Source: an uncultured Clostridia bacterium (GTDB lineage: Bacteria; Bacillota; Clostridia; Oscillospirales; Ruminococcaceae). From it: a stretch of DNA of 64,000 bases. Shown piece after piece: positions 1-64,000 of the stretch. The translations under genes were made by a program, and so were the position numbers. Under the pieces are notes generated by a model. The model had not been told where the DNA came from, did no database searches, and worked only from the letters and a program-made list of their open reading frames with translations. The stretch is taken from positions 62,001 to 126,000 of the forward strand of contig CAMVDP010000001.1 of NCBI GenBank assembly GCA_947166275.1, written 5' to 3'. Position 1 is the first letter of the stretch; every line of letters starts with the position of its first letter.

Positions 1-393
1 GGCGAGCAGTCGGGGCATATCATATTCCTCGATCACGCTACCACAGGCGACGGTCAGCTCACGGCGGTGAAGCTGATATCTCTGCTGTCGCAGTCGGGAA
101 AGCCGCTCTCGGAGTACAATGACGAGTTCATGAACTATCCGCAGGTCCTCGAAAACGTGAAGATCACCGAGGACAAGAAGGGTCTCTGGGACAGCAACGC
201 GGCAATACTTGCGGCTATAAAAGAAGCTGAGACCGCCCTCGGCAGCAACGGACGCATACTCGTGCGGGAAAGCGGTACAGAGCCGCTCATCCGCGTTATG
301 ATAGAAGGCAAAGACGAAAATGAAGTGCAGCGTTACACACGCCTGATCGTGGATGCTGTAAAAGCAGAGCTTTGCGGTGAGGTGAGAGCATGA
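1..393 (+). CDS. glmM: Phosphoglucosamine mutase GlmM, C-terminal part
   Basis: The frame is open from the first base of the window, so this is the 3' end of a gene starting upstream. The visible 130 residues begin with GEQSGHIIFLDHATTGDGQ, the conserved block of the sugar-binding domain of the alpha-D-phosphohexomutase family, and contain the phosphate-binding loop RESGTEPLIRVMIEG of the last domain. GlmM converts glucosamine-6-phosphate to glucosamine-1-phosphate, the step feeding UDP-GlcNAc for peptidoglycan, in the cytosol. The active-site serine lies outside the window. The stop overlaps the start of the next gene by four bases, so the two are probably co-translated. GlmM is favoured over other phosphohexomutases from the GEQSGH and RESGTEP wording. 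Confidence 0.93.
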   Translation, partial: GEQSGHIIFLDHATTGDGQLTAVKLISLLSQSGKPLSEYNDEFMNYPQVLENVKITEDKKGLWDSNAAILAAIKEAETALGSNGRILVRESGTEPLIRVMIEGKDENEVQRYTRLIVDAVKAELCGEVRA

Positions 394-1265
394 GAGTCGC
401 CGACAAATGGGAGAGCTATGAGCTCTGCGACTGCGCCAACGAATACCGCATCGAAAGATGGGGCAAATACTGCGTAGCGCGCCCCGACCCGCAGATAGTC
501 TGGCGCAACTTCACCAAGGACTTCGCACGTGACATGATAGATTCGGACGCTGTCTACCACCGTTCGGAGAAGGGCGGCGGTCACTGGGAGATAAAAAATC
601 CGAGCATGCCCGAAAGCTGGAAGCTTAAATACCGCGACCTCACATTTCTTATCAAGCCCACAAACTTCAAGCACATGGGACTGTTCCCCGAGCAGGCTGT
701 GAACTGGGATCTGTGCCGCAGGCTCATCGAAGGCGCGGGACGCGAGATAAACGTGCTGAACCTTTTCGCGTACACCGGCGGCGCTACCCTTGCGTGCGCT
801 GCAGCGGGAGCGAATGTATGCCACGTGGACGCGGTGAAGGGCATGGTGACATGGGCAAAGGAGAACGCGCGCCTGAGCGGACTCGCGGACAAACCGATAC
901 GATGGATAGTCGACGACGCGATGAAATTCATCCTGCGTGAGATAAAGCGCGGCAAGCACTACGACGCGATAATACTTGACCCCCCGAGCTACGGGCGCGG
1001 TACAAACGGCGAAGTATGGAAGATCGAAGACTGTATACACGAACTTCTGATGAACTGCAACAGGCTGCTTACCGAGAAGCCGCTTTTCGTGATGCTCAAC
1101 AGTTACACTACCGGGCTTTCCCCGACGATAATGGGATATCTGCTGAATAACACGTTAGATCTTACCAAGCAGCGCATGATGATCTCGGAGGAGATAGGGC
1201 TCCCCGTATCGGGACGAAATCTTGACCTTCCATGCGGCAGCACGGCTATAGCGATATTCAAATAA
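390..1265 (+). CDS. Class I SAM-dependent methyltransferase, RlmI/RlmK-like catalytic domain
   Basis: A 291-residue protein with a Rossmann methyltransferase fold. The SAM-binding motif I is LNLFAYTGGATLACAAAG (about residues 124-141), the acidic residue following it is in HVDAVKG, and the catalytic motif IV is LDPPSYGRG (about 197-205). This LDPPSY wording is typical of 23S rRNA cytosine-C5 methyltransferases of the RlmI/YccW group. It lacks an N-terminal PUA domain, which RlmI has, so target RNA recognition may differ. Translation is coupled to glmM through an ATGA overlap. Methyltransferase activity is well supported; the exact rRNA position is inference. Confidence 0.8.
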   Translation: MRVADKWESYELCDCANEYRIERWGKYCVARPDPQIVWRNFTKDFARDMIDSDAVYHRSEKGGGHWEIKNPSMPESWKLKYRDLTFLIKPTNFKHMGLFPEQAVNWDLCRRLIEGAGREINVLNLFAYTGGATLACAAAGANVCHVDAVKGMVTWAKENARLSGLADKPIRWIVDDAMKFILREIKRGKHYDAIILDPPSYGRGTNGEVWKIEDCIHELLMNCNRLLTEKPLFVMLNSYTTGLSPTIMGYLLNNTLDLTKQRMMISEEIGLPVSGRNLDLPCGSTAIAIFK

Positions 1266-1318
1266 AAAAGCGGCAAGCGATACCGCACTATATCACAGAA
1301 CAAAGAAAGAAATCCGAA

Positions 1319-3076
1319 ATGCAGCAGATGATAGAGATAACAGACCTTGAATTTGAATATAAGACCTACGACGAGAACGGCGAAGTCTGCGGAGCAAACA
1401 AGGTGCTCCACGGGATCGACCTGACTGTTCCGAAGGGGCAGTTCCTTGCGGTACTCGGTCATAACGGCTGCGGCAAATCCACACTTGCCAAGCACCTCAA
1501 CTGCATTCTCACCGCCACAAGCGGGAAAGTGCTGGTAAACGGGATCGACTGTGCGGACGAGAGCCGCGTCTTCGATATCCGCCAGACTGTCGGCATGGTG
1601 TTCCAGAACCCGGACAACCAGCTCGTCGCCACCGTAGTCGAGGAGGATGTGGCATTCGCCCTCGAAAACCTCGGCGTACCTTCGGACGAGATACGAGAGC
1701 GTGTGAACAACGCGCTGAAGACCGTGGGAATGTACGATCACCGCGAGCACTCACCTCACCAGCTGTCCGGAGGGCAGAAGCAGCGTGTGGCTATCGCGGG
1801 CGTGCTTGCAATGCGCCCCGAGTGTATCGTGCTGGACGAGCCGACTGCGATGCTCGACCCCCGCGGACGCGCTGAAGTCATGAACACGGTGAAGCTGCTC
1901 AATTCGCAGGGAGTCACCATAATCCTGATCACCCACTACATGGACGAGGCTGTACAGGCTGACCGCGTGGCGGTGATGGATCATGGAAAGATCATCATGG
2001 ACGCCCCTCCCCGCGAGATATTCGCGCAGGTCGATGAACTCAAAGCGCACTCACTCGATGTTCCGCAGGTGACGGAACTTATGTATGAGCTCAGAAAGGC
2101 AGGATTTGATGTACCCGCTGATGTCCTCACCGAACAGGAATGTGCAGACGCGCTCATATCGCGAAAGCACCGCAGCATAGATATAACACCGTATGAACCG
2201 CCCCCGGAGAACGAGGACGTCCCGTTTATCGCGGAGACCAAAAAACTTGTGTATAAGTACAGCGTCGGTACGCCGTTCGAGTCTACCGCCGTTGACAACG
2301 TAAGCGTAAGCATACGGAAAGGACAGTTCGTCGGTGTCATCGGACACACCGGAAGCGGCAAGTCAACGTTCATCCAGCACCTCAACGGACTTCTGAAGCC
2401 CACTTCCGGAGAAGTCTTCATCGATGGCAGGAACATCTGGGCCAAAGGCAGCGACATACGCTCGGTGCGGTTCCTCGCGGGGCTCGTGTTCCAGTACTCC
2501 GAGTATCAGCTGTTCGAGGACACGGTCTACAAGGACATCGCCTACGGACCGCGCAACATGGGACTGTCGGACGAGGAGATCGATAAAGCCGTGCGTGAGG
2601 CGGCAGCTGCCATGGGCATAGATGACGAGCTTCTTGAGCGCTCGCCGTTTGACCTGTCGGGCGGACAGAAACGCCGAGCCGCACTCGCCGGAGTGATCGC
2701 TATGCGCCCGGAGGTGCTGATACTTGACGAGCCTGCCGCGGGACTTGACCCGAAAGGCAGAGACACTGTACTCGACGAGATAAATGAATACCATAAAAAG
2801 TCCGGCACGACTATACTGCTTGTGTCGCACTCCATGGAAGATATAGTGAAATACGCCGAGAAAATACTCGTGATGAACCACGGGCGGCTGTTCTGCTATG
2901 AGGATACGGACGAAGTCTTCGCCCGCACCCGCGAGCTTGAACAGGTGGGGCTCGGCATACCGCAGATATCGCGATTTGCGCACTTGCTCAAGGCGGGCGG
3001 TTTCGATATCGGCGAGGATATATACACAGTGGAAAGAGCAAAAGAAAGGCTTGTGAAAGCGCTAGATGTTGAATGA
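1319..3076 (+). CDS. Fused EcfA1-EcfA2 energy-coupling-factor ATPase
   Basis: The protein contains two complete ABC ATPase modules in one chain of 585 residues. The first has Walker A GHNGCGKST (47-55), signature LSGGQKQR (149-156) and Walker B IVLDEP; the second has Walker A GHTGSGKST (342-350), signature LSGGQKRR and LILDEP. The order and the downstream ecfT and truA match the common Firmicutes ecfA1-ecfA2-ecfT-truA string, in which the two ATPases are normally separate genes. An ATG at 1232 is in frame but lies inside the preceding gene and gives no homologous sequence; the ATG at 1319 gives the usual start. The complex powers uptake of vitamins or metal ions through exchangeable S components, none of which is encoded here. 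Confidence 0.88.
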   Translation: MQQMIEITDLEFEYKTYDENGEVCGANKVLHGIDLTVPKGQFLAVLGHNGCGKSTLAKHLNCILTATSGKVLVNGIDCADESRVFDIRQTVGMVFQNPDNQLVATVVEEDVAFALENLGVPSDEIRERVNNALKTVGMYDHREHSPHQLSGGQKQRVAIAGVLAMRPECIVLDEPTAMLDPRGRAEVMNTVKLLNSQGVTIILITHYMDEAVQADRVAVMDHGKIIMDAPPREIFAQVDELKAHSLDVPQVTELMYELRKAGFDVPADVLTEQECADALISRKHRSIDITPYEPPPENEDVPFIAETKKLVYKYSVGTPFESTAVDNVSVSIRKGQFVGVIGHTGSGKSTFIQHLNGLLKPTSGEVFIDGRNIWAKGSDIRSVRFLAGLVFQYSEYQLFEDTVYKDIAYGPRNMGLSDEEIDKAVREAAAAMGIDDELLERSPFDLSGGQKRRAALAGVIAMRPEVLILDEPAAGLDPKGRDTVLDEINEYHKKSGTTILLVSHSMEDIVKYAEKILVMNHGRLFCYEDTDEVFARTRELEQVGLGIPQISRFAHLLKAGGFDIGEDIYTVERAKERLVKALDVE

Positions 3077-3875
3077 TATTACTATAGGCCAGTTTTTTCC
3101 GGGCAACTCCGTCATACACCGGATGGACAGCAGGTTCAAGATAGTACTCGATATCGTGTACGTGGTGATGCTGTTCATCGCGGACAACTTCGTCGGACTC
3201 GGGCTTGCGAGCGTGTTCATGATAATGGTGTACGCGGTATCGGGAATAAGCTTTAAGCTGATACTGAAGAGTATAAAGCCGGTCATGCCGATAATACTCT
3301 TTACGGCGATACTTAATCTGATATTCGTCAAGGAAGCGGCGGCGGATCCGCTCGTCTCCTTCTGGGTCATCAGCATATACCGCAAGGGCATCGAGACATC
3401 GCTGTTCATGGTGCTGCGCATACTGTTCCTTATCATCGGTATGTCGCTGCTCACCTACACGACCTCGCCGATAGTGCTTACCGATGCTATCGAAAGCCTG
3501 ATGTCTCCGCTCAAAAAGATAAAATTCCCCGTACATGAGCTCGCCATGATGATGACGATAGCGTTGAGGTTCATACCGACGCTCATCGAGGAACTCAACA
3601 AGATAATGATGGCACAGAAGGCGCGCGGCGCGGCACTTGATTCGGGTGGTGTCATAAAGCGCGCAAAGGCTATGATACCGATACTGATACCGCTGTTCGT
3701 TAGCGCGTTCAAGCGCGCAAACGAGCTTGCCACCGCTATGGAGTGCCGCTGCTACCGCGGAGGTGAGGGTCGCACGAAGCTGCGTGTTCTGAAAGCGTCA
3801 CGGCTGGATTTCCTTGCGTCGGGACTCACATTGTGCGTACTGGGCATGGTAATTGTTGACAATATAGTGTTTTAA
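3066..3875 (+). CDS. ecfT: Energy-coupling-factor transporter transmembrane protein EcfT
   Basis: A 269-residue hydrophobic protein with several membrane segments (about residues 25-60, 70-90, 105-125, 245-265). It carries the two EcfT coupling motifs that contact the ATPases: an ARG block in KARGAALDSGG and an AMECRCYRGG block near the C terminus. It overlaps the fused ATPase gene by 11 bases, which indicates translational coupling and a one-to-one complex. EcfT links ATP hydrolysis to the substrate-binding S subunit in the cytoplasmic membrane. Length and motifs are standard for the family. Confidence 0.93.
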   Translation: MLNDITIGQFFPGNSVIHRMDSRFKIVLDIVYVVMLFIADNFVGLGLASVFMIMVYAVSGISFKLILKSIKPVMPIILFTAILNLIFVKEAAADPLVSFWVISIYRKGIETSLFMVLRILFLIIGMSLLTYTTSPIVLTDAIESLMSPLKKIKFPVHELAMMMTIALRFIPTLIEELNKIMMAQKARGAALDSGGVIKRAKAMIPILIPLFVSAFKRANELATAMECRCYRGGEGRTKLRVLKASRLDFLASGLTLCVLGMVIVDNIVF

Positions 3876-3905
3876 CGGTCGCAGCTACGACATGGGAAAA
3901 TGCTT

Positions 3906-4646
3906 ATGCGAAATCTGAAAATATATATTGCTTACGACGGCTCGTGCTACCACGGCTGGCAAAGGCAGGAAAACAACATCACGGTACAGCAGGTTATCGA
4001 GGACACGATGAGCCGCATACTCGGAGAGAACGTGACCGCAGCGGGCTGTTCGCGCACTGACGCGGGAGTTCACGCAAGAGAGTACTGCCTCACCGTGAAG
4101 ACGGACAAACCCATACCTTGCGGCGGGTTGGTACGCGCAATGAACGGACAGCTCCCGGACGATATCGCGGTGAAAAGCTGCGAGGACGCGCCCGAAGACT
4201 TCCACGCCCGGTTCTCGTCACACGGCAAGGAATATGTGTATTTGATAAACACTGCGCCTGTGCGCGATGTGTTCGCCAACAGACACGCGCTGCACTACCC
4301 TCACCCGCTCGACGAGACAGAGCTTGACAGGATATCGAAGCTGTATGTCGGCGAGCACGACCTGAAAGCGTTCTGCCGCGCAGAATCGCAGGCACTGCAC
4401 AGGTCAACGGTACGCACGGTGTACTCCGCAGGCGTTGAGAGAAGCGGTGACACGGTCACCTTCACGGTGAGCGGGAGCGGATTTCTGCACAATACCGTGA
4501 GAATAATGGTGGGGACGCTTCTGTGGATAAGCGAAGGCAAGATCAGCGAAGCAAACATTGAACGCGCATTCGCCACAGGCGACAGGGAGCTTCTCGGAGT
4601 GACCGCACCGCCGAACGGGTTGTATCTGAACAAGGTGCTTTACTGA
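3906..4646 (+). CDS. truA: tRNA pseudouridine(38-40) synthase TruA
   Basis: The protein isomerises uridines 38-40 in the anticodon stem of many tRNAs. It begins MRNLKIYIAYDGSCYHGWQRQ, the usual TruA start, and carries the catalytic aspartate in the block CSRTDAGVHAR (near residue 50). The C-terminal half has FHARFSSHGKEYVY and FTVSGSGFLHNTVRIMVGTL, both family signatures. Two ATGs are available, at 3900 and 3906; the second matches family length and gives a better distance from GGGAAA, so it was chosen. Placement after ecfT is the common Firmicutes arrangement. Confidence 0.94.
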   Translation: MRNLKIYIAYDGSCYHGWQRQENNITVQQVIEDTMSRILGENVTAAGCSRTDAGVHAREYCLTVKTDKPIPCGGLVRAMNGQLPDDIAVKSCEDAPEDFHARFSSHGKEYVYLINTAPVRDVFANRHALHYPHPLDETELDRISKLYVGEHDLKAFCRAESQALHRSTVRTVYSAGVERSGDTVTFTVSGSGFLHNTVRIMVGTLLWISEGKISEANIERAFATGDRELLGVTAPPNGLYLNKVLY

Positions 4647-4661
4647 AAACGGGAGAAAGCC

Positions 4662-5882
4662 ATGAAAATACTCGATCTTTCCGAAGTCACGAATCAGGCG
4701 AAAAAAAATGAGAAGCCGAAAAACGTCGACCTCGGGAAATACACAAAGAAAAAAAAGCGGAGCCGACACCTGGTAAAGCTTATCGTGGTACTGCTGCTGC
4801 TGATAGCGGCGGCACTGGTGTGGTTCAACGCAGATACTCTGTTCGAGCCGTTAAGAGGCATCGCGTCGAGAGTCGAGACAAAGACCTCGTACAACGTGGG
4901 ATTTCCCATCGACCTTCCGGGAAGCAGCGATTACTCGCTGAAACAGTCGGGCGAATGCTTCACGCTGCTCACGGATACTTATCTGTACGCGTATGACGCG
5001 ACGGGCGAACAGCTCTACGCACTCAAGCACGGCTACAGCAAGCCGAGACAGACCACGAGCGACAAGCGTATACTGCTGTATGACAAGTCAGCATACAGCT
5101 TCTCGATATATAACCGCTCAAGCATAATCTGCTCGAAAACAATGGAGGATAAGATAGTTTACGCGTCGATAGGAAACGACGGGCTCGCGGCTATACTCAC
5201 CGAGTCATCAAGATACTCCGATGTTCTCCGGATATATGATGACAGCGGCAACTGGAAGTACACGAGGAAATTCGCGGACGAGAACGTGATGCAGGTGGCA
5301 TTCCCCGGTGACGGAGAACACATCGCGGTAACTACGATAAGCTCGAAGAACGGAAGCCTTATCGCGACCATCTACCGCTTCTCTATAAAGCGTACCGAAA
5401 GCTATGACTGGAAATACACGCTGCCGGGCGGAAATCTGCCGTGCGGACTGTACGCCGATAAAGAGCGCGTCACGGTGCTGTGCGACAACCTGGTCTCCTC
5501 GTTCGGCTTTGATAACGGAGAGCTTCTCGACAGCTTCTCATATACCGGGATACTGAAGCATTTCAGCATGACCCCGGAGCGCACGCTCGTGCAATACAAC
5601 GATATTTCAGCGAACAGGAACGTGCTCGCGGCACTCGGGAAGGACTCGACTCCCTACGCGCAGATAAACGTTTCGGCAAGCGCAGCGTGCGTACACTCGG
5701 ACACAGGCGGCATCTATGTACTTGACGGCGCGAGGATAAAGGTGTTCGACACCGACCTTATAACCGAGAGGGAGATCAATGCCTCGGACGATGACTATTC
5801 TTCATTTGTGAAGATAGGCAACAATATAGTTGCTATTGGTTACAGACATCTGAACGAATTCAACACAAGCTCCGCCGATTAG
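4662..5882 (+). CDS. Membrane-anchored beta-propeller-like protein, DUF5711-like
   Basis: A 406-residue protein with a lysine-rich cytoplasmic N terminus, one strong membrane helix (about residues 38-55, rich in Leu/Val/Ala) and a large extracytoplasmic part. That part is built of repeated short beta-rich units (for example YLYAYDATGEQLYAL, SFSIYNRSSIICSKT, LRIYDDSGNWKYTRK), the look of a WD40/PQQ-type propeller. This matches proteins of the DUF5711 family of Clostridia, whose role is unknown. It sits between truA and a CvpA-like gene, close enough for one operon. No catalytic motif was seen. Confidence 0.6.
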   Translation: MKILDLSEVTNQAKKNEKPKNVDLGKYTKKKKRSRHLVKLIVVLLLLIAAALVWFNADTLFEPLRGIASRVETKTSYNVGFPIDLPGSSDYSLKQSGECFTLLTDTYLYAYDATGEQLYALKHGYSKPRQTTSDKRILLYDKSAYSFSIYNRSSIICSKTMEDKIVYASIGNDGLAAILTESSRYSDVLRIYDDSGNWKYTRKFADENVMQVAFPGDGEHIAVTTISSKNGSLIATIYRFSIKRTESYDWKYTLPGGNLPCGLYADKERVTVLCDNLVSSFGFDNGELLDSFSYTGILKHFSMTPERTLVQYNDISANRNVLAALGKDSTPYAQINVSASAACVHSDTGGIYVLDGARIKVFDTDLITEREINASDDDYSSFVKIGNNIVAIGYRHLNEFNTSSAD

Positions 5883-5926
5883 CGCGAAGCTCCGGAGCTC
5901 TTCCGGGAAAGAAAGGAATAATCGAT

Positions 5927-6967
5927 TTGGGAAGTGAACTTTTCTGGTTCCTCGACCTGTTCGTCATCGGTATATTGCTGGTGTCGGTATATCGGGGAGC
6001 AAAACGCGGCGCGGTAGCGGTGCTGATAAGCGCGGTATCCGCGATCGTAGCTTTCATAACAGCGTCCGTGCTCTGCGGGCCGGTATCGAACGGCATTTAT
6101 GACTCGTTTGTGCGGGAAAAGGTGGAAGACTACACCGCCGAGCGTCTCGGAAGCACGTTTGATGCCGAAATGATATCCGGACTGTCGGATGTCGATATGA
6201 TGAAAACAAAAGTGAACGGGGTGTATCTGTCCGACCTTACGATAGACTATGACGAGCGCGGTGCCGCGATGCTCGATCTGTCGGCGGCGGATATGTCCGA
6301 GACCGGCATTGAAGGCGCAGACCTCTCGGGCTTCGGTATCAGCGGTGAGCGCGACTGGTCATACGTGAAGGCGGGACACATCGACATATCTGCTGCCGAT
6401 GTGAAACGCTACGGCATGGGTAATGTGGTGCTCGCAAGATTCCTGGCATCAAACCTCACATCGGGTGACGCGTTCAGGGCGTTCAGAGATGTGGGCAACA
6501 AGCTCGGCGAGACCGCTTCACCCTCGCTGCGGAGCCTTGGAAGCGACCTGTCGGACGGCAGCCGTGACGCGCTGTACAGCTTCATCGTCTCGATAGTGAC
6601 TACGGCGGGCGGCAAGCTCGGTGACCGTGTCATGAACGATGTGATAACCCCGACGGTGATGATACCGCTTCGTGCGATAACGTTCTGCATGATCTTCGCT
6701 CTGGTGATGCTGATACTTCACATCATCGCGGAGGTGTCAAAGCTCATCAACCGTATACCTATCGTGGCGCAGGTGAACGGGATACTCGGAGCGGTGCTCG
6801 GAGTGCTTGAAGCCGCTGTAACGATACTGATAGTATGTATCCTGATGAGGCTGCTGATATCCGTGTGCGGCGGACAGATAGTGTTCATCAATGATACGAC
6901 GATACAGCGTACATTCCTGTTCAAATACCTGTATAATATCGACGTACTGAAACTTCTCAACCTATAA
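5927..6967 (+). CDS. CvpA family membrane protein
   Basis: The 346-residue product has two hydrophobic segments near the N terminus (about 7-25 and 28-50), then a long soluble insert, then two or three membrane segments near the C terminus (about 240-268 and 285-315). The N-terminal run with a FVIGILLVSVYRGAKRG core and the C-terminal helices are the split pattern of the CvpA/colicin V production family. The insert of nearly 190 residues is longer than in E. coli CvpA. The start is TTG at 5927, with AAAGGA 10 bases upstream. Function in the cell envelope is likely but unspecified. Confidence 0.65.
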   Translation: MGSELFWFLDLFVIGILLVSVYRGAKRGAVAVLISAVSAIVAFITASVLCGPVSNGIYDSFVREKVEDYTAERLGSTFDAEMISGLSDVDMMKTKVNGVYLSDLTIDYDERGAAMLDLSAADMSETGIEGADLSGFGISGERDWSYVKAGHIDISAADVKRYGMGNVVLARFLASNLTSGDAFRAFRDVGNKLGETASPSLRSLGSDLSDGSRDALYSFIVSIVTTAGGKLGDRVMNDVITPTVMIPLRAITFCMIFALVMLILHIIAEVSKLINRIPIVAQVNGILGAVLGVLEAAVTILIVCILMRLLISVCGGQIVFINDTTIQRTFLFKYLYNIDVLKLLNL

Positions 6968-6997
6968 TGATACAGTAAACAAAGCAGAAAGGAAACG

Positions 6998-9454
6998 ATG
7001 ACTATGGATCTTATGTGTTCAAGGTGCAAGAAAAGGCCCGCAGTCGTATTTATGTCGGGTATGACCGGCACGCAGAAGTTCGAAAACGGCTACTGTCTCA
7101 AATGCGCAAAGGAGCTGCATATACCCCAGGTGGACGAGTACCTGAAAAAAATGGGGCTTTCCGACTTCGACCTCGACAGTATGCTCGGCTTCAACGAGCA
7201 TAACGAGCCCTATGATGAAGAGGAAGATATCGACGACGAGTTTGATGACGAGGACGATGAGTACTTCGACGAAAACGAGGATGACTATCCTTTCCCGCCC
7301 GGACGCCCGCCGAAGGATTTCGACGGTGAGAATGACCCCGATCCGTTCGATGACCCGATGACGGAGGAGGACGAGGAAGCTGTTGACGGCTTCAAGGAGG
7401 GCGGTACTATGCCCGCGTTCTTCCAAAGATTCTTCCAGGCGCAGGATAATAACGGCTCCGATGAACAGTCCGCAAATAAAAGCGCAAAAACGGACGATAA
7501 AAAGAGCAGAAAGAAGAAGCGCGAGAAGCGCTACAAATTCCTCGACACATTCTGCGAGAACCTGACAAAAAAAGCGATCGCCGGCAATATCGACCGCATG
7601 ATAGGCAGAGAAAAGGAAATGGCGAGAGTCGTTCAGATACTCTCCCGCCGCACTAAAAACAACCCCTGTCTCATCGGTGAGCCCGGTGTCGGTAAAACCG
7701 CGATAGCAGAGGGGCTCGCGCTGAAAATGGCAAGCGGTGACGTTCCGGAGAGACTCCGGGATAAGGTGCTGTACCTGCTCGATCTTACCTCGCTGGTAGC
7801 AGGCACCCAGTTCCGCGGACAGTTCGAAAGCCGCGTGAAATCGCTTATCGCCGATATCAAAGAGCACGGAAATGTGATACTCTTCATAGATGAGGTGCAT
7901 AAGCTCGTAGGCACAGGTGACAGCGAAGGCTCGATGAACGCCGCGAACATGTTCAAGCCTGCGCTCTCACGCGGAGAGCTCCAGGTCATCGGTGCCACCA
8001 CCTTCACCGAATACCGCAAGTATATCGAAAAGGACTCCGCGCTTGAGCGCCGTTTCCAGCCTGTCACCGTTAATGAGCCTACCATAGATGAGACCGTGGA
8101 GCTGCTCAAAGGCATCAAGAACTACTACGAGAAGCACCACGAGATCATGATACCGAACAGCATCTTAAGACCGTGCGCCACACTCTCGGAGCGCTATATC
8201 ACCGACCGCTACCTGCCCGATAAGGCGATAGATCTGCTCGATGAAGCGTGCGCTTACGCTACTCTGCATGAGCCAAAGTACAACAGATACTACGACCTTG
8301 AGCGCTCAATAGCGAAGACCGAGCGTGAACTTTCGGAACAACAGGAGAACGCCAAGAACAGCGAGGACACCTACGAAAAGATAGCCAATCTAAAGACAGA
8401 GCTCGCGAGAATGAACGAGGAATTCGATGAACTCGAAAAATACATCACACTCTACAGATTGAAGCCGGAAGCACTTTCGGCAGTCATCGAGATGTGGACC
8501 GGCATTCCCGCAAAGAAGATCCTTGAGACCGAGTTCCGCAGAATATCCGACCTTGAGAGTGTGCTCAAGTCCAAAGTCGTAGGGCAGAACGAGGCTTGCG
8601 AGAAAGTAGCCAAAGCGATCAAACGCTCGCGCGTAAACCTCACTACCAAGCGCCGCCCCGCCTCCTTCATCTTCGTCGGACCCACAGGTGTCGGCAAGAC
8701 ACAACTGGTCAAGGTGCTCTCCGAGGAGCTGTTCAGCGGAGTTGAACCGCTTATCCGACTCGATATGTCAGAATACATGGAGAAACACAGCGTTTCCAAG
8801 ATAATCGGCTCGCCTCCCGGATATGTTGGCTTCGATGACGCGGGTCAGCTCACCGAGAAGGTGCGCCGCCGCCCATACTCCGTGATACTCTTCGACGAGA
8901 TCGAAAAAGCTCACCCCGATGTAATGAATATCCTGCTCCAGATACTCGATGAAGGCATGATAAGCGACTCCCACGGTAAAAAGGTGGACTTCTCGAATAC
9001 GCTTATCTGCATGACATCCAATGCAGGCTCGTCTTCAGGTGAGGCAGGTCTCGGCTTTGGCAAGTCTGCCGGCGATCTCTCAAAAGAGAAGGCGATGAAA
9101 GCACTGCGCGATTTCCTTCGCCCCGAATTCCTCGGACGCGTCGATGATGTCATCGTGTTCTCGCCGCTGACTGAAGAGAACTTCGCAGACATCGCGAAGC
9201 TCCAGCTCGACGACACCACCGCGGCACTCGCCGAGTCAGGCATCAAGCTCAACATCGATGACAGCACGTACAAATATATAGCGCACAAAGCGTTCGGCGG
9301 CAAATACGGCGGTCGTGATATCCTCAAGGTCATCCGCGAGGAAGTCGAAGACAATATCGCCAACCTTATCATAAACGCCGGAGAAAAACAGCCAAAAGCG
9401 ATCGAGCTTTCCGCTGATGACAACGGAATATCGGTCAAGCAGGCGAAAGTATAA
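6998..9454 (+). CDS. ClpE-like AAA+ unfoldase with N-terminal zinc finger
   Basis: An 818-residue Hsp100 protein. It begins with a four-cysteine zinc finger (C7, C10, C33, C36) like that of ClpE, followed by a very acidic linker (about 65-130) and a lysine-rich stretch. Two AAA+ modules follow: the first has Walker A GEPGVGKT and sensor block GATTFTEYRKYIEKD, the second Walker A GPTGVGKT, Walker B LFDEIEKAH and the pore-type segment GSPPGYVGF. A short coiled middle domain of the ClpC/E type lies between. The double Clp-N repeat of ClpC is absent. It probably unfolds substrates for ClpP and may respond to heat or redox stress. AAAGGA precedes the ATG. Confidence 0.85.
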   Translation: MTMDLMCSRCKKRPAVVFMSGMTGTQKFENGYCLKCAKELHIPQVDEYLKKMGLSDFDLDSMLGFNEHNEPYDEEEDIDDEFDDEDDEYFDENEDDYPFPPGRPPKDFDGENDPDPFDDPMTEEDEEAVDGFKEGGTMPAFFQRFFQAQDNNGSDEQSANKSAKTDDKKSRKKKREKRYKFLDTFCENLTKKAIAGNIDRMIGREKEMARVVQILSRRTKNNPCLIGEPGVGKTAIAEGLALKMASGDVPERLRDKVLYLLDLTSLVAGTQFRGQFESRVKSLIADIKEHGNVILFIDEVHKLVGTGDSEGSMNAANMFKPALSRGELQVIGATTFTEYRKYIEKDSALERRFQPVTVNEPTIDETVELLKGIKNYYEKHHEIMIPNSILRPCATLSERYITDRYLPDKAIDLLDEACAYATLHEPKYNRYYDLERSIAKTERELSEQQENAKNSEDTYEKIANLKTELARMNEEFDELEKYITLYRLKPEALSAVIEMWTGIPAKKILETEFRRISDLESVLKSKVVGQNEACEKVAKAIKRSRVNLTTKRRPASFIFVGPTGVGKTQLVKVLSEELFSGVEPLIRLDMSEYMEKHSVSKIIGSPPGYVGFDDAGQLTEKVRRRPYSVILFDEIEKAHPDVMNILLQILDEGMISDSHGKKVDFSNTLICMTSNAGSSSGEAGLGFGKSAGDLSKEKAMKALRDFLRPEFLGRVDDVIVFSPLTEENFADIAKLQLDDTTAALAESGIKLNIDDSTYKYIAHKAFGGKYGGRDILKVIREEVEDNIANLIINAGEKQPKAIELSADDNGISVKQAKV

Positions 9455-9458
9455 TAGT

Positions 9459-10151
9459 ATGGCAGGCGTTTTGATAACCGGCGGCTCCGGCGGTATAGGC
9501 GGAGCTCTCGTCCGTGAGTTTGCACGTACTCACAATGTGACTTTCACTTACCTGCACGACGCGGCAGCTGCCGAAGCCTGCGCAGCACAGACACATGCAG
9601 TGCCGCTTCGCTGCGACATCTCCGACCCCGCGGATATACGCAGGCTCACGGACAGCGTGATGTCCTGTGATGTGCTGATAAACAATGCGGGCATCGCGTA
9701 TACCGGGCTGTTCACCGACATGAGCGACGAGGAAATGCTGCGGGTCATAAACACAGACCTCACCGGTACCATGATACTTACACGCGATATCGCGCGCGGT
9801 ATGGTGAAAGCTCACCGAGGCTGTATCATCAATATCTCCTCCGTGTGGGGAGTTTACGGAGCATCCTGCGAGGTCGCGTACTCCGCTGCCAAAGCGGGTA
9901 TCATAGGTTTCACAAAGGCTCTCGCGAAAGAGCTCGGACCCTCGGGCATACGTGTAAACTGCATAGCCCCCGGAGTCATAGATACGAAGATGAACTCTCA
10001 TCTCTCCGCCGATGATCTGCGTGAGCTTGCAGACTCCACTCCGCTCATGCGTATCGGCTCGCCCGATGATATCGCTCATGCCGCAAGATTTCTCGCGGAT
10101 AACCGCTTCACCACCGGACAGGTGATCGGCGTTGACGGTGGGTTCTGCTGA
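9459..10151 (+). CDS. Short-chain dehydrogenase/reductase, FabG-like
   Basis: A 230-residue classical SDR. It shows the cofactor loop TGGSGGIGG (near residues 7-15), the NNAG motif, the catalytic serine in NISSVWGVYG, the YSAAK tyrosine/lysine pair, and the IAPGVIDTKM segment after it. This pattern fits 3-oxoacyl-ACP reductase FabG or a related NADP-dependent reductase. It starts four bases after the stop of the ClpE-like gene. An upstream in-frame ATG at 9417 lies within that gene and adds no family sequence, so 9459 was preferred. There are no other fatty-acid genes nearby, so the substrate cannot be fixed. Confidence 0.85.
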   Translation: MAGVLITGGSGGIGGALVREFARTHNVTFTYLHDAAAAEACAAQTHAVPLRCDISDPADIRRLTDSVMSCDVLINNAGIAYTGLFTDMSDEEMLRVINTDLTGTMILTRDIARGMVKAHRGCIINISSVWGVYGASCEVAYSAAKAGIIGFTKALAKELGPSGIRVNCIAPGVIDTKMNSHLSADDLRELADSTPLMRIGSPDDIAHAARFLADNRFTTGQVIGVDGGFC

Positions 10152-10218
10152 AACAGCGGGAAGTTATCCACCGATCACAGCGTTTTGTGTAAATAATTTT
10201 CACATGAGGTAAAAAGAT

Positions 10219-10638
10219 ATGGATATCAATGAAACATCAATGTTCAACTCCCTCAAACCGCTTCTGCAGAACGAGGAGAAGATACTCTGCCCCGTCTTCG
10301 CCATCATTCAGAAGGATGTCAAGCGTATGACACACGCAACAAGCGAATTCGCTTACATCACTGTCACAAGCAAGGGCAGACTCGTGCTCTACCGCTTCGA
10401 CTCCGCGACCAGCCACCCCGAGATATACATGCTTTCAAACATCATGTTCGGCGAAACGCAGAAAATGAAGAATACCGGCATCTACTCTGCGGAGATAAGC
10501 TTCCTGAGCGATACCGGCGTACAGCAGGACATAAACTTCGCTGTGGAGCCAAAGCCCAAGGGAAGAGCCGAGGCGTTCCCGAATCAGCAGAAATACGCGG
10601 ACAAAATGTTTGCTATCTTCGACAAGATAATCGCGTAA
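10219..10638 (+). CDS. Small conserved-looking cytosolic protein of unknown function
   Basis: The 139-residue product has no signal peptide or membrane helix. Its predicted strand-rich middle (FAYITVTSKGRLVLYRF) and C-terminal helix (QQKYADKMFAIFDKIIA) resemble a bacterial PH-like fold, which is a guess from pattern only. TGAGGT lies upstream of the ATG. It is 16 bases from the MurL-like gene and probably shares its transcript, so a cell-wall link is possible. I do not recognise the family. Confidence 0.5.
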   Translation: MDINETSMFNSLKPLLQNEEKILCPVFAIIQKDVKRMTHATSEFAYITVTSKGRLVLYRFDSATSHPEIYMLSNIMFGETQKMKNTGIYSAEISFLSDTGVQQDINFAVEPKPKGRAEAFPNQQKYADKMFAIFDKIIA

Positions 10639-10654
10639 AACCGGAGGTCATACC

Positions 10655-11962
10655 GTGGATAAATTCACCGAGCTTCGCGCAAAATATGATACGTTCGTCT
10701 ATGAAAGCTTCACGCTCGACGACGCCGGCTTTTCTTTCCTATTCCGCATCGGGGAGTATGAATTCCGCCCCTCGTGGAAGTGGAGCGGTATACCCGATAC
10801 GGCGCTGACCCGATACATCGTGTTCTCACTCGGTATGGTGGAGCTGGTGAGCTACTGGAAGTGCGCCTGCCCGCCAAGAGTCATCGTAAAATGCGGCGCG
10901 CTCAACGATGAACAGATACTATGGTGGAAAAGGCTGTACTTCGATGGGCTTGGTGAGTTCTTCTACCGCAACGGGATAACTACTGACATCAAAAGCTTCA
11001 TGGACATCGAGTGCGAAAACTCCGATGTTCCGCGGTTCACGGATATCCGTGAAAACCGCTCCGGAGCTATGATACCGGTGGGCGGCGGCAAGGACAGCAT
11101 CGTCACGCTTGAGCTGCTGTCAGGCATGAAAGACCGCTCGTACTGCTTTCTGATAAATCCCCGTCCCACTACGCTCGGATGCGCTCACACCGCCGGATAT
11201 CCCGATGAGCGTATCATCGGACCGGGCAGAACTATCGACCCCGAGCTGCTGCGGCGTAATGCCGACGGCTGGCTGAACGGGCATACGCCGTTCTCTGCTG
11301 TCGTTGCGTTCTCGTCGTACCTTGCAGCAGTGATCTCCGGTTCACGATACATCGCGCTGTCCAACGAGTCAAGCGCGAACGAAGGCAATGTTGCGGGCAG
11401 TACCGTCAACCACCAGTACAGCAAAAGCACCGACTTCGAGCGGAAATTCCGTGAGTTCTGCTCAAAGTGGCTGCTTCCGGTGCCGGAGTATTTCAGTCTG
11501 CTGCGCCCGTGGACGGAATGGCGGATAACCCGCGAGTTCGTTAAATACCCGAAGTATTTTTCCGTGTTCAAGAGCTGCAATCTCGGCTCAAAGACCGACT
11601 CGTGGTGCGGCAGATGCGCGAAGTGCCTGTACGTGTACATCATGCTCGCGGGGTACCTCGACGATGACACATTGCACGGCATCTTCGGACGGGATATGCT
11701 TGCAGACACCGATCTCACGGAGATGTTTGACGCGCTGATCCACCCGGAATACGAAAAGCCCTTCGAGTGCGTGGGAACGCGTGACGAGGTACGGGTCGCG
11801 CTGGCGCACGCGATAAAGCTGCGTGAGGGGCAGTACCTGCCCGCACTTCTCGCGCGACACTCGATGCGCTGTGTTTACCAGCCGCCGAACATCGAGGGAC
11901 GATTTGACAATGACAACTTTGTACCACCCGAGCTTATCGGGCTGCTGAAAGGTGAAAAATGA
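10655..11962 (+). CDS. murL: UDP-MurNAc-L-Ala-L-Glu epimerase, MurL-like
   Basis: A 435-residue protein with the PP-loop-like ATP site GGGKDS (143-148), a downstream SNESSANEGN block (236-245) and a cysteine cluster (C308, C318, C321, C324) that could bind zinc. These features and the coupling to a MurD ligase match MurL, an ATP-dependent enzyme first described in Xanthomonas that inverts the terminal L-Glu of UDP-MurNAc-L-Ala-L-Glu to D-Glu. The start is GTG at 10655 with CGGAGG upstream. The last four bases overlap the murD start (ATGA). The assignment rests on recollection of motifs and on context; a generic PP-loop ligase is the alternative. Confidence 0.7.
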   Translation: MDKFTELRAKYDTFVYESFTLDDAGFSFLFRIGEYEFRPSWKWSGIPDTALTRYIVFSLGMVELVSYWKCACPPRVIVKCGALNDEQILWWKRLYFDGLGEFFYRNGITTDIKSFMDIECENSDVPRFTDIRENRSGAMIPVGGGKDSIVTLELLSGMKDRSYCFLINPRPTTLGCAHTAGYPDERIIGPGRTIDPELLRRNADGWLNGHTPFSAVVAFSSYLAAVISGSRYIALSNESSANEGNVAGSTVNHQYSKSTDFERKFREFCSKWLLPVPEYFSLLRPWTEWRITREFVKYPKYFSVFKSCNLGSKTDSWCGRCAKCLYVYIMLAGYLDDDTLHGIFGRDMLADTDLTEMFDALIHPEYEKPFECVGTRDEVRVALAHAIKLREGQYLPALLARHSMRCVYQPPNIEGRFDNDNFVPPELIGLLKGEK

Positions 11963-13266
11963 ACGTTTTTTACGACAGACTGCGGGAGTTCTTCAATGGA
12001 AAGAACGTGCTGATACTCGGTTTCGGGCGTGAGGGAAAAAGCACCCTCGCCCTGCTGAAAAACTTCGACTGCTCCGTGACTGTTGCCGACATGAACCCTG
12101 TCGCTGACCCTGACGCGCAGAATGTCCCGCAGATCACCGGAGAGCATTACCTTGACTCGCTTCCGGACTATGACATTATTATGAAAGCACCGGGCGTTGT
12201 TCTGCTCGACAGGGTGCCGGCGGACGTAAAGCCGAGGATAACAAGTCAGACCGACCTTCTGCTTCGCTTCTGCCCCAACCGTATCATCGGCATTACCGGC
12301 ACCAAGGGCAAGTCAACCACTTCCTCGCTTATCTTTCACCTGCTGTCACACGCCGGTATCCCAGCGGTGCTTATCGGCAACATCGGCATTCCGCCGCTTA
12401 CCATTGCCGACTCGATCGCCGACGGGACTGTGATCGTCTGCGAGATGAGCTGCCACCAGCTTGAGTATGTCCAGGCTTCTCCGGATATCGCGGTGTACCT
12501 GAACCTGTTCGAGGAGCACCTCGACCACTATACCGGCTTCGACGCGTACCGCAGGGCAAAGGAAAACATATACCGCTATCAGACGGCAAATGACACTCTG
12601 ATAGTCAACAAGGCTCTTGTACCGTCAGAGCCGGCACAGCACATCATAACGGCTTCACTCGATGAACCCGCCGATATAGGCGTGAGCGACACCGGAAACC
12701 CTGTCATAAACTCGGTGCGCTTTCCGGTCACGACAAAACTGCTCGGTCGGCATAACATCTACAACATCGGTATCGCAATGTGCGCCGCGCATTTGTGCGG
12801 TGCGGCTTACCCCGATATGGATGCCGCTGTCGCGAGCTTCGACGGACTGCGCCACCGCCTTGAAGATGTCGGCACTGTCGGCGGTGTGCGATACATCAAT
12901 GACAGCATCAGCACCTGCCCATCCACCGCCATCGCGGGTGTCAAAGCCTTCGGCGGCGCTGTGGACACAATTATCATCGGCGGTATGGACAGAGGGATAG
13001 ACTATACAGAGCTTGTGGATTTCCTGAATACTTCCGATATCGCGAACGTCATACTGCTGCCGGACAGCGGACACCGCATCGAACCGCAGCTTGACTCCGC
13101 CGGACGAAACATATACCACGCCGTCGATCTTGCCGATGCTGTGAAGCACGCGAAGGTTGTCACAAAGAGCATCTGCCTCTTCTCCCCCGCAGCTGCGAGC
13201 TACGGATTTTACAAGAACTTCGAGGAACGCGGCGAACATTTCTCAAAGCTCGTAAAAATGTCCTGA
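11959..13266 (+). CDS. murD: UDP-N-acetylmuramoyl-L-alanine:glutamate ligase, MurD/MurD2 type
   Basis: A 435-residue Mur ligase. It has an N-terminal nucleotide-sugar domain (VLILGFGREGKST), the ATP loop GITGTKGKSTT near residue 113, the carbamylated-lysine region, and C-terminal domain motifs LRHRLEDVG, NDSISTCPSTA and LFSPAAAS. MurD adds D-Glu to UDP-MurNAc-L-Ala; MurD2 enzymes paired with MurL add L-Glu instead. The four-base overlap with murL suggests the MurD2 role. The usual MurD wording DSKATNP appears here as NDSISTCPS, consistent with a divergent subfamily. Its end carries three 10-bp repeats and is followed by a terminator. Confidence 0.85.
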   Translation: MNVFYDRLREFFNGKNVLILGFGREGKSTLALLKNFDCSVTVADMNPVADPDAQNVPQITGEHYLDSLPDYDIIMKAPGVVLLDRVPADVKPRITSQTDLLLRFCPNRIIGITGTKGKSTTSSLIFHLLSHAGIPAVLIGNIGIPPLTIADSIADGTVIVCEMSCHQLEYVQASPDIAVYLNLFEEHLDHYTGFDAYRRAKENIYRYQTANDTLIVNKALVPSEPAQHIITASLDEPADIGVSDTGNPVINSVRFPVTTKLLGRHNIYNIGIAMCAAHLCGAAYPDMDAAVASFDGLRHRLEDVGTVGGVRYINDSISTCPSTAIAGVKAFGGAVDTIIIGGMDRGIDYTELVDFLNTSDIANVILLPDSGHRIEPQLDSAGRNIYHAVDLADAVKHAKVVTKSICLFSPAAASYGFYKNFEERGEHFSKLVKMS

Positions 13267-13287
13267 AATGTCCTTGTATGTCCTGTA
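13258..13287 (+). repeat. Three tandem 10-bp repeats, ATGTCCTNNN
   Basis: ATGTCCTGAA, ATGTCCTTGT and ATGTCCTGTA lie end to end, one helical turn each. The first unit overlaps the murD stop codon. They sit just upstream of a terminator and the terminase remnant, so they may be a protein-binding array or the scar of phage integration. Confidence 0.6.
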
Positions 13288-13310
13288 AAAGTATGATATA
13301 TTGCTATTAT

Positions 13311-13346
13311 AGACCTGTGTAAGATAACACGGGTCTTTATTTTTGC
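13311..13346 (+). terminator. Intrinsic terminator after murD
   Basis: AGACCTGTGT and ACACGGGTCT form a 10-bp stem with one G-T pair and a six-base loop (AAGATA). A T-rich run, TTATTTTTG, follows. It separates the cell-wall operon from the phage genes. Confidence 0.75.
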
Positions 13347-13371
13347 ACCGGTTTGCAGGAAAGGAGAAAAT

Positions 13372-13581
13372 ATGGCGACAAAAAAAGTGATCGCTGACCG
13401 TGACGAGATAATGAAATTCCTCACATCGGTCATGCGGAACTCTGAGCTTTCCGAAAAGGACAGGCTCGGCGCGGCTTTCAAGCTCGGGAGGTACCTCGGA
13501 CTTGAAGCCGGCGACAGCGACAGCGGGGAGATACCCCGCGTGATAATCTATGACGGCACCGCAAAAGATAAACTTCCTTGA
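13372..13581 (+). CDS. Shortened phage terminase small subunit
   Basis: The 69-residue product contains ADRDEIMKFLTSVMRNSEL and KDRLGAAFKLGRYLGL, which match the oligomerisation part of Terminase_2-type small subunits. Such proteins are usually about twice this length and carry an N-terminal helix-turn-helix that binds the packaging site. That region is missing here, so specific packaging start is probably lost. A strong AAGGAG site precedes the ATG. The 3' end overlaps the large-subunit gene by 32 bases, the normal arrangement. Confidence 0.65.
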   Translation: MATKKVIADRDEIMKFLTSVMRNSELSEKDRLGAAFKLGRYLGLEAGDSDSGEIPRVIIYDGTAKDKLP

Positions 13582-14809
13582 TCTGATACCGCCGTCCTTC
13601 CACAGTGTCCACCGCGATATCGGGGAATGTGCGCATACTCACTACGCACTCTGCGGCGGACGCGGGAGCTGCAAATCATCGTTCGTGAGCCTTGAGATCG
13701 TGCGCGGCATTATGGCGGACAAGAACGCCAACGGGATAGCTGTGCGCAAGATCGGCAGAAACATTCGCGAGACAGTGTATGAGCAGCTTCTTTGGGCGAT
13801 AGATATGCTCGGAGCCACCGACCTATGGGACAGTCGCGTGAGCATTCCCGAGCTTGTCTATAGACCCACGGGACAGCGCATCATTTTCCGCGGCGCAGAT
13901 GACCCGAGGAAATTCAAATCCGTCAAATGCTCGTCGGGTATCATGAAATACATCTGGTTCGAGGAAGCCGATGAGTTTTCAGGTATCTGCGAGCTCGACA
14001 TGATCAACCAATCGCTTATGCGCGGTGAAGGTGATTTCTTCGTGTTCTATACCTACAATCCGCCGCGCAGCGCAGCCGCATGGATAAACACCGAGTTTTC
14101 AAGGCCACGCGCAGACAGGCTGACGCACCGCAGCGACTATCGCAGCGTTCCCCGGGAGTGGCTCGGCGACGCTTTTCTCGCTGAAGCGGAATATCTGAAA
14201 AGCTCCGACTCCCGCCGCTACAGGAATGAGTACCTCGGTGAGATCACCGGCACCGGCGCAGAGATATTTACCAACGTTACGCTGCGCCCGCTCGATGACG
14301 GACAGATCGCAGGCTTCGACAGGATATACCGCGGCATCGACTGGGGCTACGGTGCCGACCCGTTCGTGTACATCGCCGCGGCGCTCGAAAACCGCACGCT
14401 GTACATCTTCGACGAGTACTGGAAGTGCGGGGCGGGGTTCGATGAGATAGCGGCGGCGCTGGAGCACGTAAACGGGCTCATCACTGCCGACAGCGCCGAG
14501 CCGCGCTCGAATGACGAGCTGCGCGCCCGGGGCTTCAATATCCGCGGGACAAAAAAGGGACAGGGCTCGATAGAATACGGCATACGCATGCTGTGCGGGC
14601 TTGAGCGCATAGTCATAGACCCGGTACGCTGCCCGAACGCCGCACGTGAGTTCACCGGCTACAAGTTTGTGAGCGACGGTAACGGCGGATTCCGCGGAGG
14701 ATATCCCGACCGGGACAACCATACTATCGACGCGGTGCGCTACGCTCTTGAGGAGCACTTCTCAAGACGCACCGTGAAATTCGTCGACCGACGAAAATTA
14801 GGAATTTAA
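13550..14809 (+). CDS. Phage terminase large subunit, PBSX/Terminase_3 type
   Basis: A 419-residue packaging motor. The ATPase half has Walker A GGRGSCKSS (near residue 36) and Walker B IWFEEADEF; the nuclease half has the acidic residues IDWGYGADP (near 264) and DNHTIDAVRYALEEH near the C terminus. All key residues are present, so the protein could still be active. TerL cuts concatemeric phage DNA and pumps it through the portal, which is encoded next. Length is normal for the family. Confidence 0.9.
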   Translation: MTAPQKINFLDLIPPSFHSVHRDIGECAHTHYALCGGRGSCKSSFVSLEIVRGIMADKNANGIAVRKIGRNIRETVYEQLLWAIDMLGATDLWDSRVSIPELVYRPTGQRIIFRGADDPRKFKSVKCSSGIMKYIWFEEADEFSGICELDMINQSLMRGEGDFFVFYTYNPPRSAAAWINTEFSRPRADRLTHRSDYRSVPREWLGDAFLAEAEYLKSSDSRRYRNEYLGEITGTGAEIFTNVTLRPLDDGQIAGFDRIYRGIDWGYGADPFVYIAAALENRTLYIFDEYWKCGAGFDEIAAALEHVNGLITADSAEPRSNDELRARGFNIRGTKKGQGSIEYGIRMLCGLERIVIDPVRCPNAAREFTGYKFVSDGNGGFRGGYPDRDNHTIDAVRYALEEHFSRRTVKFVDRRKLGI

Positions 14810-14821
14810 AGGAGTGTAATC

Positions 14822-16063
14822 ATGTTCACTATTCCGGATAATACAACCATAACACCGAAGCTCGCGGTGAAGTTCATTCTCCGCCACTCGGCTTTCAGCA
14901 GCAGACTTGACAGGCTTTACAGCTACTATATAGGAGACCATGACATTCTCTCACGCACTGCCGACAAGGGCGCTAACAATCGTCTCGTCTGCAATCACGC
15001 AAAGTACATCACTGACTGTACCACCGGGTACTTTCTCGGCTCGCCCGTGCGATACGCGTCACGCTCCGGCAAGGATATCTCCGTTGTCACCGATGTGCTC
15101 AAGCGCGCCGACAGCGATACCGAGGATATAGACCTTGCCCGCTTCGGCTCTATCTACGGCACATCATACGAGATGCTGTACATCGACGGCGAGGGGCAGA
15201 TAAAACTCGCAAGTCTCGACCCGCGCAGCGCTTTCGTGGTATACGATGACAGCGTTGAGCAGAAGCCTGTGTTCGGCGTTTACTACATGCCCGTCAATTC
15301 AGGGGACGGATATCGCTCGGGCTACCGCGTGTACCTCTGCGACAGCTCCACCGTCACAGAGTTCTTCACTACAACGTCGTTCTCGATCACAAAGAAGTGC
15401 GAGCCGTATGAACACTTCTTCGGCGGCGTGCCGATCATCGAGTACTACAACAACTGGGACAAGCAGGGCGATTTCGAACAGGTCACAACGCTCATCGACG
15501 CGTACAATACTCTCCAGTCCGACCGCGTCAACGATAAGGAACAGTTCGTCGATTCGCTCCTCGTCATCAAGGGGCAGATACTCGGTGATACTGCAGAGGA
15601 ACAGAGCGACACATACAACGCTATCAAGCGCTATGGCGTGATGACTATCGATGACACCGGCGATGCAAAGTGGCTCACAAGACAGTTCGATGAGAGCTCC
15701 GTGGATATCCTGCGCCGCTCGCTTGAATCGGATATCCACAAGTTCAGCGGCGTGCCGTGCCTTTCCGATGAGAGCTTCTCCGGTAACAGCTCCGGCGTGG
15801 CTATCAAATATAAGCTGCTTGCGTTCGAGCAGATGACAAAGATAAAGGAACGCTACTTCACCGAGGGGCTCAAGATACGACTCGCGCTTATCGCGAACGC
15901 ACTTACTGTCCTCGGTTACTCCAAACCCGATGTCGGTGATATACAGATAATCTTTACACATAACCTGCCTGAGAATGAAGCGGAAATAGCGAAAACAGTA
16001 AGCCTGCTCAAAGACATACTGCCCGAAGACAAGCTCGTGAAGCTGCTTCCTTACGATATTTAA
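14822..16063 (+). CDS. Phage portal protein, SPP1 gp6-like
   Basis: A 413-residue protein with portal hallmarks: NRLVCNHAKYITDCTTGYFLGSP near the N terminus, VVYDDSVEQKPVFGVYY in the wing region, and the C-terminal stem segment with FEQMTKIKERYFTEGL. It forms the dodecameric DNA gate of the head. It follows terL by 12 bases with an AAAGGAG site. The reading frame is complete, but no head, scaffold or tail gene follows; a strong terminator stands 10 bases after the stop. Confidence 0.88.
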   Translation: MFTIPDNTTITPKLAVKFILRHSAFSSRLDRLYSYYIGDHDILSRTADKGANNRLVCNHAKYITDCTTGYFLGSPVRYASRSGKDISVVTDVLKRADSDTEDIDLARFGSIYGTSYEMLYIDGEGQIKLASLDPRSAFVVYDDSVEQKPVFGVYYMPVNSGDGYRSGYRVYLCDSSTVTEFFTTTSFSITKKCEPYEHFFGGVPIIEYYNNWDKQGDFEQVTTLIDAYNTLQSDRVNDKEQFVDSLLVIKGQILGDTAEEQSDTYNAIKRYGVMTIDDTGDAKWLTRQFDESSVDILRRSLESDIHKFSGVPCLSDESFSGNSSGVAIKYKLLAFEQMTKIKERYFTEGLKIRLALIANALTVLGYSKPDVGDIQIIFTHNLPENEAEIAKTVSLLKDILPEDKLVKLLPYDI

Positions 16064-16072
16064 AATAAAACC

Positions 16073-16106
16073 GGGGGACCTTTCCTACGAGAAAAGGTCC
16101 CCCATT
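16073..16106. terminator. Bidirectional terminator between portal gene and purL
   Basis: GGGGGACCTTTC pairs with GAAAAGGTCCCCC around a six-base loop (one extra A). ATTTT follows on the + strand and an A-rich stretch precedes it, so it can end both the portal transcript and purL, whose stop lies 20 bases away. Confidence 0.85.
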
Positions 16107-16124
16107 TTGATCATATTGCAACTA

Positions 16125-19100
16125 TTACCTGAAGTACTCCACGCCGCTTCTGAACAGAGGCTGATCCTTGATGCCGTCAACGTTCACGCAGCAGTCCGCC
16201 GAAATTCGCTCGCTGTGACCCATTTTGCCGAGCACGCGTCCGTCGGGCGAGATGATGCCCTCGATCGCATACATCGAGCTGTTCGGATTGTAGCGAAGAT
16301 CCATGGTGGGGCTGCCCTCAAGGTCAACGTACTGCGTTGCCACCTGGCCGTTGGCTATCAGCTTCTTTATCACATCCTCGGGAGCTACGAATCTGCCCTC
16401 GCCGTGAGAGATCGGTATAGTGTGGATATCGCCCACCTTGCAGCCTGCAAGCCACGGGCTCTTGTCGGTGCAGATACGTGTGCGGACGAGCTGTGACTGG
16501 TGTCTGCCGATCTTGTTGAAGGTGAGGGTCGGGCTTTCAGCGGTGAGCGGGACGATCTCGCCCAGCGGCACGAGCCCGAGCTTTATGAGCGACTGGAAGC
16601 CGTTGCAGATGCCAAGCATCAATCCGTCACGATGATACAGCATGTCATTCACCGCATCCTTTACCTTCGGGTTGCGGAAGAACGCGTTGATGAACTTGCC
16701 GGAGCCCTCGGGCTCGTCACCGCCGCTGAAGCCGCCGGGGATCGCGATAATGTTGCTCTGCTGTATCAGCTTTGCGAAGGCTTCCACAGACTCCTCCACC
16801 GCAGATGCGGTGAGATTGCGGATAACAAATATCTCAGGGTCACCGCCCTCACGGCGGAATGCCTCCGCCATGTCGTACTCTCCGTTCGTACCGGGGAACG
16901 CCGGAATGAGCACCTTCGGCTTTGCGGTCTTATGAGCGCAGGTGAACTGTGTATTGGTTATGCTCTCTATCTTTTCGGGTGCGTCGTAGTGCTTTACGGT
17001 GTCCCTGAATATCGGTTCGAGCACCGCGTCCCACTTCTTTTCGAGCGCCGCGATGTCAATGTCTGTGCCGCCGCATACGATGCGATAGTCCTCGATGGTC
17101 TCGCCTATCTCTGTGAAGCCGTCACCGAGATCGCTGCCGCTCTCGATGATAAATCCGCCGTAGTGCATACCGAACAGTGTGTCGTCATCAGAAACATTCA
17201 GCTTCGCGCCGATACGGTTTCCGAGCGCCATTTTGAACACGCCCTCGGCTATGCCGCCGTGAGCAAGCGACCATACTGCCGCAGCCTTGCCGTCGGCTAT
17301 TATCTTCTCGACCTTTGCGAACACTTCCTTGACGCTCTGATAGTCGGGAAGCCCGTTCGCGTCATACTTCGGAGCTATATAGAACAGCTTGTCGTACGGA
17401 AGCTTGAACTCGGCGCTTATGATCTTGTCGGACTTTGCCGTACCTACTGCGAATGAAACCAGTGTCGGCGGAACGTCGATGTGCTCGAAGGTGCCGCTCA
17501 TGGAGTCCTTGCCGCCGATAGAGCCTATACCGAGCTTCTTCTGCGCGGCATACGCACCGAGCAGCGCGCTGAACGGTTTGCCCCAGCGCTTCGGGTCGCC
17601 CTGCGTGCGCTCGAAGTATTCCTGGAACGTGAGCCAGCATCGCTCGCTCTTACCGCCCGCAGCTACGAGCTTTGCAACGCTCTCCACAACCGCGAGCACA
17701 GCGCCGTGATAGGGCGACTGTACCGCTACCGCGGGGTCGTAGCCCCATGCCATGATCGAAGCGGTCTTTGTTTCAGCGCCAAGCACGGGTATCTTCGCTG
17801 CCATAGCCTGCACGGGAGTCTGCTGGGTCTTGCCGGAGAACGGCATCAGTACTGTCGCCGCGCCTACGGTGGAGTCAAAACGCTGGACCAGCGCACGCTG
17901 AGAGCAGACGTTAAGGTCTGTCATCAGGCGCTCCCAGTCCCCGGGAGTGTTGGTGTAGCCGGTTTTATACGATACCTGCGCGACAGGCACCTCGATGTCG
18001 GTGTGCTTCTCCGCGCCGTTGGAATTCAGGAACTCGCGCGATATATCGCAGATCTTTTTGCCGTTCCAGTTCATTACGAGGCGGGGTTCAGCCTCAACTA
18101 CCGCAACGGGGGTGGCTTCAAGATTCTCCTCGTCAGCCAGTGCAACGAACTTGTCTACGTCGTTCTTGTCTACCACGACTGCCATGCGCTCCTGCGATTC
18201 CGAGATCGCGAGCTCTGTGCCGTCAAGTCCCGCGTACTTCTTCGGTACAGCATTGAGGTCGATAGTCAGGCCGTCGGCAAGCTCGCCGATCGCAACTGAA
18301 ACACCGCCAGCGCCGAAGTCGTTGCAGCGCTTGATGAGCACGGTGGCTTCTCTGCGGCGGAACAGGCGCTGGAGCTTACGCTCGATAGGCGCGTTACCCT
18401 TCTGTACCTCGGCTCCGCAGGTCTCAAGAGACTGCACGCTGTGGGACTTTGAGGAACCTGTAGCTCCGCCGCAGCCGTCACGGCCTGTACGGCCGCCGAG
18501 CAGGATTATCACATCGCCGGGAGCGGGTCTTTCGCGGCGAACATGGTCAGCGGGAGCTGCCGCGATGACAGCGCCTATCTCCATGCGCTTCGCCATGTAG
18601 CCGGGGTGGTATATCTCCGCGACATGACCTGTTGCGAGACCTATCTGGTTGCCGTAGGACGAGTAGCCTGCGGCAGCTGTTGTGGTTATCTTGCGGGGCG
18701 GGAGCTTGCCTTTTATAGTCTTTTCTACCGGCAGCAGCGGGTCGGACGCTCCGGTCACACGCATAGCCTGATAAACATACGATCGCCCGGACAGCGGGTC
18801 ACGGATCGCTCCGCCGAGGCAGGTCGCCGCGCCGCCGAACGGCTCGATCTCCGTCGGGTGGTTGTGGGTCTCGTTCTTGAACATGAGCAGCCAGTCCTCG
18901 TCCTTACCGTCAACATCCACCTTTATGCGTACCGAGCAGGCGTTGATCTCTTCGCTCTCATCGAGATCCTTAAGTATGCCGTCTTTCTTCAGCTTCTTCG
19001 CCGCAAGAGTCGCGATGTCCATAAGGCACACGGGTTTTCCTTCCCTGCCAAGCTCCTTGCGGTCAAGCTTGTACTCATTGTATGTATCGGCGATGTAGGG

Positions 19101-19823
19101 TGCCTTGATATCGGTATTGTCGATGATCGTGCCGAATGTGGTGTGGCGGCAGTGATCCGACCAGTAGGTGTCTATCATGCGTATCTCGGTGATAGTCGGG
19201 TCGCGCTTTTCAGTCTTGAAGTAGTCCTGGCAGAACCGGATATCATCGTTATCCATAGCGAGCCCGTAGTTCTTGACGAAATCCGCGAGGCCCTGCTTAT
19301 CCAGCTGCAGGAAGCCGTCAAGGGTCGCTACCTCGGTAGGTACGTCATACTGCGTTTTGAGAGTCTTGTATTCCTCGTAGCCGCATTCGCGGGACTCCAC
19401 GGCGTTGATGAGATAGTGCTTGATGCGTGCGAACTCATCATCGGTGATGCTGCCGGAGAGGAGGTATATCTTCGCGTACTTGACGAGCGGGCGGTCGCAC
19501 TTGCAGAGCATCTGTATGCACTGCTCGGCGCTGTCGGCGCGCTGGTCAAACTGTCCGGGCAGGTACTCCACCGCGAACATGCGCTCGTTTGCTCCGGGCT
19601 CGGGGAGCTTTTCGAGTATGTCATCGACGGGAGGCTCTGAGAACACCACGGATATCGAGCGTTCGAGGTCTGCCTCGGAAATATCCTCGACATCATAGCG
19701 GTTGATGACCCGCACGGACTCGATCCCGCCGATGCGCAGCGAGGTCTTAAGGTCGCCCAGCAGCGCGTCGCCCTCGACCGCGTAACGGGGCTTTTTTTCT
19801 ACGTAGATCCGGTAAACTGCCAT
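16125..19823 (-). CDS. purL: Phosphoribosylformylglycinamidine synthase, large fused PurL
   Basis: A 1232-residue enzyme of purine synthesis that converts FGAR to FGAM using glutamine and ATP. It joins the synthase part (block WSDHCRHTTFG near residue 218, internal duplicated AIRS-like domains) with a C-terminal glutaminase containing the nucleophile in LGICNGFQSL and the HGEGRF histidine/glutamate pair. This is the long single-chain form known from E. coli and many Clostridia, not the PurLQS complex. AAAGGA lies 11 bases upstream of the ATG. No other pur gene is adjacent; it has its own promoter and leader. Confidence 0.95.
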   Translation of the reverse strand: MAVYRIYVEKKPRYAVEGDALLGDLKTSLRIGGIESVRVINRYDVEDISEADLERSISVVFSEPPVDDILEKLPEPGANERMFAVEYLPGQFDQRADSAEQCIQMLCKCDRPLVKYAKIYLLSGSITDDEFARIKHYLINAVESRECGYEEYKTLKTQYDVPTEVATLDGFLQLDKQGLADFVKNYGLAMDNDDIRFCQDYFKTEKRDPTITEIRMIDTYWSDHCRHTTFGTIIDNTDIKAPYIADTYNEYKLDRKELGREGKPVCLMDIATLAAKKLKKDGILKDLDESEEINACSVRIKVDVDGKDEDWLLMFKNETHNHPTEIEPFGGAATCLGGAIRDPLSGRSYVYQAMRVTGASDPLLPVEKTIKGKLPPRKITTTAAAGYSSYGNQIGLATGHVAEIYHPGYMAKRMEIGAVIAAAPADHVRRERPAPGDVIILLGGRTGRDGCGGATGSSKSHSVQSLETCGAEVQKGNAPIERKLQRLFRRREATVLIKRCNDFGAGGVSVAIGELADGLTIDLNAVPKKYAGLDGTELAISESQERMAVVVDKNDVDKFVALADEENLEATPVAVVEAEPRLVMNWNGKKICDISREFLNSNGAEKHTDIEVPVAQVSYKTGYTNTPGDWERLMTDLNVCSQRALVQRFDSTVGAATVLMPFSGKTQQTPVQAMAAKIPVLGAETKTASIMAWGYDPAVAVQSPYHGAVLAVVESVAKLVAAGGKSERCWLTFQEYFERTQGDPKRWGKPFSALLGAYAAQKKLGIGSIGGKDSMSGTFEHIDVPPTLVSFAVGTAKSDKIISAEFKLPYDKLFYIAPKYDANGLPDYQSVKEVFAKVEKIIADGKAAAVWSLAHGGIAEGVFKMALGNRIGAKLNVSDDDTLFGMHYGGFIIESGSDLGDGFTEIGETIEDYRIVCGGTDIDIAALEKKWDAVLEPIFRDTVKHYDAPEKIESITNTQFTCAHKTAKPKVLIPAFPGTNGEYDMAEAFRREGGDPEIFVIRNLTASAVEESVEAFAKLIQQSNIIAIPGGFSGGDEPEGSGKFINAFFRNPKVKDAVNDMLYHRDGLMLGICNGFQSLIKLGLVPLGEIVPLTAESPTLTFNKIGRHQSQLVRTRICTDKSPWLAGCKVGDIHTIPISHGEGRFVAPEDVIKKLIANGQVATQYVDLEGSPTMDLRYNPNSSMYAIEGIISPDGRVLGKMGHSERISADCCVNVDGIKDQPLFRSGVEYFR

Positions 19824-19895
19824 TTTGCTGTTTCCTTTCCAATGAACGAAATCGATAAATCGGGCTCTGTCATAACACCGGATAGCTGTAATTCA

Positions 19896-19926
19896 TAGTT
19901 CTCCCCGCCGGAGGCGGGGAGAACTA
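19896..19926 (-). promoter_or_regulatory. Perfect 14-bp hairpin in the purL leader
   Basis: TAGTTCTCCCCGCC and GGCGGGGAGAACTA form a perfect stem with a three-base loop, within the roughly 160-base untranslated leader of purL. No T run follows on either strand, so it is not a plain terminator. It may hold an mRNA fold, protect the 5' end or belong to an unrecognised regulatory RNA. Confidence 0.6.
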
Positions 19927-19993
19927 CATATTTGCCGTTTCCGGCGTCTTACGACCAAAACACTGATCATCAGCTGTGACAAAGCTATATCTT

Positions 19994-20022
19994 ATTATAG
20001 CATTTTTAGAGGCGTAAGTCAA
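19994..20022 (-). promoter_or_regulatory. Sigma-A promoter for purL
   Basis: Read on the minus strand, TTGACT at 20022-20017 and TATAAT at 19999-19994 are separated by 17 bases. The start would be near 19987, leaving a leader of about 163 bases. Confidence 0.8.
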
Positions 20023-20076
20023 GCGATATCGGGGAACGCTTATTTATAATTTCACCTAAAAAAATGCGGGGACAGT

Positions 20077-20088
20077 TACAAATTTGTA
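20077..20088. promoter_or_regulatory. 12-bp palindrome upstream of the amino-acid transporter promoter
   Basis: TACAAATTTGTA is a perfect palindrome about 28 bases upstream of the -35 box. Position and symmetry suit an activator or repressor site; the protein is unknown. Confidence 0.35.
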
Positions 20089-20115
20089 CCAAATCCCGAA
20101 AACGCGCAATTCGAC

Positions 20116-20144
20116 TTTACAATCGGACAATAATATGGTATGAT
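20116..20144 (+). promoter_or_regulatory. Promoter of the amino-acid ABC operon
   Basis: TTTACA (20116-20121) and TATGAT (20139-20144) have a 17-base spacer. The first gene starts at 20185, so the leader is about 33 bases. Confidence 0.75.
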
Positions 20145-20184
20145 ACTTGGGTAGGACATTATTACGCGAAAGTGAGGAATAAAC

Positions 20185-21030
20185 ATGAAAAACAGTATCA
20201 AAACACGTATTCTCTCGGGCATTGCCGCTGCGGCTCTGCTCCTGACCTGTGCAGGCTGCGGCAGCGCTCCTGCAGCAACAACGACAGCGGCGAGTGCAGC
20301 TCCCGCGGCAAACGACGACTCGCTCGAAAAAGTAATGAGCGCGAAAAAGCTTGTGCTCGGACTTGACGCGAGCTTCCCGCCCATGGGCTTCACAAACGAG
20401 TCAAACGAGATCGTCGGATTCGACATAGATATGGCACAGGAGGTCTGTGACAGACTCGGCATAGAGCTCGTGAAGCAGCCTATAAACTGGGACAACAAGG
20501 AAGAAGACCTTAACCTCGGAAAGATAGACTGTATATGGAACGGCATGTCGATCAACGCGGCGCGTGCGGAGGCTATGAACCTCTCCGATCCGTACATGCA
20601 GAACGAAATGATATTCGTAGTTCCGGGCAACAGCGATATCAAGCAGATCGAGGATCTCTCCGGCAAGACTGTCGGCGTTCAGACGGGCTCCACAGCGCAG
20701 GAGATACTCGAAGCGTGGGAGCTCTACCCGAATGTTACCGTGACCGCGCTTGAAGACAATGTGACACTGCTCAATCAGATGGAGCTCGGCTTCTCCGATG
20801 CCGTATTCCTTGATTCCGTAGTCGCTCACTACTTCATCACATCGAACAACAAGGACTACTACGTGCTCCCCGGCAACCTTGACGCAGAGGAATACGCGAT
20901 AGGCTTCCGCAAGGCAGATCAGGCGCTCCGCGATAAGGTTCAGGAGACACTCAAAGCTATGAAGGCTGACGGCAAGCTCGCCGAGATATCCACAAAGTGG
21001 TTCGGCAGCGATGTGACAACAATCAAGTAA
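20185..21030 (+). CDS. Amino-acid ABC transporter substrate-binding lipoprotein
   Basis: The 281-residue product starts with a signal peptide (KNSIKTR then a hydrophobic run) ending in a cysteine at 25 (TCAGC), the probable lipid anchor; C22 is an alternative. An alanine/threonine-rich linker leads to a family 3 periplasmic-binding fold: KLVLGLDASFPPMGF, VGFDIDMAQEVCDRLG and the hinge block LSGKTVGVQTGST. Such proteins bind polar amino acids on the outside of the membrane. The permease and ATPase follow. A hairpin after the gene may raise its mRNA level over the permease. Confidence 0.9.
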   Translation: MKNSIKTRILSGIAAAALLLTCAGCGSAPAATTTAASAAPAANDDSLEKVMSAKKLVLGLDASFPPMGFTNESNEIVGFDIDMAQEVCDRLGIELVKQPINWDNKEEDLNLGKIDCIWNGMSINAARAEAMNLSDPYMQNEMIFVVPGNSDIKQIEDLSGKTVGVQTGSTAQEILEAWELYPNVTVTALEDNVTLLNQMELGFSDAVFLDSVVAHYFITSNNKDYYVLPGNLDAEEYAIGFRKADQALRDKVQETLKAMKADGKLAEISTKWFGSDVTTIK

Positions 21031-21038
21031 TATGAGCT

Positions 21039-21068
21039 CCGGGGCCGTGCGTAAAACCGCGGCTCCGG
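21039..21068 (+). promoter_or_regulatory. Intergenic hairpin after the binding-protein gene
   Basis: CCGGGGCCGTG pairs with the complementary part of CCGCGGCTCCGG (11 bp with two G-T pairs) around CGTAAAA plus one base. TTTCCGGTTTT follows, so it may be a leaky terminator or a 3' end protector between binding protein and permease. Confidence 0.5.
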
Positions 21069-21157
21069 TTTCCGGTTTTACAGGAAGCTCACCGGCAAGT
21101 TCGGCGCTTTGCGCATGAACACGTACAATGCTTTACGCATGAACAAGAGGAAACAGA

Positions 21158-21862
21158 ATGACAAACGAACAGATAGGAACGCTGTTCCAGCTGATGCTGC
21201 AATACGCGGTCCCCACAATGAAAATATTTGCGCTGACACTGCTGTGGTCGATACCGCTCGGCATGATAGTAGCGCTGCTAAAAATGTGCCGCTTCAAGCC
21301 CATTTCCTGGATAACCAACATATACATACTTATCATGCGCGGTACGCCGCTGCTCCTACAGCTCATCGTCGCGCAGTATTCCGTACCTTACATAATCCGC
21401 AGCGACATCTGCCCCGAGTTCATCCGCAGTGCGCTCGGCGGTATCGATATCCGCAGTGAAGCGTACACCTTCAACATGATGCTTATTGCCTTTGTGCTCA
21501 ACTACGCCGCATACTTCGCGGAGATCTTCCGCGGCGGCATCGAGTCGATACCAAAGGGTCAATACGAGGCTGCAGGAGCCCTCGGCTTCACCCGGAGCCA
21601 GACATTCTTCCGCGTTATCCTGCCGCAGGTGGTAAAGCGCGTCGTACCGGCAAGCTCGAACGAGATAATCACGCTCGTCAAGGATACCTCGCTTGCGTCG
21701 GCGATACCGTACATGGAGATCATGTACATCGCCAAAAAGCAGGTGCCGACCTACGCTTCGCTGCTTCCGCTGTTCATGGCGGGCGCGTTCTACTTCGCAT
21801 TCGCTATGGTGCTCACGGTGCTGTTCTCGTTCATCGAGAAGAAGCTCGACTATTACAGATAA
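21158..21862 (+). CDS. Amino-acid ABC transporter permease
   Basis: A 234-residue membrane protein of the HisM/GlnP group with about five hydrophobic helices. The cytoplasmic EAA loop that contacts the ATPase reads YEAAGALGFTRSQTFFRVILP (about residues 136-156), and the segment RGTPLLLQL is typical of polar amino-acid permeases. It sits between its binding protein and ATPase genes. AGAGGA lies upstream of the ATG at 21158. Confidence 0.92.
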   Translation: MTNEQIGTLFQLMLQYAVPTMKIFALTLLWSIPLGMIVALLKMCRFKPISWITNIYILIMRGTPLLLQLIVAQYSVPYIIRSDICPEFIRSALGGIDIRSEAYTFNMMLIAFVLNYAAYFAEIFRGGIESIPKGQYEAAGALGFTRSQTFFRVILPQVVKRVVPASSNEIITLVKDTSLASAIPYMEIMYIAKKQVPTYASLLPLFMAGAFYFAFAMVLTVLFSFIEKKLDYYR

Positions 21863-21876
21863 GGCGGTGACGTATC

Positions 21877-22647
21877 ATGGCTATGCTTGAAGTAAGCAGA
21901 CTCTCAAAAAGCTTCGGTGAGCTCACCGTGCTGAAAGACATCAATTTTACCGTAGACAAGGGAGAAGTCGTGGCGGTCATCGGTCCGTCGGGAAGCGGCA
22001 AATCGACGCTGCTTCGTTGTGTGAACCAGCTTGAGCGTGCAAACGGCGGACGGATAACCGTATGCGGCTCCGATATGATGACGACCAACGAGAAAGGCAA
22101 GGCTGTATTTGCCGACACAGACACACTTCGCAGCATCCGTCTGAAGACCGGGCTCGTGTTTCAGAACTTCAACCTGTTCCCGCACATGACCGTGCTCCGG
22201 AACATCACAGAAGCTCCCACCGTGGTGCTCGGCATGTCAAAGACAGACGCAAGAGCAAAGGCGCTGGAGCTCCTTAAAAAGATGGGGCTTGAAGCCAAGG
22301 CGGATTCGTACCCGTGCGAGCTCTCGGGCGGTCAGCAGCAGCGAGTTTCCATTGCAAGAGCCCTCGCGCTCGACCCGGAGATACTGTTCTTTGACGAGCC
22401 CACCTCGGCGCTCGACCCGGAGCTCACCGGCGAGATACTCAAGGTCATCAAGGAGCTCGCGAACGATGGTATGACTATGGTGATAGTCACACATGAAATG
22501 GCGTTCGCGCACGATGTCGCGGACAGAGTCGTGTTCATGGAGGACGGGTATATCGTGGACGAGGGAACTCCCGACAAGCTCTTCGGCGAGGAAGCTTCGG
22601 AGCGCGTCAAGCAGTTCCTCAGCAGGTTCAACAATTTCGGAGCGTGA
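21877..22647 (+). CDS. Amino-acid ABC transporter ATPase, GlnQ/HisP-like
   Basis: A 256-residue ABC ATPase with Walker A GPSGSGKST (about 36-44), Q-loop FQNFNLFPHMTVLRN, signature LSGGQQQR, Walker B ILFFDEPTSALDPE and the switch histidine in VTHEM. The NLFPHMTVL wording is characteristic of polar amino-acid importers. It ends five bases before the FRG gene, which appears to be in the same transcript. It uses ATP to drive the preceding permease. Confidence 0.93.
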   Translation: MAMLEVSRLSKSFGELTVLKDINFTVDKGEVVAVIGPSGSGKSTLLRCVNQLERANGGRITVCGSDMMTTNEKGKAVFADTDTLRSIRLKTGLVFQNFNLFPHMTVLRNITEAPTVVLGMSKTDARAKALELLKKMGLEAKADSYPCELSGGQQQRVSIARALALDPEILFFDEPTSALDPELTGEILKVIKELANDGMTMVIVTHEMAFAHDVADRVVFMEDGYIVDEGTPDKLFGEEASERVKQFLSRFNNFGA

Positions 22648-22651
22648 CGAT

Positions 22652-23479
22652 ATGATAGAGACCGTATTTATAGACAGCATCGACGGAGTCATGAAGATGA
22701 TCTCCGAGCAGAAGTTCAATGAGGACATCAGACGCGTGCGAAGCCCGTACTTCTATCGGGGGATGCCCGACTCGAAGTACAGACTCACAACAAGCCTGCG
22801 GCTCAACTGCAAGCACCTGCACAAGGAGCTTGAACCGTCGGTGCTGCGCAATTTCAGCAAGTACGCATGTATCGAGGATCCGACTATAAGCGACTCGATA
22901 TGGAAGCAGATGATGATAGGTCAGCATCACGGGCTTCCCACAAGGCTTCTCGACTGGACGTACTCCCCGTTGGTCGCGCTGCACTTCGCGAATACCGAGA
23001 CTAACTTCAACAAGCTCGAAAAACGCGACTGCGTGGTATGGAGACTCGATATGCAGGCTGCCAATGATAACCTGCCGAGCCGTTACAAAGCCGCACTTCG
23101 CAAGCAGGGCTCATTCGTGTTCTCGGTCGATACTCTGACTTCCGTCGTTGACAGCATCGAGCAGTATGACATAGATATGGGCGCGGAGGCATTCGTGAAT
23201 ATCGAACCGCCGTCAGTCGACCAGAGGATAATCAACCAATACTCGTTCTTCTCGATAATCCCCTCCGGCATCGAAGACATAGAAGACTTCCTTGAAAAGC
23301 ATACCGCGCATACCATGCGATATGTCATAAGCAAGGACATCAGATGGAACATACGCGATATGCTCGACCAGTTCAATATCAGCGAGCGTATCATGTATCC
23401 CGGGCTTGACGGACTCTCACGTTCGCTTGCAAGACACTATTTCGTAAGAGACGAAAACAATACGGAGCCGAAAATATGA
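22652..23479 (+). CDS. FRG-domain protein
   Basis: The 275-residue protein carries the FRG signature: FYRGMPDSKYRL near residue 34 and QHHGLPTRLLDWTYSPLVAL at 91-110. The FRG domain is named after its F/Y-R-G motif; it is widespread, of unknown activity, and often seen in mobile or defence contexts. No signal peptide or membrane helix is visible, so it should be cytosolic. It is unusual to find it wedged between two ABC transporter gene sets: it starts five bases after the amino-acid ATPase and overlaps the next ATPase gene by four bases (ATGA). Confidence 0.8.
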   Translation: MIETVFIDSIDGVMKMISEQKFNEDIRRVRSPYFYRGMPDSKYRLTTSLRLNCKHLHKELEPSVLRNFSKYACIEDPTISDSIWKQMMIGQHHGLPTRLLDWTYSPLVALHFANTETNFNKLEKRDCVVWRLDMQAANDNLPSRYKAALRKQGSFVFSVDTLTSVVDSIEQYDIDMGAEAFVNIEPPSVDQRIINQYSFFSIIPSGIEDIEDFLEKHTAHTMRYVISKDIRWNIRDMLDQFNISERIMYPGLDGLSRSLARHYFVRDENNTEPKI

Positions 23480-24585
23480 AGATCACACTCGACCACCTTA
23501 CAAAGAAGTTTCCCAACCGCAATAAGAAGCAGGGCGGATTCGTGACCGCTGTTGACGATTTCTGCTTTGAAATACCGGACGGCAAGCTTATCGGGCTGCT
23601 GGGGCCTTCGGGCTGCGGCAAGAGCACCGCGCTCAACCTTATCTCGGGGCTTGAGACTCCCACAGAGGGGAGGATATTCTTCGACGACGAGGATGTTACC
23701 GACATCTCGCCGGAAGACCGCGGTATCGGACTCGTGTTCCAGAGCTATGCGCTGTACCCGCACCTTACCGTGCTGCAGAACATCATGTTCCCGCTCGGTA
23801 ATCTCCGCGGTGCCAACAAGCTGTCTAAAGAGCAGATGCGCGCGCGCGCCGAGGAAGCTGCAAGGCTCGTGCAGATCGACACACTTCTCGAACGCAGACC
23901 AAACGAGCTTTCAGGCGGTCAGCAGCAGCGTGTCGCTATCGCGCGTGCGCTTGTAAAGACACCGAGAGTGCTGCTGCTCGATGAGCCGCTGTCCAATCTC
24001 GACGCGAGGCTCAGGCTCCAGACCCGCGAGGAGATCCGCCGTATTCAGCGTGAGACAGGCGTTACCACGGTATTCGTCACGCACGACCAGGAGGAAGCCA
24101 TGAGCATCTCCGACCTTATCGTGGTAATGAAGGACGGCAGCGTTCGGCAGATAGACAAGCCGCAGAATGTTTACGATGACCCGAAGAGCCTGTTCGTGGC
24201 GAAATTCCTCGGAACTCCCGCAGTCAACGTTTTCGTGGGCTCGGTGAAGCGCGGCAAGGTATTCATAGGCGACGACGAGGTGATGAAGACCGAATGCGCG
24301 GAGAATATGCAGGTGTACGTTGCGGTGCGCCCGGAAGGCTTCATTCCCGATGTTAACGGCGGGCTCAGGTGCAAGCTCAAAGGCGTGGAGGTAATGGGAC
24401 GCGACACGAGCATCATCTCGGAGCACTACGCGTTCGAGGGGGCTTCCATACGCGCAGTCGTGAACTCGGAGGACGCTCCCGACCGCGACAGCGGTGAGAT
24501 ACGCTTCTCGCTCAAGCCGAACAAGGTGTACCTTTTCGATCGCAAGACCGAGGAACGCGTGTACTTCAGCACCGGTGACGAATGA
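23476..24585 (+). CDS. CUT1-type ABC transporter ATPase, UgpC/MsmK family
   Basis: A 369-residue ATPase with Walker A GPSGCGKST, signature LSGGQQQR, LLLDEPLSNLDARLR (the wording typical of sugar importers) and a C-terminal OB-type regulatory domain (from about residue 240). It energises the two permeases that follow. The gene overlaps the FRG gene by four bases. Similar proteins import sugars, glycerol-3-phosphate or polyamines; the substrate here cannot be read from the ATPase. Confidence 0.9.
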   Translation: MKITLDHLTKKFPNRNKKQGGFVTAVDDFCFEIPDGKLIGLLGPSGCGKSTALNLISGLETPTEGRIFFDDEDVTDISPEDRGIGLVFQSYALYPHLTVLQNIMFPLGNLRGANKLSKEQMRARAEEAARLVQIDTLLERRPNELSGGQQQRVAIARALVKTPRVLLLDEPLSNLDARLRLQTREEIRRIQRETGVTTVFVTHDQEEAMSISDLIVVMKDGSVRQIDKPQNVYDDPKSLFVAKFLGTPAVNVFVGSVKRGKVFIGDDEVMKTECAENMQVYVAVRPEGFIPDVNGGLRCKLKGVEVMGRDTSIISEHYAFEGASIRAVVNSEDAPDRDSGEIRFSLKPNKVYLFDRKTEERVYFSTGDE

Positions 24586-24594
24586 GGTGAGAGC

Positions 24595-25485
24595 ATGAAA
24601 AACAAAGGATTCAAAGCCTGGCTTTACCTGCTCCCGTCGATACTGTTCCTCGGAGCATTCATGCTGTACCCTATGGCGGACGTACTCATTTACTCCTTTG
24701 AGGAGGGCTACAACTCCGCTTCGCAGACATACTTCGGCACAGGCTTTTACAACTATGAATACGTACTGCACGACCCGTATTTCATTCAGGCGCTGAAAAA
24801 TACGTTCCTGCTCGTTATCATCACAGTGCCGCTGTCCACAGGCTTCGCGCTGCTGATATCGCTTGCGCTCAGCTCCGTGAAGAAGGTGCGCGGTATGTTC
24901 CAGACTGTGTACTTCCTGCCATACGTGACCAACACCCTCGCCGTAGGTCTCGTATTCATGATACTGTTCAAGCGGACTGCGTACTCGGAGGGGCTTGTGA
25001 ATATGCTGATAACCGCTTTCGGCGGTGAAGGCGTGGATTTCATCGACGGACCGTACTGGGCGAAGATGTTCGTGCTGTGCTTCTATACGATATGGATCGT
25101 GCTGCCGTTCAAGATACTGATACTCACGAGTGCGCTCGCATCGGTGGACGAGACATACTACAAGGCAGCCCGCATCGACGGCACGCCGAAATGGAGAGTG
25201 TTCACCCGGATAACTCTTCCAATGATATCCCCGATGATCTTCTACCTCGTGATAACCGGCTTCATAGGCGCCTTCAAGGCGTACAGCGACTCTGTGGCTC
25301 TGTTCGGCACAGACCTCAATGCCGCGGGGATGAACACTATCGTCGGATACATCTACGATATGCTTTACGGTGACAGCGGAGGATATCCTTCATACGCTTC
25401 GGCGGCAGCGATAATCCTTTTTATCATCGTGCTCACCATAACTGTCATCAACCTTCTTATAAGCAGAAAGAAGGTGCATTACTGA
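24595..25485 (+). CDS. CUT1 ABC transporter permease, MalF/UgpA-like
   Basis: The 296-residue protein has about six membrane helices and the EAA loop YYKAARIDGTPKWRVFTRITLP (about residues 187-208) that docks on the ATPase. The end of its gene overlaps the next permease start by one base. GAGGTGAGAGC precedes the ATG. It pairs with the following permease to form the channel. Confidence 0.92.
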   Translation: MKNKGFKAWLYLLPSILFLGAFMLYPMADVLIYSFEEGYNSASQTYFGTGFYNYEYVLHDPYFIQALKNTFLLVIITVPLSTGFALLISLALSSVKKVRGMFQTVYFLPYVTNTLAVGLVFMILFKRTAYSEGLVNMLITAFGGEGVDFIDGPYWAKMFVLCFYTIWIVLPFKILILTSALASVDETYYKAARIDGTPKWRVFTRITLPMISPMIFYLVITGFIGAFKAYSDSVALFGTDLNAAGMNTIVGYIYDMLYGDSGGYPSYASAAAIILFIIVLTITVINLLISRKKVHY

Positions 25486-26321
25486 TGAAAATCAAAAAAC
25501 ACGTTTTTGCCGTACTGATATATATTTTCCTGTCTTTGTGGGCGGTCATGGTCATTTTTCCGTTCTACTGGATGCTGCTCACATCGGTAAAAAGCTACGG
25601 CGATTACAACGCGGAATACGTGCCGGCGTTCTTCACGCTCTCACCCACTCTCGACAACTTCCGTGAGGCGTTCACCGCAGTCTCACTTGGGCAGTACTTC
25701 CTGAATACACTCATCTTTGCGCTTGCTACCACGGGGCTTATGCTCATTGTGACTGTGCCTGCTGCATTTGCGTTCTCACGCATGAAATTCCGCGGCAAGA
25801 ACACGCTTTTCACGCTGTACCTCGCGCTTATGATGATACCCAACGAGCTCGTTATAATAACTAACTTCCGCACCATAACCGACATGGGGCTTCGCAATAC
25901 GTACAGCGGTCTCATACTGCCGTCCGTGACATCGGTGTTTTTCATCTACCTGCTCAAGGAGAACTTCGAGCAGATACCCGAGGAGCTGTACAAGGCGGCA
26001 AAAGTAGACGGCACGGGGGATTTCAAGTACATGATGCGCGTCATGGTGCCTATCTGCAGACCGACCATTATAACGATAACCGTACTCAAGGTCATCGAGT
26101 CGTGGAACTCATACATCTGGCCGAGACTCATAACCGATGACGAGGCTTACTACCTCGTATCAAACGGTATACAGGAGATCCGCGAGAACGGCTTCGGGCG
26201 TGAAAACATTCCCGCCATGATGGCCGCGGTCACAGTGATATCGGTGCCGCTTATCGTGCTGTTCATCGTCTTCCGCAAGAAGATAATGGAGGGTGTGTCG
26301 AGGGGAGGCACGAAGGGATGA
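25485..26321 (+). CDS. CUT1 ABC transporter permease, MalG/UgpE-like
   Basis: A 278-residue inner-membrane protein with six helices. The N-terminal start FAVLIYIFLSLWAVMVIFPFYW and the EAA loop ELYKAAKVDGTGDFKYMMRV are family signatures. It overlaps both neighbours (one base upstream, four bases downstream), pointing to tight translational coupling in the ATPase-permease-permease-binding-protein order. Confidence 0.92.
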   Translation: MKIKKHVFAVLIYIFLSLWAVMVIFPFYWMLLTSVKSYGDYNAEYVPAFFTLSPTLDNFREAFTAVSLGQYFLNTLIFALATTGLMLIVTVPAAFAFSRMKFRGKNTLFTLYLALMMIPNELVIITNFRTITDMGLRNTYSGLILPSVTSVFFIYLLKENFEQIPEELYKAAKVDGTGDFKYMMRVMVPICRPTIITITVLKVIESWNSYIWPRLITDDEAYYLVSNGIQEIRENGFGRENIPAMMAAVTVISVPLIVLFIVFRKKIMEGVSRGGTKG

Positions 26322-27919
26322 AAACAAAGCTTCGCGTCGCCGCGGCAGCCCTCGCCGCTGTCACCGCTCTGGGTGCGCTCACCGGCTGCCACGGTTCACG
26401 CAGGACGAACGAGTTCACAGTGCCTGATGTGTTCGAAAGCACAAAACCGATGACTATAAGCTTCTGGGCGAAAAACGACACCAACCGCACACAGACCGAG
26501 ATCTACCGCAAGGCGGTGGAGGATTTCCAGTCGTATTACCCGAACATCACTGTCGACCTGCGGCTGTATACAGACTATGGCACGATCTATAACGATGTCA
26601 TCACCAATATCCCCACCAAGACCACACCGAATGTGTGCATCACCTATCCCGATCATATCGCGACCTACATGACAGGCGAAAACACGGTGGTGCCGCTTGA
26701 CGCTCTGATGACGCACCCGTCGTACGGACTGGGCGGCGAGTCGGTAAGATTTGACGCGCCCACACTTCAGGAGATATACCCGCAGTACCTCGCGGAATGT
26801 ACTCTCGGCGGTGAGCAGTATGTTATGCCGTTCATGCGCTCCACAGAGGCGTGCTATATCAACAAGACAATGGTTGAAAGCCTCGGATATACTATCCCGG
26901 ACGTACTTACATGGGATTTCGTATGGGAAGTGAGCGACAAGGCTGCCGAAAAGGGCGCGGACGGCATCTACCCCGTCAACGGGCAGAATGTCATGATACC
27001 TTTTATATATAAATCCACCGATAACATGATGATACAGATGCTTAAGCAGCTCGGTGCCGGTTATTCCGATGACGCAGGCAATATTGCGCTGTTCAATGAC
27101 GATACCCGCAACATTCTGCGCACGGTGTCACAACATGTAAAACGCGGCGCATTCTCGACATTCAAAATATCCAGCTACCCCGGGAACTTTCTGAATGCCG
27201 GTCAGTGCATCTTCGCTATCGACTCCACCGCCGGCGCTACGTGGATGGGAAGCAAGGCGGCTCACCAGGATATTGACGAGAAGGCGCTGGTCGATTTTGA
27301 ACTGGTCGTAAAGCCGATCCCGCAGTATGACCCGGATCACCCGAAGATGATATCACAGGGGCCGTCGGTATGCGTGTTCAACAAGGATGACCCGCAGATC
27401 GTACTCGCGTCATGGCTGTTTGTGCAGTATCTGCTCTCCAACGATGTACAGATTCGCTACTCCGAGACAGAAGGGTATATCCCCGTGACCACGAAGGCGC
27501 GGGAAAGCGAGGAATACCGCGAATATCTGTCGCTCTCCGGCACGGACAATGATAAGCATTACTCGGTCAAGATAGACGCAGCAAAGCTGCTGCTGGATAA
27601 CATCGACAACACATTCATCACGCCGGTGTTCAACGGCTCGACCTCACTTCGAGACGCGTCGGGGCAGCTTATAGAAGCGACTGCCAAATCAACGCGGCGC
27701 AAGGAGACTATAGATGACGCGTACTTCGACAAGCTGTTCAGCAATACCGAGTCGCTATATAGGCTCGACAGCATATCAGTGAACGGCAAGACGGAGCTCG
27801 GTGAGCTTCCGGCGGAATCCGTCGCGCTTATCGCAGTGCTCTCCGCAGCATGGGTGCTTATCGCGGTATACGCTGTTATTAAGGCCGTGAGACGTCACAG
27901 ACACGATAGTCATAATTAA
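26318..27919 (+). CDS. Extracellular solute-binding lipoprotein with added C-terminal membrane helix
   Basis: A 533-residue family 1 binding protein. The N terminus is a lipoprotein signal with lipobox LTGC (C24); the mature part has MTISFWAKNDTNRTQ and other features of CUT1 binding proteins. The last 35 residues add a hydrophobic helix (about 497-520) followed by a basic tail (KAVRRHRHDSHN), so the protein may be fixed at both ends in the membrane. Binding proteins are normally held only by the lipid. The substrate is unknown. A terminator follows 20 bases after the stop. Confidence 0.82.
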   Translation: MKTKLRVAAAALAAVTALGALTGCHGSRRTNEFTVPDVFESTKPMTISFWAKNDTNRTQTEIYRKAVEDFQSYYPNITVDLRLYTDYGTIYNDVITNIPTKTTPNVCITYPDHIATYMTGENTVVPLDALMTHPSYGLGGESVRFDAPTLQEIYPQYLAECTLGGEQYVMPFMRSTEACYINKTMVESLGYTIPDVLTWDFVWEVSDKAAEKGADGIYPVNGQNVMIPFIYKSTDNMMIQMLKQLGAGYSDDAGNIALFNDDTRNILRTVSQHVKRGAFSTFKISSYPGNFLNAGQCIFAIDSTAGATWMGSKAAHQDIDEKALVDFELVVKPIPQYDPDHPKMISQGPSVCVFNKDDPQIVLASWLFVQYLLSNDVQIRYSETEGYIPVTTKARESEEYREYLSLSGTDNDKHYSVKIDAAKLLLDNIDNTFITPVFNGSTSLRDASGQLIEATAKSTRRKETIDDAYFDKLFSNTESLYRLDSISVNGKTELGELPAESVALIAVLSAAWVLIAVYAVIKAVRRHRHDSHN

Positions 27920-27939
27920 CAAAGAGCATAGTAAAAAAC

Positions 27940-27989
27940 GCCGAAATGTCGCGCGGAAGCATGATTTCCGTTGACCTTTCGGCTTTTTT
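27940..27989 (+). terminator. Terminator of the CUT1 operon
   Basis: GCCGAAA (27940-27946) pairs with TTTCGGC (27977-27983), with an inner CGGAA/TTCCG stem, and six Ts follow. The -35 box of the next gene lies inside its 3' arm. Confidence 0.8.
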
Positions 27990-27999
27990 ATGTTATAAT
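27971..27999 (+). promoter_or_regulatory. Promoter of the VWA-protein gene, nested in a terminator
   Basis: TTGACC (27971-27976) and TATAAT (27994-27999) have a 17-base spacer. The -35 box is part of the preceding terminator hairpin and the -10 box follows its T run. Confidence 0.8.
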
Positions 28000-28047
28000 T
28001 TGATTTACGGAGCCTCTCCGGAATACATCGTAAAAGGAACAACCCGC

Positions 28048-30312
28048 ATGGCAGCAAAATCAGTCTTGCCCGACAACAAGACCAAGACCATACTTATCTC
28101 TGTCGCCGCAGTTATCGTGATCTTCGGCGGCATACTTATCTATCTGGCAGTCAAGGCAAATGAAGACAATAAAGTCGCGGCGCTTAAATACAATTTCAAC
28201 AGATACTATCCCACAACGTACAACACCGTGGAGGAGCTCGACCCCAATGCGGATTATGACGGTGACGGCGTTATCAACTCCGCCGAGAAGGAAAACAAGA
28301 CTCGTATAGTTTCAGCGGACTCCGATAATGACGGTCTTGTGGACGCGGATGAAGCAAAATACGGCACTGACCCGCTCAATGCCGACTCCGACGGTGACGG
28401 CATCAAGGACGGAATCGAAGTGCGCGCCGGGCTTGACCCGCTCTCACTCATATCCGACGGTCACACAAAAGATGAAGACCGCACCTTCACGCGTATCATA
28501 CAGTACAACGAAGCGACAGTAACTGTTACCGGCAAGGCGCAGATATACGGTGCCACGCTTGACAAACTTACCCTCAACGCGGTAACTTCAAACGCGGGAG
28601 CGCTTACCGCGCCCTTCGAGTTCCACTGTGACGACCCGTACGACAGCGCGGAGCTCACGTTCAGCTTCAGCTCAAGATCCGTAAAATCTGCCGGCTACAC
28701 TGCCGAAAACATGCGGATATATAAGTTCGATCCGTACCTTAAAAAGTATAATATAATCGGCGGAGCTATCGATATCGATGAAGGAAAGGCTGTCTGCACT
28801 CTCAAGGAAAACGGCGTGTATCTCCTCGGCGCGGAAAACGTCATACATGAAGCGGCTGAAGCCTATGGCAGCGAGAAGATGAACGTACATATCATCATCG
28901 ACAACTCCGGCTCAATGTACCCGAAATCATATCAGTCAACATCAAAGGAAAATGATGTGGAATTCAAGCGTCTCGCTTTCGCCAAGAACTTCGTGACCGC
29001 GCTTGACAGCACAGTCAGGTTCTCGATATCTGTATTCACCTACGAATACCGTAACCTCATAGAATTCACTGCCGATAGATCGCGCATACTGCCCGCAATA
29101 TCCGGCATAAAGCAGCTCGGCCCGGGCTTCGACGGGACCAGCGTCGAGCGCGCGGCTATGCTCGGGCTTGAAAGCTTCGGCATGGATACACGAACCGAGC
29201 GAAACATCATAATCCTGCTCACAGACGGTATATCCACCGATGCGGCAGGCTACAGGCTTTCGGATATCGTCTCCCTCGCAAAAAGCAAGAACGTTACTAT
29301 CATGACTATCGGACTCGGAGATGAGGTCGATACAGAGCTTCTTTCACAGATGGCTATGGCTACCGGAGGCAGCTACTACCCGATATCAGAGGCAAGCGTG
29401 CTTGAGGGTCTTTACTCAACGATGATCTCGTCCATGGAGGATGACATCGTGGATGATGACTTCGACGGTACTCCCGACAGCTACACGCTGTTCGATACAG
29501 GCTTTGACCCCGATGTCAACGGATTCAGCTTCCAGAACTTCAAATCCAAGACCAACGGAACGCTCGACTTCGGCATGGTCACACTTGCACGCGACTGGTT
29601 CCGCGGAAATGTGAAAAACTCTCGCGGAGATCCCGGCGATGAAATTTCGTACACCTTCGAGGGTACGACTATCTACACCGCAGAGCCGCTTCGTAAAGTA
29701 TTTCTCCAGATCATGCAGGAAACATGGAACAGACCCGATGAATACCTCAATTTCTTAAGCGGCGGTAAGTCTCTGAAGGTGAAGACCGAGGACGCTGCCG
29801 CATCGCAGGAAAAGGGCTGGGTCAAGACCGAGATACCGTATACCGACGCGGGTACCGACTGGGAAAAAGCAGAGATACTCGTACCGAACCATACCGCATC
29901 AACTCTGCGCACGAAGTACAGTGAGAATGACTTTGCTATGCTCCGCGCTATCCACTACTACGAACTCAGCCGCGATACCGGTGAGACCTTCAGCCTCAAC
30001 AGCGAAGCACAGCTCGACCGCGTGAAGAAGATACTCGCGACCGGCGCACCAATTGTCACCAAGATAATCTGGCAGGATGACGACGGCAACTGCTGCTCAA
30101 GATTCGTGCTTATGACCATGCTGAGACGCGACCTTGAGAACCCCAATATCTTCAAGCTCAAAGTCTATGATGTGAACTCCAAGTTCATCAGCACGATCAT
30201 CGTCAACCGTACTCCGCGCGTTGACGGCTCCGGTGACAGGAACTTCACATATACCGCAAACTGGGATAACAAGCAGGTCGCGCTCTCGTGTCTGCTCACT
30301 GTAATATCGTAG
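28048..30312 (+). CDS. Membrane-anchored von Willebrand A protein with calcium-type repeats
   Basis: A 754-residue protein. One membrane helix near residues 13-35 anchors it, the rest facing outward. Residues about 65-138 hold three to four DxDxDG-type repeats (DYDGDGVINSAE, DSDNDGLVDADE, DSDGDGIKDGIE) like thrombospondin type 3 or dockerin-type calcium loops. A VWA domain follows with the MIDAS motif DNSGS (285-289), the threonine in FDGTSVERA and the aspartate in LLTDG. The C-terminal 250 residues are not recognised. The start at 28048 was chosen because AAAGGA and a promoter precede it; an upstream in-frame ATG lies in the terminator. A role in adhesion or envelope sensing is inferred. Confidence 0.8.
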   Translation: MAAKSVLPDNKTKTILISVAAVIVIFGGILIYLAVKANEDNKVAALKYNFNRYYPTTYNTVEELDPNADYDGDGVINSAEKENKTRIVSADSDNDGLVDADEAKYGTDPLNADSDGDGIKDGIEVRAGLDPLSLISDGHTKDEDRTFTRIIQYNEATVTVTGKAQIYGATLDKLTLNAVTSNAGALTAPFEFHCDDPYDSAELTFSFSSRSVKSAGYTAENMRIYKFDPYLKKYNIIGGAIDIDEGKAVCTLKENGVYLLGAENVIHEAAEAYGSEKMNVHIIIDNSGSMYPKSYQSTSKENDVEFKRLAFAKNFVTALDSTVRFSISVFTYEYRNLIEFTADRSRILPAISGIKQLGPGFDGTSVERAAMLGLESFGMDTRTERNIIILLTDGISTDAAGYRLSDIVSLAKSKNVTIMTIGLGDEVDTELLSQMAMATGGSYYPISEASVLEGLYSTMISSMEDDIVDDDFDGTPDSYTLFDTGFDPDVNGFSFQNFKSKTNGTLDFGMVTLARDWFRGNVKNSRGDPGDEISYTFEGTTIYTAEPLRKVFLQIMQETWNRPDEYLNFLSGGKSLKVKTEDAAASQEKGWVKTEIPYTDAGTDWEKAEILVPNHTASTLRTKYSENDFAMLRAIHYYELSRDTGETFSLNSEAQLDRVKKILATGAPIVTKIIWQDDDGNCCSRFVLMTMLRRDLENPNIFKLKVYDVNSKFISTIIVNRTPRVDGSGDRNFTYTANWDNKQVALSCLLTVIS

Positions 30313-30332
30313 ATCCTTTCCCGGAAAGGATC
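30312..30332 (+). repeat. Perfect 9-bp inverted repeat at the VWA-gene stop
   Basis: GATCCTTTC and GAAAGGATC are separated by CCG. It starts at the stop codon of the VWA gene and precedes a stronger terminator; it may stall or protect the mRNA end. Confidence 0.55.
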
Positions 30333-30342
30333 GCGGGATAAA

Positions 30343-30386
30343 ACGCCCGACATGTTCACCACAGTGAATATGTCGGACGTTTTTTG
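30343..30386 (+). terminator. Strong intrinsic terminator after the VWA gene
   Basis: The arms ACGCCCGACATGTTCAC and GTGAATATGTCGGACGT pair almost fully with a short loop, and six Ts follow. It isolates the RNA-rich region downstream from the VWA transcript. Confidence 0.88.
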
Positions 30387-30416
30387 AATAATGTCGAAAA
30401 AAAAAGAAAAAAGCTA

Positions 30417-30445
30417 TTGACAAGCAACGGATTTCGTGGTAAAAT
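30417..30445 (+). promoter_or_regulatory. Consensus promoter of the structured-RNA region
   Basis: TTGACA (30417-30422) and TAAAAT (30440-30445) are spaced by 17 bases, and an A-rich stretch upstream may act as an UP element. The start would be near 30452. No gene starts for the next 800 bases, so it most likely drives a non-coding RNA or a very long leader. Confidence 0.8.
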
Positions 30446-30451
30446 AATGCC

Positions 30452-30550
30452 GTGGTTAGAAAATGATGCAAACAAATAAAAAGGGAAAGACTGTGTGTAA
30501 ACCGCATTGCAGCCCGCCCCCGAAATAATTTGTTTGCGATTTTTCATTTT
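30452..30550 (+). ncRNA. Candidate small RNA with C-rich loop
   Basis: AATGA plus GCAAACAAAT (30462-30477) pair with ATTTGTTTGC (30528-30537) and TCATT (30544-30548), closing a loop of about 50 bases, and a T-rich run follows. The loop contains CAGCCCGCCCCCG, a C-rich single-stranded stretch of the type that pairs with Shine-Dalgarno sequences in Gram-positive regulatory RNAs. A GGGGGAGC stretch at 30608-30615 could pair with it instead, forming a larger fold. Whether it ends here or is the first domain of a 490-base RNA cannot be told by eye. No reading frame of note is present. Confidence 0.5.
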
Positions 30551-30688
30551 TTTCCAGGAAAAGCTAAAGTTTTGAGAAACTCTGCCGATATTATTTCAGA
30601 GAGTTAAGGGGGAGCTCCGAAAAGAGCACCCGGAAAAACCGAAGCTCATAATATTTATGCTTTATGCAGCCATTGGCGAATTTGCGTT

Positions 30689-30945
30689 AAGCGGACTAAT
30701 TGTAAACAAATTTTAAGACAAGAGGAGGTAAACAGTCAACTGACCGACACAGAATAATTCGTAAGGAAATTGTAATTGTAAATGTATGCGGATAGGGTAT
30801 GCCGCAAAGATTTTGAAAGTGGGAAATGTTTTCAGGGAAATAACTCTGCCCTTTTGCAATTCTTATGAATGGTGTCACGGTGCTGTTTACTGCAACAGTT
30901 GAATTAAGCTTTGTTTACAATTGGTCCTCTTTTTATTTTTTATTT
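30689..30945 (+). ncRNA. Candidate 257-base structured RNA with long closing stem
   Basis: Arms 30689-30716 and 30904-30931 pair over about 28 positions with few mismatches (core AATTGTAAACAAA with TTTGTTTACAATT), followed by a T-rich tail TTTTATTTTTTATTT. Inside, nested pairs continue: GTAAACAG with CTGTTTAC, ACC plus GACAC with GTGTC plus GGT, ATTCGTAAG with CTTATGAAT, then a TGCGG/CCGCA hairpin. This rod with a branched tip looks like a stable RNA. It does not show tmRNA, RNase P, SRP or riboswitch motifs that I know; 6S RNA is a distant alternative. No promoter is obvious directly upstream, so it may be a domain of a transcript begun near 30452. Confidence 0.6.
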
Positions 30946-30951
30946 AAACCC

Positions 30952-30972
30952 GTCCCGGCGGTTTCCCGGGAC
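30952..30972 (+). repeat. GC-rich hairpin after the structured RNA
   Basis: GTCCCGG and CCGGGAC form a perfect 7-bp stem around CGGTTTC. It lies directly after the T-rich tail of the 257-base element and could stop read-through or mark the 3' end. Confidence 0.5.
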
Positions 30973-31012
30973 TTAAACGCATCATAAAACCACTTGTTCC
31001 TTTACAATTAAA

Positions 31013-31175
31013 GCGCTTGCGGAAAGCGCATCCGCCGTGAGGCGGTAAACCTGCCAAGAACAGCATGTCCGCCGCTTGCAGCAAAGCGTCAGGGTGAGAT
31101 CCCCCGCTGCGGTTCCCGCAGGTGAGCCACAAGGGCAGTGCCCCGATACGATACCGATGCAATGGCCGCATCGGT
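31013..31175 (+). promoter_or_regulatory. Multi-hairpin leader of the AAA+/ClpP operon
   Basis: Six perfect short hairpins follow one another: GCGCTT/AAGCGC (31013-31029), CCGCC-GTGA-GGCGG (31032-31045, a GNRA-type loop), CGCTT/AAGCG (31073-31088), CTGCGG/CCGCAG (31107-31121), GGGC/GCCC (31133-31143) and ACCGATGC/GCATCGGT (31153-31175). The next gene starts at 31262. The density is far above chance. It matches no riboswitch I can name. No clear promoter lies between the 257-base element and this leader. Confidence 0.55.
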
Positions 31176-31261
31176 CACTCGTAACGGGTCCGACCTGTAT
31201 ACCATTAAGAGATAAACAAACGACCACCGCTTACAGCAGATGCTGAGAAAGGAAAACAACT

Positions 31262-31987
31262 ATGGCTAAAACTCCGATCACTAACGTTCACCCCGAGTTC
31301 ACTCTTCTTATCACCGGCTCCGCGAACAATGACCTCGCTGCTGAAAAGGCTGCTGCGAGCGGCGTTTACATCGTTCACCACAAGCTCGCTTATGTCGCTC
31401 CGTACGAGAAGTACGATGAGCTTCGCAAGCTCCAGCTCAAGGTCAGACACTCTCCCTGCGCGGTCGGCAAGAAGATCTGCGCGGCGATCGACATCTCCGA
31501 CTGGATCGACCATGAGGAGGAAGATTACTTCGTCGCTTCGGTGAAGTACTTCCACGACCACACGGATCGCATGAACTTCATGTTCACCGTCGGTGAATGC
31601 GACATGGCACGCGTACAGAAGATGTACGTCAAGCTCCGTACGTACATGCGCGGCGCGATGAGCGTGGATGAGACCTTCATGAAGGTCGAGGCGCTCGCGG
31701 CACACATCGGGGAGCGGACAAATGATACCGATGCCGCGGTGCTTCTCGCGCAGGTGCTCATGGAAGATGCCATGAAGCCGCTTCGCACATATCCCGCAGT
31801 CAAGAGCATCTGCCTCGACATCGAGGATATGAACGCAAAAGGCATCATAACCCTCGAGGATGTTAAAGCGTATCTCAGTTCCGAAAACTCGCTTATACAC
31901 CTTATGAATAAGGAACTCGCGCTTAAATACTCGAAAAGCACAGACGAAAGAAAGACAGAGTTGACAGGCAGCCACAGCGCTGCCTGA
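31262..31987 (+). CDS. Unrecognised protein heading the AAA+/ClpP operon
   Basis: The 241-residue product has no signal peptide or membrane helix. It has a possible Rossmann-type beginning (FTLLITGSANNDL), then a region CAAIDISDWIDHEEEDYF and a segment FMFTVGECD (107-113), which recalls the core and sensor strands of AAA+ ATPases, but no Walker A is present. It could be a degenerate AAA+ partner of the downstream ATPases; that is inference. GAAAGGA lies upstream of the ATG. It is followed after 19 bases by the VirD4-like gene. Confidence 0.6.
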   Translation: MAKTPITNVHPEFTLLITGSANNDLAAEKAAASGVYIVHHKLAYVAPYEKYDELRKLQLKVRHSPCAVGKKICAAIDISDWIDHEEEDYFVASVKYFHDHTDRMNFMFTVGECDMARVQKMYVKLRTYMRGAMSVDETFMKVEALAAHIGERTNDTDAAVLLAQVLMEDAMKPLRTYPAVKSICLDIEDMNAKGIITLEDVKAYLSSENSLIHLMNKELALKYSKSTDERKTELTGSHSAA

Positions 31988-32006
31988 ACGGGAAAGGAGA
32001 CTGCTT

Positions 32007-33794
32007 ATGACTTCCGCAACCACCAACACCTTTGACTACGCTTCCGACTGGTCCGACCTCACGTACCCCGAGACCAACGACATCACCTTCGACAACACGA
32101 TCCGCTCGTCATACCGCAGGGTAGATCTCCGGAAGGAGCACTTCGAGGCGGGCGGCATCCCCATTCTCGTAAAGGACAACTACGCGTACCTCAATGACCT
32201 TACCGAGAATACACTGATATTCGGTCAGACCGGCTCGAAGAAGACCAGATGCGCTATCGGACCAGACATTATAATGACTGCCGGTGCCGGTGAGTCCGCG
32301 TTTGTCACGGATGTCAAAGGAGAGCTGAGCTCCAACCCGAAGATCCGGGGATTCCTTGAGGATCACGGAGTACGGACGATCATGATCGACTTCCGTACAT
32401 TCGACAAGGATGGCTTCAACATTCTTGAGCACGCGTACAAGCTGTACAAGTCCGGTCAGAAGGACAAGTCAATGGCGGAATGTGCGGTGCTGCTCAACAT
32501 GCTTGCAAGCAAGTATGAGCGCGGCGCCAAAGACCCGTTCTGGCACGGCAACGCTAAACAATACCTGCGGCCGCTTATAGAAATGGTGTTCCGCATAGGC
32601 GTTGACTCCGGAGATGACGAAAAAGTCAATCTGCTCTCGCTGAGCGCGCTCTGCAACCGTACAACGTCGGATGTTATCGCAGAAACGTTCAAAGAGCATC
32701 CGAGCGTTTTCGAGGCAAAGCTGATGCCGAACAATCTCGCATCGCTAAAAGCGGTCGTGGATAACCCGCCGAACACTATGGCTAATATCCTCTCCACCGC
32801 ACAGACCATGCTTGAGGAGTTCACGCTGCAGCCCGACCTCACGAAGATGCTCTCCAAGACCACATTCGATGTAGAGAGTATGTATGAGAAGCCGACCTGC
32901 GTTTTCCTGGTAGTTCCCGATGAGACATCCGCGTATGACGCTACCGCGGGTATGCTGATCGACAGTTTCTACGGTACGCTCATCGAAGCATACAGCAAGA
33001 AATATATGAACAAGCAGGAGCCGAAATGCCGCATAAACTTTATATGCGACGAGTTCTGCAACCTCGCTATCAACGACATGAAGGCGAAGATATCAGCGAG
33101 CCGAGGCAGAGCGATGCGCTGGGTGCTTGTCTGCCAGTCCAAGGATCAGATGGAGACTTCCTACGGCGCTGCCGCGGGTACCATCGTAGGCAACTGTCAG
33201 AACACACTGTTCCTCCAGAGCTGCGACGAGAACCTGCTCGACTATATCTGCCGCATGTGCGGTACCACAGAGGTGAGCAGATCCGGTTCGGAGCCGCTCG
33301 TAACTCCGGATATGCTCAAGACGCTGCGCAAGGAGATCAAATACAAAGAAGCGCTCTTCATCAACGACAAGATACGCTACTTCACCCGTCTCCCGGATAT
33401 CGACAGCTACGACTTCCTCAACAAGTACGCCGAACAGCCGAAGAAACGCGGCCGCAAGCCTGCGGGAAACAAGTTCACTACACTCACCGGTTTCGACATC
33501 GACGACATCATATCGGTTTTTGGAAATCAGTCCGTTCAGAATGACGATTACGACACCGACGACTTTTACAACGATGTTTCATTCGTTCCGTTCACGGACG
33601 AGGACTTCGACGAAAGCCATATCCCCGATCCCGACTCACCGGACTTTGACGAAGATGACTCGGACTTTGACGAAGATGACTCGGACTTTGACGAAGATGA
33701 CCCGTTCAATTTCGGAGATCCTTACTACGACGAAGATGAACCGTACGACGATGATGATGACGACGACAACGATGATGACGACGACATCTTCTGA
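32007..33794 (+). CDS. Soluble VirD4/TraG-like ATPase with acidic tail
   Basis: A 595-residue protein of the VirD4/TraG/TraM-recognition superfamily. The Walker A is GQTGSKKT (73-80), in which the usual glycine before the lysine is replaced by lysine; Walker B is INFICDEF (343-350), and the motif WVLVCQSKDQM follows at 372-382. The N-terminal membrane helices of coupling proteins are missing, so it should be soluble. Residues 540-595 are almost all Asp/Glu, with three DFDEDDS repeats. No relaxase, VirB4 or channel gene is near. A hexameric motor feeding the neighbouring proteases, rather than DNA transfer, is an inference from the operon. A hairpin separates it from clpP. Confidence 0.75.
   Translation: MTSATTNTFDYASDWSDLTYPETNDITFDNTIRSSYRRVDLRKEHFEAGGIPILVKDNYAYLNDLTENTLIFGQTGSKKTRCAIGPDIIMTAGAGESAFVTDVKGELSSNPKIRGFLEDHGVRTIMIDFRTFDKDGFNILEHAYKLYKSGQKDKSMAECAVLLNMLASKYERGAKDPFWHGNAKQYLRPLIEMVFRIGVDSGDDEKVNLLSLSALCNRTTSDVIAETFKEHPSVFEAKLMPNNLASLKAVVDNPPNTMANILSTAQTMLEEFTLQPDLTKMLSKTTFDVESMYEKPTCVFLVVPDETSAYDATAGMLIDSFYGTLIEAYSKKYMNKQEPKCRINFICDEFCNLAINDMKAKISASRGRAMRWVLVCQSKDQMETSYGAAAGTIVGNCQNTLFLQSCDENLLDYICRMCGTTEVSRSGSEPLVTPDMLKTLRKEIKYKEALFINDKIRYFTRLPDIDSYDFLNKYAEQPKKRGRKPAGNKFTTLTGFDIDDIISVFGNQSVQNDDYDTDDFYNDVSFVPFTDEDFDESHIPDPDSPDFDEDDSDFDEDDSDFDEDDPFNFGDPYYDEDEPYDDDDDDDNDDDDDIF
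33641..33703 (+). repeat. Three 21-bp tandem repeats in the acidic tail
   Basis: Three near-identical 21-base units encode DFDEDDS-type heptads. Lengths can change by slippage without shifting the frame, so the acidic tail may vary between strains. Confidence 0.8.
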
Positions 33795-33812
33795 TCGCAA
33801 AACGAACGTGCA

Positions 33813-33843
33813 GTCATATCCCCGTTACAGGCGGGGATATGAC
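33813..33843 (+). promoter_or_regulatory. Perfect 12-bp intergenic hairpin before the ClpP-like gene
   Basis: GTCATATCCCCG and CGGGGATATGAC pair perfectly around TTACAGG. No T run follows (AAAAC comes next), so mRNA processing or stability is more likely than termination. Confidence 0.65.
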
Positions 33844-33881
33844 AAAACATAAAACTACCGATTATCAAGGAGGTACAGACT

Positions 33882-34463
33882 ATGATCCCGAAGATCAGCA
33901 TTATCGACAAGCAGGGCGTTCACGACTACGACCTCGTTTCCCACGCTTACGAGCGCGAGCGCAAGATCTTCCTCTTCGATGAGGTCAATTCCAACAGCGC
34001 ACTTGAGCTCATTCTCCAGCTTGAATACCTCGACAGCATATCCGGCGACGATATCACCATATACATCAACTCGCCCGGAGGAGCTATCAAGGACGGCTAC
34101 GCGATACTCGACGCAATGGCGCGCTGCCGCAGCGATATCCGCACGGTCTGCACCGGATTCGCGGCATCGTTCGGCTCTGTGATCCTCGCCTGCGGCACAA
34201 AGGGAAAGCGCTTCATAACTCCAGAAGCCGAGGTCATGATACACCAGCCCCTCGGCGGCGCACAAGGTCAGGCTTCGGATATCGAACGTGCCACAAGACA
34301 TATCCTCAAAGCAAAGGATAAGCTCATGAGACTGCTTTCGGACAGGACCGGTCAGTCGATCGAGCAGGTCACGAGCGACTGTGACCGAGACACATACCTT
34401 TCAGCCGAAGAAGCTCTGAACTACGGGCTCGTTGACGCTATCCTCACTGAAAATCTCAAGTGA
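33882..34463 (+). CDS. ClpP-family serine peptidase
   Basis: The 193-residue protein has the ClpP fold: YINSPGGAIKDGYAILDAM for the oxyanion region, the catalytic serine in GFAASFGS (S96), the histidine in MIHQP (H121) and the aspartate in CDRDTYLSAEEALNYGLVD (D170). All three are present, so it should be active. It is distinct from the housekeeping ClpP wording (GQAASMGA) and is encoded with AAA+ proteins, so it is probably a dedicated peptidase chamber of this operon. An AAGGAGG site precedes the ATG. Confidence 0.9.
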   Translation: MIPKISIIDKQGVHDYDLVSHAYERERKIFLFDEVNSNSALELILQLEYLDSISGDDITIYINSPGGAIKDGYAILDAMARCRSDIRTVCTGFAASFGSVILACGTKGKRFITPEAEVMIHQPLGGAQGQASDIERATRHILKAKDKLMRLLSDRTGQSIEQVTSDCDRDTYLSAEEALNYGLVDAILTENLK

Positions 34464-34508
34464 GGACAGCAAACAACGCGAGCCTGCACCGGACAGGAGG
34501 TCAGAATC

Positions 34509-34697
34509 ATGTCGAAGAACGTTAAATTCAGCAAGCTCATGCAGAACACTTTCATCGTGGGGACAGGATTCTTCCTCGCGAAAGTGCTTCCGTCGCTGCC
34601 GCAGCTCGTGCTCTTCTCCGTACTCCACTGCGCGGCTGTGCTAATTACACTTCTGATATATCTGGCACTGCTTTTGGCCATAATAGTCAGCCGATAG
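34509..34697 (+). CDS. Small membrane protein of the AAA+/ClpP operon
   Basis: A 62-residue peptide with a basic N terminus and a hydrophobic stretch from about residue 14 to 60, enough for one or two membrane helices. A strong AGGAGG site precedes the ATG, and it is spaced 45 and 32 bases from its neighbours, so it is likely a real gene. It might bring the otherwise soluble proteins to the membrane. No family recognised. Confidence 0.65.
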   Translation: MSKNVKFSKLMQNTFIVGTGFFLAKVLPSLPQLVLFSVLHCAAVLITLLIYLALLLAIIVSR

Positions 34698-34729
34698 CTG
34701 CAAACAGAACGAAAGGAGAGCGATATACC

Positions 34730-35320
34730 ATGACCGAAAAGGACATACTTACCGAGATGCTGAAGCGCGGCGACACTGAGGCTGCTTACAAGCTCGGCAA
34801 GCTTTGTTCTGCGGCGAATGACTATGACGATGCCGTTAAATACTACCTTATCGGCGCCGACAACGATCACTTGCTGTCTATGAACGCGCTTGGCACGCTG
34901 TACTACACCAAGGGCAGGAATGACCGTGAAAAGATGAACGGTCTGAACTACTGGTACCTTGCAGCATCAAAGGGCTGCGTGCAAGCGATGGCCAATCTCG
35001 CGCTTGCGTATTTCGATGATGATAAGCTGGATGAAGCCGAGGAATACTGGAAAAAAGCCGCGGAGCTCGAACTGCCGGAAGCGTATCTCGGTATCGGAAA
35101 AGTCGCGCTTCGGCGGGGAGACTACAAGGCTGCGGAGACTGCATTTCAGAAGGCTGCCGACATGGGCTGCACCGCAGCGTGGAACGATCTCGGCATACTT
35201 ATGCAGATGATCGGAAACAATGTAAGAGCCGGTATTTGTTTTACGAATGCTGCAATGAAAGGAGACAAGACTGCAGCTGCAAACCTTGAAAGACTGAAAA
35301 GAAAAGGAGAGCCGATATGA
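34730..35320 (+). CDS. Sel1/TPR-repeat protein
   Basis: The 196-residue product is made of about five repeats of 34-38 residues with the Sel1/TPR pattern, for example AAYKLGKLCSAANDYDDAVKY, AMANLALAYFDDDKLDEAEEY and AYLGIGKVALRRGDYKAAETA. Such helical repeats usually bind proteins, so it may be a substrate adaptor or scaffold for the proteases. It overlaps the next gene by four bases. GAAAGGAG precedes its start. Confidence 0.85.
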   Translation: MTEKDILTEMLKRGDTEAAYKLGKLCSAANDYDDAVKYYLIGADNDHLLSMNALGTLYYTKGRNDREKMNGLNYWYLAASKGCVQAMANLALAYFDDDKLDEAEEYWKKAAELELPEAYLGIGKVALRRGDYKAAETAFQKAADMGCTAAWNDLGILMQMIGNNVRAGICFTNAAMKGDKTAAANLERLKRKGEPI

Positions 35321-38300
35321 AGATGATCCCTTCCAGCTTTCTCAAGTACCTGCTCACGCTCACCGAGCGCAACGCTCCCACCGGCATCAAGTTCTCGCCG
35401 GAGTCTTTCCTGCTCACTGTTGCTATTGTATTTATCGACTGCCCTACTCTTATACGTGTCAACGAAGCAACACTCGAGACCGCATTCGAAAACATGCTGC
35501 TCCGCGAATACAGGACAACACCCCAGAAGCTTGCGGAAAAGATAATCGCTGACAGAAAAGAAATGCTTGAATCGGTGTATGATCACAACCAAAAGAAGTA
35601 CACATCAGAGATAGGCGACAAGCTTCTGGAAGAGATCATGGAAGAGATCGGATCGCGCCGCAAAGAGAAATACCCGTACTGGGAAGAAGTGGACTGGGCA
35701 AAGCCCAGCCAGAGGATCCTTGTGAACGAATTTCTGAAAGCTCTCGTGTGGTACAAGCCCACACCGCATGTGACAAAGCTTCTTGAAGACCTGCGCAACG
35801 ACAGCATAACCATTATCAATGACGAAGGATTAAGGTCAAAGATAATGCTGTCAAAGACCGCGCAGAGCCGCAAAGATCTGATGGCGCTTTCAGTTCAGAC
35901 CCGTGAGCTCTATGACGGGCTCACATCGATCGTATTCGGTCAGGAAAAGGCGATACGAACTGTAGCGGAAGGGTACTTCAACGCCGAGCTCGAACTGCTT
36001 ATCAATGAAGCGCAGAGGGTAAAGGCCGCTGTGAAAGCTACAGGATCCAGATTCAAGAAACGCCATTCGCGTGAAGACCGGCTTCTTCAGACTATACAGG
36101 AACGTACGCCTCCCGATACATCCCGGCTGATCTTAAGAAACGGTCCGAGGAACGTATTCCTTTTCGCGGGGCCTCCCGGTGTCGGAAAGACCTTTCTCGC
36201 AAGACAGATCGGCAAATATCTGAAGCGCGAAGTGCGCATATTCGACATGACACGCTTTACTTCCGCCCAGGAAGGAAAGGCGGAATTCGTGGGGTCCGAT
36301 TCAGTATTCACCAATTCGCAGAAAGGCGATGTTACCGAATATGTTGATGATCACCCCGATGCAGTGGTAGTTTTCGACGAGATAGAAAAAGCGCACCGCT
36401 CGGTACAGAACCTGTTTCTGCAGATACTTGAAGGCGGCAAGATAACAGATGTACACACAAGAAAAGAAGTTTCGTTTCTGAACAACATCGTTATTTTCAC
36501 CACCAACGCCGGCAGGACGCTGTACGATGACCCCGACCGTGACCTTGAATCGATGCCGCGCAGCGTGGTCGCGGATGCGCTGCTGAAGGATATCGATCCC
36601 ACCACCGGTCTGACGCTGCTGCCGCCGGAGCTTTGCTCCCGTCTATCGGGCGGAAGCATAATCATGTTCAACCACATAAGCGCCGGAGCTCTCCACAGCA
36701 TTGCCAAGGAAGAGCTTGAGATGCGGATAAACTCGTTCTCAAACGCACTCGAACTCAAGACCGACATCGGGAACGAAGTATGCTCCGCGCTGTTGTACTC
36801 GCTGGGCGGACGCGCTGACGCAAGGCTCGTGCGCGGCAGAAGCGCGGATTTCTTTACGGAGAACATATACAAGCTCGCGGACAAGCTCGTACCCGATCAG
36901 GTCTCCTCACTGAAGCAGATCGAATTCCGCGCAGAGATACCCACGGACGACAAGGATGTGGCTGCGCTCTTCAACATAGACGAGCCGCTCGGAGGGCTTG
37001 TGTTCGGCAGCTTCACACCGGTCTCCGAAAAGTGCACGTTTACTGTTACCACCGACAGTAACGAAGCGCTGAAGGCTGTCACAGACGACAAGATCAGGTT
37101 CGTGATCGCGGATATGTCGCTCGGAGAAAAGACGCTCGACCTCGTGAAGGATATACTCCACGTGGAACACAATCTTCCGATATGGCTCGTCCGAGGAGAT
37201 GTTGAACCGGAGATCGAACGTGAATACAGAGCACTGAAGATAGCCGGTACGCTTCCCGCACCGAATGCCGGTAAGGAGACCTCAGCATTCTCGGTAGCAA
37301 TGGATATGATCGCGGATGATATCCACCGCGACGATATGATGATCAAGCTCGCACGCTCGAACAAGGAGCTCTCTTTCATCACCGACTGCAAAGAAAAGGA
37401 TGATATTGTCACGGTGACACTGCGCGGCATGAAGCTCGTGACAGCAGTGCGAGCCGAGGACAGGAAAGACCTGCTCGACTCCGACGGAATACCCGAGGTG
37501 AAGTTCGACGACGTTATAGGCGCGAAAGACGCCAAGGAAGAGTTGAAGCTGTTCGCCAAATTTCTCCGTGAACCGAAGAAATTCGCACGTGCAAAGCTCC
37601 CGATGCCAAAGGGAGTCATACTCTACGGACCTCCCGGCACCGGCAAGACAATGCTCGCAAAGGCAATGGCTGCCGAGGCAGGCGTGCCGTTCATTCCCAC
37701 CGAGGGAAACCGCTTCAAGAAAAAATACAGCGGTGAGGGCGCCGCACTTGTCCATGAGATCTTTGCCCGCGCGAGAAGCTACGCACCCTGTGTGCTGTTC
37801 GTCGATGAAGTGGATAGTATCGCCGCAGAACGTACTGCGACGGATAACTCGCTGAACAGTGATGTTCTGAACGCGTTCCTCACTGAAATGGACGGGTTCC
37901 GCGCAGGGTCCGACAAACCTGTGTTCGTGCTCTGCGCGACCAACTTTGATGCCAGACATGATGATTCCCAGCTCGATAAAGCGTTCCTGCGCAGATTTGA
38001 CAATCGTATTTTTGTCAGACTTCCGGACCGCGACGAGCGCAGACTTTTCATGCAGAGACGCATGGACGCGAACAGTGCGTTCTCACTGTCTGCAAAGCAG
38101 CTCGACAACATCGCAGATCGCTCTGTCGGCATGAGTCTCGATAACATCGATTCTGTGTTTGACATGGCATTAAGAATGGCAGTTCGGCATGATATGCTTC
38201 AGGTCACAGACGATATCATCGACAAAGCGCTCGAAGAGTTCAATTACGGCAGCGAGAACAACAAGACTGACCGCGACTCTCTGAAACAGACTGCATGTCA

Positions 38301-38811
38301 CGAGTCCGGCCACGCGATAGTCAGCAGACTTGTCGGGGAAAAGCCCGCTTACATAACTATCGTGTCACGCGGTAATTTCGGCGGATATATGCGGCGGGAT
38401 GTCGATGAGAACAAGGGCGTGTTCACCAAACAGGAGCTCCTCGACCGCATCTGCGTAAGCCTCGGAGGACGCGCCGCGGAGCTTGTCATCTACGGTGAGA
38501 CTGCGGGCATAAATACCGGCGCTTCCTCGGATATCGCCAATGCCACAGCGATCGCACGCAACATGATCTGCGGCTATGGTATGGATCACGAGCTCGGGAT
38601 GGCAGTCATCGGCAGCACACGCAACAGCGAACTCGAAGCACAGATAAACCGCGCCGTGAACCGCATACTCACCGAACAGCTCGAAAGAGCGAAGGGTATG
38701 CTTGTCACGTACAGGGACGCGCTCAACAAAGTGTCTTCTGCGCTGTACAAGAAGAACTCCCTGACCGGCGCGGACTTCGAAAAGATATTTGTCAAGGCTT
38801 GCAAAAAATAA
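35317..38811 (+). CDS. Clp-type AAA+ / receiver-like / FtsH-type AAA+ and M41 protease fusion
   Basis: A 1164-residue multidomain protein. After a unique N-terminal region (1-200), a Clp-type AAA+ module has Walker A GPPGVGKT (285-292), Walker B VVFDEIEKAH (351-360) and sensor FTTNAG. Residues about 560-650 look like a receiver fold (FVIADMSLG, IWLVRGD) without the full phospho-acceptor set. The C-terminal half is FtsH-like: Walker A GPPGTGKT (771-778), Walker B LFVDEVDS, the zinc site HESGH (995-999) and the third ligand region TGASSDIA (D1072). FtsH membrane helices are absent. It probably unfolds and degrades proteins and may also feed the ClpP-like peptidase. I know no described protein with this order. 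It overlaps the Sel1 gene by four bases. Confidence 0.85.
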   Translation: MKMIPSSFLKYLLTLTERNAPTGIKFSPESFLLTVAIVFIDCPTLIRVNEATLETAFENMLLREYRTTPQKLAEKIIADRKEMLESVYDHNQKKYTSEIGDKLLEEIMEEIGSRRKEKYPYWEEVDWAKPSQRILVNEFLKALVWYKPTPHVTKLLEDLRNDSITIINDEGLRSKIMLSKTAQSRKDLMALSVQTRELYDGLTSIVFGQEKAIRTVAEGYFNAELELLINEAQRVKAAVKATGSRFKKRHSREDRLLQTIQERTPPDTSRLILRNGPRNVFLFAGPPGVGKTFLARQIGKYLKREVRIFDMTRFTSAQEGKAEFVGSDSVFTNSQKGDVTEYVDDHPDAVVVFDEIEKAHRSVQNLFLQILEGGKITDVHTRKEVSFLNNIVIFTTNAGRTLYDDPDRDLESMPRSVVADALLKDIDPTTGLTLLPPELCSRLSGGSIIMFNHISAGALHSIAKEELEMRINSFSNALELKTDIGNEVCSALLYSLGGRADARLVRGRSADFFTENIYKLADKLVPDQVSSLKQIEFRAEIPTDDKDVAALFNIDEPLGGLVFGSFTPVSEKCTFTVTTDSNEALKAVTDDKIRFVIADMSLGEKTLDLVKDILHVEHNLPIWLVRGDVEPEIEREYRALKIAGTLPAPNAGKETSAFSVAMDMIADDIHRDDMMIKLARSNKELSFITDCKEKDDIVTVTLRGMKLVTAVRAEDRKDLLDSDGIPEVKFDDVIGAKDAKEELKLFAKFLREPKKFARAKLPMPKGVILYGPPGTGKTMLAKAMAAEAGVPFIPTEGNRFKKKYSGEGAALVHEIFARARSYAPCVLFVDEVDSIAAERTATDNSLNSDVLNAFLTEMDGFRAGSDKPVFVLCATNFDARHDDSQLDKAFLRRFDNRIFVRLPDRDERRLFMQRRMDANSAFSLSAKQLDNIADRSVGMSLDNIDSVFDMALRMAVRHDMLQVTDDIIDKALEEFNYGSENNKTDRDSLKQTACHESGHAIVSRLVGEKPAYITIVSRGNFGGYMRRDVDENKGVFTKQELLDRICVSLGGRAAELVIYGETAGINTGASSDIANATAIARNMICGYGMDHELGMAVIGSTRNSELEAQINRAVNRILTEQLERAKGMLVTYRDALNKVSSALYKKNSLTGADFEKIFVKACKK

Positions 38812-38873
38812 TTACCCTCCGGGAACGAGCATAATGTACAGGCGTTCATAAACATACCGGAGGAAAACGAATA

Positions 38874-38916
38874 CCCACCCGTGAAGGACGAGCATCGTCC
38901 TTCACGGGTGGGCTTT
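38874..38916. terminator. Perfect 18-bp terminator hairpin between the AAA+ operon and galK
   Basis: Arms 38874-38891 and 38895-38912 are perfectly complementary with a GCA loop, then CTTTAT. It lies between two convergent operons and can serve both. A second imperfect inverted repeat (CCTCCGG/CCGGAGG) lies at about 38816-38862. Confidence 0.85.
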
Positions 38917-38922
38917 ATACTG

Positions 38923-40194
38923 TCAAAGGCTTATTTTTACTCCGCCGCTGGTACGGATATGCAGGTTTATACACGAGCCTGCGCCGAATATTCTATCCAT
39001 TGCGGCACGGTATGTCTCGGCAAGCTCATTCGGCACGAACGCCTGTATGGTGCCGGCAAATCCGCCGCCGTGTACGCGGTAGGCTCCCGCGCCGTGAAGC
39101 GTCTTTTCACTCATGGCAAGAGCAAGCGTTATGCCCTGTGCGAGCGGCTCCTTCGGCGAATACAGGTTTTGCAGCCACATAGCCGATGAGCGTCCCGACT
39201 TCCTGATGATATCGAGGAAGAATGCTATCGAGCCGCTCTCTATCGCCTTCGCCGCTATCGCGGCACGCTTGTTCTCGTTGAAGAAATGACCCGCGCGGAT
39301 TATAGCTCTGTCAGAACATTTCTCGCGAAGCTTCGGTACAAGAGCGTAGAAATCTTCTTCGTCGCACTCGCGCAGAACTTCTTTCCCCATCGCTTTCGCT
39401 ACCGATATCATCTCACTCGGTATCGCGGAGTAGTCATCCGAAAGATCGGCGTGACTGCCCTTGGTATCGGTTATGAACATGGTGTAGCCGTACTTTGCGA
39501 GATCAAACGCGGATGTCTCTATCCTCGGAGCTTCGATATCCTCGAAGTCAATGAACACAGCACCGCCAACTGCACATGCCGTCTGATCCATGAGACCGCT
39601 CTTCTTGCCGAAGTACTCATTTTCAGCGAACTGTCCTATCTTCGCTATCGCAACAGGGTCAGCCTTGTCGTCTATCATCGTGCCGAGCAGCACCTCAAAC
39701 GCCGCGGATGATGACAAGCCGCTGCCGGCAAGCACGTTGGATGTTGTGTACGCGTCAAAGCCGCACACACGCGTGCCGTACTTCGCACAGCCTGCCGCGA
39801 TGCCGCGTATCAGCGATGCCGACGTACCCTTCTCTGCTTCAACCGGTGTAAGGTCGGAGATATCCACGGTGTCCATCTCGTAGCCCGATGACTTTATGCG
39901 TATCACACTGCCGTCGTTGTAGGAAACTATGCCGATAGCGTCAAGATCCACCGCCGCCGCAAGCACACAGCCGTGCTGATGGTCGGTATGGTTGCCGCAG
40001 ATCTCGGTGCGTCCGGGTGCGGAATAAAGCTCGACCGCCGCGTCCTTCAGCTCCGGGAATGTAGCAGCGAACTCGTCACATGCCTCGCTGTATCTGAAGC
40101 GCTGCATTTCAAGCTGTGACTTGCCGTAAAGCTTAAGCAGCTGTTCATCGAGTTCTCCCGCCTCGACTCTCGATTTAAGTTCGGTAATGTTCAT
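38923..40194 (-). CDS. galK: Galactokinase
   Basis: A 423-residue GHMP kinase that phosphorylates galactose at C1 for the Leloir pathway. It shows the galactokinase signature GRTEICGNHTDHQHG (61-75), the ATP loop GSGLSSSAA (157-165) and the C-terminal GGGFAGTIQAF. The histidine-rich signature differs slightly from the common GRVNLIGEHTDYNGG but keeps the key residues. GGAGGAG precedes the ATG. It is the last gene of the galactan operon; no galT is present. Confidence 0.9.
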   Translation of the reverse strand: MNITELKSRVEAGELDEQLLKLYGKSQLEMQRFRYSEACDEFAATFPELKDAAVELYSAPGRTEICGNHTDHQHGCVLAAAVDLDAIGIVSYNDGSVIRIKSSGYEMDTVDISDLTPVEAEKGTSASLIRGIAAGCAKYGTRVCGFDAYTTSNVLAGSGLSSSAAFEVLLGTMIDDKADPVAIAKIGQFAENEYFGKKSGLMDQTACAVGGAVFIDFEDIEAPRIETSAFDLAKYGYTMFITDTKGSHADLSDDYSAIPSEMISVAKAMGKEVLRECDEEDFYALVPKLREKCSDRAIIRAGHFFNENKRAAIAAKAIESGSIAFFLDIIRKSGRSSAMWLQNLYSPKEPLAQGITLALAMSEKTLHGAGAYRVHGGGFAGTIQAFVPNELAETYRAAMDRIFGAGSCINLHIRTSGGVKISL

Positions 40195-40209
40195 GTGATC
40201 TCCTCCTTC

Positions 40210-43200
40210 TCATACAAACCTGAACGAACGCAGGTCAAAATCACAGCCCGGCAGGAACACGAACGATACCTTGACCCTGCCGCTAATTCCGGCGAGCGGG
40301 AATTCCCGCTCTGTATATTCCGCCGCGCCCGCGAAATCACACAGCACTCTTCCGCCATGCTCACCCTCGAGTATCAGCTGGATGCTGTTCTTTTCGAGGC
40401 GCGTTTTTCCCGTTATCACTATGCCAGACGGTTCGTTATCGGTGAAATCGAACCCGCCGAAGCTTATGGTCACATTGTTGCCGATGCCGGTGATCGCACT
40501 GCCGTCCACCGTGTACTTGTCGCCGTAGACGCTCTCACACTCCGATGCGCTGATCTCGCAGCGCTCTCGCACACGAGGTGTGAACAGCAATCCTCCGATG
40601 TCGGTCTTTTCTTCGGCCGCAACACTTACCGTATGCACTCCGGTAAGCAGCACCGGCAGTCGGTACGTTTCAGACTGGTATTCGAGCCACTTTGACGGCT
40701 TTTCATACGTGAAATTTCCGAGCAGTGTACCGGTATAAGGCGTGCCATCGTAGACCTTTAATTCAATCGGCGTGCTCTTCTCGGTGAACACCGGTAGCGT
40801 CAGCGTATCCGAACCTGCTTCGCCGAAGTCGATGTTCCCTACTCCGAACCAGCCGCCGCTTATACCAATACGCACTCCATGACCTATGCCGTTCTTCACA
40901 TCACCGCCGGAAAGTGTGTACAGTCCCGCGTCGATCTGTCTGTACGGATCAAGGAACGCGCTTCCGAGACCCTCCGCAGTGAGCCGCTTCACGTTCATCA
41001 GCTTGACGCGCCCGCTGCCGTTCTTACACAACGCCCGCAGATAAAACTCGCCGTCGCTGAACGCCTCGACAGTCACATTGCTGCCGTCGCTCTCCGTTAT
41101 CCGCGCGAGCTTCGTATCGATGCCGTTCACGCTCGTGAGACGGTAGGTAATGTCACGATATGTCGCGTTCGCAGGGCTCGGCACAGTCTCAAAACGTATC
41201 ACGCGGCGCTCCGGAGTGAACGTGAAGCTCTCACCCGCAAGTGTCATTTTCCGTACCGGGATATCGTCGGTGACAAACTCACCCGAGTTCTCCGTAAGGC
41301 AGCTGATACCCTCCGGCACTTCCGACGGCACTGCCGTTAGCGTAAGCTCCGTGCCCTCTGCCGACGGCGACGTAATACTGACTTTTATCTCGCCGGGAGT
41401 GTCCTTTGCCGCGACTATCGCGAGAAGCTTTCCCGAGAACAGCCTGCGAGAAACTCCCTTATACTGCTCAAAATCCTGCGAGTCGCCGTTATCAAGACCC
41501 ACAAGTCTGCCTGCGCCGGTGACGCTCACGTTAACGCGGTCCTTCGCGTTCGACACGAAAACTCCGTCCTTGTCGAATGCCGCTATCTCAACAAAAATCA
41601 GATCGCGCCCGTCAGCTTTCAGCTCCGTCTTGTCCGGCAGCGCCGTAATGTACTTCGTGTCGCCGAAGCTTCGCTGTACGTCATGGGCGCGTTCAGCGCC
41701 GTTCGTGTCATATCCGATCGCTTTGAGCTCGCCCTTTTCATATGGTATCTTCACATCGAGCAGCAGCTCTTTGCCGTGCCCGCGGTCAAACTCCTTCTCC
41801 GCGATCAGCCTGCCGTTCAGATACAGTGCGACCCGAGGCAGATCTGACGCGACGCGCACATCGATGATATCCCCCTCGTCGAAGTCCCAGTACGGGAAGA
41901 TATGCACGAACGGGTCATCTTCCATGTCCGTCCATGCGCCGCGGAACACATACGCTCCGTCCTTCGGAAAGCCAGCAGTGTCGATCTGCCCGAAGTAGCT
42001 GTTCTTGCTGTCATAGGGCGTCGGTTCACCGATGTAGTCAAAGCCCGTCCATATAAACTGACCGGCGCAGTAACCGGCATCGCGGTCTCTGGTGATGCAC
42101 CACTCCCAGTTCTTCGCCGCCCATATCGGGGAACCGTTGCCCAGCGCCGAGCACTGGCCGTCGTCGTCGCCGAGGTTAGCCTGCTCAAGCGGAAAATGGT
42201 ATATGCCACGGCTCGTGACTATCGATGAGGTCTCGCTGCCATAGATGCAGCGGTAGTCGGGCGACTTCGCGTGATCAGCTTCATAAAGCTCCTCGGCGTA
42301 GTTGTAGCCCGCATATTTCAGTATATCCGCGCACTTCTGACCGTTCTCCGTGCGCATCTGATTTGAGCCTATCGTTATGATGCCGTTGCAGCGCGGGTCG
42401 TTCTGCCGCACAAGACGCTTCATCAGCGTGGTGAGCTCCTGACCGTGCTCATCGGCACCGGTGTCGGGTATCTCGTTGCCGATGCTCCAGCCTATCAGGC
42501 ACGGGTGATTGCGGTCGCGGCGCACCCACGAGGTTATGTCGCGCTCACGCCATTCTTTCGCAAATCGCACGTAGTCGAACTCGGTCTTGGGGTACTCCCA
42601 CACATCCGTAAATTCAGAGAGTACGAGAAATCTCATTTCATCGCACAGCTCCATGAGCTCCACAGCGGGCGGATTGTGCGATGTACGTATCGCGTTCACG
42701 CCCATTGCTCTGAGCTTTTCAAGCTTGCGCCGAAGCGCGTTTTTATTCATCGCCGCGCCGAGAGCTCCGAGGTCATGATGCTCGCAGACTCCGTGTATTT
42801 TGAGATGCTCGCCGTTCTGGAAGAAGCCGCCCCGCGGGGTGAACTCAAACTCGCGGAAGCCGAAGCTTACCTCGTCGGCATCAATGACTTCCCCGTTCTT
42901 TTTCAGCTCCGCACGGCAGATGTAAAGCCCTCCGGGGTCGCCCGCGTACCAGATATCGGGATCCCTGTCCCTGAAGGTGAACGTGTTTACCGAGTATTTA
43001 CAGCCGTCCCGTACTACCGGTGCGGGCAGCTCACTCTTGTCCGCGGCTGTAAGCGGAAGCTCCGCCTGCTTGTACAGCTCGTCGCCCTTGTATCCGTATA
43101 AGATAACGAGTGAGTACCCGTCCACCGTCTCGCTTTCGGGGCGCTCGACCTCGACGGAGACAGTCACGTTCCACCATTTTGCGTCGCCGCAGTCCTTCGT

Positions 43201-43653
43201 CGATACGTAAATGCCGTCGGGGAGGATATGCGTTTCATTGTATCTGCACAACCACACATTCCGGTAGATGCCCGCGCCGGAGTACCAGCGGGAATTCGGA
43301 GCGCGATGATCTACCCTCACGGCTATCAGATTATCACCCTCACGCAGCTTATCGGTGATATCCGCGTCGAAGGTGGTATAGCCGTTCTTATGCTCACAGA
43401 CAGACTCGCCGTTCACGAACACCTCGCACTCCATGTACACTCCCTCGAAGCGCAGTGCAGTGCGCATACCGTCGGGAGTATGGGTGTAACTGCGCCTGTA
43501 CCAACCCGTCGAGGTCTTATACAGATCGTTAACGTCATATATCAGCCAGTCATGCGGGATATCCACGCGCTTCCACACCGAAGCATCCGCGTACTCCGTA
43601 TCAATGGGGCAAAGCGAAAACTCCCAGTTATCGCAGAACAGTCGTCTTGTCAT
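40210..43653 (-). CDS. GH2 beta-galactosidase, cytosolic, with extra C-terminal domains
   Basis: The 1147-residue enzyme has the GH2 order: jelly-roll N-domain (VDIPHDWLIYD, FEGVYMECEVFVNG), immunoglobulin-like domain, TIM barrel with acid/base GNE (E394) and nucleophile in YGSETSS (E474). The C terminus adds Ig-like and carbohydrate-binding-like regions ending near VSFVFLPGCDFDL. No signal peptide is seen, so it acts on imported galacto-oligosaccharides inside the cell. Context (galactanase, transporter, galactokinase) supports beta-galactosidase over glucuronidase. Confidence 0.88.
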   Translation of the reverse strand: MTRRLFCDNWEFSLCPIDTEYADASVWKRVDIPHDWLIYDVNDLYKTSTGWYRRSYTHTPDGMRTALRFEGVYMECEVFVNGESVCEHKNGYTTFDADITDKLREGDNLIAVRVDHRAPNSRWYSGAGIYRNVWLCRYNETHILPDGIYVSTKDCGDAKWWNVTVSVEVERPESETVDGYSLVILYGYKGDELYKQAELPLTAADKSELPAPVVRDGCKYSVNTFTFRDRDPDIWYAGDPGGLYICRAELKKNGEVIDADEVSFGFREFEFTPRGGFFQNGEHLKIHGVCEHHDLGALGAAMNKNALRRKLEKLRAMGVNAIRTSHNPPAVELMELCDEMRFLVLSEFTDVWEYPKTEFDYVRFAKEWRERDITSWVRRDRNHPCLIGWSIGNEIPDTGADEHGQELTTLMKRLVRQNDPRCNGIITIGSNQMRTENGQKCADILKYAGYNYAEELYEADHAKSPDYRCIYGSETSSIVTSRGIYHFPLEQANLGDDDGQCSALGNGSPIWAAKNWEWCITRDRDAGYCAGQFIWTGFDYIGEPTPYDSKNSYFGQIDTAGFPKDGAYVFRGAWTDMEDDPFVHIFPYWDFDEGDIIDVRVASDLPRVALYLNGRLIAEKEFDRGHGKELLLDVKIPYEKGELKAIGYDTNGAERAHDVQRSFGDTKYITALPDKTELKADGRDLIFVEIAAFDKDGVFVSNAKDRVNVSVTGAGRLVGLDNGDSQDFEQYKGVSRRLFSGKLLAIVAAKDTPGEIKVSITSPSAEGTELTLTAVPSEVPEGISCLTENSGEFVTDDIPVRKMTLAGESFTFTPERRVIRFETVPSPANATYRDITYRLTSVNGIDTKLARITESDGSNVTVEAFSDGEFYLRALCKNGSGRVKLMNVKRLTAEGLGSAFLDPYRQIDAGLYTLSGGDVKNGIGHGVRIGISGGWFGVGNIDFGEAGSDTLTLPVFTEKSTPIELKVYDGTPYTGTLLGNFTYEKPSKWLEYQSETYRLPVLLTGVHTVSVAAEEKTDIGGLLFTPRVRERCEISASECESVYGDKYTVDGSAITGIGNNVTISFGGFDFTDNEPSGIVITGKTRLEKNSIQLILEGEHGGRVLCDFAGAAEYTEREFPLAGISGRVKVSFVFLPGCDFDLRSFRFV

Positions 43654-43664
43654 AGATGTCTCCG

Positions 43665-43684
43665 AAAAAGGCTGCTTCAGCCTT
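43665..43684 (-). terminator. Small attenuator hairpin between the LacI and GH2 genes
   Basis: On the minus strand AAGGCTG and CAGCCTT pair around AAG, followed by TTT and a C. It may reduce read-through into the beta-galactosidase gene. Confidence 0.55.
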
Positions 43685-43687
43685 CGA

Positions 43688-44686
43688 TCACATTGTTGAT
43701 CTTCTTATCAGCATCTCGAAACCAAGGAGCGTCTCATGTTCAGTGTCCCGCCCCTCAAGTATATCGAGCAGCAGTCCCGCGGTCGCGGCTCCGAGCTCAC
43801 CCGCCTTGAAGCTGAGCGCTGTTATCGGCGGCGAATACATATCGAGATACATACTATTATAAAATGATGCCACGCGGATATCCCGCGGTATCGTCTTACC
43901 TATTGCGGCAAGCATATTGACAACGTGCATACAAATAATGTCGTCGCCGCAGATTATACAGCCGCACTCACGCTGGAGCAGATCGTCTATCGCGCGGCGA
44001 AGCTGAAGCTCGCCCGTAACACCGAGAAACACCGTCTTGTTCGGAACGGGTGCTCCCCCGTTCTCGACGGCACGCACAAAGCCCTCATAACGGCTCTTGT
44101 TCACGGTCTGATCCATGCTTCCGATTATAAGACCTATCCTGCCCGGCTTGTTATTCATCAGCAGGTATGAAGTAAGCTCGCAGCAGCCCTCCTTGTGAGC
44201 GCTGTCGACAGTCACGGCGTCAAGCTCGGAGCTCTGCCCCACCGTTACATACGGTATGCCGTGGTCATTGAGGAGCTTCTCCATCGTGCCGTCCTGCATC
44301 GGACGAGTGATTATGATACCGTCCGTCTTGCGTGAGTCGAGCACCCGCCGCAGCTGTGACACATCGCCCTTTTCGGTAGCCACGACAAGCGTATCGTAAC
44401 TGCGCAGTCCGCAGTATTTGGATATCCCCATCAGGCAGTTCTGGAAGAACGGTGCCTCGGACTCCATATCGTCCATGGGTATCACCACGCCGATATTATA
44501 GGTGCGGCTCTCCGAAAAGCTCTTGGCTATCATATTGGGGGAGTAGTTCATAGCCTGCATGCACTCAAGCACGCGCTCACGGGTCTTTGCACTCACCCTG
44601 CCCTTGCCCGATATCGCACGCGAGACCGTAGTCTGCGATATGCCGAGCTTCCGCGCGATATCGTCAAGCTTTATATTATTGTTCAT
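43688..44686 (-). CDS. LacI-family transcription regulator of the galactan operon
   Basis: A 332-residue regulator. The N-terminal helix-turn-helix is LDDIARKLGISQTTVSRA followed by the hinge helix SPNMIAKSF; the rest is a periplasmic-binding-like sensor domain. It is encoded between the transporter ATPase and the beta-galactosidase, like GanR in B. subtilis. It probably represses the operon until galactobiose or a related sugar binds; a perfect LacI-type site lies at 51988-51999. The start at 44686 has an AGAGG site. Confidence 0.92.
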   Translation of the reverse strand: MNNNIKLDDIARKLGISQTTVSRAISGKGRVSAKTRERVLECMQAMNYSPNMIAKSFSESRTYNIGVVIPMDDMESEAPFFQNCLMGISKYCGLRSYDTLVVATEKGDVSQLRRVLDSRKTDGIIITRPMQDGTMEKLLNDHGIPYVTVGQSSELDAVTVDSAHKEGCCELTSYLLMNNKPGRIGLIIGSMDQTVNKSRYEGFVRAVENGGAPVPNKTVFLGVTGELQLRRAIDDLLQRECGCIICGDDIICMHVVNMLAAIGKTIPRDIRVASFYNSMYLDMYSPPITALSFKAGELGAATAGLLLDILEGRDTEHETLLGFEMLIRRSTM

Positions 44687-44710
44687 TATAACCTCTGTCC
44701 GCCGACAGTC

Positions 44711-45919
44711 TCACTTCCCGCTTTTCTTGTCCTTTTTCTTCATCTTTTCTGCGCCGTATACGGTATCGTCCTTCTTCGGTACGGCTGCCGCGCCCTCAAC
44801 GGCAAGATTTCTGCCGTCCTCGGGATCGAATATGTTCACCGTTCGCTCACGCAGGGTGAACGAGAAATGCTTGCGTCTTATGAGCTCAAGCTGCTCTTCG
44901 TCGGTCATGTCCGCTATCTGGACACGGAGTATCACATCCTTGCCGTTCTCACACTGCGCATGGATATGGATCTCACTGCCCATCATTTCGGTGACCTTGA
45001 TCTCCGCCTTGAGCGAATTCGCGGCACCGTCATCGCAGAGTATGAGGTTCTCCGGACGCGTACCGAGCGTCACCTTTGTCGGCAGCTTGTCGCGCTTGGC
45101 AAGAGCGGAGCAGATATGATCGGGCAGCGATATCTTCGCGCTTCCGATATACGCCGCATATCTGCCGCCGTCCTTCTTAAGCTCCGCGTCAAAGAAGTTC
45201 ATCTGCGGAGTGCCGATAAAGCCCGCCACGAACAGGTTTGCCGGGTGATTGAAAAGCTCCTGCGGAGTACCGACCTGCATAACATAGCCGTCCTTCATTA
45301 TGACTATGCGGTCGCCGAGCGTCATTGCCTCGGTCTGATCATGGGTTACATAGATGAATGTCGTCTGTATCTTCTCACGCAGCATGATTATCTCGGCGCG
45401 CATTTGGTTACGCAGCTTCGCGTCGAGGTTCGAGAGAGGTTCGTCCATAAGGAACACCTTCGGTATGCGCACTATAGCGCGTCCTATCGCGACACGCTGG
45501 CGCTGACCGCCGGAGAGCTGCTTGGGCTTGCGCCCGAGGAGCTCGGTGATACCGAGTATCTCCGCCGCCTCGCACACCTTCTGATGTATCTCGTCATTCG
45601 GGAGCCTGCGCAGTCTTAAACCGAACGCGATGTTCTCGTACACGCTCATGTGCGGATACAGCGCGTAGTTCTGAAAGACCATGGCGATATCGCGATCCTT
45701 GGGCTCCATATCGTTGACAACGTTCTCGCCTATCGATATCTCACCGCCGCTTATGTCCTCAAGACCCGCGATCATTCGCAGTGTAGTGGATTTTCCGCAG
45801 CCCGAGGGACCTACAAGAACTATGAACTCCTTGTCCTTTATCTCAAGGTTGAAATCATGCACGGCAACGAAGCCGTTATCATACTGCTTTCTGACATTTC
45901 TGAGCTTTACTTCTGCCAT
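44711..45919 (-). CDS. Sugar ABC transporter ATPase, MsmX/UgpC-like
   Basis: The 402-residue protein has Walker A GPSGCGKST, signature LSGGQRQR, LMDEPLSNLDAKLR and the C-terminal regulatory OB domain. It is the energy subunit for the CUT1 permeases encoded just upstream; MsmX plays this part for galactan in B. subtilis but lies elsewhere there. The last 20 residues are lysine-rich (KKDKKSGK). The gene is 10 bases after the permease stop with good spacing. Confidence 0.92.
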   Translation of the reverse strand: MAEVKLRNVRKQYDNGFVAVHDFNLEIKDKEFIVLVGPSGCGKSTTLRMIAGLEDISGGEISIGENVVNDMEPKDRDIAMVFQNYALYPHMSVYENIAFGLRLRRLPNDEIHQKVCEAAEILGITELLGRKPKQLSGGQRQRVAIGRAIVRIPKVFLMDEPLSNLDAKLRNQMRAEIIMLREKIQTTFIYVTHDQTEAMTLGDRIVIMKDGYVMQVGTPQELFNHPANLFVAGFIGTPQMNFFDAELKKDGGRYAAYIGSAKISLPDHICSALAKRDKLPTKVTLGTRPENLILCDDGAANSLKAEIKVTEMMGSEIHIHAQCENGKDVILRVQIADMTDEEQLELIRRKHFSFTLRERTVNIFDPEDGRNLAVEGAAAVPKKDDTVYGAEKMKKKDKKSGK

Positions 45920-45929
45920 GATACTCTCC

Positions 45930-46796
45930 TTATCCCTTTACCGCGCCGCCGGTCACACCCTCGACGTAGTATTTCTGCAAAGCCATGAACAGCGCGGTTA
46001 TCGGTATCGAAACGAGCAGACCGCCCGCGCAGAATACTGTGAAATAGCTGCTTATGTGCTCCTTGTCGAGCCACTTGTACAGACCCACGGCGACGTTATA
46101 AGCTTCCTCGTGCCCGAAGGTTATCAGCGACGCGTACATGAAGTCTCCCCACGGAGCTATGAACGCCATCATTATCGTGTAGATGATGATCGGCTTTGCC
46201 ATGGGCATGATGATACGGAAGAACACACGTGCTCTCGATGCGCCGTCGATACGTGCCGCTTCATCGAGCGACTTCGGTATCGTGTCAAAGAAGCCCTTCG
46301 CGATGTAGTAGCCCATACCGGAGCTTGCGGCGTAGATCAGGATAAGTCCCGGCACCGAATTCTCACTCGTGAGGCCAAACAGCTTCAGTATGAAATACGT
46401 TGCTATCATTGACAGAAATCCCGGGAACATTCCGAGTACGAGCATCAGGTTCATAATGAACTTTCTGCCCTTGAACCTCATACGCGACAGCGCGTAAGCC
46501 ACACAGAGAACGATGACGCTCTGCAGCACCGCGTTGAACAGTGCAATTATCAGAGTGTTGAGATACCAATGCCAGAAGGGGGTCTTGGTGGAAAGGAAGA
46601 TGAAATTGTCAAACGACCACTCCTTCGGGAATATGTACGTTACCATTGACCTCGACTCGCCGCGGAACGCCTGGAATATCAGATACACAAACGGTATCAG
46701 CCATATTATGCAAAGCACTGTAAGGAAGATGTATATGAGTATGCGGGTGAACCGCTCTCTTCCCGACTTGCTTCTGTATTTCTTATTTTCGCTCAC
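45930..46796 (-). CDS. ganQ: Galacto-oligosaccharide ABC permease, MalG-type
   Basis: A 288-residue permease with six helices and the EAA loop SLDEAARIDGASRARVFFRI. The C terminus (YYVEGVTGGAVKG) is typical for MalG/GanQ proteins. Its start overlaps the upstream permease gene by four bases. It forms the channel with the larger partner. Confidence 0.9.
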   Translation of the reverse strand: MSENKKYRSKSGRERFTRILIYIFLTVLCIIWLIPFVYLIFQAFRGESRSMVTYIFPKEWSFDNFIFLSTKTPFWHWYLNTLIIALFNAVLQSVIVLCVAYALSRMRFKGRKFIMNLMLVLGMFPGFLSMIATYFILKLFGLTSENSVPGLILIYAASSGMGYYIAKGFFDTIPKSLDEAARIDGASRARVFFRIIMPMAKPIIIYTIMMAFIAPWGDFMYASLITFGHEEAYNVAVGLYKWLDKEHISSYFTVFCAGGLLVSIPITALFMALQKYYVEGVTGGAVKG

Positions 46797-48310
46797 TGGA
46801 AATCCTCCTCATTCTTCATCGCGGGCGATACGTTATAAACTATAAGCGAGATCACCGCGACGACCACAAACACGAGAATACCTATGACCGCTGCTATCTT
46901 GTAATCGTTGTTCGTTATGGTCAACGAATACAGCCATGTTATGAGCAGGTCCGTTCCTCCGGCTCCGCCTTCATACGCCATTGTCTTCGGCGCTCCGGCC
47001 GTAAGCAGGTAGATGACGTTGAAGTTGTTGATGTTCGCCGTAAAGCTCGTAAGCAGATACGGTCCCGTAACGAACAGCATATACGGCAGAGTTATCTTTG
47101 TGAACTGACGTATTCCCGAGGCACCGTCTATCTTCGCACTCTCGTACAGATCGGCGGGAATGTTCATCAGTACGCCTGTCGCTATCAGCATCAGATAGGG
47201 TATGCCGACCCACAGGTTCACGACGAGCACCATTATCCTCGCCATGTCCTGCGTCGTCCAGAACCCTATCGCTTCACTTATCCAGTGAAGCTGATCCTTC
47301 AGGATACCGTTGACGATACCCTCGTTCGCGAACATTTTCGATACCAGCAGCAGAGAAACGAACTGCGGTACAGCTATCGTCATAACGAGCACCGTGCGGA
47401 ATACCTTCTTGAACTTTATGCCCTTGCGGTTGATGCAGATAGCCACAAACATTCCGAGAAAGTAGTTAGAGAATGTAGCCACAAGCGCCCAGATCATAGT
47501 CCAGATAAGTATCTCGCGGAAAGTGTAAGCAAACTTTCCGCTGCCGGAAGCGTCGGTAGCGAGCACGGTCTGGAAGTTATCGAGTCCCACCCAGCCGAAA
47601 AGCTTATCAGGCGGCAGATGAGAATAGTCATAGTTCGTGAACGCTATGAGAATCATAAAGAAGATCGGGATTATCGTGAATATCGTTATACCGAGAAGCG
47701 GGACCGCAAGCAGGGTCTTGTAATACTGCTCGTCAGCGAGAGACTTGATGTCGTTCTTGAACGACTTCGGACGTATGCCCTTCTCGATGAGCTTCTGCGC
47801 TGTGTAATTCTGCTTGATGTTTATGTACCATGTCCAGATAAAGCCGATGATTATGAATATCGTGAGCACGCCGTACAGCAGTATCTTGAGGCTGTTGTCC
47901 TTGTATGTCACGACTTCAAGACCGTAATCATTGAGTGTTTTGATAGTAGCCTGTTCACCGAGGTTGCGCAATCCGGCGAGGTAATCAACGCCGAAAAACG
48001 CCATGAACGCAATGAACAACGACTCCATCAGCAGAAAGATAATACCGCGTCCTATCTGTCTGCGGAAGAACTGCCCGAATCCCATAATGAAAAAGGACAG
48101 CTTCGTTTTCCAGTCACCGTCGGCAAAGGTATGCCCGATGCCGGCAAAGAACCGTCCCAAAGCACAAAGTCCCTTCCAAATACCGAGCGGTATCTTCTTC
48201 AGGATGTTAAGGATGTTCAGGGGCAGCCGCACGAAAAACTGTCCGATATCGTACAGCTTCCGCTTTGACGGCGGCAGACCGAGATAATCAAGCTCCGATA
48301 ATTTGCTCAT
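46793..48310 (-). CDS. ganP: Galacto-oligosaccharide ABC permease, MalF-type
   Basis: The 505-residue protein has an N-terminal cytoplasmic region and about eight hydrophobic helices, with the EAA loop LYESAKIDGASGIRQFTKITLP. The length and the extra N-terminal helices resemble E. coli MalF more than short CUT1 permeases. An ATG at 48328 is possible, but AAAGGA lies between it and the ATG at 48310, so the latter is preferred. Confidence 0.9.
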   Translation of the reverse strand: MSKLSELDYLGLPPSKRKLYDIGQFFVRLPLNILNILKKIPLGIWKGLCALGRFFAGIGHTFADGDWKTKLSFFIMGFGQFFRRQIGRGIIFLLMESLFIAFMAFFGVDYLAGLRNLGEQATIKTLNDYGLEVVTYKDNSLKILLYGVLTIFIIIGFIWTWYINIKQNYTAQKLIEKGIRPKSFKNDIKSLADEQYYKTLLAVPLLGITIFTIIPIFFMILIAFTNYDYSHLPPDKLFGWVGLDNFQTVLATDASGSGKFAYTFREILIWTMIWALVATFSNYFLGMFVAICINRKGIKFKKVFRTVLVMTIAVPQFVSLLLVSKMFANEGIVNGILKDQLHWISEAIGFWTTQDMARIMVLVVNLWVGIPYLMLIATGVLMNIPADLYESAKIDGASGIRQFTKITLPYMLFVTGPYLLTSFTANINNFNVIYLLTAGAPKTMAYEGGAGGTDLLITWLYSLTITNNDYKIAAVIGILVFVVVAVISLIVYNVSPAMKNEEDFQ

Positions 48311-48335
48311 ATTCAGCCGTCCTTTCATGTTTTGA

Positions 48336-48349
48336 TGTAAGCGGTCAAA
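48336..48349. promoter_or_regulatory. Near-consensus cre site
   Basis: TGTAAGCGGTCAAA fits TGWAANCGNTNWCA except for the thirteenth base. It lies between the binding-protein and permease genes, so CcpA-type roadblock control is possible. Confidence 0.3.
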
Positions 48350-48397
48350 GCCGTTTCCGCAGCGTACAAAGTATGACCATGTGCGCTCCGAAAGCGG

Positions 48398-48421
48398 CTC
48401 GTCCCCGTTTCCGGGAACGAG
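48398..48421 (-). promoter_or_regulatory. Intergenic hairpin after the binding-protein gene
   Basis: CTCGTCCCCG and CGGGAACGAG pair with one mismatch around TTTC. No T run follows on the minus strand, so it probably protects the abundant binding-protein mRNA. Confidence 0.5.
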
Positions 48422-48437
48422 TGCCGCCGTTGATAGC

Positions 48438-49781
48438 TTACTTTGCGCCCTTGATGGAGGATACGAGATCCTGGAGAGCCGCAGTCAGAGTTGCGTCGTC
48501 AGCGTCAGCATACATACCGCTGTTGATATCGGTACCGAATGCCTGTGTGAGATCCCAGTAAGCGCCGGGATACTGACCCTGGCCGGGGCAATACTGGAGC
48601 TGGTCAGCAAGTGCTGCGAGAGCTGCGTCGGACTGTACGCCGGAGGACTGCTGAGCGTTCTTGTTGGACGGACCCCAGCTGTTAGCGTCGAATCTTGCGA
48701 GCTGCATTTCCTCGGATGTGAGGTAGTCTGCTACGATGTGGCAGAATGTGAGCTTGTCGGAATCTGTCTGGGGCTTAACGCCTACGAGCTTGAAGCCGCC
48801 GAAGCCGCTCATCTGGTATGTCTGACCGTCAACCGTGAAGGTAGGCATCTTGACAGCGCCGTAGTTATCGCCGAGGTATTCCTTTACTGTGGAAGCGTCC
48901 CAGGTACCGGAAACAAGTGCGCCTGCTGTGCCGCCGTCGGGATTGAAGAGCGCAGCTGCGCCGTCGGGAGTCTGGTCATAACCCTTGCCCTTGCTCTTTG
49001 CCATGTTGACCATAGCCTTCATTGCCGCGAGGCCCTTGTCGCTGTCGTAGTCGCATACGCAGCCTGTTACGTTGCCTTCGGTGTCGTACTCGTAGTAGCA
49101 CTGGCAGCCTGTGCCGAAGAAGAATGCAACGTCATACCAGCCGGACTGGATGTCCATATAGAAGTTCTTGCCGGCAGCACCGCACTGCTCGATGACACCT
49201 TCAAGTGTGGAGGGATCGGTGACAACGGACTTGTCATAATAGAGGAAGTAGCCGTTATCGGAGGTCTCGGGGTAAGCATATATATCGCCGTTGAGCGTTA
49301 CAGCGCCTACGGAGCCTGCATCATTGTTGTTCTTTACGTTGTCAAGGAACTTTCCGCCGGGCTTGGAGAGCGCACCTGCAGCCACAAGTCTTGCGAGCTG
49401 GTCCTGTGCAAATCCGAATACATCTGCGCCCGCCTCAACGTCAGTGAGCATCTGTGTAGCTGCGTCACCTTCGCCCATTGCGGATACCTTGATGTCATAC
49501 TTGGTGTTCCAGTCAGCCTGACCTGCGAGCCATGTGTTGAGCTTGCTCTGTGTGAGGTCTACCACAAGATCCGGAGCCCATACCGTAATGGTAGTCTTGC
49601 CCGCGGAAGTGTTGTCGGTTGCGGGAGCTGCCGCAGTTGTATCAGCGGGAGCGGCTTCCGCAGCTTTCGCTTCGGTAGCTACCGGAGCCGCTGTCGTGGA
49701 AGCGGGGGCGGAATTGCCGCAGCCGGAAACTGCGAGCATTGATAATGCAAGCATTATCGGAAGTACTTTTCTTGTTTTCAT
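48438..49781 (-). CDS. ganS: Galacto-oligosaccharide-binding lipoprotein
   Basis: A 447-residue family 1 binding protein. The signal peptide ends in VSGC (C21), followed by an Ala/Thr-rich linker and the mature start TTITVWAPDLVVDLTQ. It binds oligosaccharides outside the membrane and passes them to GanPQ. AGGAGG precedes the ATG. It is the second gene of the operon, after the secreted galactanase, and is flanked by hairpins that may set its higher expression. Confidence 0.9.
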   Translation of the reverse strand: MKTRKVLPIMLALSMLAVSGCGNSAPASTTAAPVATEAKAAEAAPADTTAAAPATDNTSAGKTTITVWAPDLVVDLTQSKLNTWLAGQADWNTKYDIKVSAMGEGDAATQMLTDVEAGADVFGFAQDQLARLVAAGALSKPGGKFLDNVKNNNDAGSVGAVTLNGDIYAYPETSDNGYFLYYDKSVVTDPSTLEGVIEQCGAAGKNFYMDIQSGWYDVAFFFGTGCQCYYEYDTEGNVTGCVCDYDSDKGLAAMKAMVNMAKSKGKGYDQTPDGAAALFNPDGGTAGALVSGTWDASTVKEYLGDNYGAVKMPTFTVDGQTYQMSGFGGFKLVGVKPQTDSDKLTFCHIVADYLTSEEMQLARFDANSWGPSNKNAQQSSGVQSDAALAALADQLQYCPGQGQYPGAYWDLTQAFGTDINSGMYADADDATLTAALQDLVSSIKGAK

Positions 49782-49884
49782 ACTGTTTGTCCTCCTGTTT
49801 TGTTGTGCAGCTTACAGCCGCGTTGTTTTATCTCAGAGCGGTTTTCACGCTCTTTATATCAAACGGATAGCACCGCTTAATAAC

Positions 49885-51942
49885 TCAGATCGACGGGTCG
49901 TCGTCACGCGCAGGCGGATCACCCTTCTGCGGGTTGAGCAGGAAGTCGTCTATCGTTCCCCACGAGCCCTTGCCGGCTTTGACATACACGCCTATGGTCA
50001 CGCTCTGTCCTTCCTCTACTCTGATATCCCATATCTTCGGCTCCTGCCAGTGCGCATAGCCCGAAAGCTCTGCAGGCGCATTCAGCACGATCGGATCACT
50101 GTCTCCGACCTCTGCGAAGATGTGTATATCCTGTTCGGTCTCGCCGCTGTCAATGCCGCCTTGTATTGAAGCTGTGAGGGTATATGTCCCCGCCGGGATA
50201 TCCGTCACAGTCTCATAAGCGCTGAACTCCGTGCCGTTCTCGCCCCAGAAATGAAGCGCGTACTCGCCTGTCACAGAGTCGAGCGCTTTCTTCTGATAGT
50301 CTATCTGCGTGGTCTTGTCATTGATATTCTCAATGCTCCACATCGAACGGTCCTCGTCCTCAAAGCTGGAGTTCACCGCATAGTTCGCATCGACCATGTG
50401 GATCCGGCAGACGGTGTCCATGTCTCCCGCCTTGCCGCTGACAGTATAGTTCGCGGGCTCACCGTTAGTCATCGCATCAAGATCAGCCGGCTCCCACTCA
50501 ACGTCCAACGGCTTCTCGCTGCCGTCGGTGTATATCGCGTACGCCTTGTCGGGAAGCTTCACAGGCTCACCGAGCTTCACTGTGAGCTCGCTGTCTTTTA
50601 TGGCATCGGGCACCGGCTCAAGCTCGTTGCCGATTCTCACGAGCACCCATGTTTTCAATGATTCAAGGGGCTTTCCGGCGAAATCGAACATCGCCTGATT
50701 TTCCCACGAGCTTCCGCCGTAGTACACTCCCGCGTCATCGGGGTCATACTCCGCGGAGAAGCTTGAAGCCCAGCCTGAACCGAACTTCTCCCAGAGCGCC
50801 GAGCGCTCCGCCCAGTCCTCACCGGGTACGGGAAGCCACGCCGGCTCCCACCAGAACACGCCGATACCGCTCTCGCCGACTTTCGCCACAGCCTCAACGA
50901 TATCGCGGAGCTCTCTTGACTGCCCCTGCACCGTGAACGGGTAAGGCTTTTCATAGTTCACCACATCGCCGATGCTGTTGCCGCTGCCGTCGCCGTCAGC
51001 AAGCGTGTAAGCGTATGAAGTCTCCGCGACCATGACCTTCTTGCCGTATGTCGAGGATATCTCGCCGAGCACCGAGGTCAGGTTTTCGAGCGTACCGTGC
51101 CAGTACGGGTAATACGAGCTTGCGAACACATCATAGTCAAGATCATAATACGCAAGCTTGGACGCATATTTCAGCATGTTGTCCTTCGACTCGGGATTGG
51201 TGAAATGCACTGCCACGAGCGCTCCGGGAAGCTCCTCGCGAACTGCTCGCGAGCCCTCCGCCATGAGGTAGTAGATATTCATCCATATCTTCTCGCCGCA
51301 CATCTTGCCGTTAGTCTCGTTGCCGAGCTGCACCATACCCACGTCGGCACCCGCCGCCTTTAGCTTGGCAAGACAATCCTTGGTATATTCATACAGCGCA
51401 TGCTTTTTTTCGTCGATATCCATGTCCTTCCACGCCTTGGGGGTCATCTGCTTTCCGGGGTCAGCCCAGAAATCGGAGTAGTGGAAGTCAACGAGCAGCT
51501 TCATTCCAGCTTCGGCGGCGCGTCTGCCTATCTCGCAGGCTGCGTCGATGTCGCAGTTTCCGCCGCCGTATCCGTTACCTGCGCTGTCATATGGGTCATT
51601 CCACACGCGCACGCGTATGTAGTTCACTCCGGACTGCGCAAGTGTATCGAACAGATCGTTCTCATTGCCGTCATAGTCATAGAATTTCACTCCGGACCTT
51701 TCAAGCGAGAGAACGCTTGATATGTCGGCACCGAGTATGAAATCCTCCGCGAGCCCGTCTACTTTCCTGACATACAGCGTATCGCTCGTCACGTTCACTG
51801 TGCGGCCTGACGGCTCATGCTCAATTGTCCCCGCCGTTGTTTGCTGCGCGGAAGTCTCCGCTGTGGTGCCGTTCGTACAGCCCGCCGTTATCACGACGGA
51901 TACGGCGGCAGCCGCAGCACATAGTTTTCTTGCAATATTCAT
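49885..51942 (-). CDS. ganB: GH53 endo-beta-1,4-galactanase lipoprotein
   Basis: The 685-residue enzyme cuts beta-1,4-galactan side chains of pectin. The signal peptide ends in ITAGC (C22), so it is probably held on the cell surface. The GH53 barrel shows FILGADISS, YIRVRVWNDPYD, DFHYSDFWADPGKQ, the acid/base in LGNETNG (E209) and the nucleophile in MVAETSYA (E307). The C-terminal 300 residues hold a bacterial Ig-like region and a carbohydrate-binding-like domain. An open frame extends upstream to 52065 but the ATG at 51942, with CGGAGG, begins the signal peptide. The start lies 80 bases after the promoter start. Confidence 0.9.
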   Translation of the reverse strand: MNIARKLCAAAAAVSVVITAGCTNGTTAETSAQQTTAGTIEHEPSGRTVNVTSDTLYVRKVDGLAEDFILGADISSVLSLERSGVKFYDYDGNENDLFDTLAQSGVNYIRVRVWNDPYDSAGNGYGGGNCDIDAACEIGRRAAEAGMKLLVDFHYSDFWADPGKQMTPKAWKDMDIDEKKHALYEYTKDCLAKLKAAGADVGMVQLGNETNGKMCGEKIWMNIYYLMAEGSRAVREELPGALVAVHFTNPESKDNMLKYASKLAYYDLDYDVFASSYYPYWHGTLENLTSVLGEISSTYGKKVMVAETSYAYTLADGDGSGNSIGDVVNYEKPYPFTVQGQSRELRDIVEAVAKVGESGIGVFWWEPAWLPVPGEDWAERSALWEKFGSGWASSFSAEYDPDDAGVYYGGSSWENQAMFDFAGKPLESLKTWVLVRIGNELEPVPDAIKDSELTVKLGEPVKLPDKAYAIYTDGSEKPLDVEWEPADLDAMTNGEPANYTVSGKAGDMDTVCRIHMVDANYAVNSSFEDEDRSMWSIENINDKTTQIDYQKKALDSVTGEYALHFWGENGTEFSAYETVTDIPAGTYTLTASIQGGIDSGETEQDIHIFAEVGDSDPIVLNAPAELSGYAHWQEPKIWDIRVEEGQSVTIGVYVKAGKGSWGTIDDFLLNPQKGDPPARDDDPSI

Positions 51943-51987
51943 CGGTATCCAGCCTCCGTCGTGCCGATCGAGCCTGCCGCGCTTTGT

Positions 51988-51999
51988 GCAATCGTTTGC
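51988..51999. promoter_or_regulatory. LacI-family operator in the galactan leader
   Basis: GCAATCGTTTGC fits the general LacI-family pattern GCAANCGNTTGC. It lies about 25-35 bases after the predicted start point, where bound repressor would block transcription. The operon encodes a matching LacI regulator. Confidence 0.65.
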
Positions 52000-52029
52000 G
52001 CACGGCGCCCGTAACTTGCCCTTGACATC

Positions 52030-52058
52030 ATAATACCACAATTTGGCTATAGTGTCAA
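52030..52058 (-). promoter_or_regulatory. Promoter of the galactan operon
   Basis: On the minus strand TTGACA (52058-52053) and TATTAT (52035-52030) have a 17-base spacer. It serves the GH53 gene and probably the whole operon. Confidence 0.82.
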
Positions 52059-52134
52059 TCGACATTTTTTATAAATGCAAGTGAATAATTTTGTGCATCA
52101 GTAACAAACCGCGCGCTGCCAGCGGCCACTTTAC

Positions 52135-52151
52135 TTGCGCAATTTGCGCAA
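52135..52151. promoter_or_regulatory. Two TTGCGCAA palindromes in tandem
   Basis: TTGCGCAA is its own complement and occurs twice with one base between, about 80 bases upstream of the galactan -35 box. It resembles half-sites of the leader operator and may be an auxiliary site for looping. Confidence 0.4.
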
Positions 52152-52159
52152 ACACGCAA

Positions 52160-52198
52160 AATAAAAACGGCACAATGCCGCAGCCGTACATTGTGCCG
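52160..52198 (-). terminator. Terminator of the DUF7662-like gene
   Basis: CGGCACAAT and ATTGTGCCG form a perfect 9-bp stem; on the minus strand TTTTTATTTT follows. It lies 14 bases after the stop of the small gene. Confidence 0.85.
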
Positions 52199-52211
52199 AT
52201 ATATGTGTCGT

Positions 52212-52442
52212 TCAGTAGCGCCGATGCTTTATGTTCCCTGCGTTTCGCGCAAAAGTCACTGTTCTGCGATTCATGTCGATCCGCGAGATCATGAAGCCAA
52301 AATCCTCACATTCGTGCTTGCAGTCCATGAACTCGGAATTCACTGCGCCGCCGCAGATCATGAAGATATCATCAAACGACAGCGTTTCCGTGCCGAGACA
52401 GTTGTCCTGCAAATAGTACCAAAGCTTTTTATACCTGCTCAT
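52212..52442 (-). CDS. Small DUF7662-like winged-helix protein
   Basis: The 76-residue product begins MSRYKKLWYYLQDN and has SFDDIFMICGG and MNRRTVTFAR, a layout I associate with the DUF7662 family of small, probably winged-helix proteins of unknown function. It has AAAGGAG seven bases before the ATG, its own promoter and its own terminator, so it is a real single-gene unit between the galactan and histidine operons. Confidence 0.7.
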   Translation of the reverse strand: MSRYKKLWYYLQDNCLGTETLSFDDIFMICGGAVNSEFMDCKHECEDFGFMISRIDMNRRTVTFARNAGNIKHRRY

Positions 52443-52481
52443 ACCGGTGCTCCTTTCATTAACGAATACTTGTTATTTTAT

Positions 52482-52510
52482 ATTGTACCATAAGATCCGG
52501 GAAAAATCAA
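52482..52510 (-). promoter_or_regulatory. Promoter of the DUF7662-like gene
   Basis: On the minus strand TTGATT (52510-52505) and TACAAT (52487-52482) have a 17-base spacer, about 40 bases ahead of the start codon. Confidence 0.7.
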
Positions 52511-52531
52511 GTACGATATTTGCCTTTGCTA

Positions 52532-52560
52532 TTGCAAACAAACACATAATATGCTATAAT
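52532..52560 (+). promoter_or_regulatory. Upstream promoter of the his operon
   Basis: TTGCAA (52532-52537) and TATAAT (52555-52560), spacer 17. It would give a leader of about 160 bases. Confidence 0.5.
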
Positions 52561-52638
52561 ATGGTATTGTTGCAGGCCACAAAAATTTTCACATATTTTC
52601 AGTTTCATTGTATAAAACAGCAAAAATGAAAAATACCC

Positions 52639-52667
52639 TTGACAAGGCAGGGAAAATATGCTATCAT
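52639..52667 (+). promoter_or_regulatory. Main promoter of the his operon
   Basis: TTGACA (52639-52644) and TATCAT (52662-52667), spacer 17, with the start near 52674, inside an inverted repeat. Confidence 0.8.
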
Positions 52668-52696
52668 ACTACTATGGTAATTGATTAGCATAGTAG
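52658..52696. promoter_or_regulatory. Overlapping inverted repeats at the his start point
   Basis: TATGCTA (52658-52664) pairs with TAGCATA (52686-52692), and CTACTATG (52669-52676) pairs with CATAGTAG (52689-52696). The two share bases and cannot form together. They span the -10 box and start, an ideal operator or a small switch. A histidine-responsive repressor (HisR-like) is a possible binder. Confidence 0.5.
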
Positions 52697-52725
52697 CAAA
52701 CTAAAGTGAGGCAAGGAGATATATT

Positions 52726-53928
52726 ATGAAAAAGTACGATCTGCTCACCCCCGAGGGAACTCGCGACCTGATATTCGACGAGTGCGCAGCGCTTCGCAGC
52801 ATAAGCGGCAAGCTCCGCGGGATATTCGCAGGACACGGCTATACCGAGGTGATAACTCCCGGACTGGAGTTCTTCGATGTGTTCAACAACAAGTCACGAC
52901 ATTACCCGCAGGAAGTGCTGTACAAGCTCACAGACGGCAAAGGAAGGCTGATGGTGATGCGGCCGGATTCGACGATGCCGATAGCAAGGCTCGTCGGCAC
53001 AAGACTTCGCACCGCTCCCCTGCCCCTGAAGCTGTTCTACGACCAGACGATATACCGCGCCAACCCCAAAGAGAGCGGCCGCGATGACGAGTTCCACCAG
53101 AGCGGCGTCGAGATCATCGGCGGCGAGGTCATGCGTGCGGACATGGAGGCACTCTCCGTGGCTGCGGAGGTGATGCAGTCCTTTGATGTGGACGACTACC
53201 GCTTCGAGATAGGCGACAGCGGCTTCTTCACACTGCTGTCATCGAAGCTTACGCTCAAAGAGCAGGAGCTCGACGACCTGCGCGAGTACGTGATGTCGAA
53301 AAACTACCCCGCGCTGGATGAGATGCTCGCAAAATTCGGAGACGACAAGTACGCACGCGCCCTCGGCGGACTGACAAGACTGTTCGGCGGCGGAGAAGTC
53401 TTTGACAGCGCGGAAAAGATACTGCCGGATGACGCGCTTCCGATACTGAAGCAGCTCAAAAAGGTGTACGAGACGCTGTGCACGCTCGGCATGGGCGGCA
53501 AGGTCACTGTAGACCTTGGCTTCGCCGGCAAGAGCAGCAACTACTACACCGGCATCGTGTTCAACGGATATATCGCAGAGTACGGTATGCCTGTGCTTTC
53601 GGGCGGCCGCTACGACAAGCTTATCGCGGACTTCGGAGTGGACGTTCCCGCGACAGGCTTTGCGGTGAACGAGAACGCAGTAGCCGAAGCACTTCTGAAA
53701 CGCTCGGGAGGAATGCTGCTACCGGCACCGGATGTGATGGTCTACGCCGATGACCACAGCATAGCAGCCGCGATAGTCCATTGCCGCAAACTGATCGCCG
53801 AAGGCATGACTGCGGAGTACGCAGACCTCGCGGATATAAATGAAGCACGGAAGCTCGCGGCTTCACGCGGGTGCAGGCGTTTCGACACAGTGACCGTGAG
53901 CGGAACAAAGACGGAAAGCATCGGATAA
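52726..53928 (+). CDS. hisZ: ATP phosphoribosyltransferase regulatory subunit HisZ
   Basis: A 400-residue histidyl-tRNA-synthetase-like protein that lacks tRNA charging and activates short HisG. It shows LLTPEGTRDL, the class II motif MVMRPDSTMPIARLVGTRLR, RANPKESGRDDEFHQSGVEIIGG and LSGGRYDKLIADFG. No anticodon-binding domain is seen. It opens the his operon, followed by the short HisG that needs it. CAAGGAG precedes the ATG. Confidence 0.94.
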   Translation: MKKYDLLTPEGTRDLIFDECAALRSISGKLRGIFAGHGYTEVITPGLEFFDVFNNKSRHYPQEVLYKLTDGKGRLMVMRPDSTMPIARLVGTRLRTAPLPLKLFYDQTIYRANPKESGRDDEFHQSGVEIIGGEVMRADMEALSVAAEVMQSFDVDDYRFEIGDSGFFTLLSSKLTLKEQELDDLREYVMSKNYPALDEMLAKFGDDKYARALGGLTRLFGGGEVFDSAEKILPDDALPILKQLKKVYETLCTLGMGGKVTVDLGFAGKSSNYYTGIVFNGYIAEYGMPVLSGGRYDKLIADFGVDVPATGFAVNENAVAEALLKRSGGMLLPAPDVMVYADDHSIAAAIVHCRKLIAEGMTAEYADLADINEARKLAASRGCRRFDTVTVSGTKTESIG

Positions 53929-53941
53929 GGAGGGAGAGCAG

Positions 53942-54577
53942 ATGACTGACAATAAAGCAATACGGATCGCTCTCACCAAGGGCAGGCTTGAAAAGGACAC
54001 CGTGGGGCTGTTCGAGAAAATGGGATTCGATGTGACGGAGCTCCGGGAAAAGGGCAGGCGGCTGATACTGTCGATACCCGGACAGAATATAGAGGTAGTG
54101 CTCGCGAAAGCGGCTGACGTTATAACCTACGTCGAGCTGGGAGCCTGCGACCTCGGAGTCGTCGGCAAGGACACGATACTTGAGCACGGCGGCAAGTACT
54201 TCGAGATAGCTGACCTCGGCTTCGGAAGGTGCAGGTTCGCGCTTGCGGGCAAAAAAGGCACAGACTTCTACGGCGGCGTGGGAGTCAAGACGGTGGCGAC
54301 AAAGTACCCGAACGTAACGCGGCATTTCTTTGAAAGCAAGCGAATGGACGTTGATATCGTGAAAATAGAAGGCTCGGTGGAGCTCGCGCCGCTGCTGAAG
54401 ATAGCGGACGGTATCGTGGACATCGTCGAGACCGGGACAACGCTGAAGGAGAACGGGCTTGAGGTCATTGAAGACGTAGTTCCGATATCCGCGCGTCTGA
54501 TAGTAAACACGGTAAGCATGAAGCTCAAAAAAGAGCGTATAGAAGAGCTCTCGGCAGCCATGCAGAAAGCTCTGTGA
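53942..54577 (+). CDS. hisG: ATP phosphoribosyltransferase, short form HisG
   Basis: The 211-residue enzyme catalyses the first step of histidine synthesis, joining PRPP and ATP. It has RIALTKGRLEKDT at the N terminus, the ELGACDLGVVGKD motif, and the PRPP loop DIVETGTTLKENGL. The C-terminal regulatory domain of long HisG is absent, which is why HisZ is needed. AAGGAGG stands ahead of the ATG. Confidence 0.95.
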   Translation: MTDNKAIRIALTKGRLEKDTVGLFEKMGFDVTELREKGRRLILSIPGQNIEVVLAKAADVITYVELGACDLGVVGKDTILEHGGKYFEIADLGFGRCRFALAGKKGTDFYGGVGVKTVATKYPNVTRHFFESKRMDVDIVKIEGSVELAPLLKIADGIVDIVETGTTLKENGLEVIEDVVPISARLIVNTVSMKLKKERIEELSAAMQKAL

Positions 54578-54596
54578 TAAAAGAAAGGCAATTACA

Positions 54597-55892
54597 ATGA
54601 TAGGAACAATAAAAGCAGACGGAAGCGAGAAGGCTTTCCTCAAAGAAGTTGAAAAGCGCAGCGGCGAGATAAACGCCGACGTCGAAAAGACTGTCCGCGC
54701 TATAATTGCGGATGTTAAAGAGAACGGAGACAAAGCAGTCAAGCAATACACAGCGAGGTTCGACTGTCCCGATGTCAAGTACTACCGCGTTCCGCAGGAA
54801 GTCATACAGGACGCACTCACGGAGGCTGACAAGGACTTCGTGGACTCGCTTCTCAACTGCATCGAGAAGATAACCGCATTCCACGAGAGACAGAAGCAGA
54901 ACGGCTACATGATGACCGATGAGAGCGGGACCATTCTCGGACAGCGTGTCCGCGGACTGGACAAGGTAGGTCTGTATGTGCCGGGCGGCACTGCGGCATA
55001 CCCGTCGTCTGTGCTGATGAATGCTATCCCCGCAAAGATCGCCGGTGTAGGCGAGATAGTCATGGTGACCCCCCCGCTCAAGGACGGTACCCCGAACAAG
55101 GATATCCTCGTAGCGGCTGCGCTGTGCGGAGTGGACAGCATCTTCATGTGCGGCGGCGCGCAGGCTGTGGCAGCTCTCGCATTCGGCACGGAAGAAATAC
55201 CGAAGGTATCTAAGATAGTCGGCCCCGGAAACATCTTTGTAGCGACGGCGAAAAAGCTGCTGTACGGCACGGTGGACATAGATATGATCGCGGGGCCCAG
55301 CGAAATTCTGATCGTCGCTGATGATACCGCAAACCCGAAGTACCTTGCCGCAGACCTCATGTCCCAGGCGGAGCATGACAAGCTCGCAAGCGCGATACTC
55401 ATAACCACGAGCGAGCGCATCGCGCAGGAAACTACGAAGGAGCTCGACCGCCAGATGGCGACACTCGATCGCAAAGAAATAATCGACTACTCGCTCACCA
55501 ACTACGGCAAGATAATCGTGACCGACAGCATCTATGAAGCATGCGATATCGCGAACGCGCTTGCTCCGGAGCACTGCGAGGTCGTGGCGAGAAACCCGCT
55601 GGAATTCATCGGACGCATCGTGAACGTAGGCTCGCTGTTCCTCGGAGAATACGCTCCGGAGCCTCTCGGCGACTACTACGCGGGACCCAATCACGTGCTT
55701 CCCACAAGCGGCACGGCGCGTTTCTTCTCACCCCTCTCCGTTGACAGCTTCATCAAGAAATCAAGCTACATCTACTACACCGCCGACGCGCTCAATGCCG
55801 CAGCAGATGATATCATCAGAGTTGCGGAGCGTGAACGGCTCACTGCACACGCAAACTCTATAAAGGTGCGCGTGGAGGATTTGAGGAAATAA
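54597..55892 (+). CDS. hisD: Histidinol dehydrogenase HisD
   Basis: A 431-residue enzyme for the last two oxidations to histidine. It has [50 protein letters not shown] and the PEHCEV active-site region, plus zinc-binding residues such as those in SQAEHDKLA. Full length. It follows hisG by 19 bases with a GAAAGG site. Confidence 0.96.
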
Positions 55893-55894
55893 CT

Positions 55895-56962
55895 ATGGCA
55901 GCATGGGAAAACAATGTCAGAAAAGTAGTCCCCTACACTCCCGGCGAACAGCCGAAGGAAAGCGGGATAATCAAGCTGAACACCAACGAAAATCCATATC
56001 CCCCCTCACCGGCGGTCAAGGCAGCGTATGACGCGTTCGACAACGCGGAAATGCGGTTGTACCCCGCGCCCGATGCCTCAGAGCTGGTGGACGCGATAGC
56101 GGAAACATACGGGGTAAATAGCTCACAGGTATTTGTGGGCGTGGGCTCGGACGATGTGATATCGATGGCGTTCATGACGTTCTTCGGCTCGGAAAAACCG
56201 GTACTGTTCCCCGATATCACCTACTCGTTCTATGATGTGTGGGCTGAGGTTTATGGGATACCGTACGTGCAGGTGCCTCTCAAAAAGGGGTTCCGTATTG
56301 ACCCCGGTGATTATGTCCGCCCGAACGGCGGTATCATCTTCCCTAACCCGAACGCTCCCACAGGCGTGCTCGAAAGCACAGATATGATCGAGACCGTCAT
56401 CGCAGAGAACCCCGACAGCGTGGTCATAATCGACGAAGCATACATCGACTTCGCGGGCAAAGGCAAGAGCGTTCTGCCGCTTCTTTCGAAGTACGAGAAC
56501 CTGCTTGTAGTGCAGACTTTCTCGAAATCCCGCAGCATGGCGGGCATGAGGATAGGCTTCGCGATCGGCAGTGAAAAGCTGATAAAGTACATGAACGACG
56601 TAAAGTTCTCAGTGAACTCGTATACCATGAACCGCGTCACCATAAAGTGCGGAGCCGCAGCGGTGCGCGACACGGAGTACTTCGAGAGCACCGTCGCCAA
56701 AATAGTGAAGACCCGCGAAAATGCGAAAAAGGAGCTTGCGGCGCGCGGTTTCACGTTCCCGGATTCGCAAAGCAACTTCATTTTTGCGAGCCCGACAAAG
56801 CTTCCCGCCGGGAAAGTGTTCGAGGAGCTCAAGAAGCGTAAGATCTACGTGCGTTACTGGGACAAGCCCGTTATCCGCGATCATCTGCGCATAACGATAG
56901 GTACAGACGATGAGATGAACGCGCTGTTCAAGGCGCTCGACGAGATATTCAAGGAGGCATGA
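55895..56962 (+). CDS. hisC: Histidinol-phosphate aminotransferase HisC
   Basis: A 355-residue class I/II PLP aminotransferase. It has NTNENPYPPSP near the N terminus, FPNPNAPTG for the carboxylate site, DEAYIDF, and the PLP lysine in FSKSRSMAGMRIG (K211). It starts two bases after hisD. It converts imidazole acetol phosphate to histidinol phosphate. Confidence 0.95.
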   Translation: MAAWENNVRKVVPYTPGEQPKESGIIKLNTNENPYPPSPAVKAAYDAFDNAEMRLYPAPDASELVDAIAETYGVNSSQVFVGVGSDDVISMAFMTFFGSEKPVLFPDITYSFYDVWAEVYGIPYVQVPLKKGFRIDPGDYVRPNGGIIFPNPNAPTGVLESTDMIETVIAENPDSVVIIDEAYIDFAGKGKSVLPLLSKYENLLVVQTFSKSRSMAGMRIGFAIGSEKLIKYMNDVKFSVNSYTMNRVTIKCGAAAVRDTEYFESTVAKIVKTRENAKKELAARGFTFPDSQSNFIFASPTKLPAGKVFEELKKRKIYVRYWDKPVIRDHLRITIGTDDEMNALFKALDEIFKEA

Positions 56963-56963
56963 C

Positions 56964-57548
56964 ATGAGCAGGACTTCGAAGATAACAAGAAAAACAAAGG
57001 AGACTGATATCACGGTCTCGCTGAATATCGACGGAAGCGGCACCCCCGACATCGATACGGGCATCGGCTTCTTCGACCACATGCTCACAGCGCTGTGCGT
57101 GCACGGTGAGTTTGACATGAGCGTAAAGTGCAAGGGCGACCTGAACGTTGACGGTCACCACTCCGTCGAGGATGTCGGCATCGTACTGGGCAAAGCATTC
57201 GCTGAAGCTCTCGGCGACAAGTCCGGGATAGCCCGCTACGGCTCGTCATTCATTCCAATGGACGAAGCGCTCGGCTTCTGCGCTCTTGATATCAGCGCAA
57301 GACCGTTCCTCGTGTTCAACGCTTCATTCACCAATGAGCGCATCGGCGACTATGAAGCATGCCTCACCGAGGAATTTATGAGAGCTTTCGCGTTCAACTC
57401 CGGCATAACTCTGCACCTGCGCTGTGAGTACGGCATCAACGACCACCACATTACCGAAGCGCTCTTTAAGGCGCTGGCTCACGCGCTGAAGCAGGCAGTG
57501 TCGAAGAATGCCGATGGTAAGGCTTTAAGCACGAAAGGAACACTCTGA
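56964..57548 (+). CDS. hisB: Imidazoleglycerol-phosphate dehydratase HisB
   Basis: The 194-residue metalloenzyme shows both metal-binding repeats: GFFDHML and HHSVEDVGI in the first half, HLRCEYGINDHHITEALFKAL in the second. It is the single-function form without the phosphatase found in enterobacterial HisB. It starts one base after the hisC stop. Confidence 0.95.
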   Translation: MSRTSKITRKTKETDITVSLNIDGSGTPDIDTGIGFFDHMLTALCVHGEFDMSVKCKGDLNVDGHHSVEDVGIVLGKAFAEALGDKSGIARYGSSFIPMDEALGFCALDISARPFLVFNASFTNERIGDYEACLTEEFMRAFAFNSGITLHLRCEYGINDHHITEALFKALAHALKQAVSKNADGKALSTKGTL

Positions 57549-57566
57549 CCCGGAAAGGATATCAAC

Positions 57567-57746
57567 ATGAACGACATTAAATTCTACCCATCAAACAAAG
57601 CGGAAGCGCTTGCCTACCTGTACGTGGAAAAGCAGGATATCGAAGGCAAGACTCCCGAAGAGCTCGTGGATCTTTACAACGAGGTCTATGACAGGATAAT
57701 CAGAAAGCTCAACGCTGTTCCGGCGAGAACGAAGCCGGGCTTCTGA
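57567..57746 (+). CDS. Small 59-residue protein in the his operon
   Basis: An ATG at 57567, preceded by GGAAAGG, opens a 59-residue frame (MNDIKFYPSNKAEALAYLYV at the start, ending ARTKPGF). It lies between hisB and hisH in their direction with usual spacing (18 and 19 bases). It is acidic in the middle (KTPEELVDLYNEVYDR) and may be helical. Its unbroken frame, good ribosome site and position make it a likely gene; the function is unknown. Confidence 0.65.
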   Translation: MNDIKFYPSNKAEALAYLYVEKQDIEGKTPEELVDLYNEVYDRIIRKLNAVPARTKPGF

Positions 57747-57765
57747 TAACGGGAAGGATAAGCGT

Positions 57766-58365
57766 ATGAAAACTGCAATAATCGACTACGGCGCGGGCAA
57801 CCTGTTCAGTGTTAAGAACGCACTCGACTACATCGGCGCGGAAAGCATCGTCACCAAAGATCCCGCCGAGCTTGAAAATGCCGACAGGATCATACTTCCC
57901 GGAGTCGGAGCGTTTCCGGACGCTATGAAGGCTCTTGCGGAGACCGGCCTGATACCCGCGATAAAGGAACAGGCAGCGAAAAAGCCGCTGCTCGGTATCT
58001 GCCTCGGTATGCAGATGCTGTTTGACAAGAGCTTCGAATTCGGAGAGACCGACGGTCTCGGGCTTATCCCCGGCACCGTGGAGCTGATGACTCCGCCTGA
58101 TCTGCTGATACCGCAGATAGGCTGGAACAGGCTGATATACAATGAAAAGTGCGCACTGCTTGATGGACTCTGTGAAGAACCGTACGTATACTTCGTACAC
58201 TCCTACGCCGCAAAATGCGGCAGCAGAAATGTAGCAGCATATACCGATTACGGCGGGAACGTGCCCGCATGCGTATTCGAGGGCAGCGTTTACGGCTGCC
58301 AGTTCCACCCGGAAAAAAGCGGTGAAACGGGGTTGACTATACTGCGTAATTTCCTCGCGCTATGA
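57766..58365 (+). CDS. hisH: Imidazole glycerol phosphate synthase glutaminase subunit HisH
   Basis: A 199-residue class I glutaminase. It has IIDYGAGNLFSV at the start, the nucleophile C79 in GICLGMQ, and H181/E183 in CQFHPEKS. It supplies ammonia to HisF. The gene overlaps the DUF1648-type gene by four bases. Confidence 0.95.
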   Translation: MKTAIIDYGAGNLFSVKNALDYIGAESIVTKDPAELENADRIILPGVGAFPDAMKALAETGLIPAIKEQAAKKPLLGICLGMQMLFDKSFEFGETDGLGLIPGTVELMTPPDLLIPQIGWNRLIYNEKCALLDGLCEEPYVYFVHSYAAKCGSRNVAAYTDYGGNVPACVFEGSVYGCQFHPEKSGETGLTILRNFLAL

Positions 58366-59408
58366 AAACGTACAGGGTCATTCACTTCATCGCGAACGTA
58401 ATTGCGTTCGGGCTGCTCGGCGGATCTCTCGTGTACTTTCTGCTGTCATACGGAGAGCTTCCGGAGCGTATCGGAGTACATTTCAGCGCGGTGAACGGAG
58501 AGCTTGACGTTATCTCGGACAAGATATACGGGTTCTACCCATTTGTCATGGGCTTCGGGCTTATGCTGATCTTCAGTCTGCTCACGCTCGTGGTAAGAAA
58601 AGTGAAGAAACTCGGGCTTAAGGTCAGCGAAAAGGGAGACATGTTGTTCCGCTGTGCGGCGGCGCTTCTGCTCGACCTGATGAAGCTCACATGGTCGATG
58701 TTCTTCTCGTACTGGACATACTGCATCGTGCAGCAGACGAGCATGGGCGACGGCACGCTGCTGGACGCGTTCCGCGTTTTCTTCGTCATACTGCTTCTTG
58801 CAGTGCCGGTGCTGGTTTTGGAGATACATTCGCGGCACGGTATTGCGCCGCGTGCGGAAAAGCCACGTGAAACGCTCGCAAAGCCGCGAAAATTCACGAT
58901 ACAGCACATTATCACGAATATCATCTCCTTCGGCGCTCTCGGAGTAATGCTCGTGTGGTTCCTGCTATCATACGCAGAGCTTCCCGAGCGTATCGGAGTG
59001 CATTTTGCGGGTGACGGGAGCTTCGACGTTATCGCGGACAGGATATACGGGGCTTACCCGTTCGTTATGGGCTTCGGGCTCATGCTGATATTCAGTCTGC
59101 TGACGCTTGCGGCGAACAAGGTAAAGCGTATCGGGATGAACGTTGATGATATGGGCGAGCTTAAGGCCCGCATGATCATAATCGAAACTCTGGACGTATT
59201 CAAGCTCGTATGGTCGATGTTCTTCTCGATATGGGCGTACAGCGTTATTCATCAGACCGACATACCCACGACATCGGTGAGCATAATTCTGACCGTCTTT
59301 CTTGCGGCGTTCCCGCTGACGGCTGTCATGCTCGTCATCACGGCAAAAAAACACAGGATAAAAGAAAACAAGGAGAACGAAAGCGATGATAATACTACCG
59401 GCGATTGA
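58362..59408 (+). CDS. Duplicated DUF1648-type membrane protein inside the his operon
   Basis: The 348-residue protein consists of two similar halves of about 170 residues. Each has a helix pair starting with FLLSYGELPERIGVHF or FLLSYAELPERIGVHF, then DVI(S/A)D(K/R)IYG and YPFVMGFGLMLIFSLLTL. The LPERIGVHF segment matches the DUF1648 signature. About eight membrane helices are likely. It overlaps hisH by four bases and hisA by 23 bases, so it is built into the operon. It might be a transporter or a membrane sensor; there is no evidence for either. Confidence 0.75.
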   Translation: MKTYRVIHFIANVIAFGLLGGSLVYFLLSYGELPERIGVHFSAVNGELDVISDKIYGFYPFVMGFGLMLIFSLLTLVVRKVKKLGLKVSEKGDMLFRCAAALLLDLMKLTWSMFFSYWTYCIVQQTSMGDGTLLDAFRVFFVILLLAVPVLVLEIHSRHGIAPRAEKPRETLAKPRKFTIQHIITNIISFGALGVMLVWFLLSYAELPERIGVHFAGDGSFDVIADRIYGAYPFVMGFGLMLIFSLLTLAANKVKRIGMNVDDMGELKARMIIIETLDVFKLVWSMFFSIWAYSVIHQTDIPTTSVSIILTVFLAAFPLTAVMLVITAKKHRIKENKENESDDNTTGD

Positions 59409-60102
59409 TATAAAAGACGGGAACTGCGTGCGGCTCGTAAAGGGAGACTACGGCACAGCTCACAAGGTGGCGGACAGCTACATGGACACCGCGAGAATGT
59501 TCGAGAGCTGCGGCGCGTCATGGATACACATGGTGGATCTGGACGGTGCCAAAGATGCGGCACAGACAAACAAAGACATCTTCCTCGATGTGGCGAAGAA
59601 CACAGGGCTCAAAGTCGAAGTGGGAGGAGGGATACGCACTCCCGAAGCGGCGGAGATGTACCTGTCGGGCGGCGTGGAGCGTGTTATCATCGGCTCGGCC
59701 GCGGTAAAGGATCCGGCACTTGTGAAAACACTGGTGAAAGAATACGGCGGACATATCGCAGTCGGCATTGACGCGAAAAACGGTATGGTAGCCACCGAGG
59801 GCTGGCTTGAAACATCGGATGTGTGCTTTACCGATCTCGCAAAAGCCATGTCTGATATCGGCGTGAAGTACATCATCTTCACCGACATATCGAAGGACGG
59901 TACGCTCGGCGGCGTGAACACTGCGCAGCTCGATGAGATAAACAAAACATGCTCCGCGAACATCATAGCAAGCGGCGGAGTAAAGGATATCGGAGATATC
60001 CGCAGCTGCCGCAGTCTCGGACTGTACGGCGCGATCTGCGGTAAATCCATATACAGCGGCACACTCGACCTTAAGGAAGCGATAACTGAGGCCGGAAAGT
60101 AA
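59386..60102 (+). CDS. hisA: ProFAR isomerase HisA
   Basis: A 238-residue half-barrel-duplicated TIM barrel. The catalytic aspartates are D8 in LPAIDIKDGNCVRL and the one in IIFTDISKDGTLGG. It isomerises the aminoaldose ProFAR to PRFAR. Phosphate loops VGGGIRTPE and ASGGVKDI are intact. The start lies within the last codons of the upstream membrane-protein gene. Confidence 0.95.
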   Translation: MIILPAIDIKDGNCVRLVKGDYGTAHKVADSYMDTARMFESCGASWIHMVDLDGAKDAAQTNKDIFLDVAKNTGLKVEVGGGIRTPEAAEMYLSGGVERVIIGSAAVKDPALVKTLVKEYGGHIAVGIDAKNGMVATEGWLETSDVCFTDLAKAMSDIGVKYIIFTDISKDGTLGGVNTAQLDEINKTCSANIIASGGVKDIGDIRSCRSLGLYGAICGKSIYSGTLDLKEAITEAGK

Positions 60103-60111
60103 GGAGAGAAT

Positions 60112-60870
60112 ATGTTAGCTAAACGAATCATACCCTGCCTTGATGTGCGAAACGGTAAGGTGGTAAAGGGAGTGAACTTCGAAGGCATACGCGACGTGGG
60201 AGACCCCGTGGAGTGCGCTTTCGAATACAACAAACAGGGCGCGGACGAAATAGTTTTCTACGATATCACGGCTTCTCACGAGGGCCGCGGAGTAATGCTC
60301 GATGTGGTACGCGAGACCGCGAAGAAAGTATTCGTACCGCTTTGCGTGGGCGGCGGCATCGGCAGCGTCGAGGACTTTCGTGACACTCTGCGCGCCGGCG
60401 CGGATAAGGTCTCGATAAACTCACAGGCAGTTAAAAATCCGAAACTCATCAGCGACGCCGCGGAGATATTCGGCAGCCAGTGCGTTGTCATCGGCATTGA
60501 CGCAAAGCGTAACAGCAAAGGCGGCTACAGCGTATTCATCAACGGCGGACGCATGGACATGGGTCTCGACCTTGGCGACTGGGTACGCGAGATAGAGGAG
60601 CGCGGAGCCGGCGAGATATGCCTGAACTCGATAGATACCGACGGAACAAAGGCGGGATTCGACACAGAGATGCTGAACTTTGTCTGCTCACGTGTGAAGA
60701 TACCGGTAATAGCGAGCGGCGGGTGCGGGAAGCTCACCGACTTCTCCGAGGTCTTTGATAAAACTCCCGCAAGCGCGGCACTGGCAGCTTCGCTGTTCCA
60801 CTTCCGCGAGCTCACGGTGGGCGAAGTCAAGCAGCACCTCAAGACCCGCGGCATCGCTGTGCGAAGCTGA
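60112..60870 (+). CDS. hisF: Imidazole glycerol phosphate synthase cyclase subunit HisF
   Basis: The 252-residue TIM barrel has D11 in [15 protein letters not shown], the [10 protein letters not shown] phosphate loop and the second aspartate region in [12 protein letters not shown]. With HisH it forms IGP and AICAR. It is the last his gene here; hisI and hisE, needed for the steps before HisA, are absent and must be elsewhere. Confidence 0.95.
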
Positions 60871-60897
60871 ACAGGGCTCCCGACACAATACGACACC

Positions 60898-60935
60898 ACA
60901 CGGAAGTTGTTCATGGGAATGGACAACTTCCGTGT
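60898..60935 (+). terminator. 17-bp hairpin ending the his operon
   Basis: The arms 60898-60914 and 60919-60935 pair with one G-T pair around GGGA. TTATAATATAG follows rather than a clean T run, and TATAAT at 60936-60941 may be the -10 box of the next gene. Confidence 0.65.
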
Positions 60936-60958
60936 TATAATATAGTCGTAAGGAGGAG

Positions 60959-62346
60959 ATGAACTTATAAGCATTATCTGTAAGACATGCGGAAAAGACC
61001 TGTATTACGGAAGATACTGCCAAAAGTGCCGCGCCTTCACACTGCTGCCCGCTCACCTCGAAGCGATCGGAGACGATATGCTTGAATTCAGCTCAATAAG
61101 AGAGCTTGAGCTGCCCGATACAATGAAACGCGTGAGCAGAGGACTGTGCAGATGGGACAGGAAGCTGACACGGGTAAAGCTGACGAGGTATGCGGAGTAC
61201 ATAGGCTGCTTCGCGTTTGACGAGTGCAATTCGCTGCGAGACATACAGCTCCCCGGCACACTCACATTCATCGGACGCTTTGCGTTCTTCAACTGCGCAA
61301 GCATCGAGTCGGTGAGCGTTCCGGACGGAGTCGAGTTTTTGCCGACGGCACGTTCAGCTGCTGTGCGTCACTGAAGGAAGTGAAGCTCGGAAGCGGTCTG
61401 AAAAGCATAGGACGGGCATTCCTGTACTGCGAGAGCCTGCATGAGATCGAGCTCCCTGACAGTGTGGAAACGATACGAAACGGTGCCTTCACAGGCTGTG
61501 AAGATATCCGCGTCACCTACCGCGGCAGGGTCTACACGCAGGAGAACTTAAACGAGATATACGACGACACGCCGCTCCCGAAACACTTCGGCAGCAGGAT
61601 GCCGCCGCATGCGTACCCGGACTGGGACTACGCGATACCCAATCTCAAAAACAACTACCGCTCCTTCGGGCATTATCCGATCGATGCGTCAGCAATACCG
61701 AAGCTTCCCGTGATCCGTAATGATGAAAATATCACCCTTCCCGAAGAGTATGATAAATACCTCCTACCCGAAAAGAGATATCGCGTGAATGACCGTATAA
61801 CCGACCTGACAGGCTCGGGAAAGACTGGATCACAGAGTGGAGCGATACGCCCTACGGCATGGACGATGACTGGAGCAGCGAGCCCGGCGGGCTCAGAACG
61901 GCGCTCGTCTCCGAGCAGGCAAGCCTGCTGAAAAAGCATCTCGATATAGATGTTTTCTTCAAATACGACCGGTTCGGGAAGCTCGGCGGCTTTGTGATGA
62001 TACACTATCAGAACGAACGGACATGGCGGCGGGAAAAGAAAAGGAGCCCGACACGGGCTTCATAAATGTGTCAGACGAATGGACCGAGCACAAAAAAGAC
62101 GACTTGAACATTACACGGATAAAACATGTGCGCGGCTTCATCAAGGAGCTGAACCTGATGATACGCGAGTACCTCGAATGGTGTTACAGGCGTGACATCG
62201 ACCCGCTGTACTATAACATCATACCGCTCTGCACGGGAGAAACAGACGGAGTGCCGGAGGTCTCCTGCCACAGCGACATCGGCAGGCTCGTCATCACCGA
62301 GCGTATGAAGGAAAAATCCGACAAACAGAAAAAAACGCAGCCGTGA
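60959..62346 (+). pseudogene. Zinc-ribbon and leucine-rich-repeat (BspA-like) gene with several frameshifts
   Basis: The sequence encodes a recognisable protein only if about four one-base shifts are allowed: near 60966 (AACTT), near 61345 (the TTTTT run), near 61810 (CTGACAGG) and near 62035 (the GAAAAG run). Each is repaired by adding one base. The parts are a zinc ribbon (CKTCGKD, YCQKC), BspA-type LRR_5 repeats (for example FDECNSLRDIQLPGTLTFIG, YCESLHEIELPDSVETI) and an unrecognised C-terminal region. AGGAGG precedes the putative ATG at 60959. It may be a decaying gene or an assembly with base-call losses in short runs. Surrounding genes show no such defects. Confidence 0.7.
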
Positions 62347-62364
62347 AAGGCTGCGTTTTTATTT
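62334..62364. terminator. Bidirectional terminator
   Basis: AACGCAGCC and GGCTGCGTT pair around GTGAAA; TTTATTTT follows on the + strand and a T-rich run follows on the minus strand. It ends the LRR pseudogene and the MEMO-like gene. Confidence 0.88.
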
Positions 62365-63327
62365 TCACCCCTGCGTGAGAAAAACGAAGTAACTCGTCAC
62401 GCCCTCGGGATATATTGCCGGGCTGTACGGGAGTTCTCCGAGCGACCACGTGTTCGCGTTGTCCGCTTCGGTCACGGTGCCGCCGAGCCGCTTCGACAGC
62501 TCCACGAACGCGCCGAGCCCCAGCGGTGTGTCAACATTGTCGTTGCCGAAGCCGAGTATGGTCTCGATGTCACCCGAGAGCACCGCTTCACGTGTCTCGC
62601 CGTCGTGCATTTCCGCGAGATCGGGAGAAAGGTAATGCGAGAAGTCTATCGAGAACGCGAAGAAGCACTTGCGCTCCTCCGCAAGCTTCGCCATTGCTTC
62701 GGCATAACGCTGCGGGAGATCCTTACCCGCGCCCGGTGCCACAAGCAGGCAGCACACCTTCGCTTTCGGAAGATAATACCTGATGAACGGTATATGCGAC
62801 GACGCGCTGTGGTCATACTGCATCATGCTGTCATCGCAGCGTGCGCCGAGCTCATCACAAAGCAGCTGCGCCGCGCCGGTATCAGCTTCGAGCACACCGA
62901 ACGGTGTGCTCCAGTCCACGGTCGATGTCACGAGCACATCATTCCCGGGATAGTGCTGCGGCGCCACAAGCACAACAGTGTCGATCTCTCCGCCGCTCGC
63001 AGCCGCAGCCTTGTACATTCCCGCTATGAAATGCCCCGCTGTCAGGTGGTGCGGAGCCACACCGCAGAGCAGCTTCCCGCCGTCCGTTCCATAGGTGACG
63101 GAGCGGCTGTCGTATGTCGTGAAATTGCGCTCGTTCCAGAATCTGCACTCAAGCATATCCTTCCCGGAACGCGGAGCGCTGTATTCCTCCGTTGTTATGA
63201 TTATTTCCGCAGCCGTTGCTGACGATGCAGCCGGCGCAGTCACCTGCGACTGTGCCGCGCACCCGCACAGCGCTGTCACAAACGCTGCCGCGAGTGCCGC
63301 CAAAGCCGCATGTTTACTATGCTTCAC
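62365..63327 (-). CDS. MEMO-family lipoprotein (AmmeMemoRadiSam protein B-like)
   Basis: A 320-residue protein with a lipoprotein signal (lipobox LCGC, C23) and the MEMO fold: GVAPHHLTAG, VVLVAPQHYPG, YDHSASSHIPFIRYYLP and FSIDFSHYLSPD, which supply the metal-site histidines. MEMO proteins resemble non-haem iron dioxygenases; bacterial ones are usually cytosolic and encoded near AMMECR1 and a radical SAM gene, none of which is here. Both start options are GTG; 63327 gives a normal signal peptide (KHSKHAA). It overlaps the upstream gene by 11 bases. Confidence 0.82.
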   Translation of the reverse strand: MKHSKHAALAALAAAFVTALCGCAAQSQVTAPAASSATAAEIIITTEEYSAPRSGKDMLECRFWNERNFTTYDSRSVTYGTDGGKLLCGVAPHHLTAGHFIAGMYKAAAASGGEIDTVVLVAPQHYPGNDVLVTSTVDWSTPFGVLEADTGAAQLLCDELGARCDDSMMQYDHSASSHIPFIRYYLPKAKVCCLLVAPGAGKDLPQRYAEAMAKLAEERKCFFAFSIDFSHYLSPDLAEMHDGETREAVLSGDIETILGFGNDNVDTPLGLGAFVELSKRLGGTVTEADNANTWSLGELPYSPAIYPEGVTSYFVFLTQG

Positions 63328-64000
63328 TGCCCTCACCGACCTTGATCACTGCTCTTCCGCTCTCGCCCCATGGACCTGTCATGTAGCTGTCATCGGCTAC
63401 CGCGCTCTCGACTACGAACTCGCCCTCGGTGCAGACGCGGAACCGGTAGCTCGCGTTTCCATACGCGTCGGCATACAGCCGCACTCTCTGTCCGCTGCGT
63501 ACTACCCAGCCCTTGTCGGTCTCGATGAACCTTCCGCAGGACGGTATGACATCGTAGATCACTGCGTGCGGACTGGTCACGAACGACACCTTCACGGTAT
63601 CGCCGACGCAGGCTTCGGATAAGTTGTTCTTCTGGATACCGCCGGAGCCGGTCGTATATGTCTTGGTTATCGCCACTGTCGGTGCGCTGTCGTGTTCGTT
63701 GATGCGTCCGGTATACGAAACTATGCCGTATATCGAGCCCGATGTTACCTTGATATCGGCGTTCTTCCACTGCTCCTCACCGAAGCTTATATAATAGCCG
63801 CGGTGACGGTCAAGCGTGACATCCTGCTTCACTCCGTTCAGCATGAACGAGAACGATGCGACTGCGTTGGTCTTGGGAACATAGTTCTGAACGTAGATGA
63901 CGAGCTGCAGAGCGCTGCTGTTGCTCTCTCTTGAATTTGGTATGATATCCGGGTCGTAGATGAAATCCTCGTAGTTGTACACGTACCGCGCAAGATAATC
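63317..64000 (-). CDS. C-terminal part of an alpha-2-macroglobulin-like protein
   Basis: The frame is open to the window edge, so the start is missing. The last residues contain VIYDVIPSCGRFIETDKGW, RVRLYADAYGNASYRFRVCTEGEFVV and MTGPWGESGRAVIKV, which correspond to the final strands of bacterial alpha-2-macroglobulins (YD-LP-G-, Y-R--T-G-F, Y-P---GRS). Such proteins trap proteases at the cell surface. The family call rests on this end only; a large surface protein of another kind is possible. Confidence 0.55.
   Translation of the reverse strand, partial: DYLARYVYNYEDFIYDPDIIPNSRESNSSALQLVIYVQNYVPKTNAVASFSFMLNGVKQDVTLDRHRGYYISFGEEQWKNADIKVTSGSIYGIVSYTGRINEHDSAPTVAITKTYTTGSGGIQKNNLSEACVGDTVKVSFVTSPHAVIYDVIPSCGRFIETDKGWVVRSGQRVRLYADAYGNASYRFRVCTEGEFVVESAVADDSYMTGPWGESGRAVIKVGEGSEA

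Follow-up and report, generated by a model that had tools for sequence, protein, structure and literature searches.

Recurrent pairing of a soluble VirD4-like motor with a ClpP-like peptidase suggests a proteolytic machine of an undescribed type in gut Clostridia

In gut Clostridia, genes for a soluble VirD4/TraG-like motor and a ClpP-like peptidase are repeatedly found side by side, a neighbourhood that suggests a machine for protein degradation of an undescribed type. The functional linkage of the two proteins is well supported, and their recurrent pairing and correlated distances uphold the proposal of an earlier note on this DNA that the soluble motor and the peptidase belong together outside conjugation. 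We lean, if narrowly, towards reading the core of the locus as an ATP-dependent protease, in which a dedicated ClpP chamber has a ring of the VirD4/TrwB type as its ATPase.

Organization of the locus

The locus lies in a window of 64,000 nucleotides (the whole stretch of DNA analysed), where positions 30417-38912 hold six ORFs, all on the + strand and at the positions reported earlier. The features are as follows.

30347-30376, + strand: terminator-like stem after the upstream gene, among the strongest + strand stems
30417-30445, + strand: promoter-like site, TTGACA-17-TAAAAT with TG before the -10, a consensus match only (11/12)
31262-31987, + strand: p1, 241 aa, first gene of the p1-VirD4-ClpP core (ORF, recurrence in other loci)
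32007-33794, + strand: soluble VirD4/TraG-like ATPase, 595 aa (Pfam T4SS-DNA_transf, PF02534, 5.8e-29)
33882-34463, + strand: ClpP-like peptidase, 193 aa, not of the housekeeping lineage (profile 1.4e-63)
34509-34697, + strand: hydrophobic (membrane) peptide, 62 aa, no family (ORF, profile search)
34730-35320, + strand: TPR protein, 196 aa (TPR_2, 3.3e-14)
35317-38811, + strand: AAA+/AAA+/M41 fusion, 1164 aa (profile matches)
38874-38912, + strand: terminator-like hairpin of 18 pairs after the last gene, among the strongest + strand stems

From p1 to the fusion, the genes are separated by 19, 87, 45 and 32 bp and finally overlap by 4 bp; the description of six tightly spaced genes holds, with the promoter-like site and the last terminator as its frame. 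Across the region as a whole, promoter-like sites are as frequent as chance predicts (6 against an expected 6.1), and terminator-like sites are somewhat more frequent (15 against an expected 10.4). The core, the membrane peptide, the TPR protein and the fusion are probably carried on one transcript in this genome.

The leader had been described as some 800 bases of paired RNA, a description that finds no backing. An Rfam scan of the window gives zero matches at the gathering score and one weak match (E 0.091) when the threshold is relaxed. The fold z-scores of seven 200-nt stretches over 30440-31240 range from -2.03 to +1.68, indicating no unusual folding; 25 stretches drawn at random from the window span a wider range that encloses them (-4.8 to +1.72). 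RNA gating is accordingly unsupported by either the Rfam scan or the folding scores. That the six genes work together with the leader as a single RNA-gated machine, as the earlier note proposed, is very unlikely: a single promoter and a single terminator do frame all six genes, but there is no RNA structure signal, the fusion family occurs elsewhere beside different genes, and the full set is present in no other fetched locus, only the p1-VirD4-ClpP core being recurrent.

The Clp/FtsH fusion and its neighbours

The Clp/FtsH fusion belongs to a family of its own, whose members lie among different genes. The order of its parts is an N-terminal region, a Clp D2-type AAA+ domain, a weakly receiver-like middle (Response_reg 0.021, below cut-off), an FtsH-type AAA+ domain and an M41 peptidase (HESGH at 995), and the domain matches agree with the earlier account of a 1164-residue protein with two AAA+ modules and an M41 protease. 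As in FtsH, AAA+ is joined to an M41 peptidase with HExGH; however, the fusion has an extra Clp D2-type AAA+ domain, scores 318 bits where the FtsH cut-off is 600, and has no clear membrane anchor, its hydropathy maximum being 1.87 compared with 3.4 for the FtsH-like protein of the same genome. Beside the core, it would act as a self-contained soluble Clp/FtsH-type protease. In the fetched loci of its relatives (L039-L046 and L050, part of which lie on short contigs), no relatives of p1, the VirD4-like protein or ClpP were found, nor was the fusion found beside the core in the other module loci inspected. The fusion sequence lacks a [LIV]G[FL] motif; without an LGF loop, and with no ClpP near its relatives, the fusion is not favoured as the unfoldase of ClpP. 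A different AAA+ protein, matching the fusion at 2.4e-21, is carried by L200.

The protein once taken for a Sel1 scaffold is a TPR protein, since it matches TPR_2 at 3.3e-14 and Sel1 at 0.02, under the Sel1 cut-off. Against the PADLOC models, the TPR protein and the peptide give weak matches, and the AAA domains of the fusion account for its matches to IetA (8.6e-39) and to further AAA models; the locus matches no described anti-phage defence system.

Recurrence of the motor-ClpP pair

The tight p1-VirD4-ClpP module is present in seven loci, the window included; two further loci have the order ClpP-p1-VirD4 and one further locus lacks p1. Short VirD4-like proteins constitute a second clade, found in the window's family, with ClpP usually directly upstream, and three arrangements are seen overall (p1-VirD4-ClpP, ClpP-p1-VirD4 and ClpP-VirD4). 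The comparison of gene neighbourhoods divides the locus into two halves: p1-VirD4-ClpP recurs, and the relatives of the fusion are scattered without conserved neighbours.

ClpP adjoins the motor in 10/16 first-clade and 25/29 short-clade loci, the latter becoming 23/27 once L263 and L288, both found through ClpP, are dropped; the clade thresholds for these counts were chosen after the scores were known. Beside the conjugation-type VirD4 relatives, ClpP is found in 0/122 loci, many with about 0.5-1.2 kb of flank and some with less. The resulting contrast of 33/43 versus 0/122 paired loci gives a Fisher value of 3e-26, on rows that are not independent by descent. Among short-frame loci fetched regardless of ClpP, a same-strand ClpP lies within 1 kb in 22/28; these derive from 30 frames of 380-480 aa among the matches listed, with a maximum of three candidates scored per genome, and of the remaining two frames ClpP is present at G094:C44 and absent at G128:C5.

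Motors lacking a ClpP neighbour occur in six first-clade and four short-clade loci (the upstream side of L134 ends at a contig edge), hence some motors may work without ClpP. In a tree from a short search with a midpoint root, conjugation-type VirD4s separate the two motor clades, so that the pairing either arose twice or was lost. The whole-genome searches sum to 1969 genomes, with repeats and differing queries, and the distribution of the module within Clostridia is patchy.

Plasmids, phages and viral contigs were considered as carriers of short-clade pairs. ClpP is beside the motor in neither of the two plasmid/phage records inspected (L300 and L301), and among 38 IMG/VR loci only L302 scored as short clade, without ClpP; this candidate was consequently set aside. 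Most ClpPs among the matches listed in a ClpP search of plasmids have ordinary names.

No conjugation genes seen near the pair

When 38 loci, with flanks between a few hundred bases and about 12 kb, are compared by blastp with nine loci of the conjugation type, two of which share a contig, little except VirD4 is common to both sets. No recurrent conjugation genes, and neither relaxase nor channel genes, were seen near the motors in this comparison, which agrees with the earlier observation of no relaxase or channel gene at the locus and extends it to the fetched loci of the relatives. A decayed VirD4 gene left beside ClpP by chance, as a remnant of conjugation, has an almost negligible probability. 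The window protein is clearly related to the CD1115 coupling-protein family (192 bits), as such a remnant would be, but the pairing recurs and is absent from the conjugation-type loci, motor and ClpP distances correlate, conjugation neighbours are not recurrent, and a search of its own genome with the window motor returns no second match. The remnant was rejected on the 0/122 count, the absent conjugation neighbours and the single match.

The VirD4-like motor

Profile, fold and a missing N-terminal membrane segment agree in supporting the earlier assignment of a soluble VirD4/TraG-like motor. The window protein possesses a Walker A of GQTGSKKT and an acidic C-terminal tail, and its model (pLDDT 67) best matches the fold of Cag-beta (8dol, E 2.2e-12) and also matches TrwB (1e9s). 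Coupling proteins of this kind are known for DNA transport as well as protein transport. Fold and profile are common to the window motor and the VirD4/TraG coupling proteins of type IV secretion (the CD1115 family, TrwB, Cag-beta); however, the window motor is without a membrane anchor, scores 192.1 bits against the NCBIfam CD1115 model with its 250-bit cut-off, and has a ClpP neighbour, with no relaxase or channel genes seen nearby. At a hydropathy cut-off of 1.9, an N-terminal membrane segment is present in 0/45 first-clade and short-clade motors; a laxer cut-off of 1.6 gives one possible segment in L196, L206 and L278 and none in the window motor. A phylum-wide search (329 genomes) gives 707 bits in the window's own genome and nothing else above 267 bits.

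Both clades deviate in the ATPase motifs, with KK in the Walker A of 13/16 first-clade motors and DD in the Walker B of 10/10 aligned short-clade motors. Inspection by eye reveals no docking motif of the LGF/IGF type at the ends of the short motors. A bL12/ClpS-like C-terminus, spotted by eye in the motors of L200 and L206, was dropped because Pfam gave nothing like that.

The fold relatives of the motor include HerA and an anti-phage defence complex, and HerA-type motors act on DNA in defence. HerA-NurA and HerA-Sir2 are known pairs of motor and effector. With these pairs the module has in common the concept of an FtsK-HerA motor and a distinct partner enzyme, but here the partner is a peptidase, the ATPase belongs to another clade and the defence role is putative. 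A VirD4-like ring could by analogy act on DNA and thereby activate ClpP as the effector that attacks invading elements, for instance through degradation of a relaxase, a phage protein or another protein bound to DNA. We consider such a DNA-triggered protease rather unlikely. The PADLOC model mad8 matches the motors of L192 (7.6e-9), L270 (1.6e-6) and L281 (0.01), HerA matches the L192 motor (7e-5), genes for TIR or CHAT proteins, protein kinases or HamB-like helicases lie within about 10 kb in some class-1 loci, and patchiness in Clostridia fits as well; however, these neighbours vary from locus to locus, and PADLOC models match neither p1, the VirD4-like protein and ClpP of the window nor the ClpPs of L192, L276 and L281.

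The module ClpP and its link to the motor

The ClpP of the window retains the Ser, His and Asp positions, which together with the profile match (1.4e-63) confirms an intact ClpP-like peptidase. Across 15 aligned ClpPs, one of them housekeeping, Ser and His are kept in 15/15 and Asp in 14/15. A separate housekeeping ClpP is present in 8/8 other class-1/2 module genomes tested, including G136, where no p1 was found. A tree branch parts module from housekeeping ClpPs with supports of 85/92 (28 rows) and 96/98 (44 rows).

Motor distances track the module ClpP rather than the housekeeping ClpP. Mantel comparison of VirD4 distances with those of their own ClpPs gives r=0.66 for 30 pairs (0/5000 shuffles), r=0.84 within the short clade (0/5000) and r=0.42 within class 1/2 (55/5000). 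In eight genomes, the motor correlates with the module ClpP at r=0.53 (26/5000) and with the housekeeping ClpP at r=-0.04 (2820/5000).

Among the positions assigned to the unfoldase-docking site, 22, 26, 28 and 48 are invariant in 14 housekeeping ClpPs and replaced in most module ClpPs. Position 62 of the pocket is largely kept, and positions 23 and 114 are class-dependent, being retained by most short-clade ClpPs. The mean share of the commonest residue over the whole protein is 0.61 and 0.54 in module ClpPs compared with 0.80 in housekeeping ClpPs, and at the chosen pocket columns 0.59 and 0.49 compared with 0.76; the docking-site argument is therefore weak, as module ClpPs vary more throughout, with no excess of variability at the pocket columns.

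This variability bears on a regulatory link, in which ClpP, perhaps with housekeeping ClpX/ClpC, turns over or processes a VirD4-like protein that has its own job. Gene pairing alone leaves the direction of action undefined, and the four short-clade loci without ClpP within 1 kb, like the unexceptional pocket columns, are compatible with such a link. We nevertheless regard it as decidedly improbable, given the four replaced positions and ClpP distances that follow the motor, not the species.

Proposed mechanism

In the ATP-dependent protease that we favour, the motor would be a soluble ring of the VirD4/TrwB (FtsK-HerA) type in the place of a Clp/Hsp100 AAA+ unfoldase, and may represent a conjugation coupling protein stripped of its membrane anchor. 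ClpP would occupy the exit side, taking the position of the membrane channel, and protein (or protein-DNA) substrates would be drawn through the motor and then cleaved. The protein p1 may serve as a non-catalytic adaptor or gate and is perhaps a degenerate AAA+/P-loop protein: its low-confidence model (pLDDT 50) has mostly AAA+ proteins as top fold matches, none at E <= 0.001, and profile comparisons add no support for an AAA+ identity. The structure models are of single chains; we infer the physical VirD4-ClpP complex, the unfolding, the substrate and the biological role. Several observations weigh against this reading: the weak docking-site argument, the lack of a visible LGF/IGF-type motif at the ends of the short motors, the motors with no ClpP beside them, the deviating ATPase motifs, the separation of the two motor clades in the tree, the possible membrane segments of L196, L206 and L278, and the fact that coupling proteins move DNA as well as protein.

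As in ClpXP, ClpCP and ClpAP, a ClpP chamber with an intact triad is encoded beside an ATPase. Compared with these proteases, the neighbouring ATPase is of the VirD4/TrwB type instead of Clp AAA+, no LGF loop is seen by eye, and several housekeeping docking-site residues are replaced in the module ClpPs, which diverge more overall.

A coupling-protein (FtsK-HerA) motor may even have taken over the job of the ClpP unfoldase, the conjugation channel being swapped for a degradation chamber. The result would be a class of energy-dependent proteases driven by a motor other than a Clp AAA+, which may strip and shred DNA-bound proteins; this we hold to be a real possibility, somewhat short of probable. 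Since such motors handle protein-DNA conjugates, they may pull proteins off DNA, such as the relaxases of incoming elements. Some of the neighbours make a conflict or quality-control role plausible.

Significance

To our knowledge, all known ClpP partners are Clp-type AAA+ rings. None of the matches listed among open-licence papers describes a VirD4-ClpP pair, and passages of PMC12419801, PMC6669625 and PMC11051846 contain nothing relevant. The pairs are compact, with two or three genes, which makes the claim directly testable. If true, the partnership of a VirD4-type ring with ClpP would be an example of a DNA/protein pump turned into a protease, and would test the extent to which ClpP docking needs the LGF loop. 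Furthermore, it would provide a job for the small VirD4-like genes that match conjugation families and have no transfer genes seen nearby.

Gene content of the cluster

All six ORFs of the cluster at 30417..38811 lie on the same strand with short gaps, as the earlier note had described, and they are framed by a near-consensus promoter-like site on the 5' side and a strong terminator-like stem on the 3' side. Domain searches confirmed the VirD4/TraG-like ATPase, the ClpP and the protein combining Clp-type AAA+, FtsH-type AAA+ and M41 domains, with the supposed Sel1 scaffold turning out to be a TPR protein; they assigned no family to p1 or the 62-aa hydrophobic peptide, and no PADLOC model covers p1, the VirD4-like protein or ClpP of the window. 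The approximately 800 bases of paired RNA proposed upstream were not accepted: Rfam gave no match in the window, apart from a single weak one at a permissive threshold, and the fold z-scores of seven overlapping 200-nt leader stretches (-2.03 to +1.68) fall within the spread of random window stretches (n = 25, -4.8 to +1.72).

Elsewhere in the window, a phage terminase large subunit (Terminase_3, 1.3e-29) adjoins an SPP1-type portal (3.4e-97) at 13550-16063, followed by a purL-like gene as judged by eye. An FRG-domain protein (22643-23479, 2.6e-23), whose longest ORF overlaps the preceding gene, is flanked by ABC-transporter-like genes, also by eye.

The Clp/FtsH fusion protease

The six genes do not form a single conserved system, as fusion relatives in the loci searched occur without nearby relatives of p1, VirD4 and ClpP. 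Among 147 other family genomes, one full-length fusion relative (genome G094) and one contig-edge fragment (G037) were found, and a GTDB contig scan, covering 80 loci among the matches listed, added at least six full-length relatives (loci L041-L045, L050). No p1, VirD4 or ClpP relatives were detected by phmmer (E <= 0.01) in the 82 loci L039-L120, which mostly surround ordinary Clp or FtsH relatives and include some short contigs. A 3274-base contig and its ORF are common to G037, from the window's family, and L046, from an Oscillospiraceae bacterium.

The soluble fusion family, with Clp D2, weakly receiver-like and FtsH/M41 parts, has at least eight full-length members (window 35317-38811, L039, L041-L045, L050), and no description of it was among the papers listed by the literature search. 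TIR, kinase or YbjN-like genes lie near some members; in L039, L041 and L042, three of the seven relatives, a YbjN-like protein adjoins the fusion, and only the L042 copy passes the Pfam cut-off. In G094, the fusion and two ClpP-VirD4 pairs are spread over three contigs (C23, C44, C10).

Recurrence of the VirD4-ClpP pair

The p1-VirD4-ClpP core recurs beyond the window, in good support of the proposal that the VirD4-like and ClpP genes belong together. A p1 search of 396 family genomes gave matches in three, the window's own included, and p1 adjoins VirD4-like and ClpP genes in both others. Further loci came from the family search (G136, G385), from a class-level search of 391 genomes (G707, G732, G655, G538) and from IMG/VR (a single contig, L192).

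Table. VirD4-like loci by gene order
Class 1, p1-VirD4-ClpP: window, L126, L127, L192, L196, L197, L199
VirD4-ClpP, p1 not detected, stop noted in the motor by the search: L158 (G136)
Class 2, ClpP-p1-VirD4: L200, L206
First-clade (class-1/2) motors without ClpP: L133, L134, L159, L193, L194, L198
Blind-fetched loci with a 380-480 aa VirD4-like frame but without ClpP on the same strand within 1 kb: L274, L280, L291, L292, L293, L298

The motor-to-ClpP spacing is mostly -50 to +90 bp. Two of the six ClpP-less first-clade loci (L133, L198) contain p1, and L134 begins 11 bases from a contig end. In L197 (12628-15963), a CHAT-domain gene (6.5e-41) and two small genes lie near the VirD4-like gene, and L198 (13099-16608) appears alike by eye. 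A bL12/ClpS-like domain in the C-terminal extension of the class-2 motors (L200 11060-11314, L206 11341-11595), suggested by eye, was rejected, Pfam finding nothing similar.

A second group, the short clade, was sampled as 30 VirD4-like frames of 380-480 aa among the matches listed, 28 of them fetched blind to ClpP. ClpP lies on the same strand within 1 kb in 22/28 of the blind-fetched loci; of the six exceptions, two (L291, L293) have conjugation-type scores and one (L292) extends past a contig edge. After enlargement by further loci, ClpP stands beside the motor in 25/29 (23/27 minus two found via ClpP), and beside conjugation-type proteins in 0/122. In the VirD4 tree, both the short clade (26 rows, of which three lack ClpP) and the class-1/2 clade (16 rows) are supported by an SH-aLRT of 99, with conjugation-type proteins standing between them. 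In the class search (291 genomes), no genome beyond the window's family exceeded 361 bits, and the two matches above 490 bits both came from the family member G063.

Two gene families accompany short-clade pairs. A macro plus helix-turn-helix family, its domains read from the L287 copy only, occurs at seven loci (L270, L271, L272, L273, L275, L287, L290), upstream of the pair except in L275, where it is downstream on the opposite strand. A gene of approximately 250 aa without known family occurs at seven (L274, L277, L279, L285, L295, L296, L298), directly 5' of ClpP, except that in L274 and L298, which lack ClpP, it directly precedes VirD4.

The reported absence of conjugation genes also stood: when 38 pair loci were compared by blastp with nine conjugation-type loci (two on one contig), the matches beyond VirD4 were limited to a few recombinases, TPR or Sel1 stretches and single cases of a small, a methylase-like and an unknown protein, all named by eye. 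Judged by gene content, the pair loci are very probably not conjugation systems.

A distinct ClpP

A separate housekeeping ClpP (265-290 bits) exists elsewhere in 8/8 other genomes with a class-1/2 module. None was seen in the window's own assembly (best, a 76-bit relative), perhaps because this assembly (1.88 Mb, 81% complete) is incomplete. In the ClpP tree, a branch with support 96/98 divides 30 module from 14 housekeeping sequences; the short-clade ClpPs group together (100/100), unlike the class-1/2 ClpPs. Across the same eight genomes, motor distances correlate with module ClpP and not with housekeeping ClpP. The module ClpP is distinct from the housekeeping lineage and appears to be private to the module.

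Positions 48, 82 and 114, at the unfoldase-docking site, differ between the groups. Position 48 is Leu in 14/14 housekeeping, Glu or Asp in 7/10 class-1/2 and Met in 12/20 short-clade ClpPs; position 82 is Tyr in 13/14 housekeeping and Arg in 6/10 class-1/2 sequences; position 114 is Leu in 14/14 housekeeping, Thr in 5/10 class-1/2 and still Leu in 15/20 short-clade sequences. These replacements may reflect general divergence, because the pocket columns vary no more than the whole ClpP in each group.

The motor, p1 and a possible role

The model of the window's motor (pLDDT 67) matches the coupling proteins Cag-beta and TrwB, suggesting a common fold. Walker A carries KK in 13/16 first-clade members and Walker B carries DD in 10/10 aligned short-clade members. 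The motor's proposed solubility holds at a hydropathy cut-off of 1.9, with an N-terminal membrane segment in 0/45 first-clade and short-clade proteins, and weakens at 1.6, where three show one. For p1, the poor model (pLDDT 50, from two sequences) has mostly AAA+ proteins as best fold matches, none reaching E <= 0.001; a P-loop-like stretch is kept, by eye, in two class-2 relatives, and profile comparison lends the AAA+ reading no support. That p1 is a degenerate AAA+ protein is a guess.

No description of the VirD4-ClpP pair was found in the open-licence papers searched, among the matches listed. In coupling proteins, the substrate exits towards the membrane. The main rival reading holds that the pair is a DNA-triggered effector instead of containing a substrate-feeding motor. 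Given the loss of the membrane anchor and the presence of an adjoining second ClpP gene in three arrangements, the motor would, on the simplest reading, pull the substrate, and ClpP would take up what the motor delivers.
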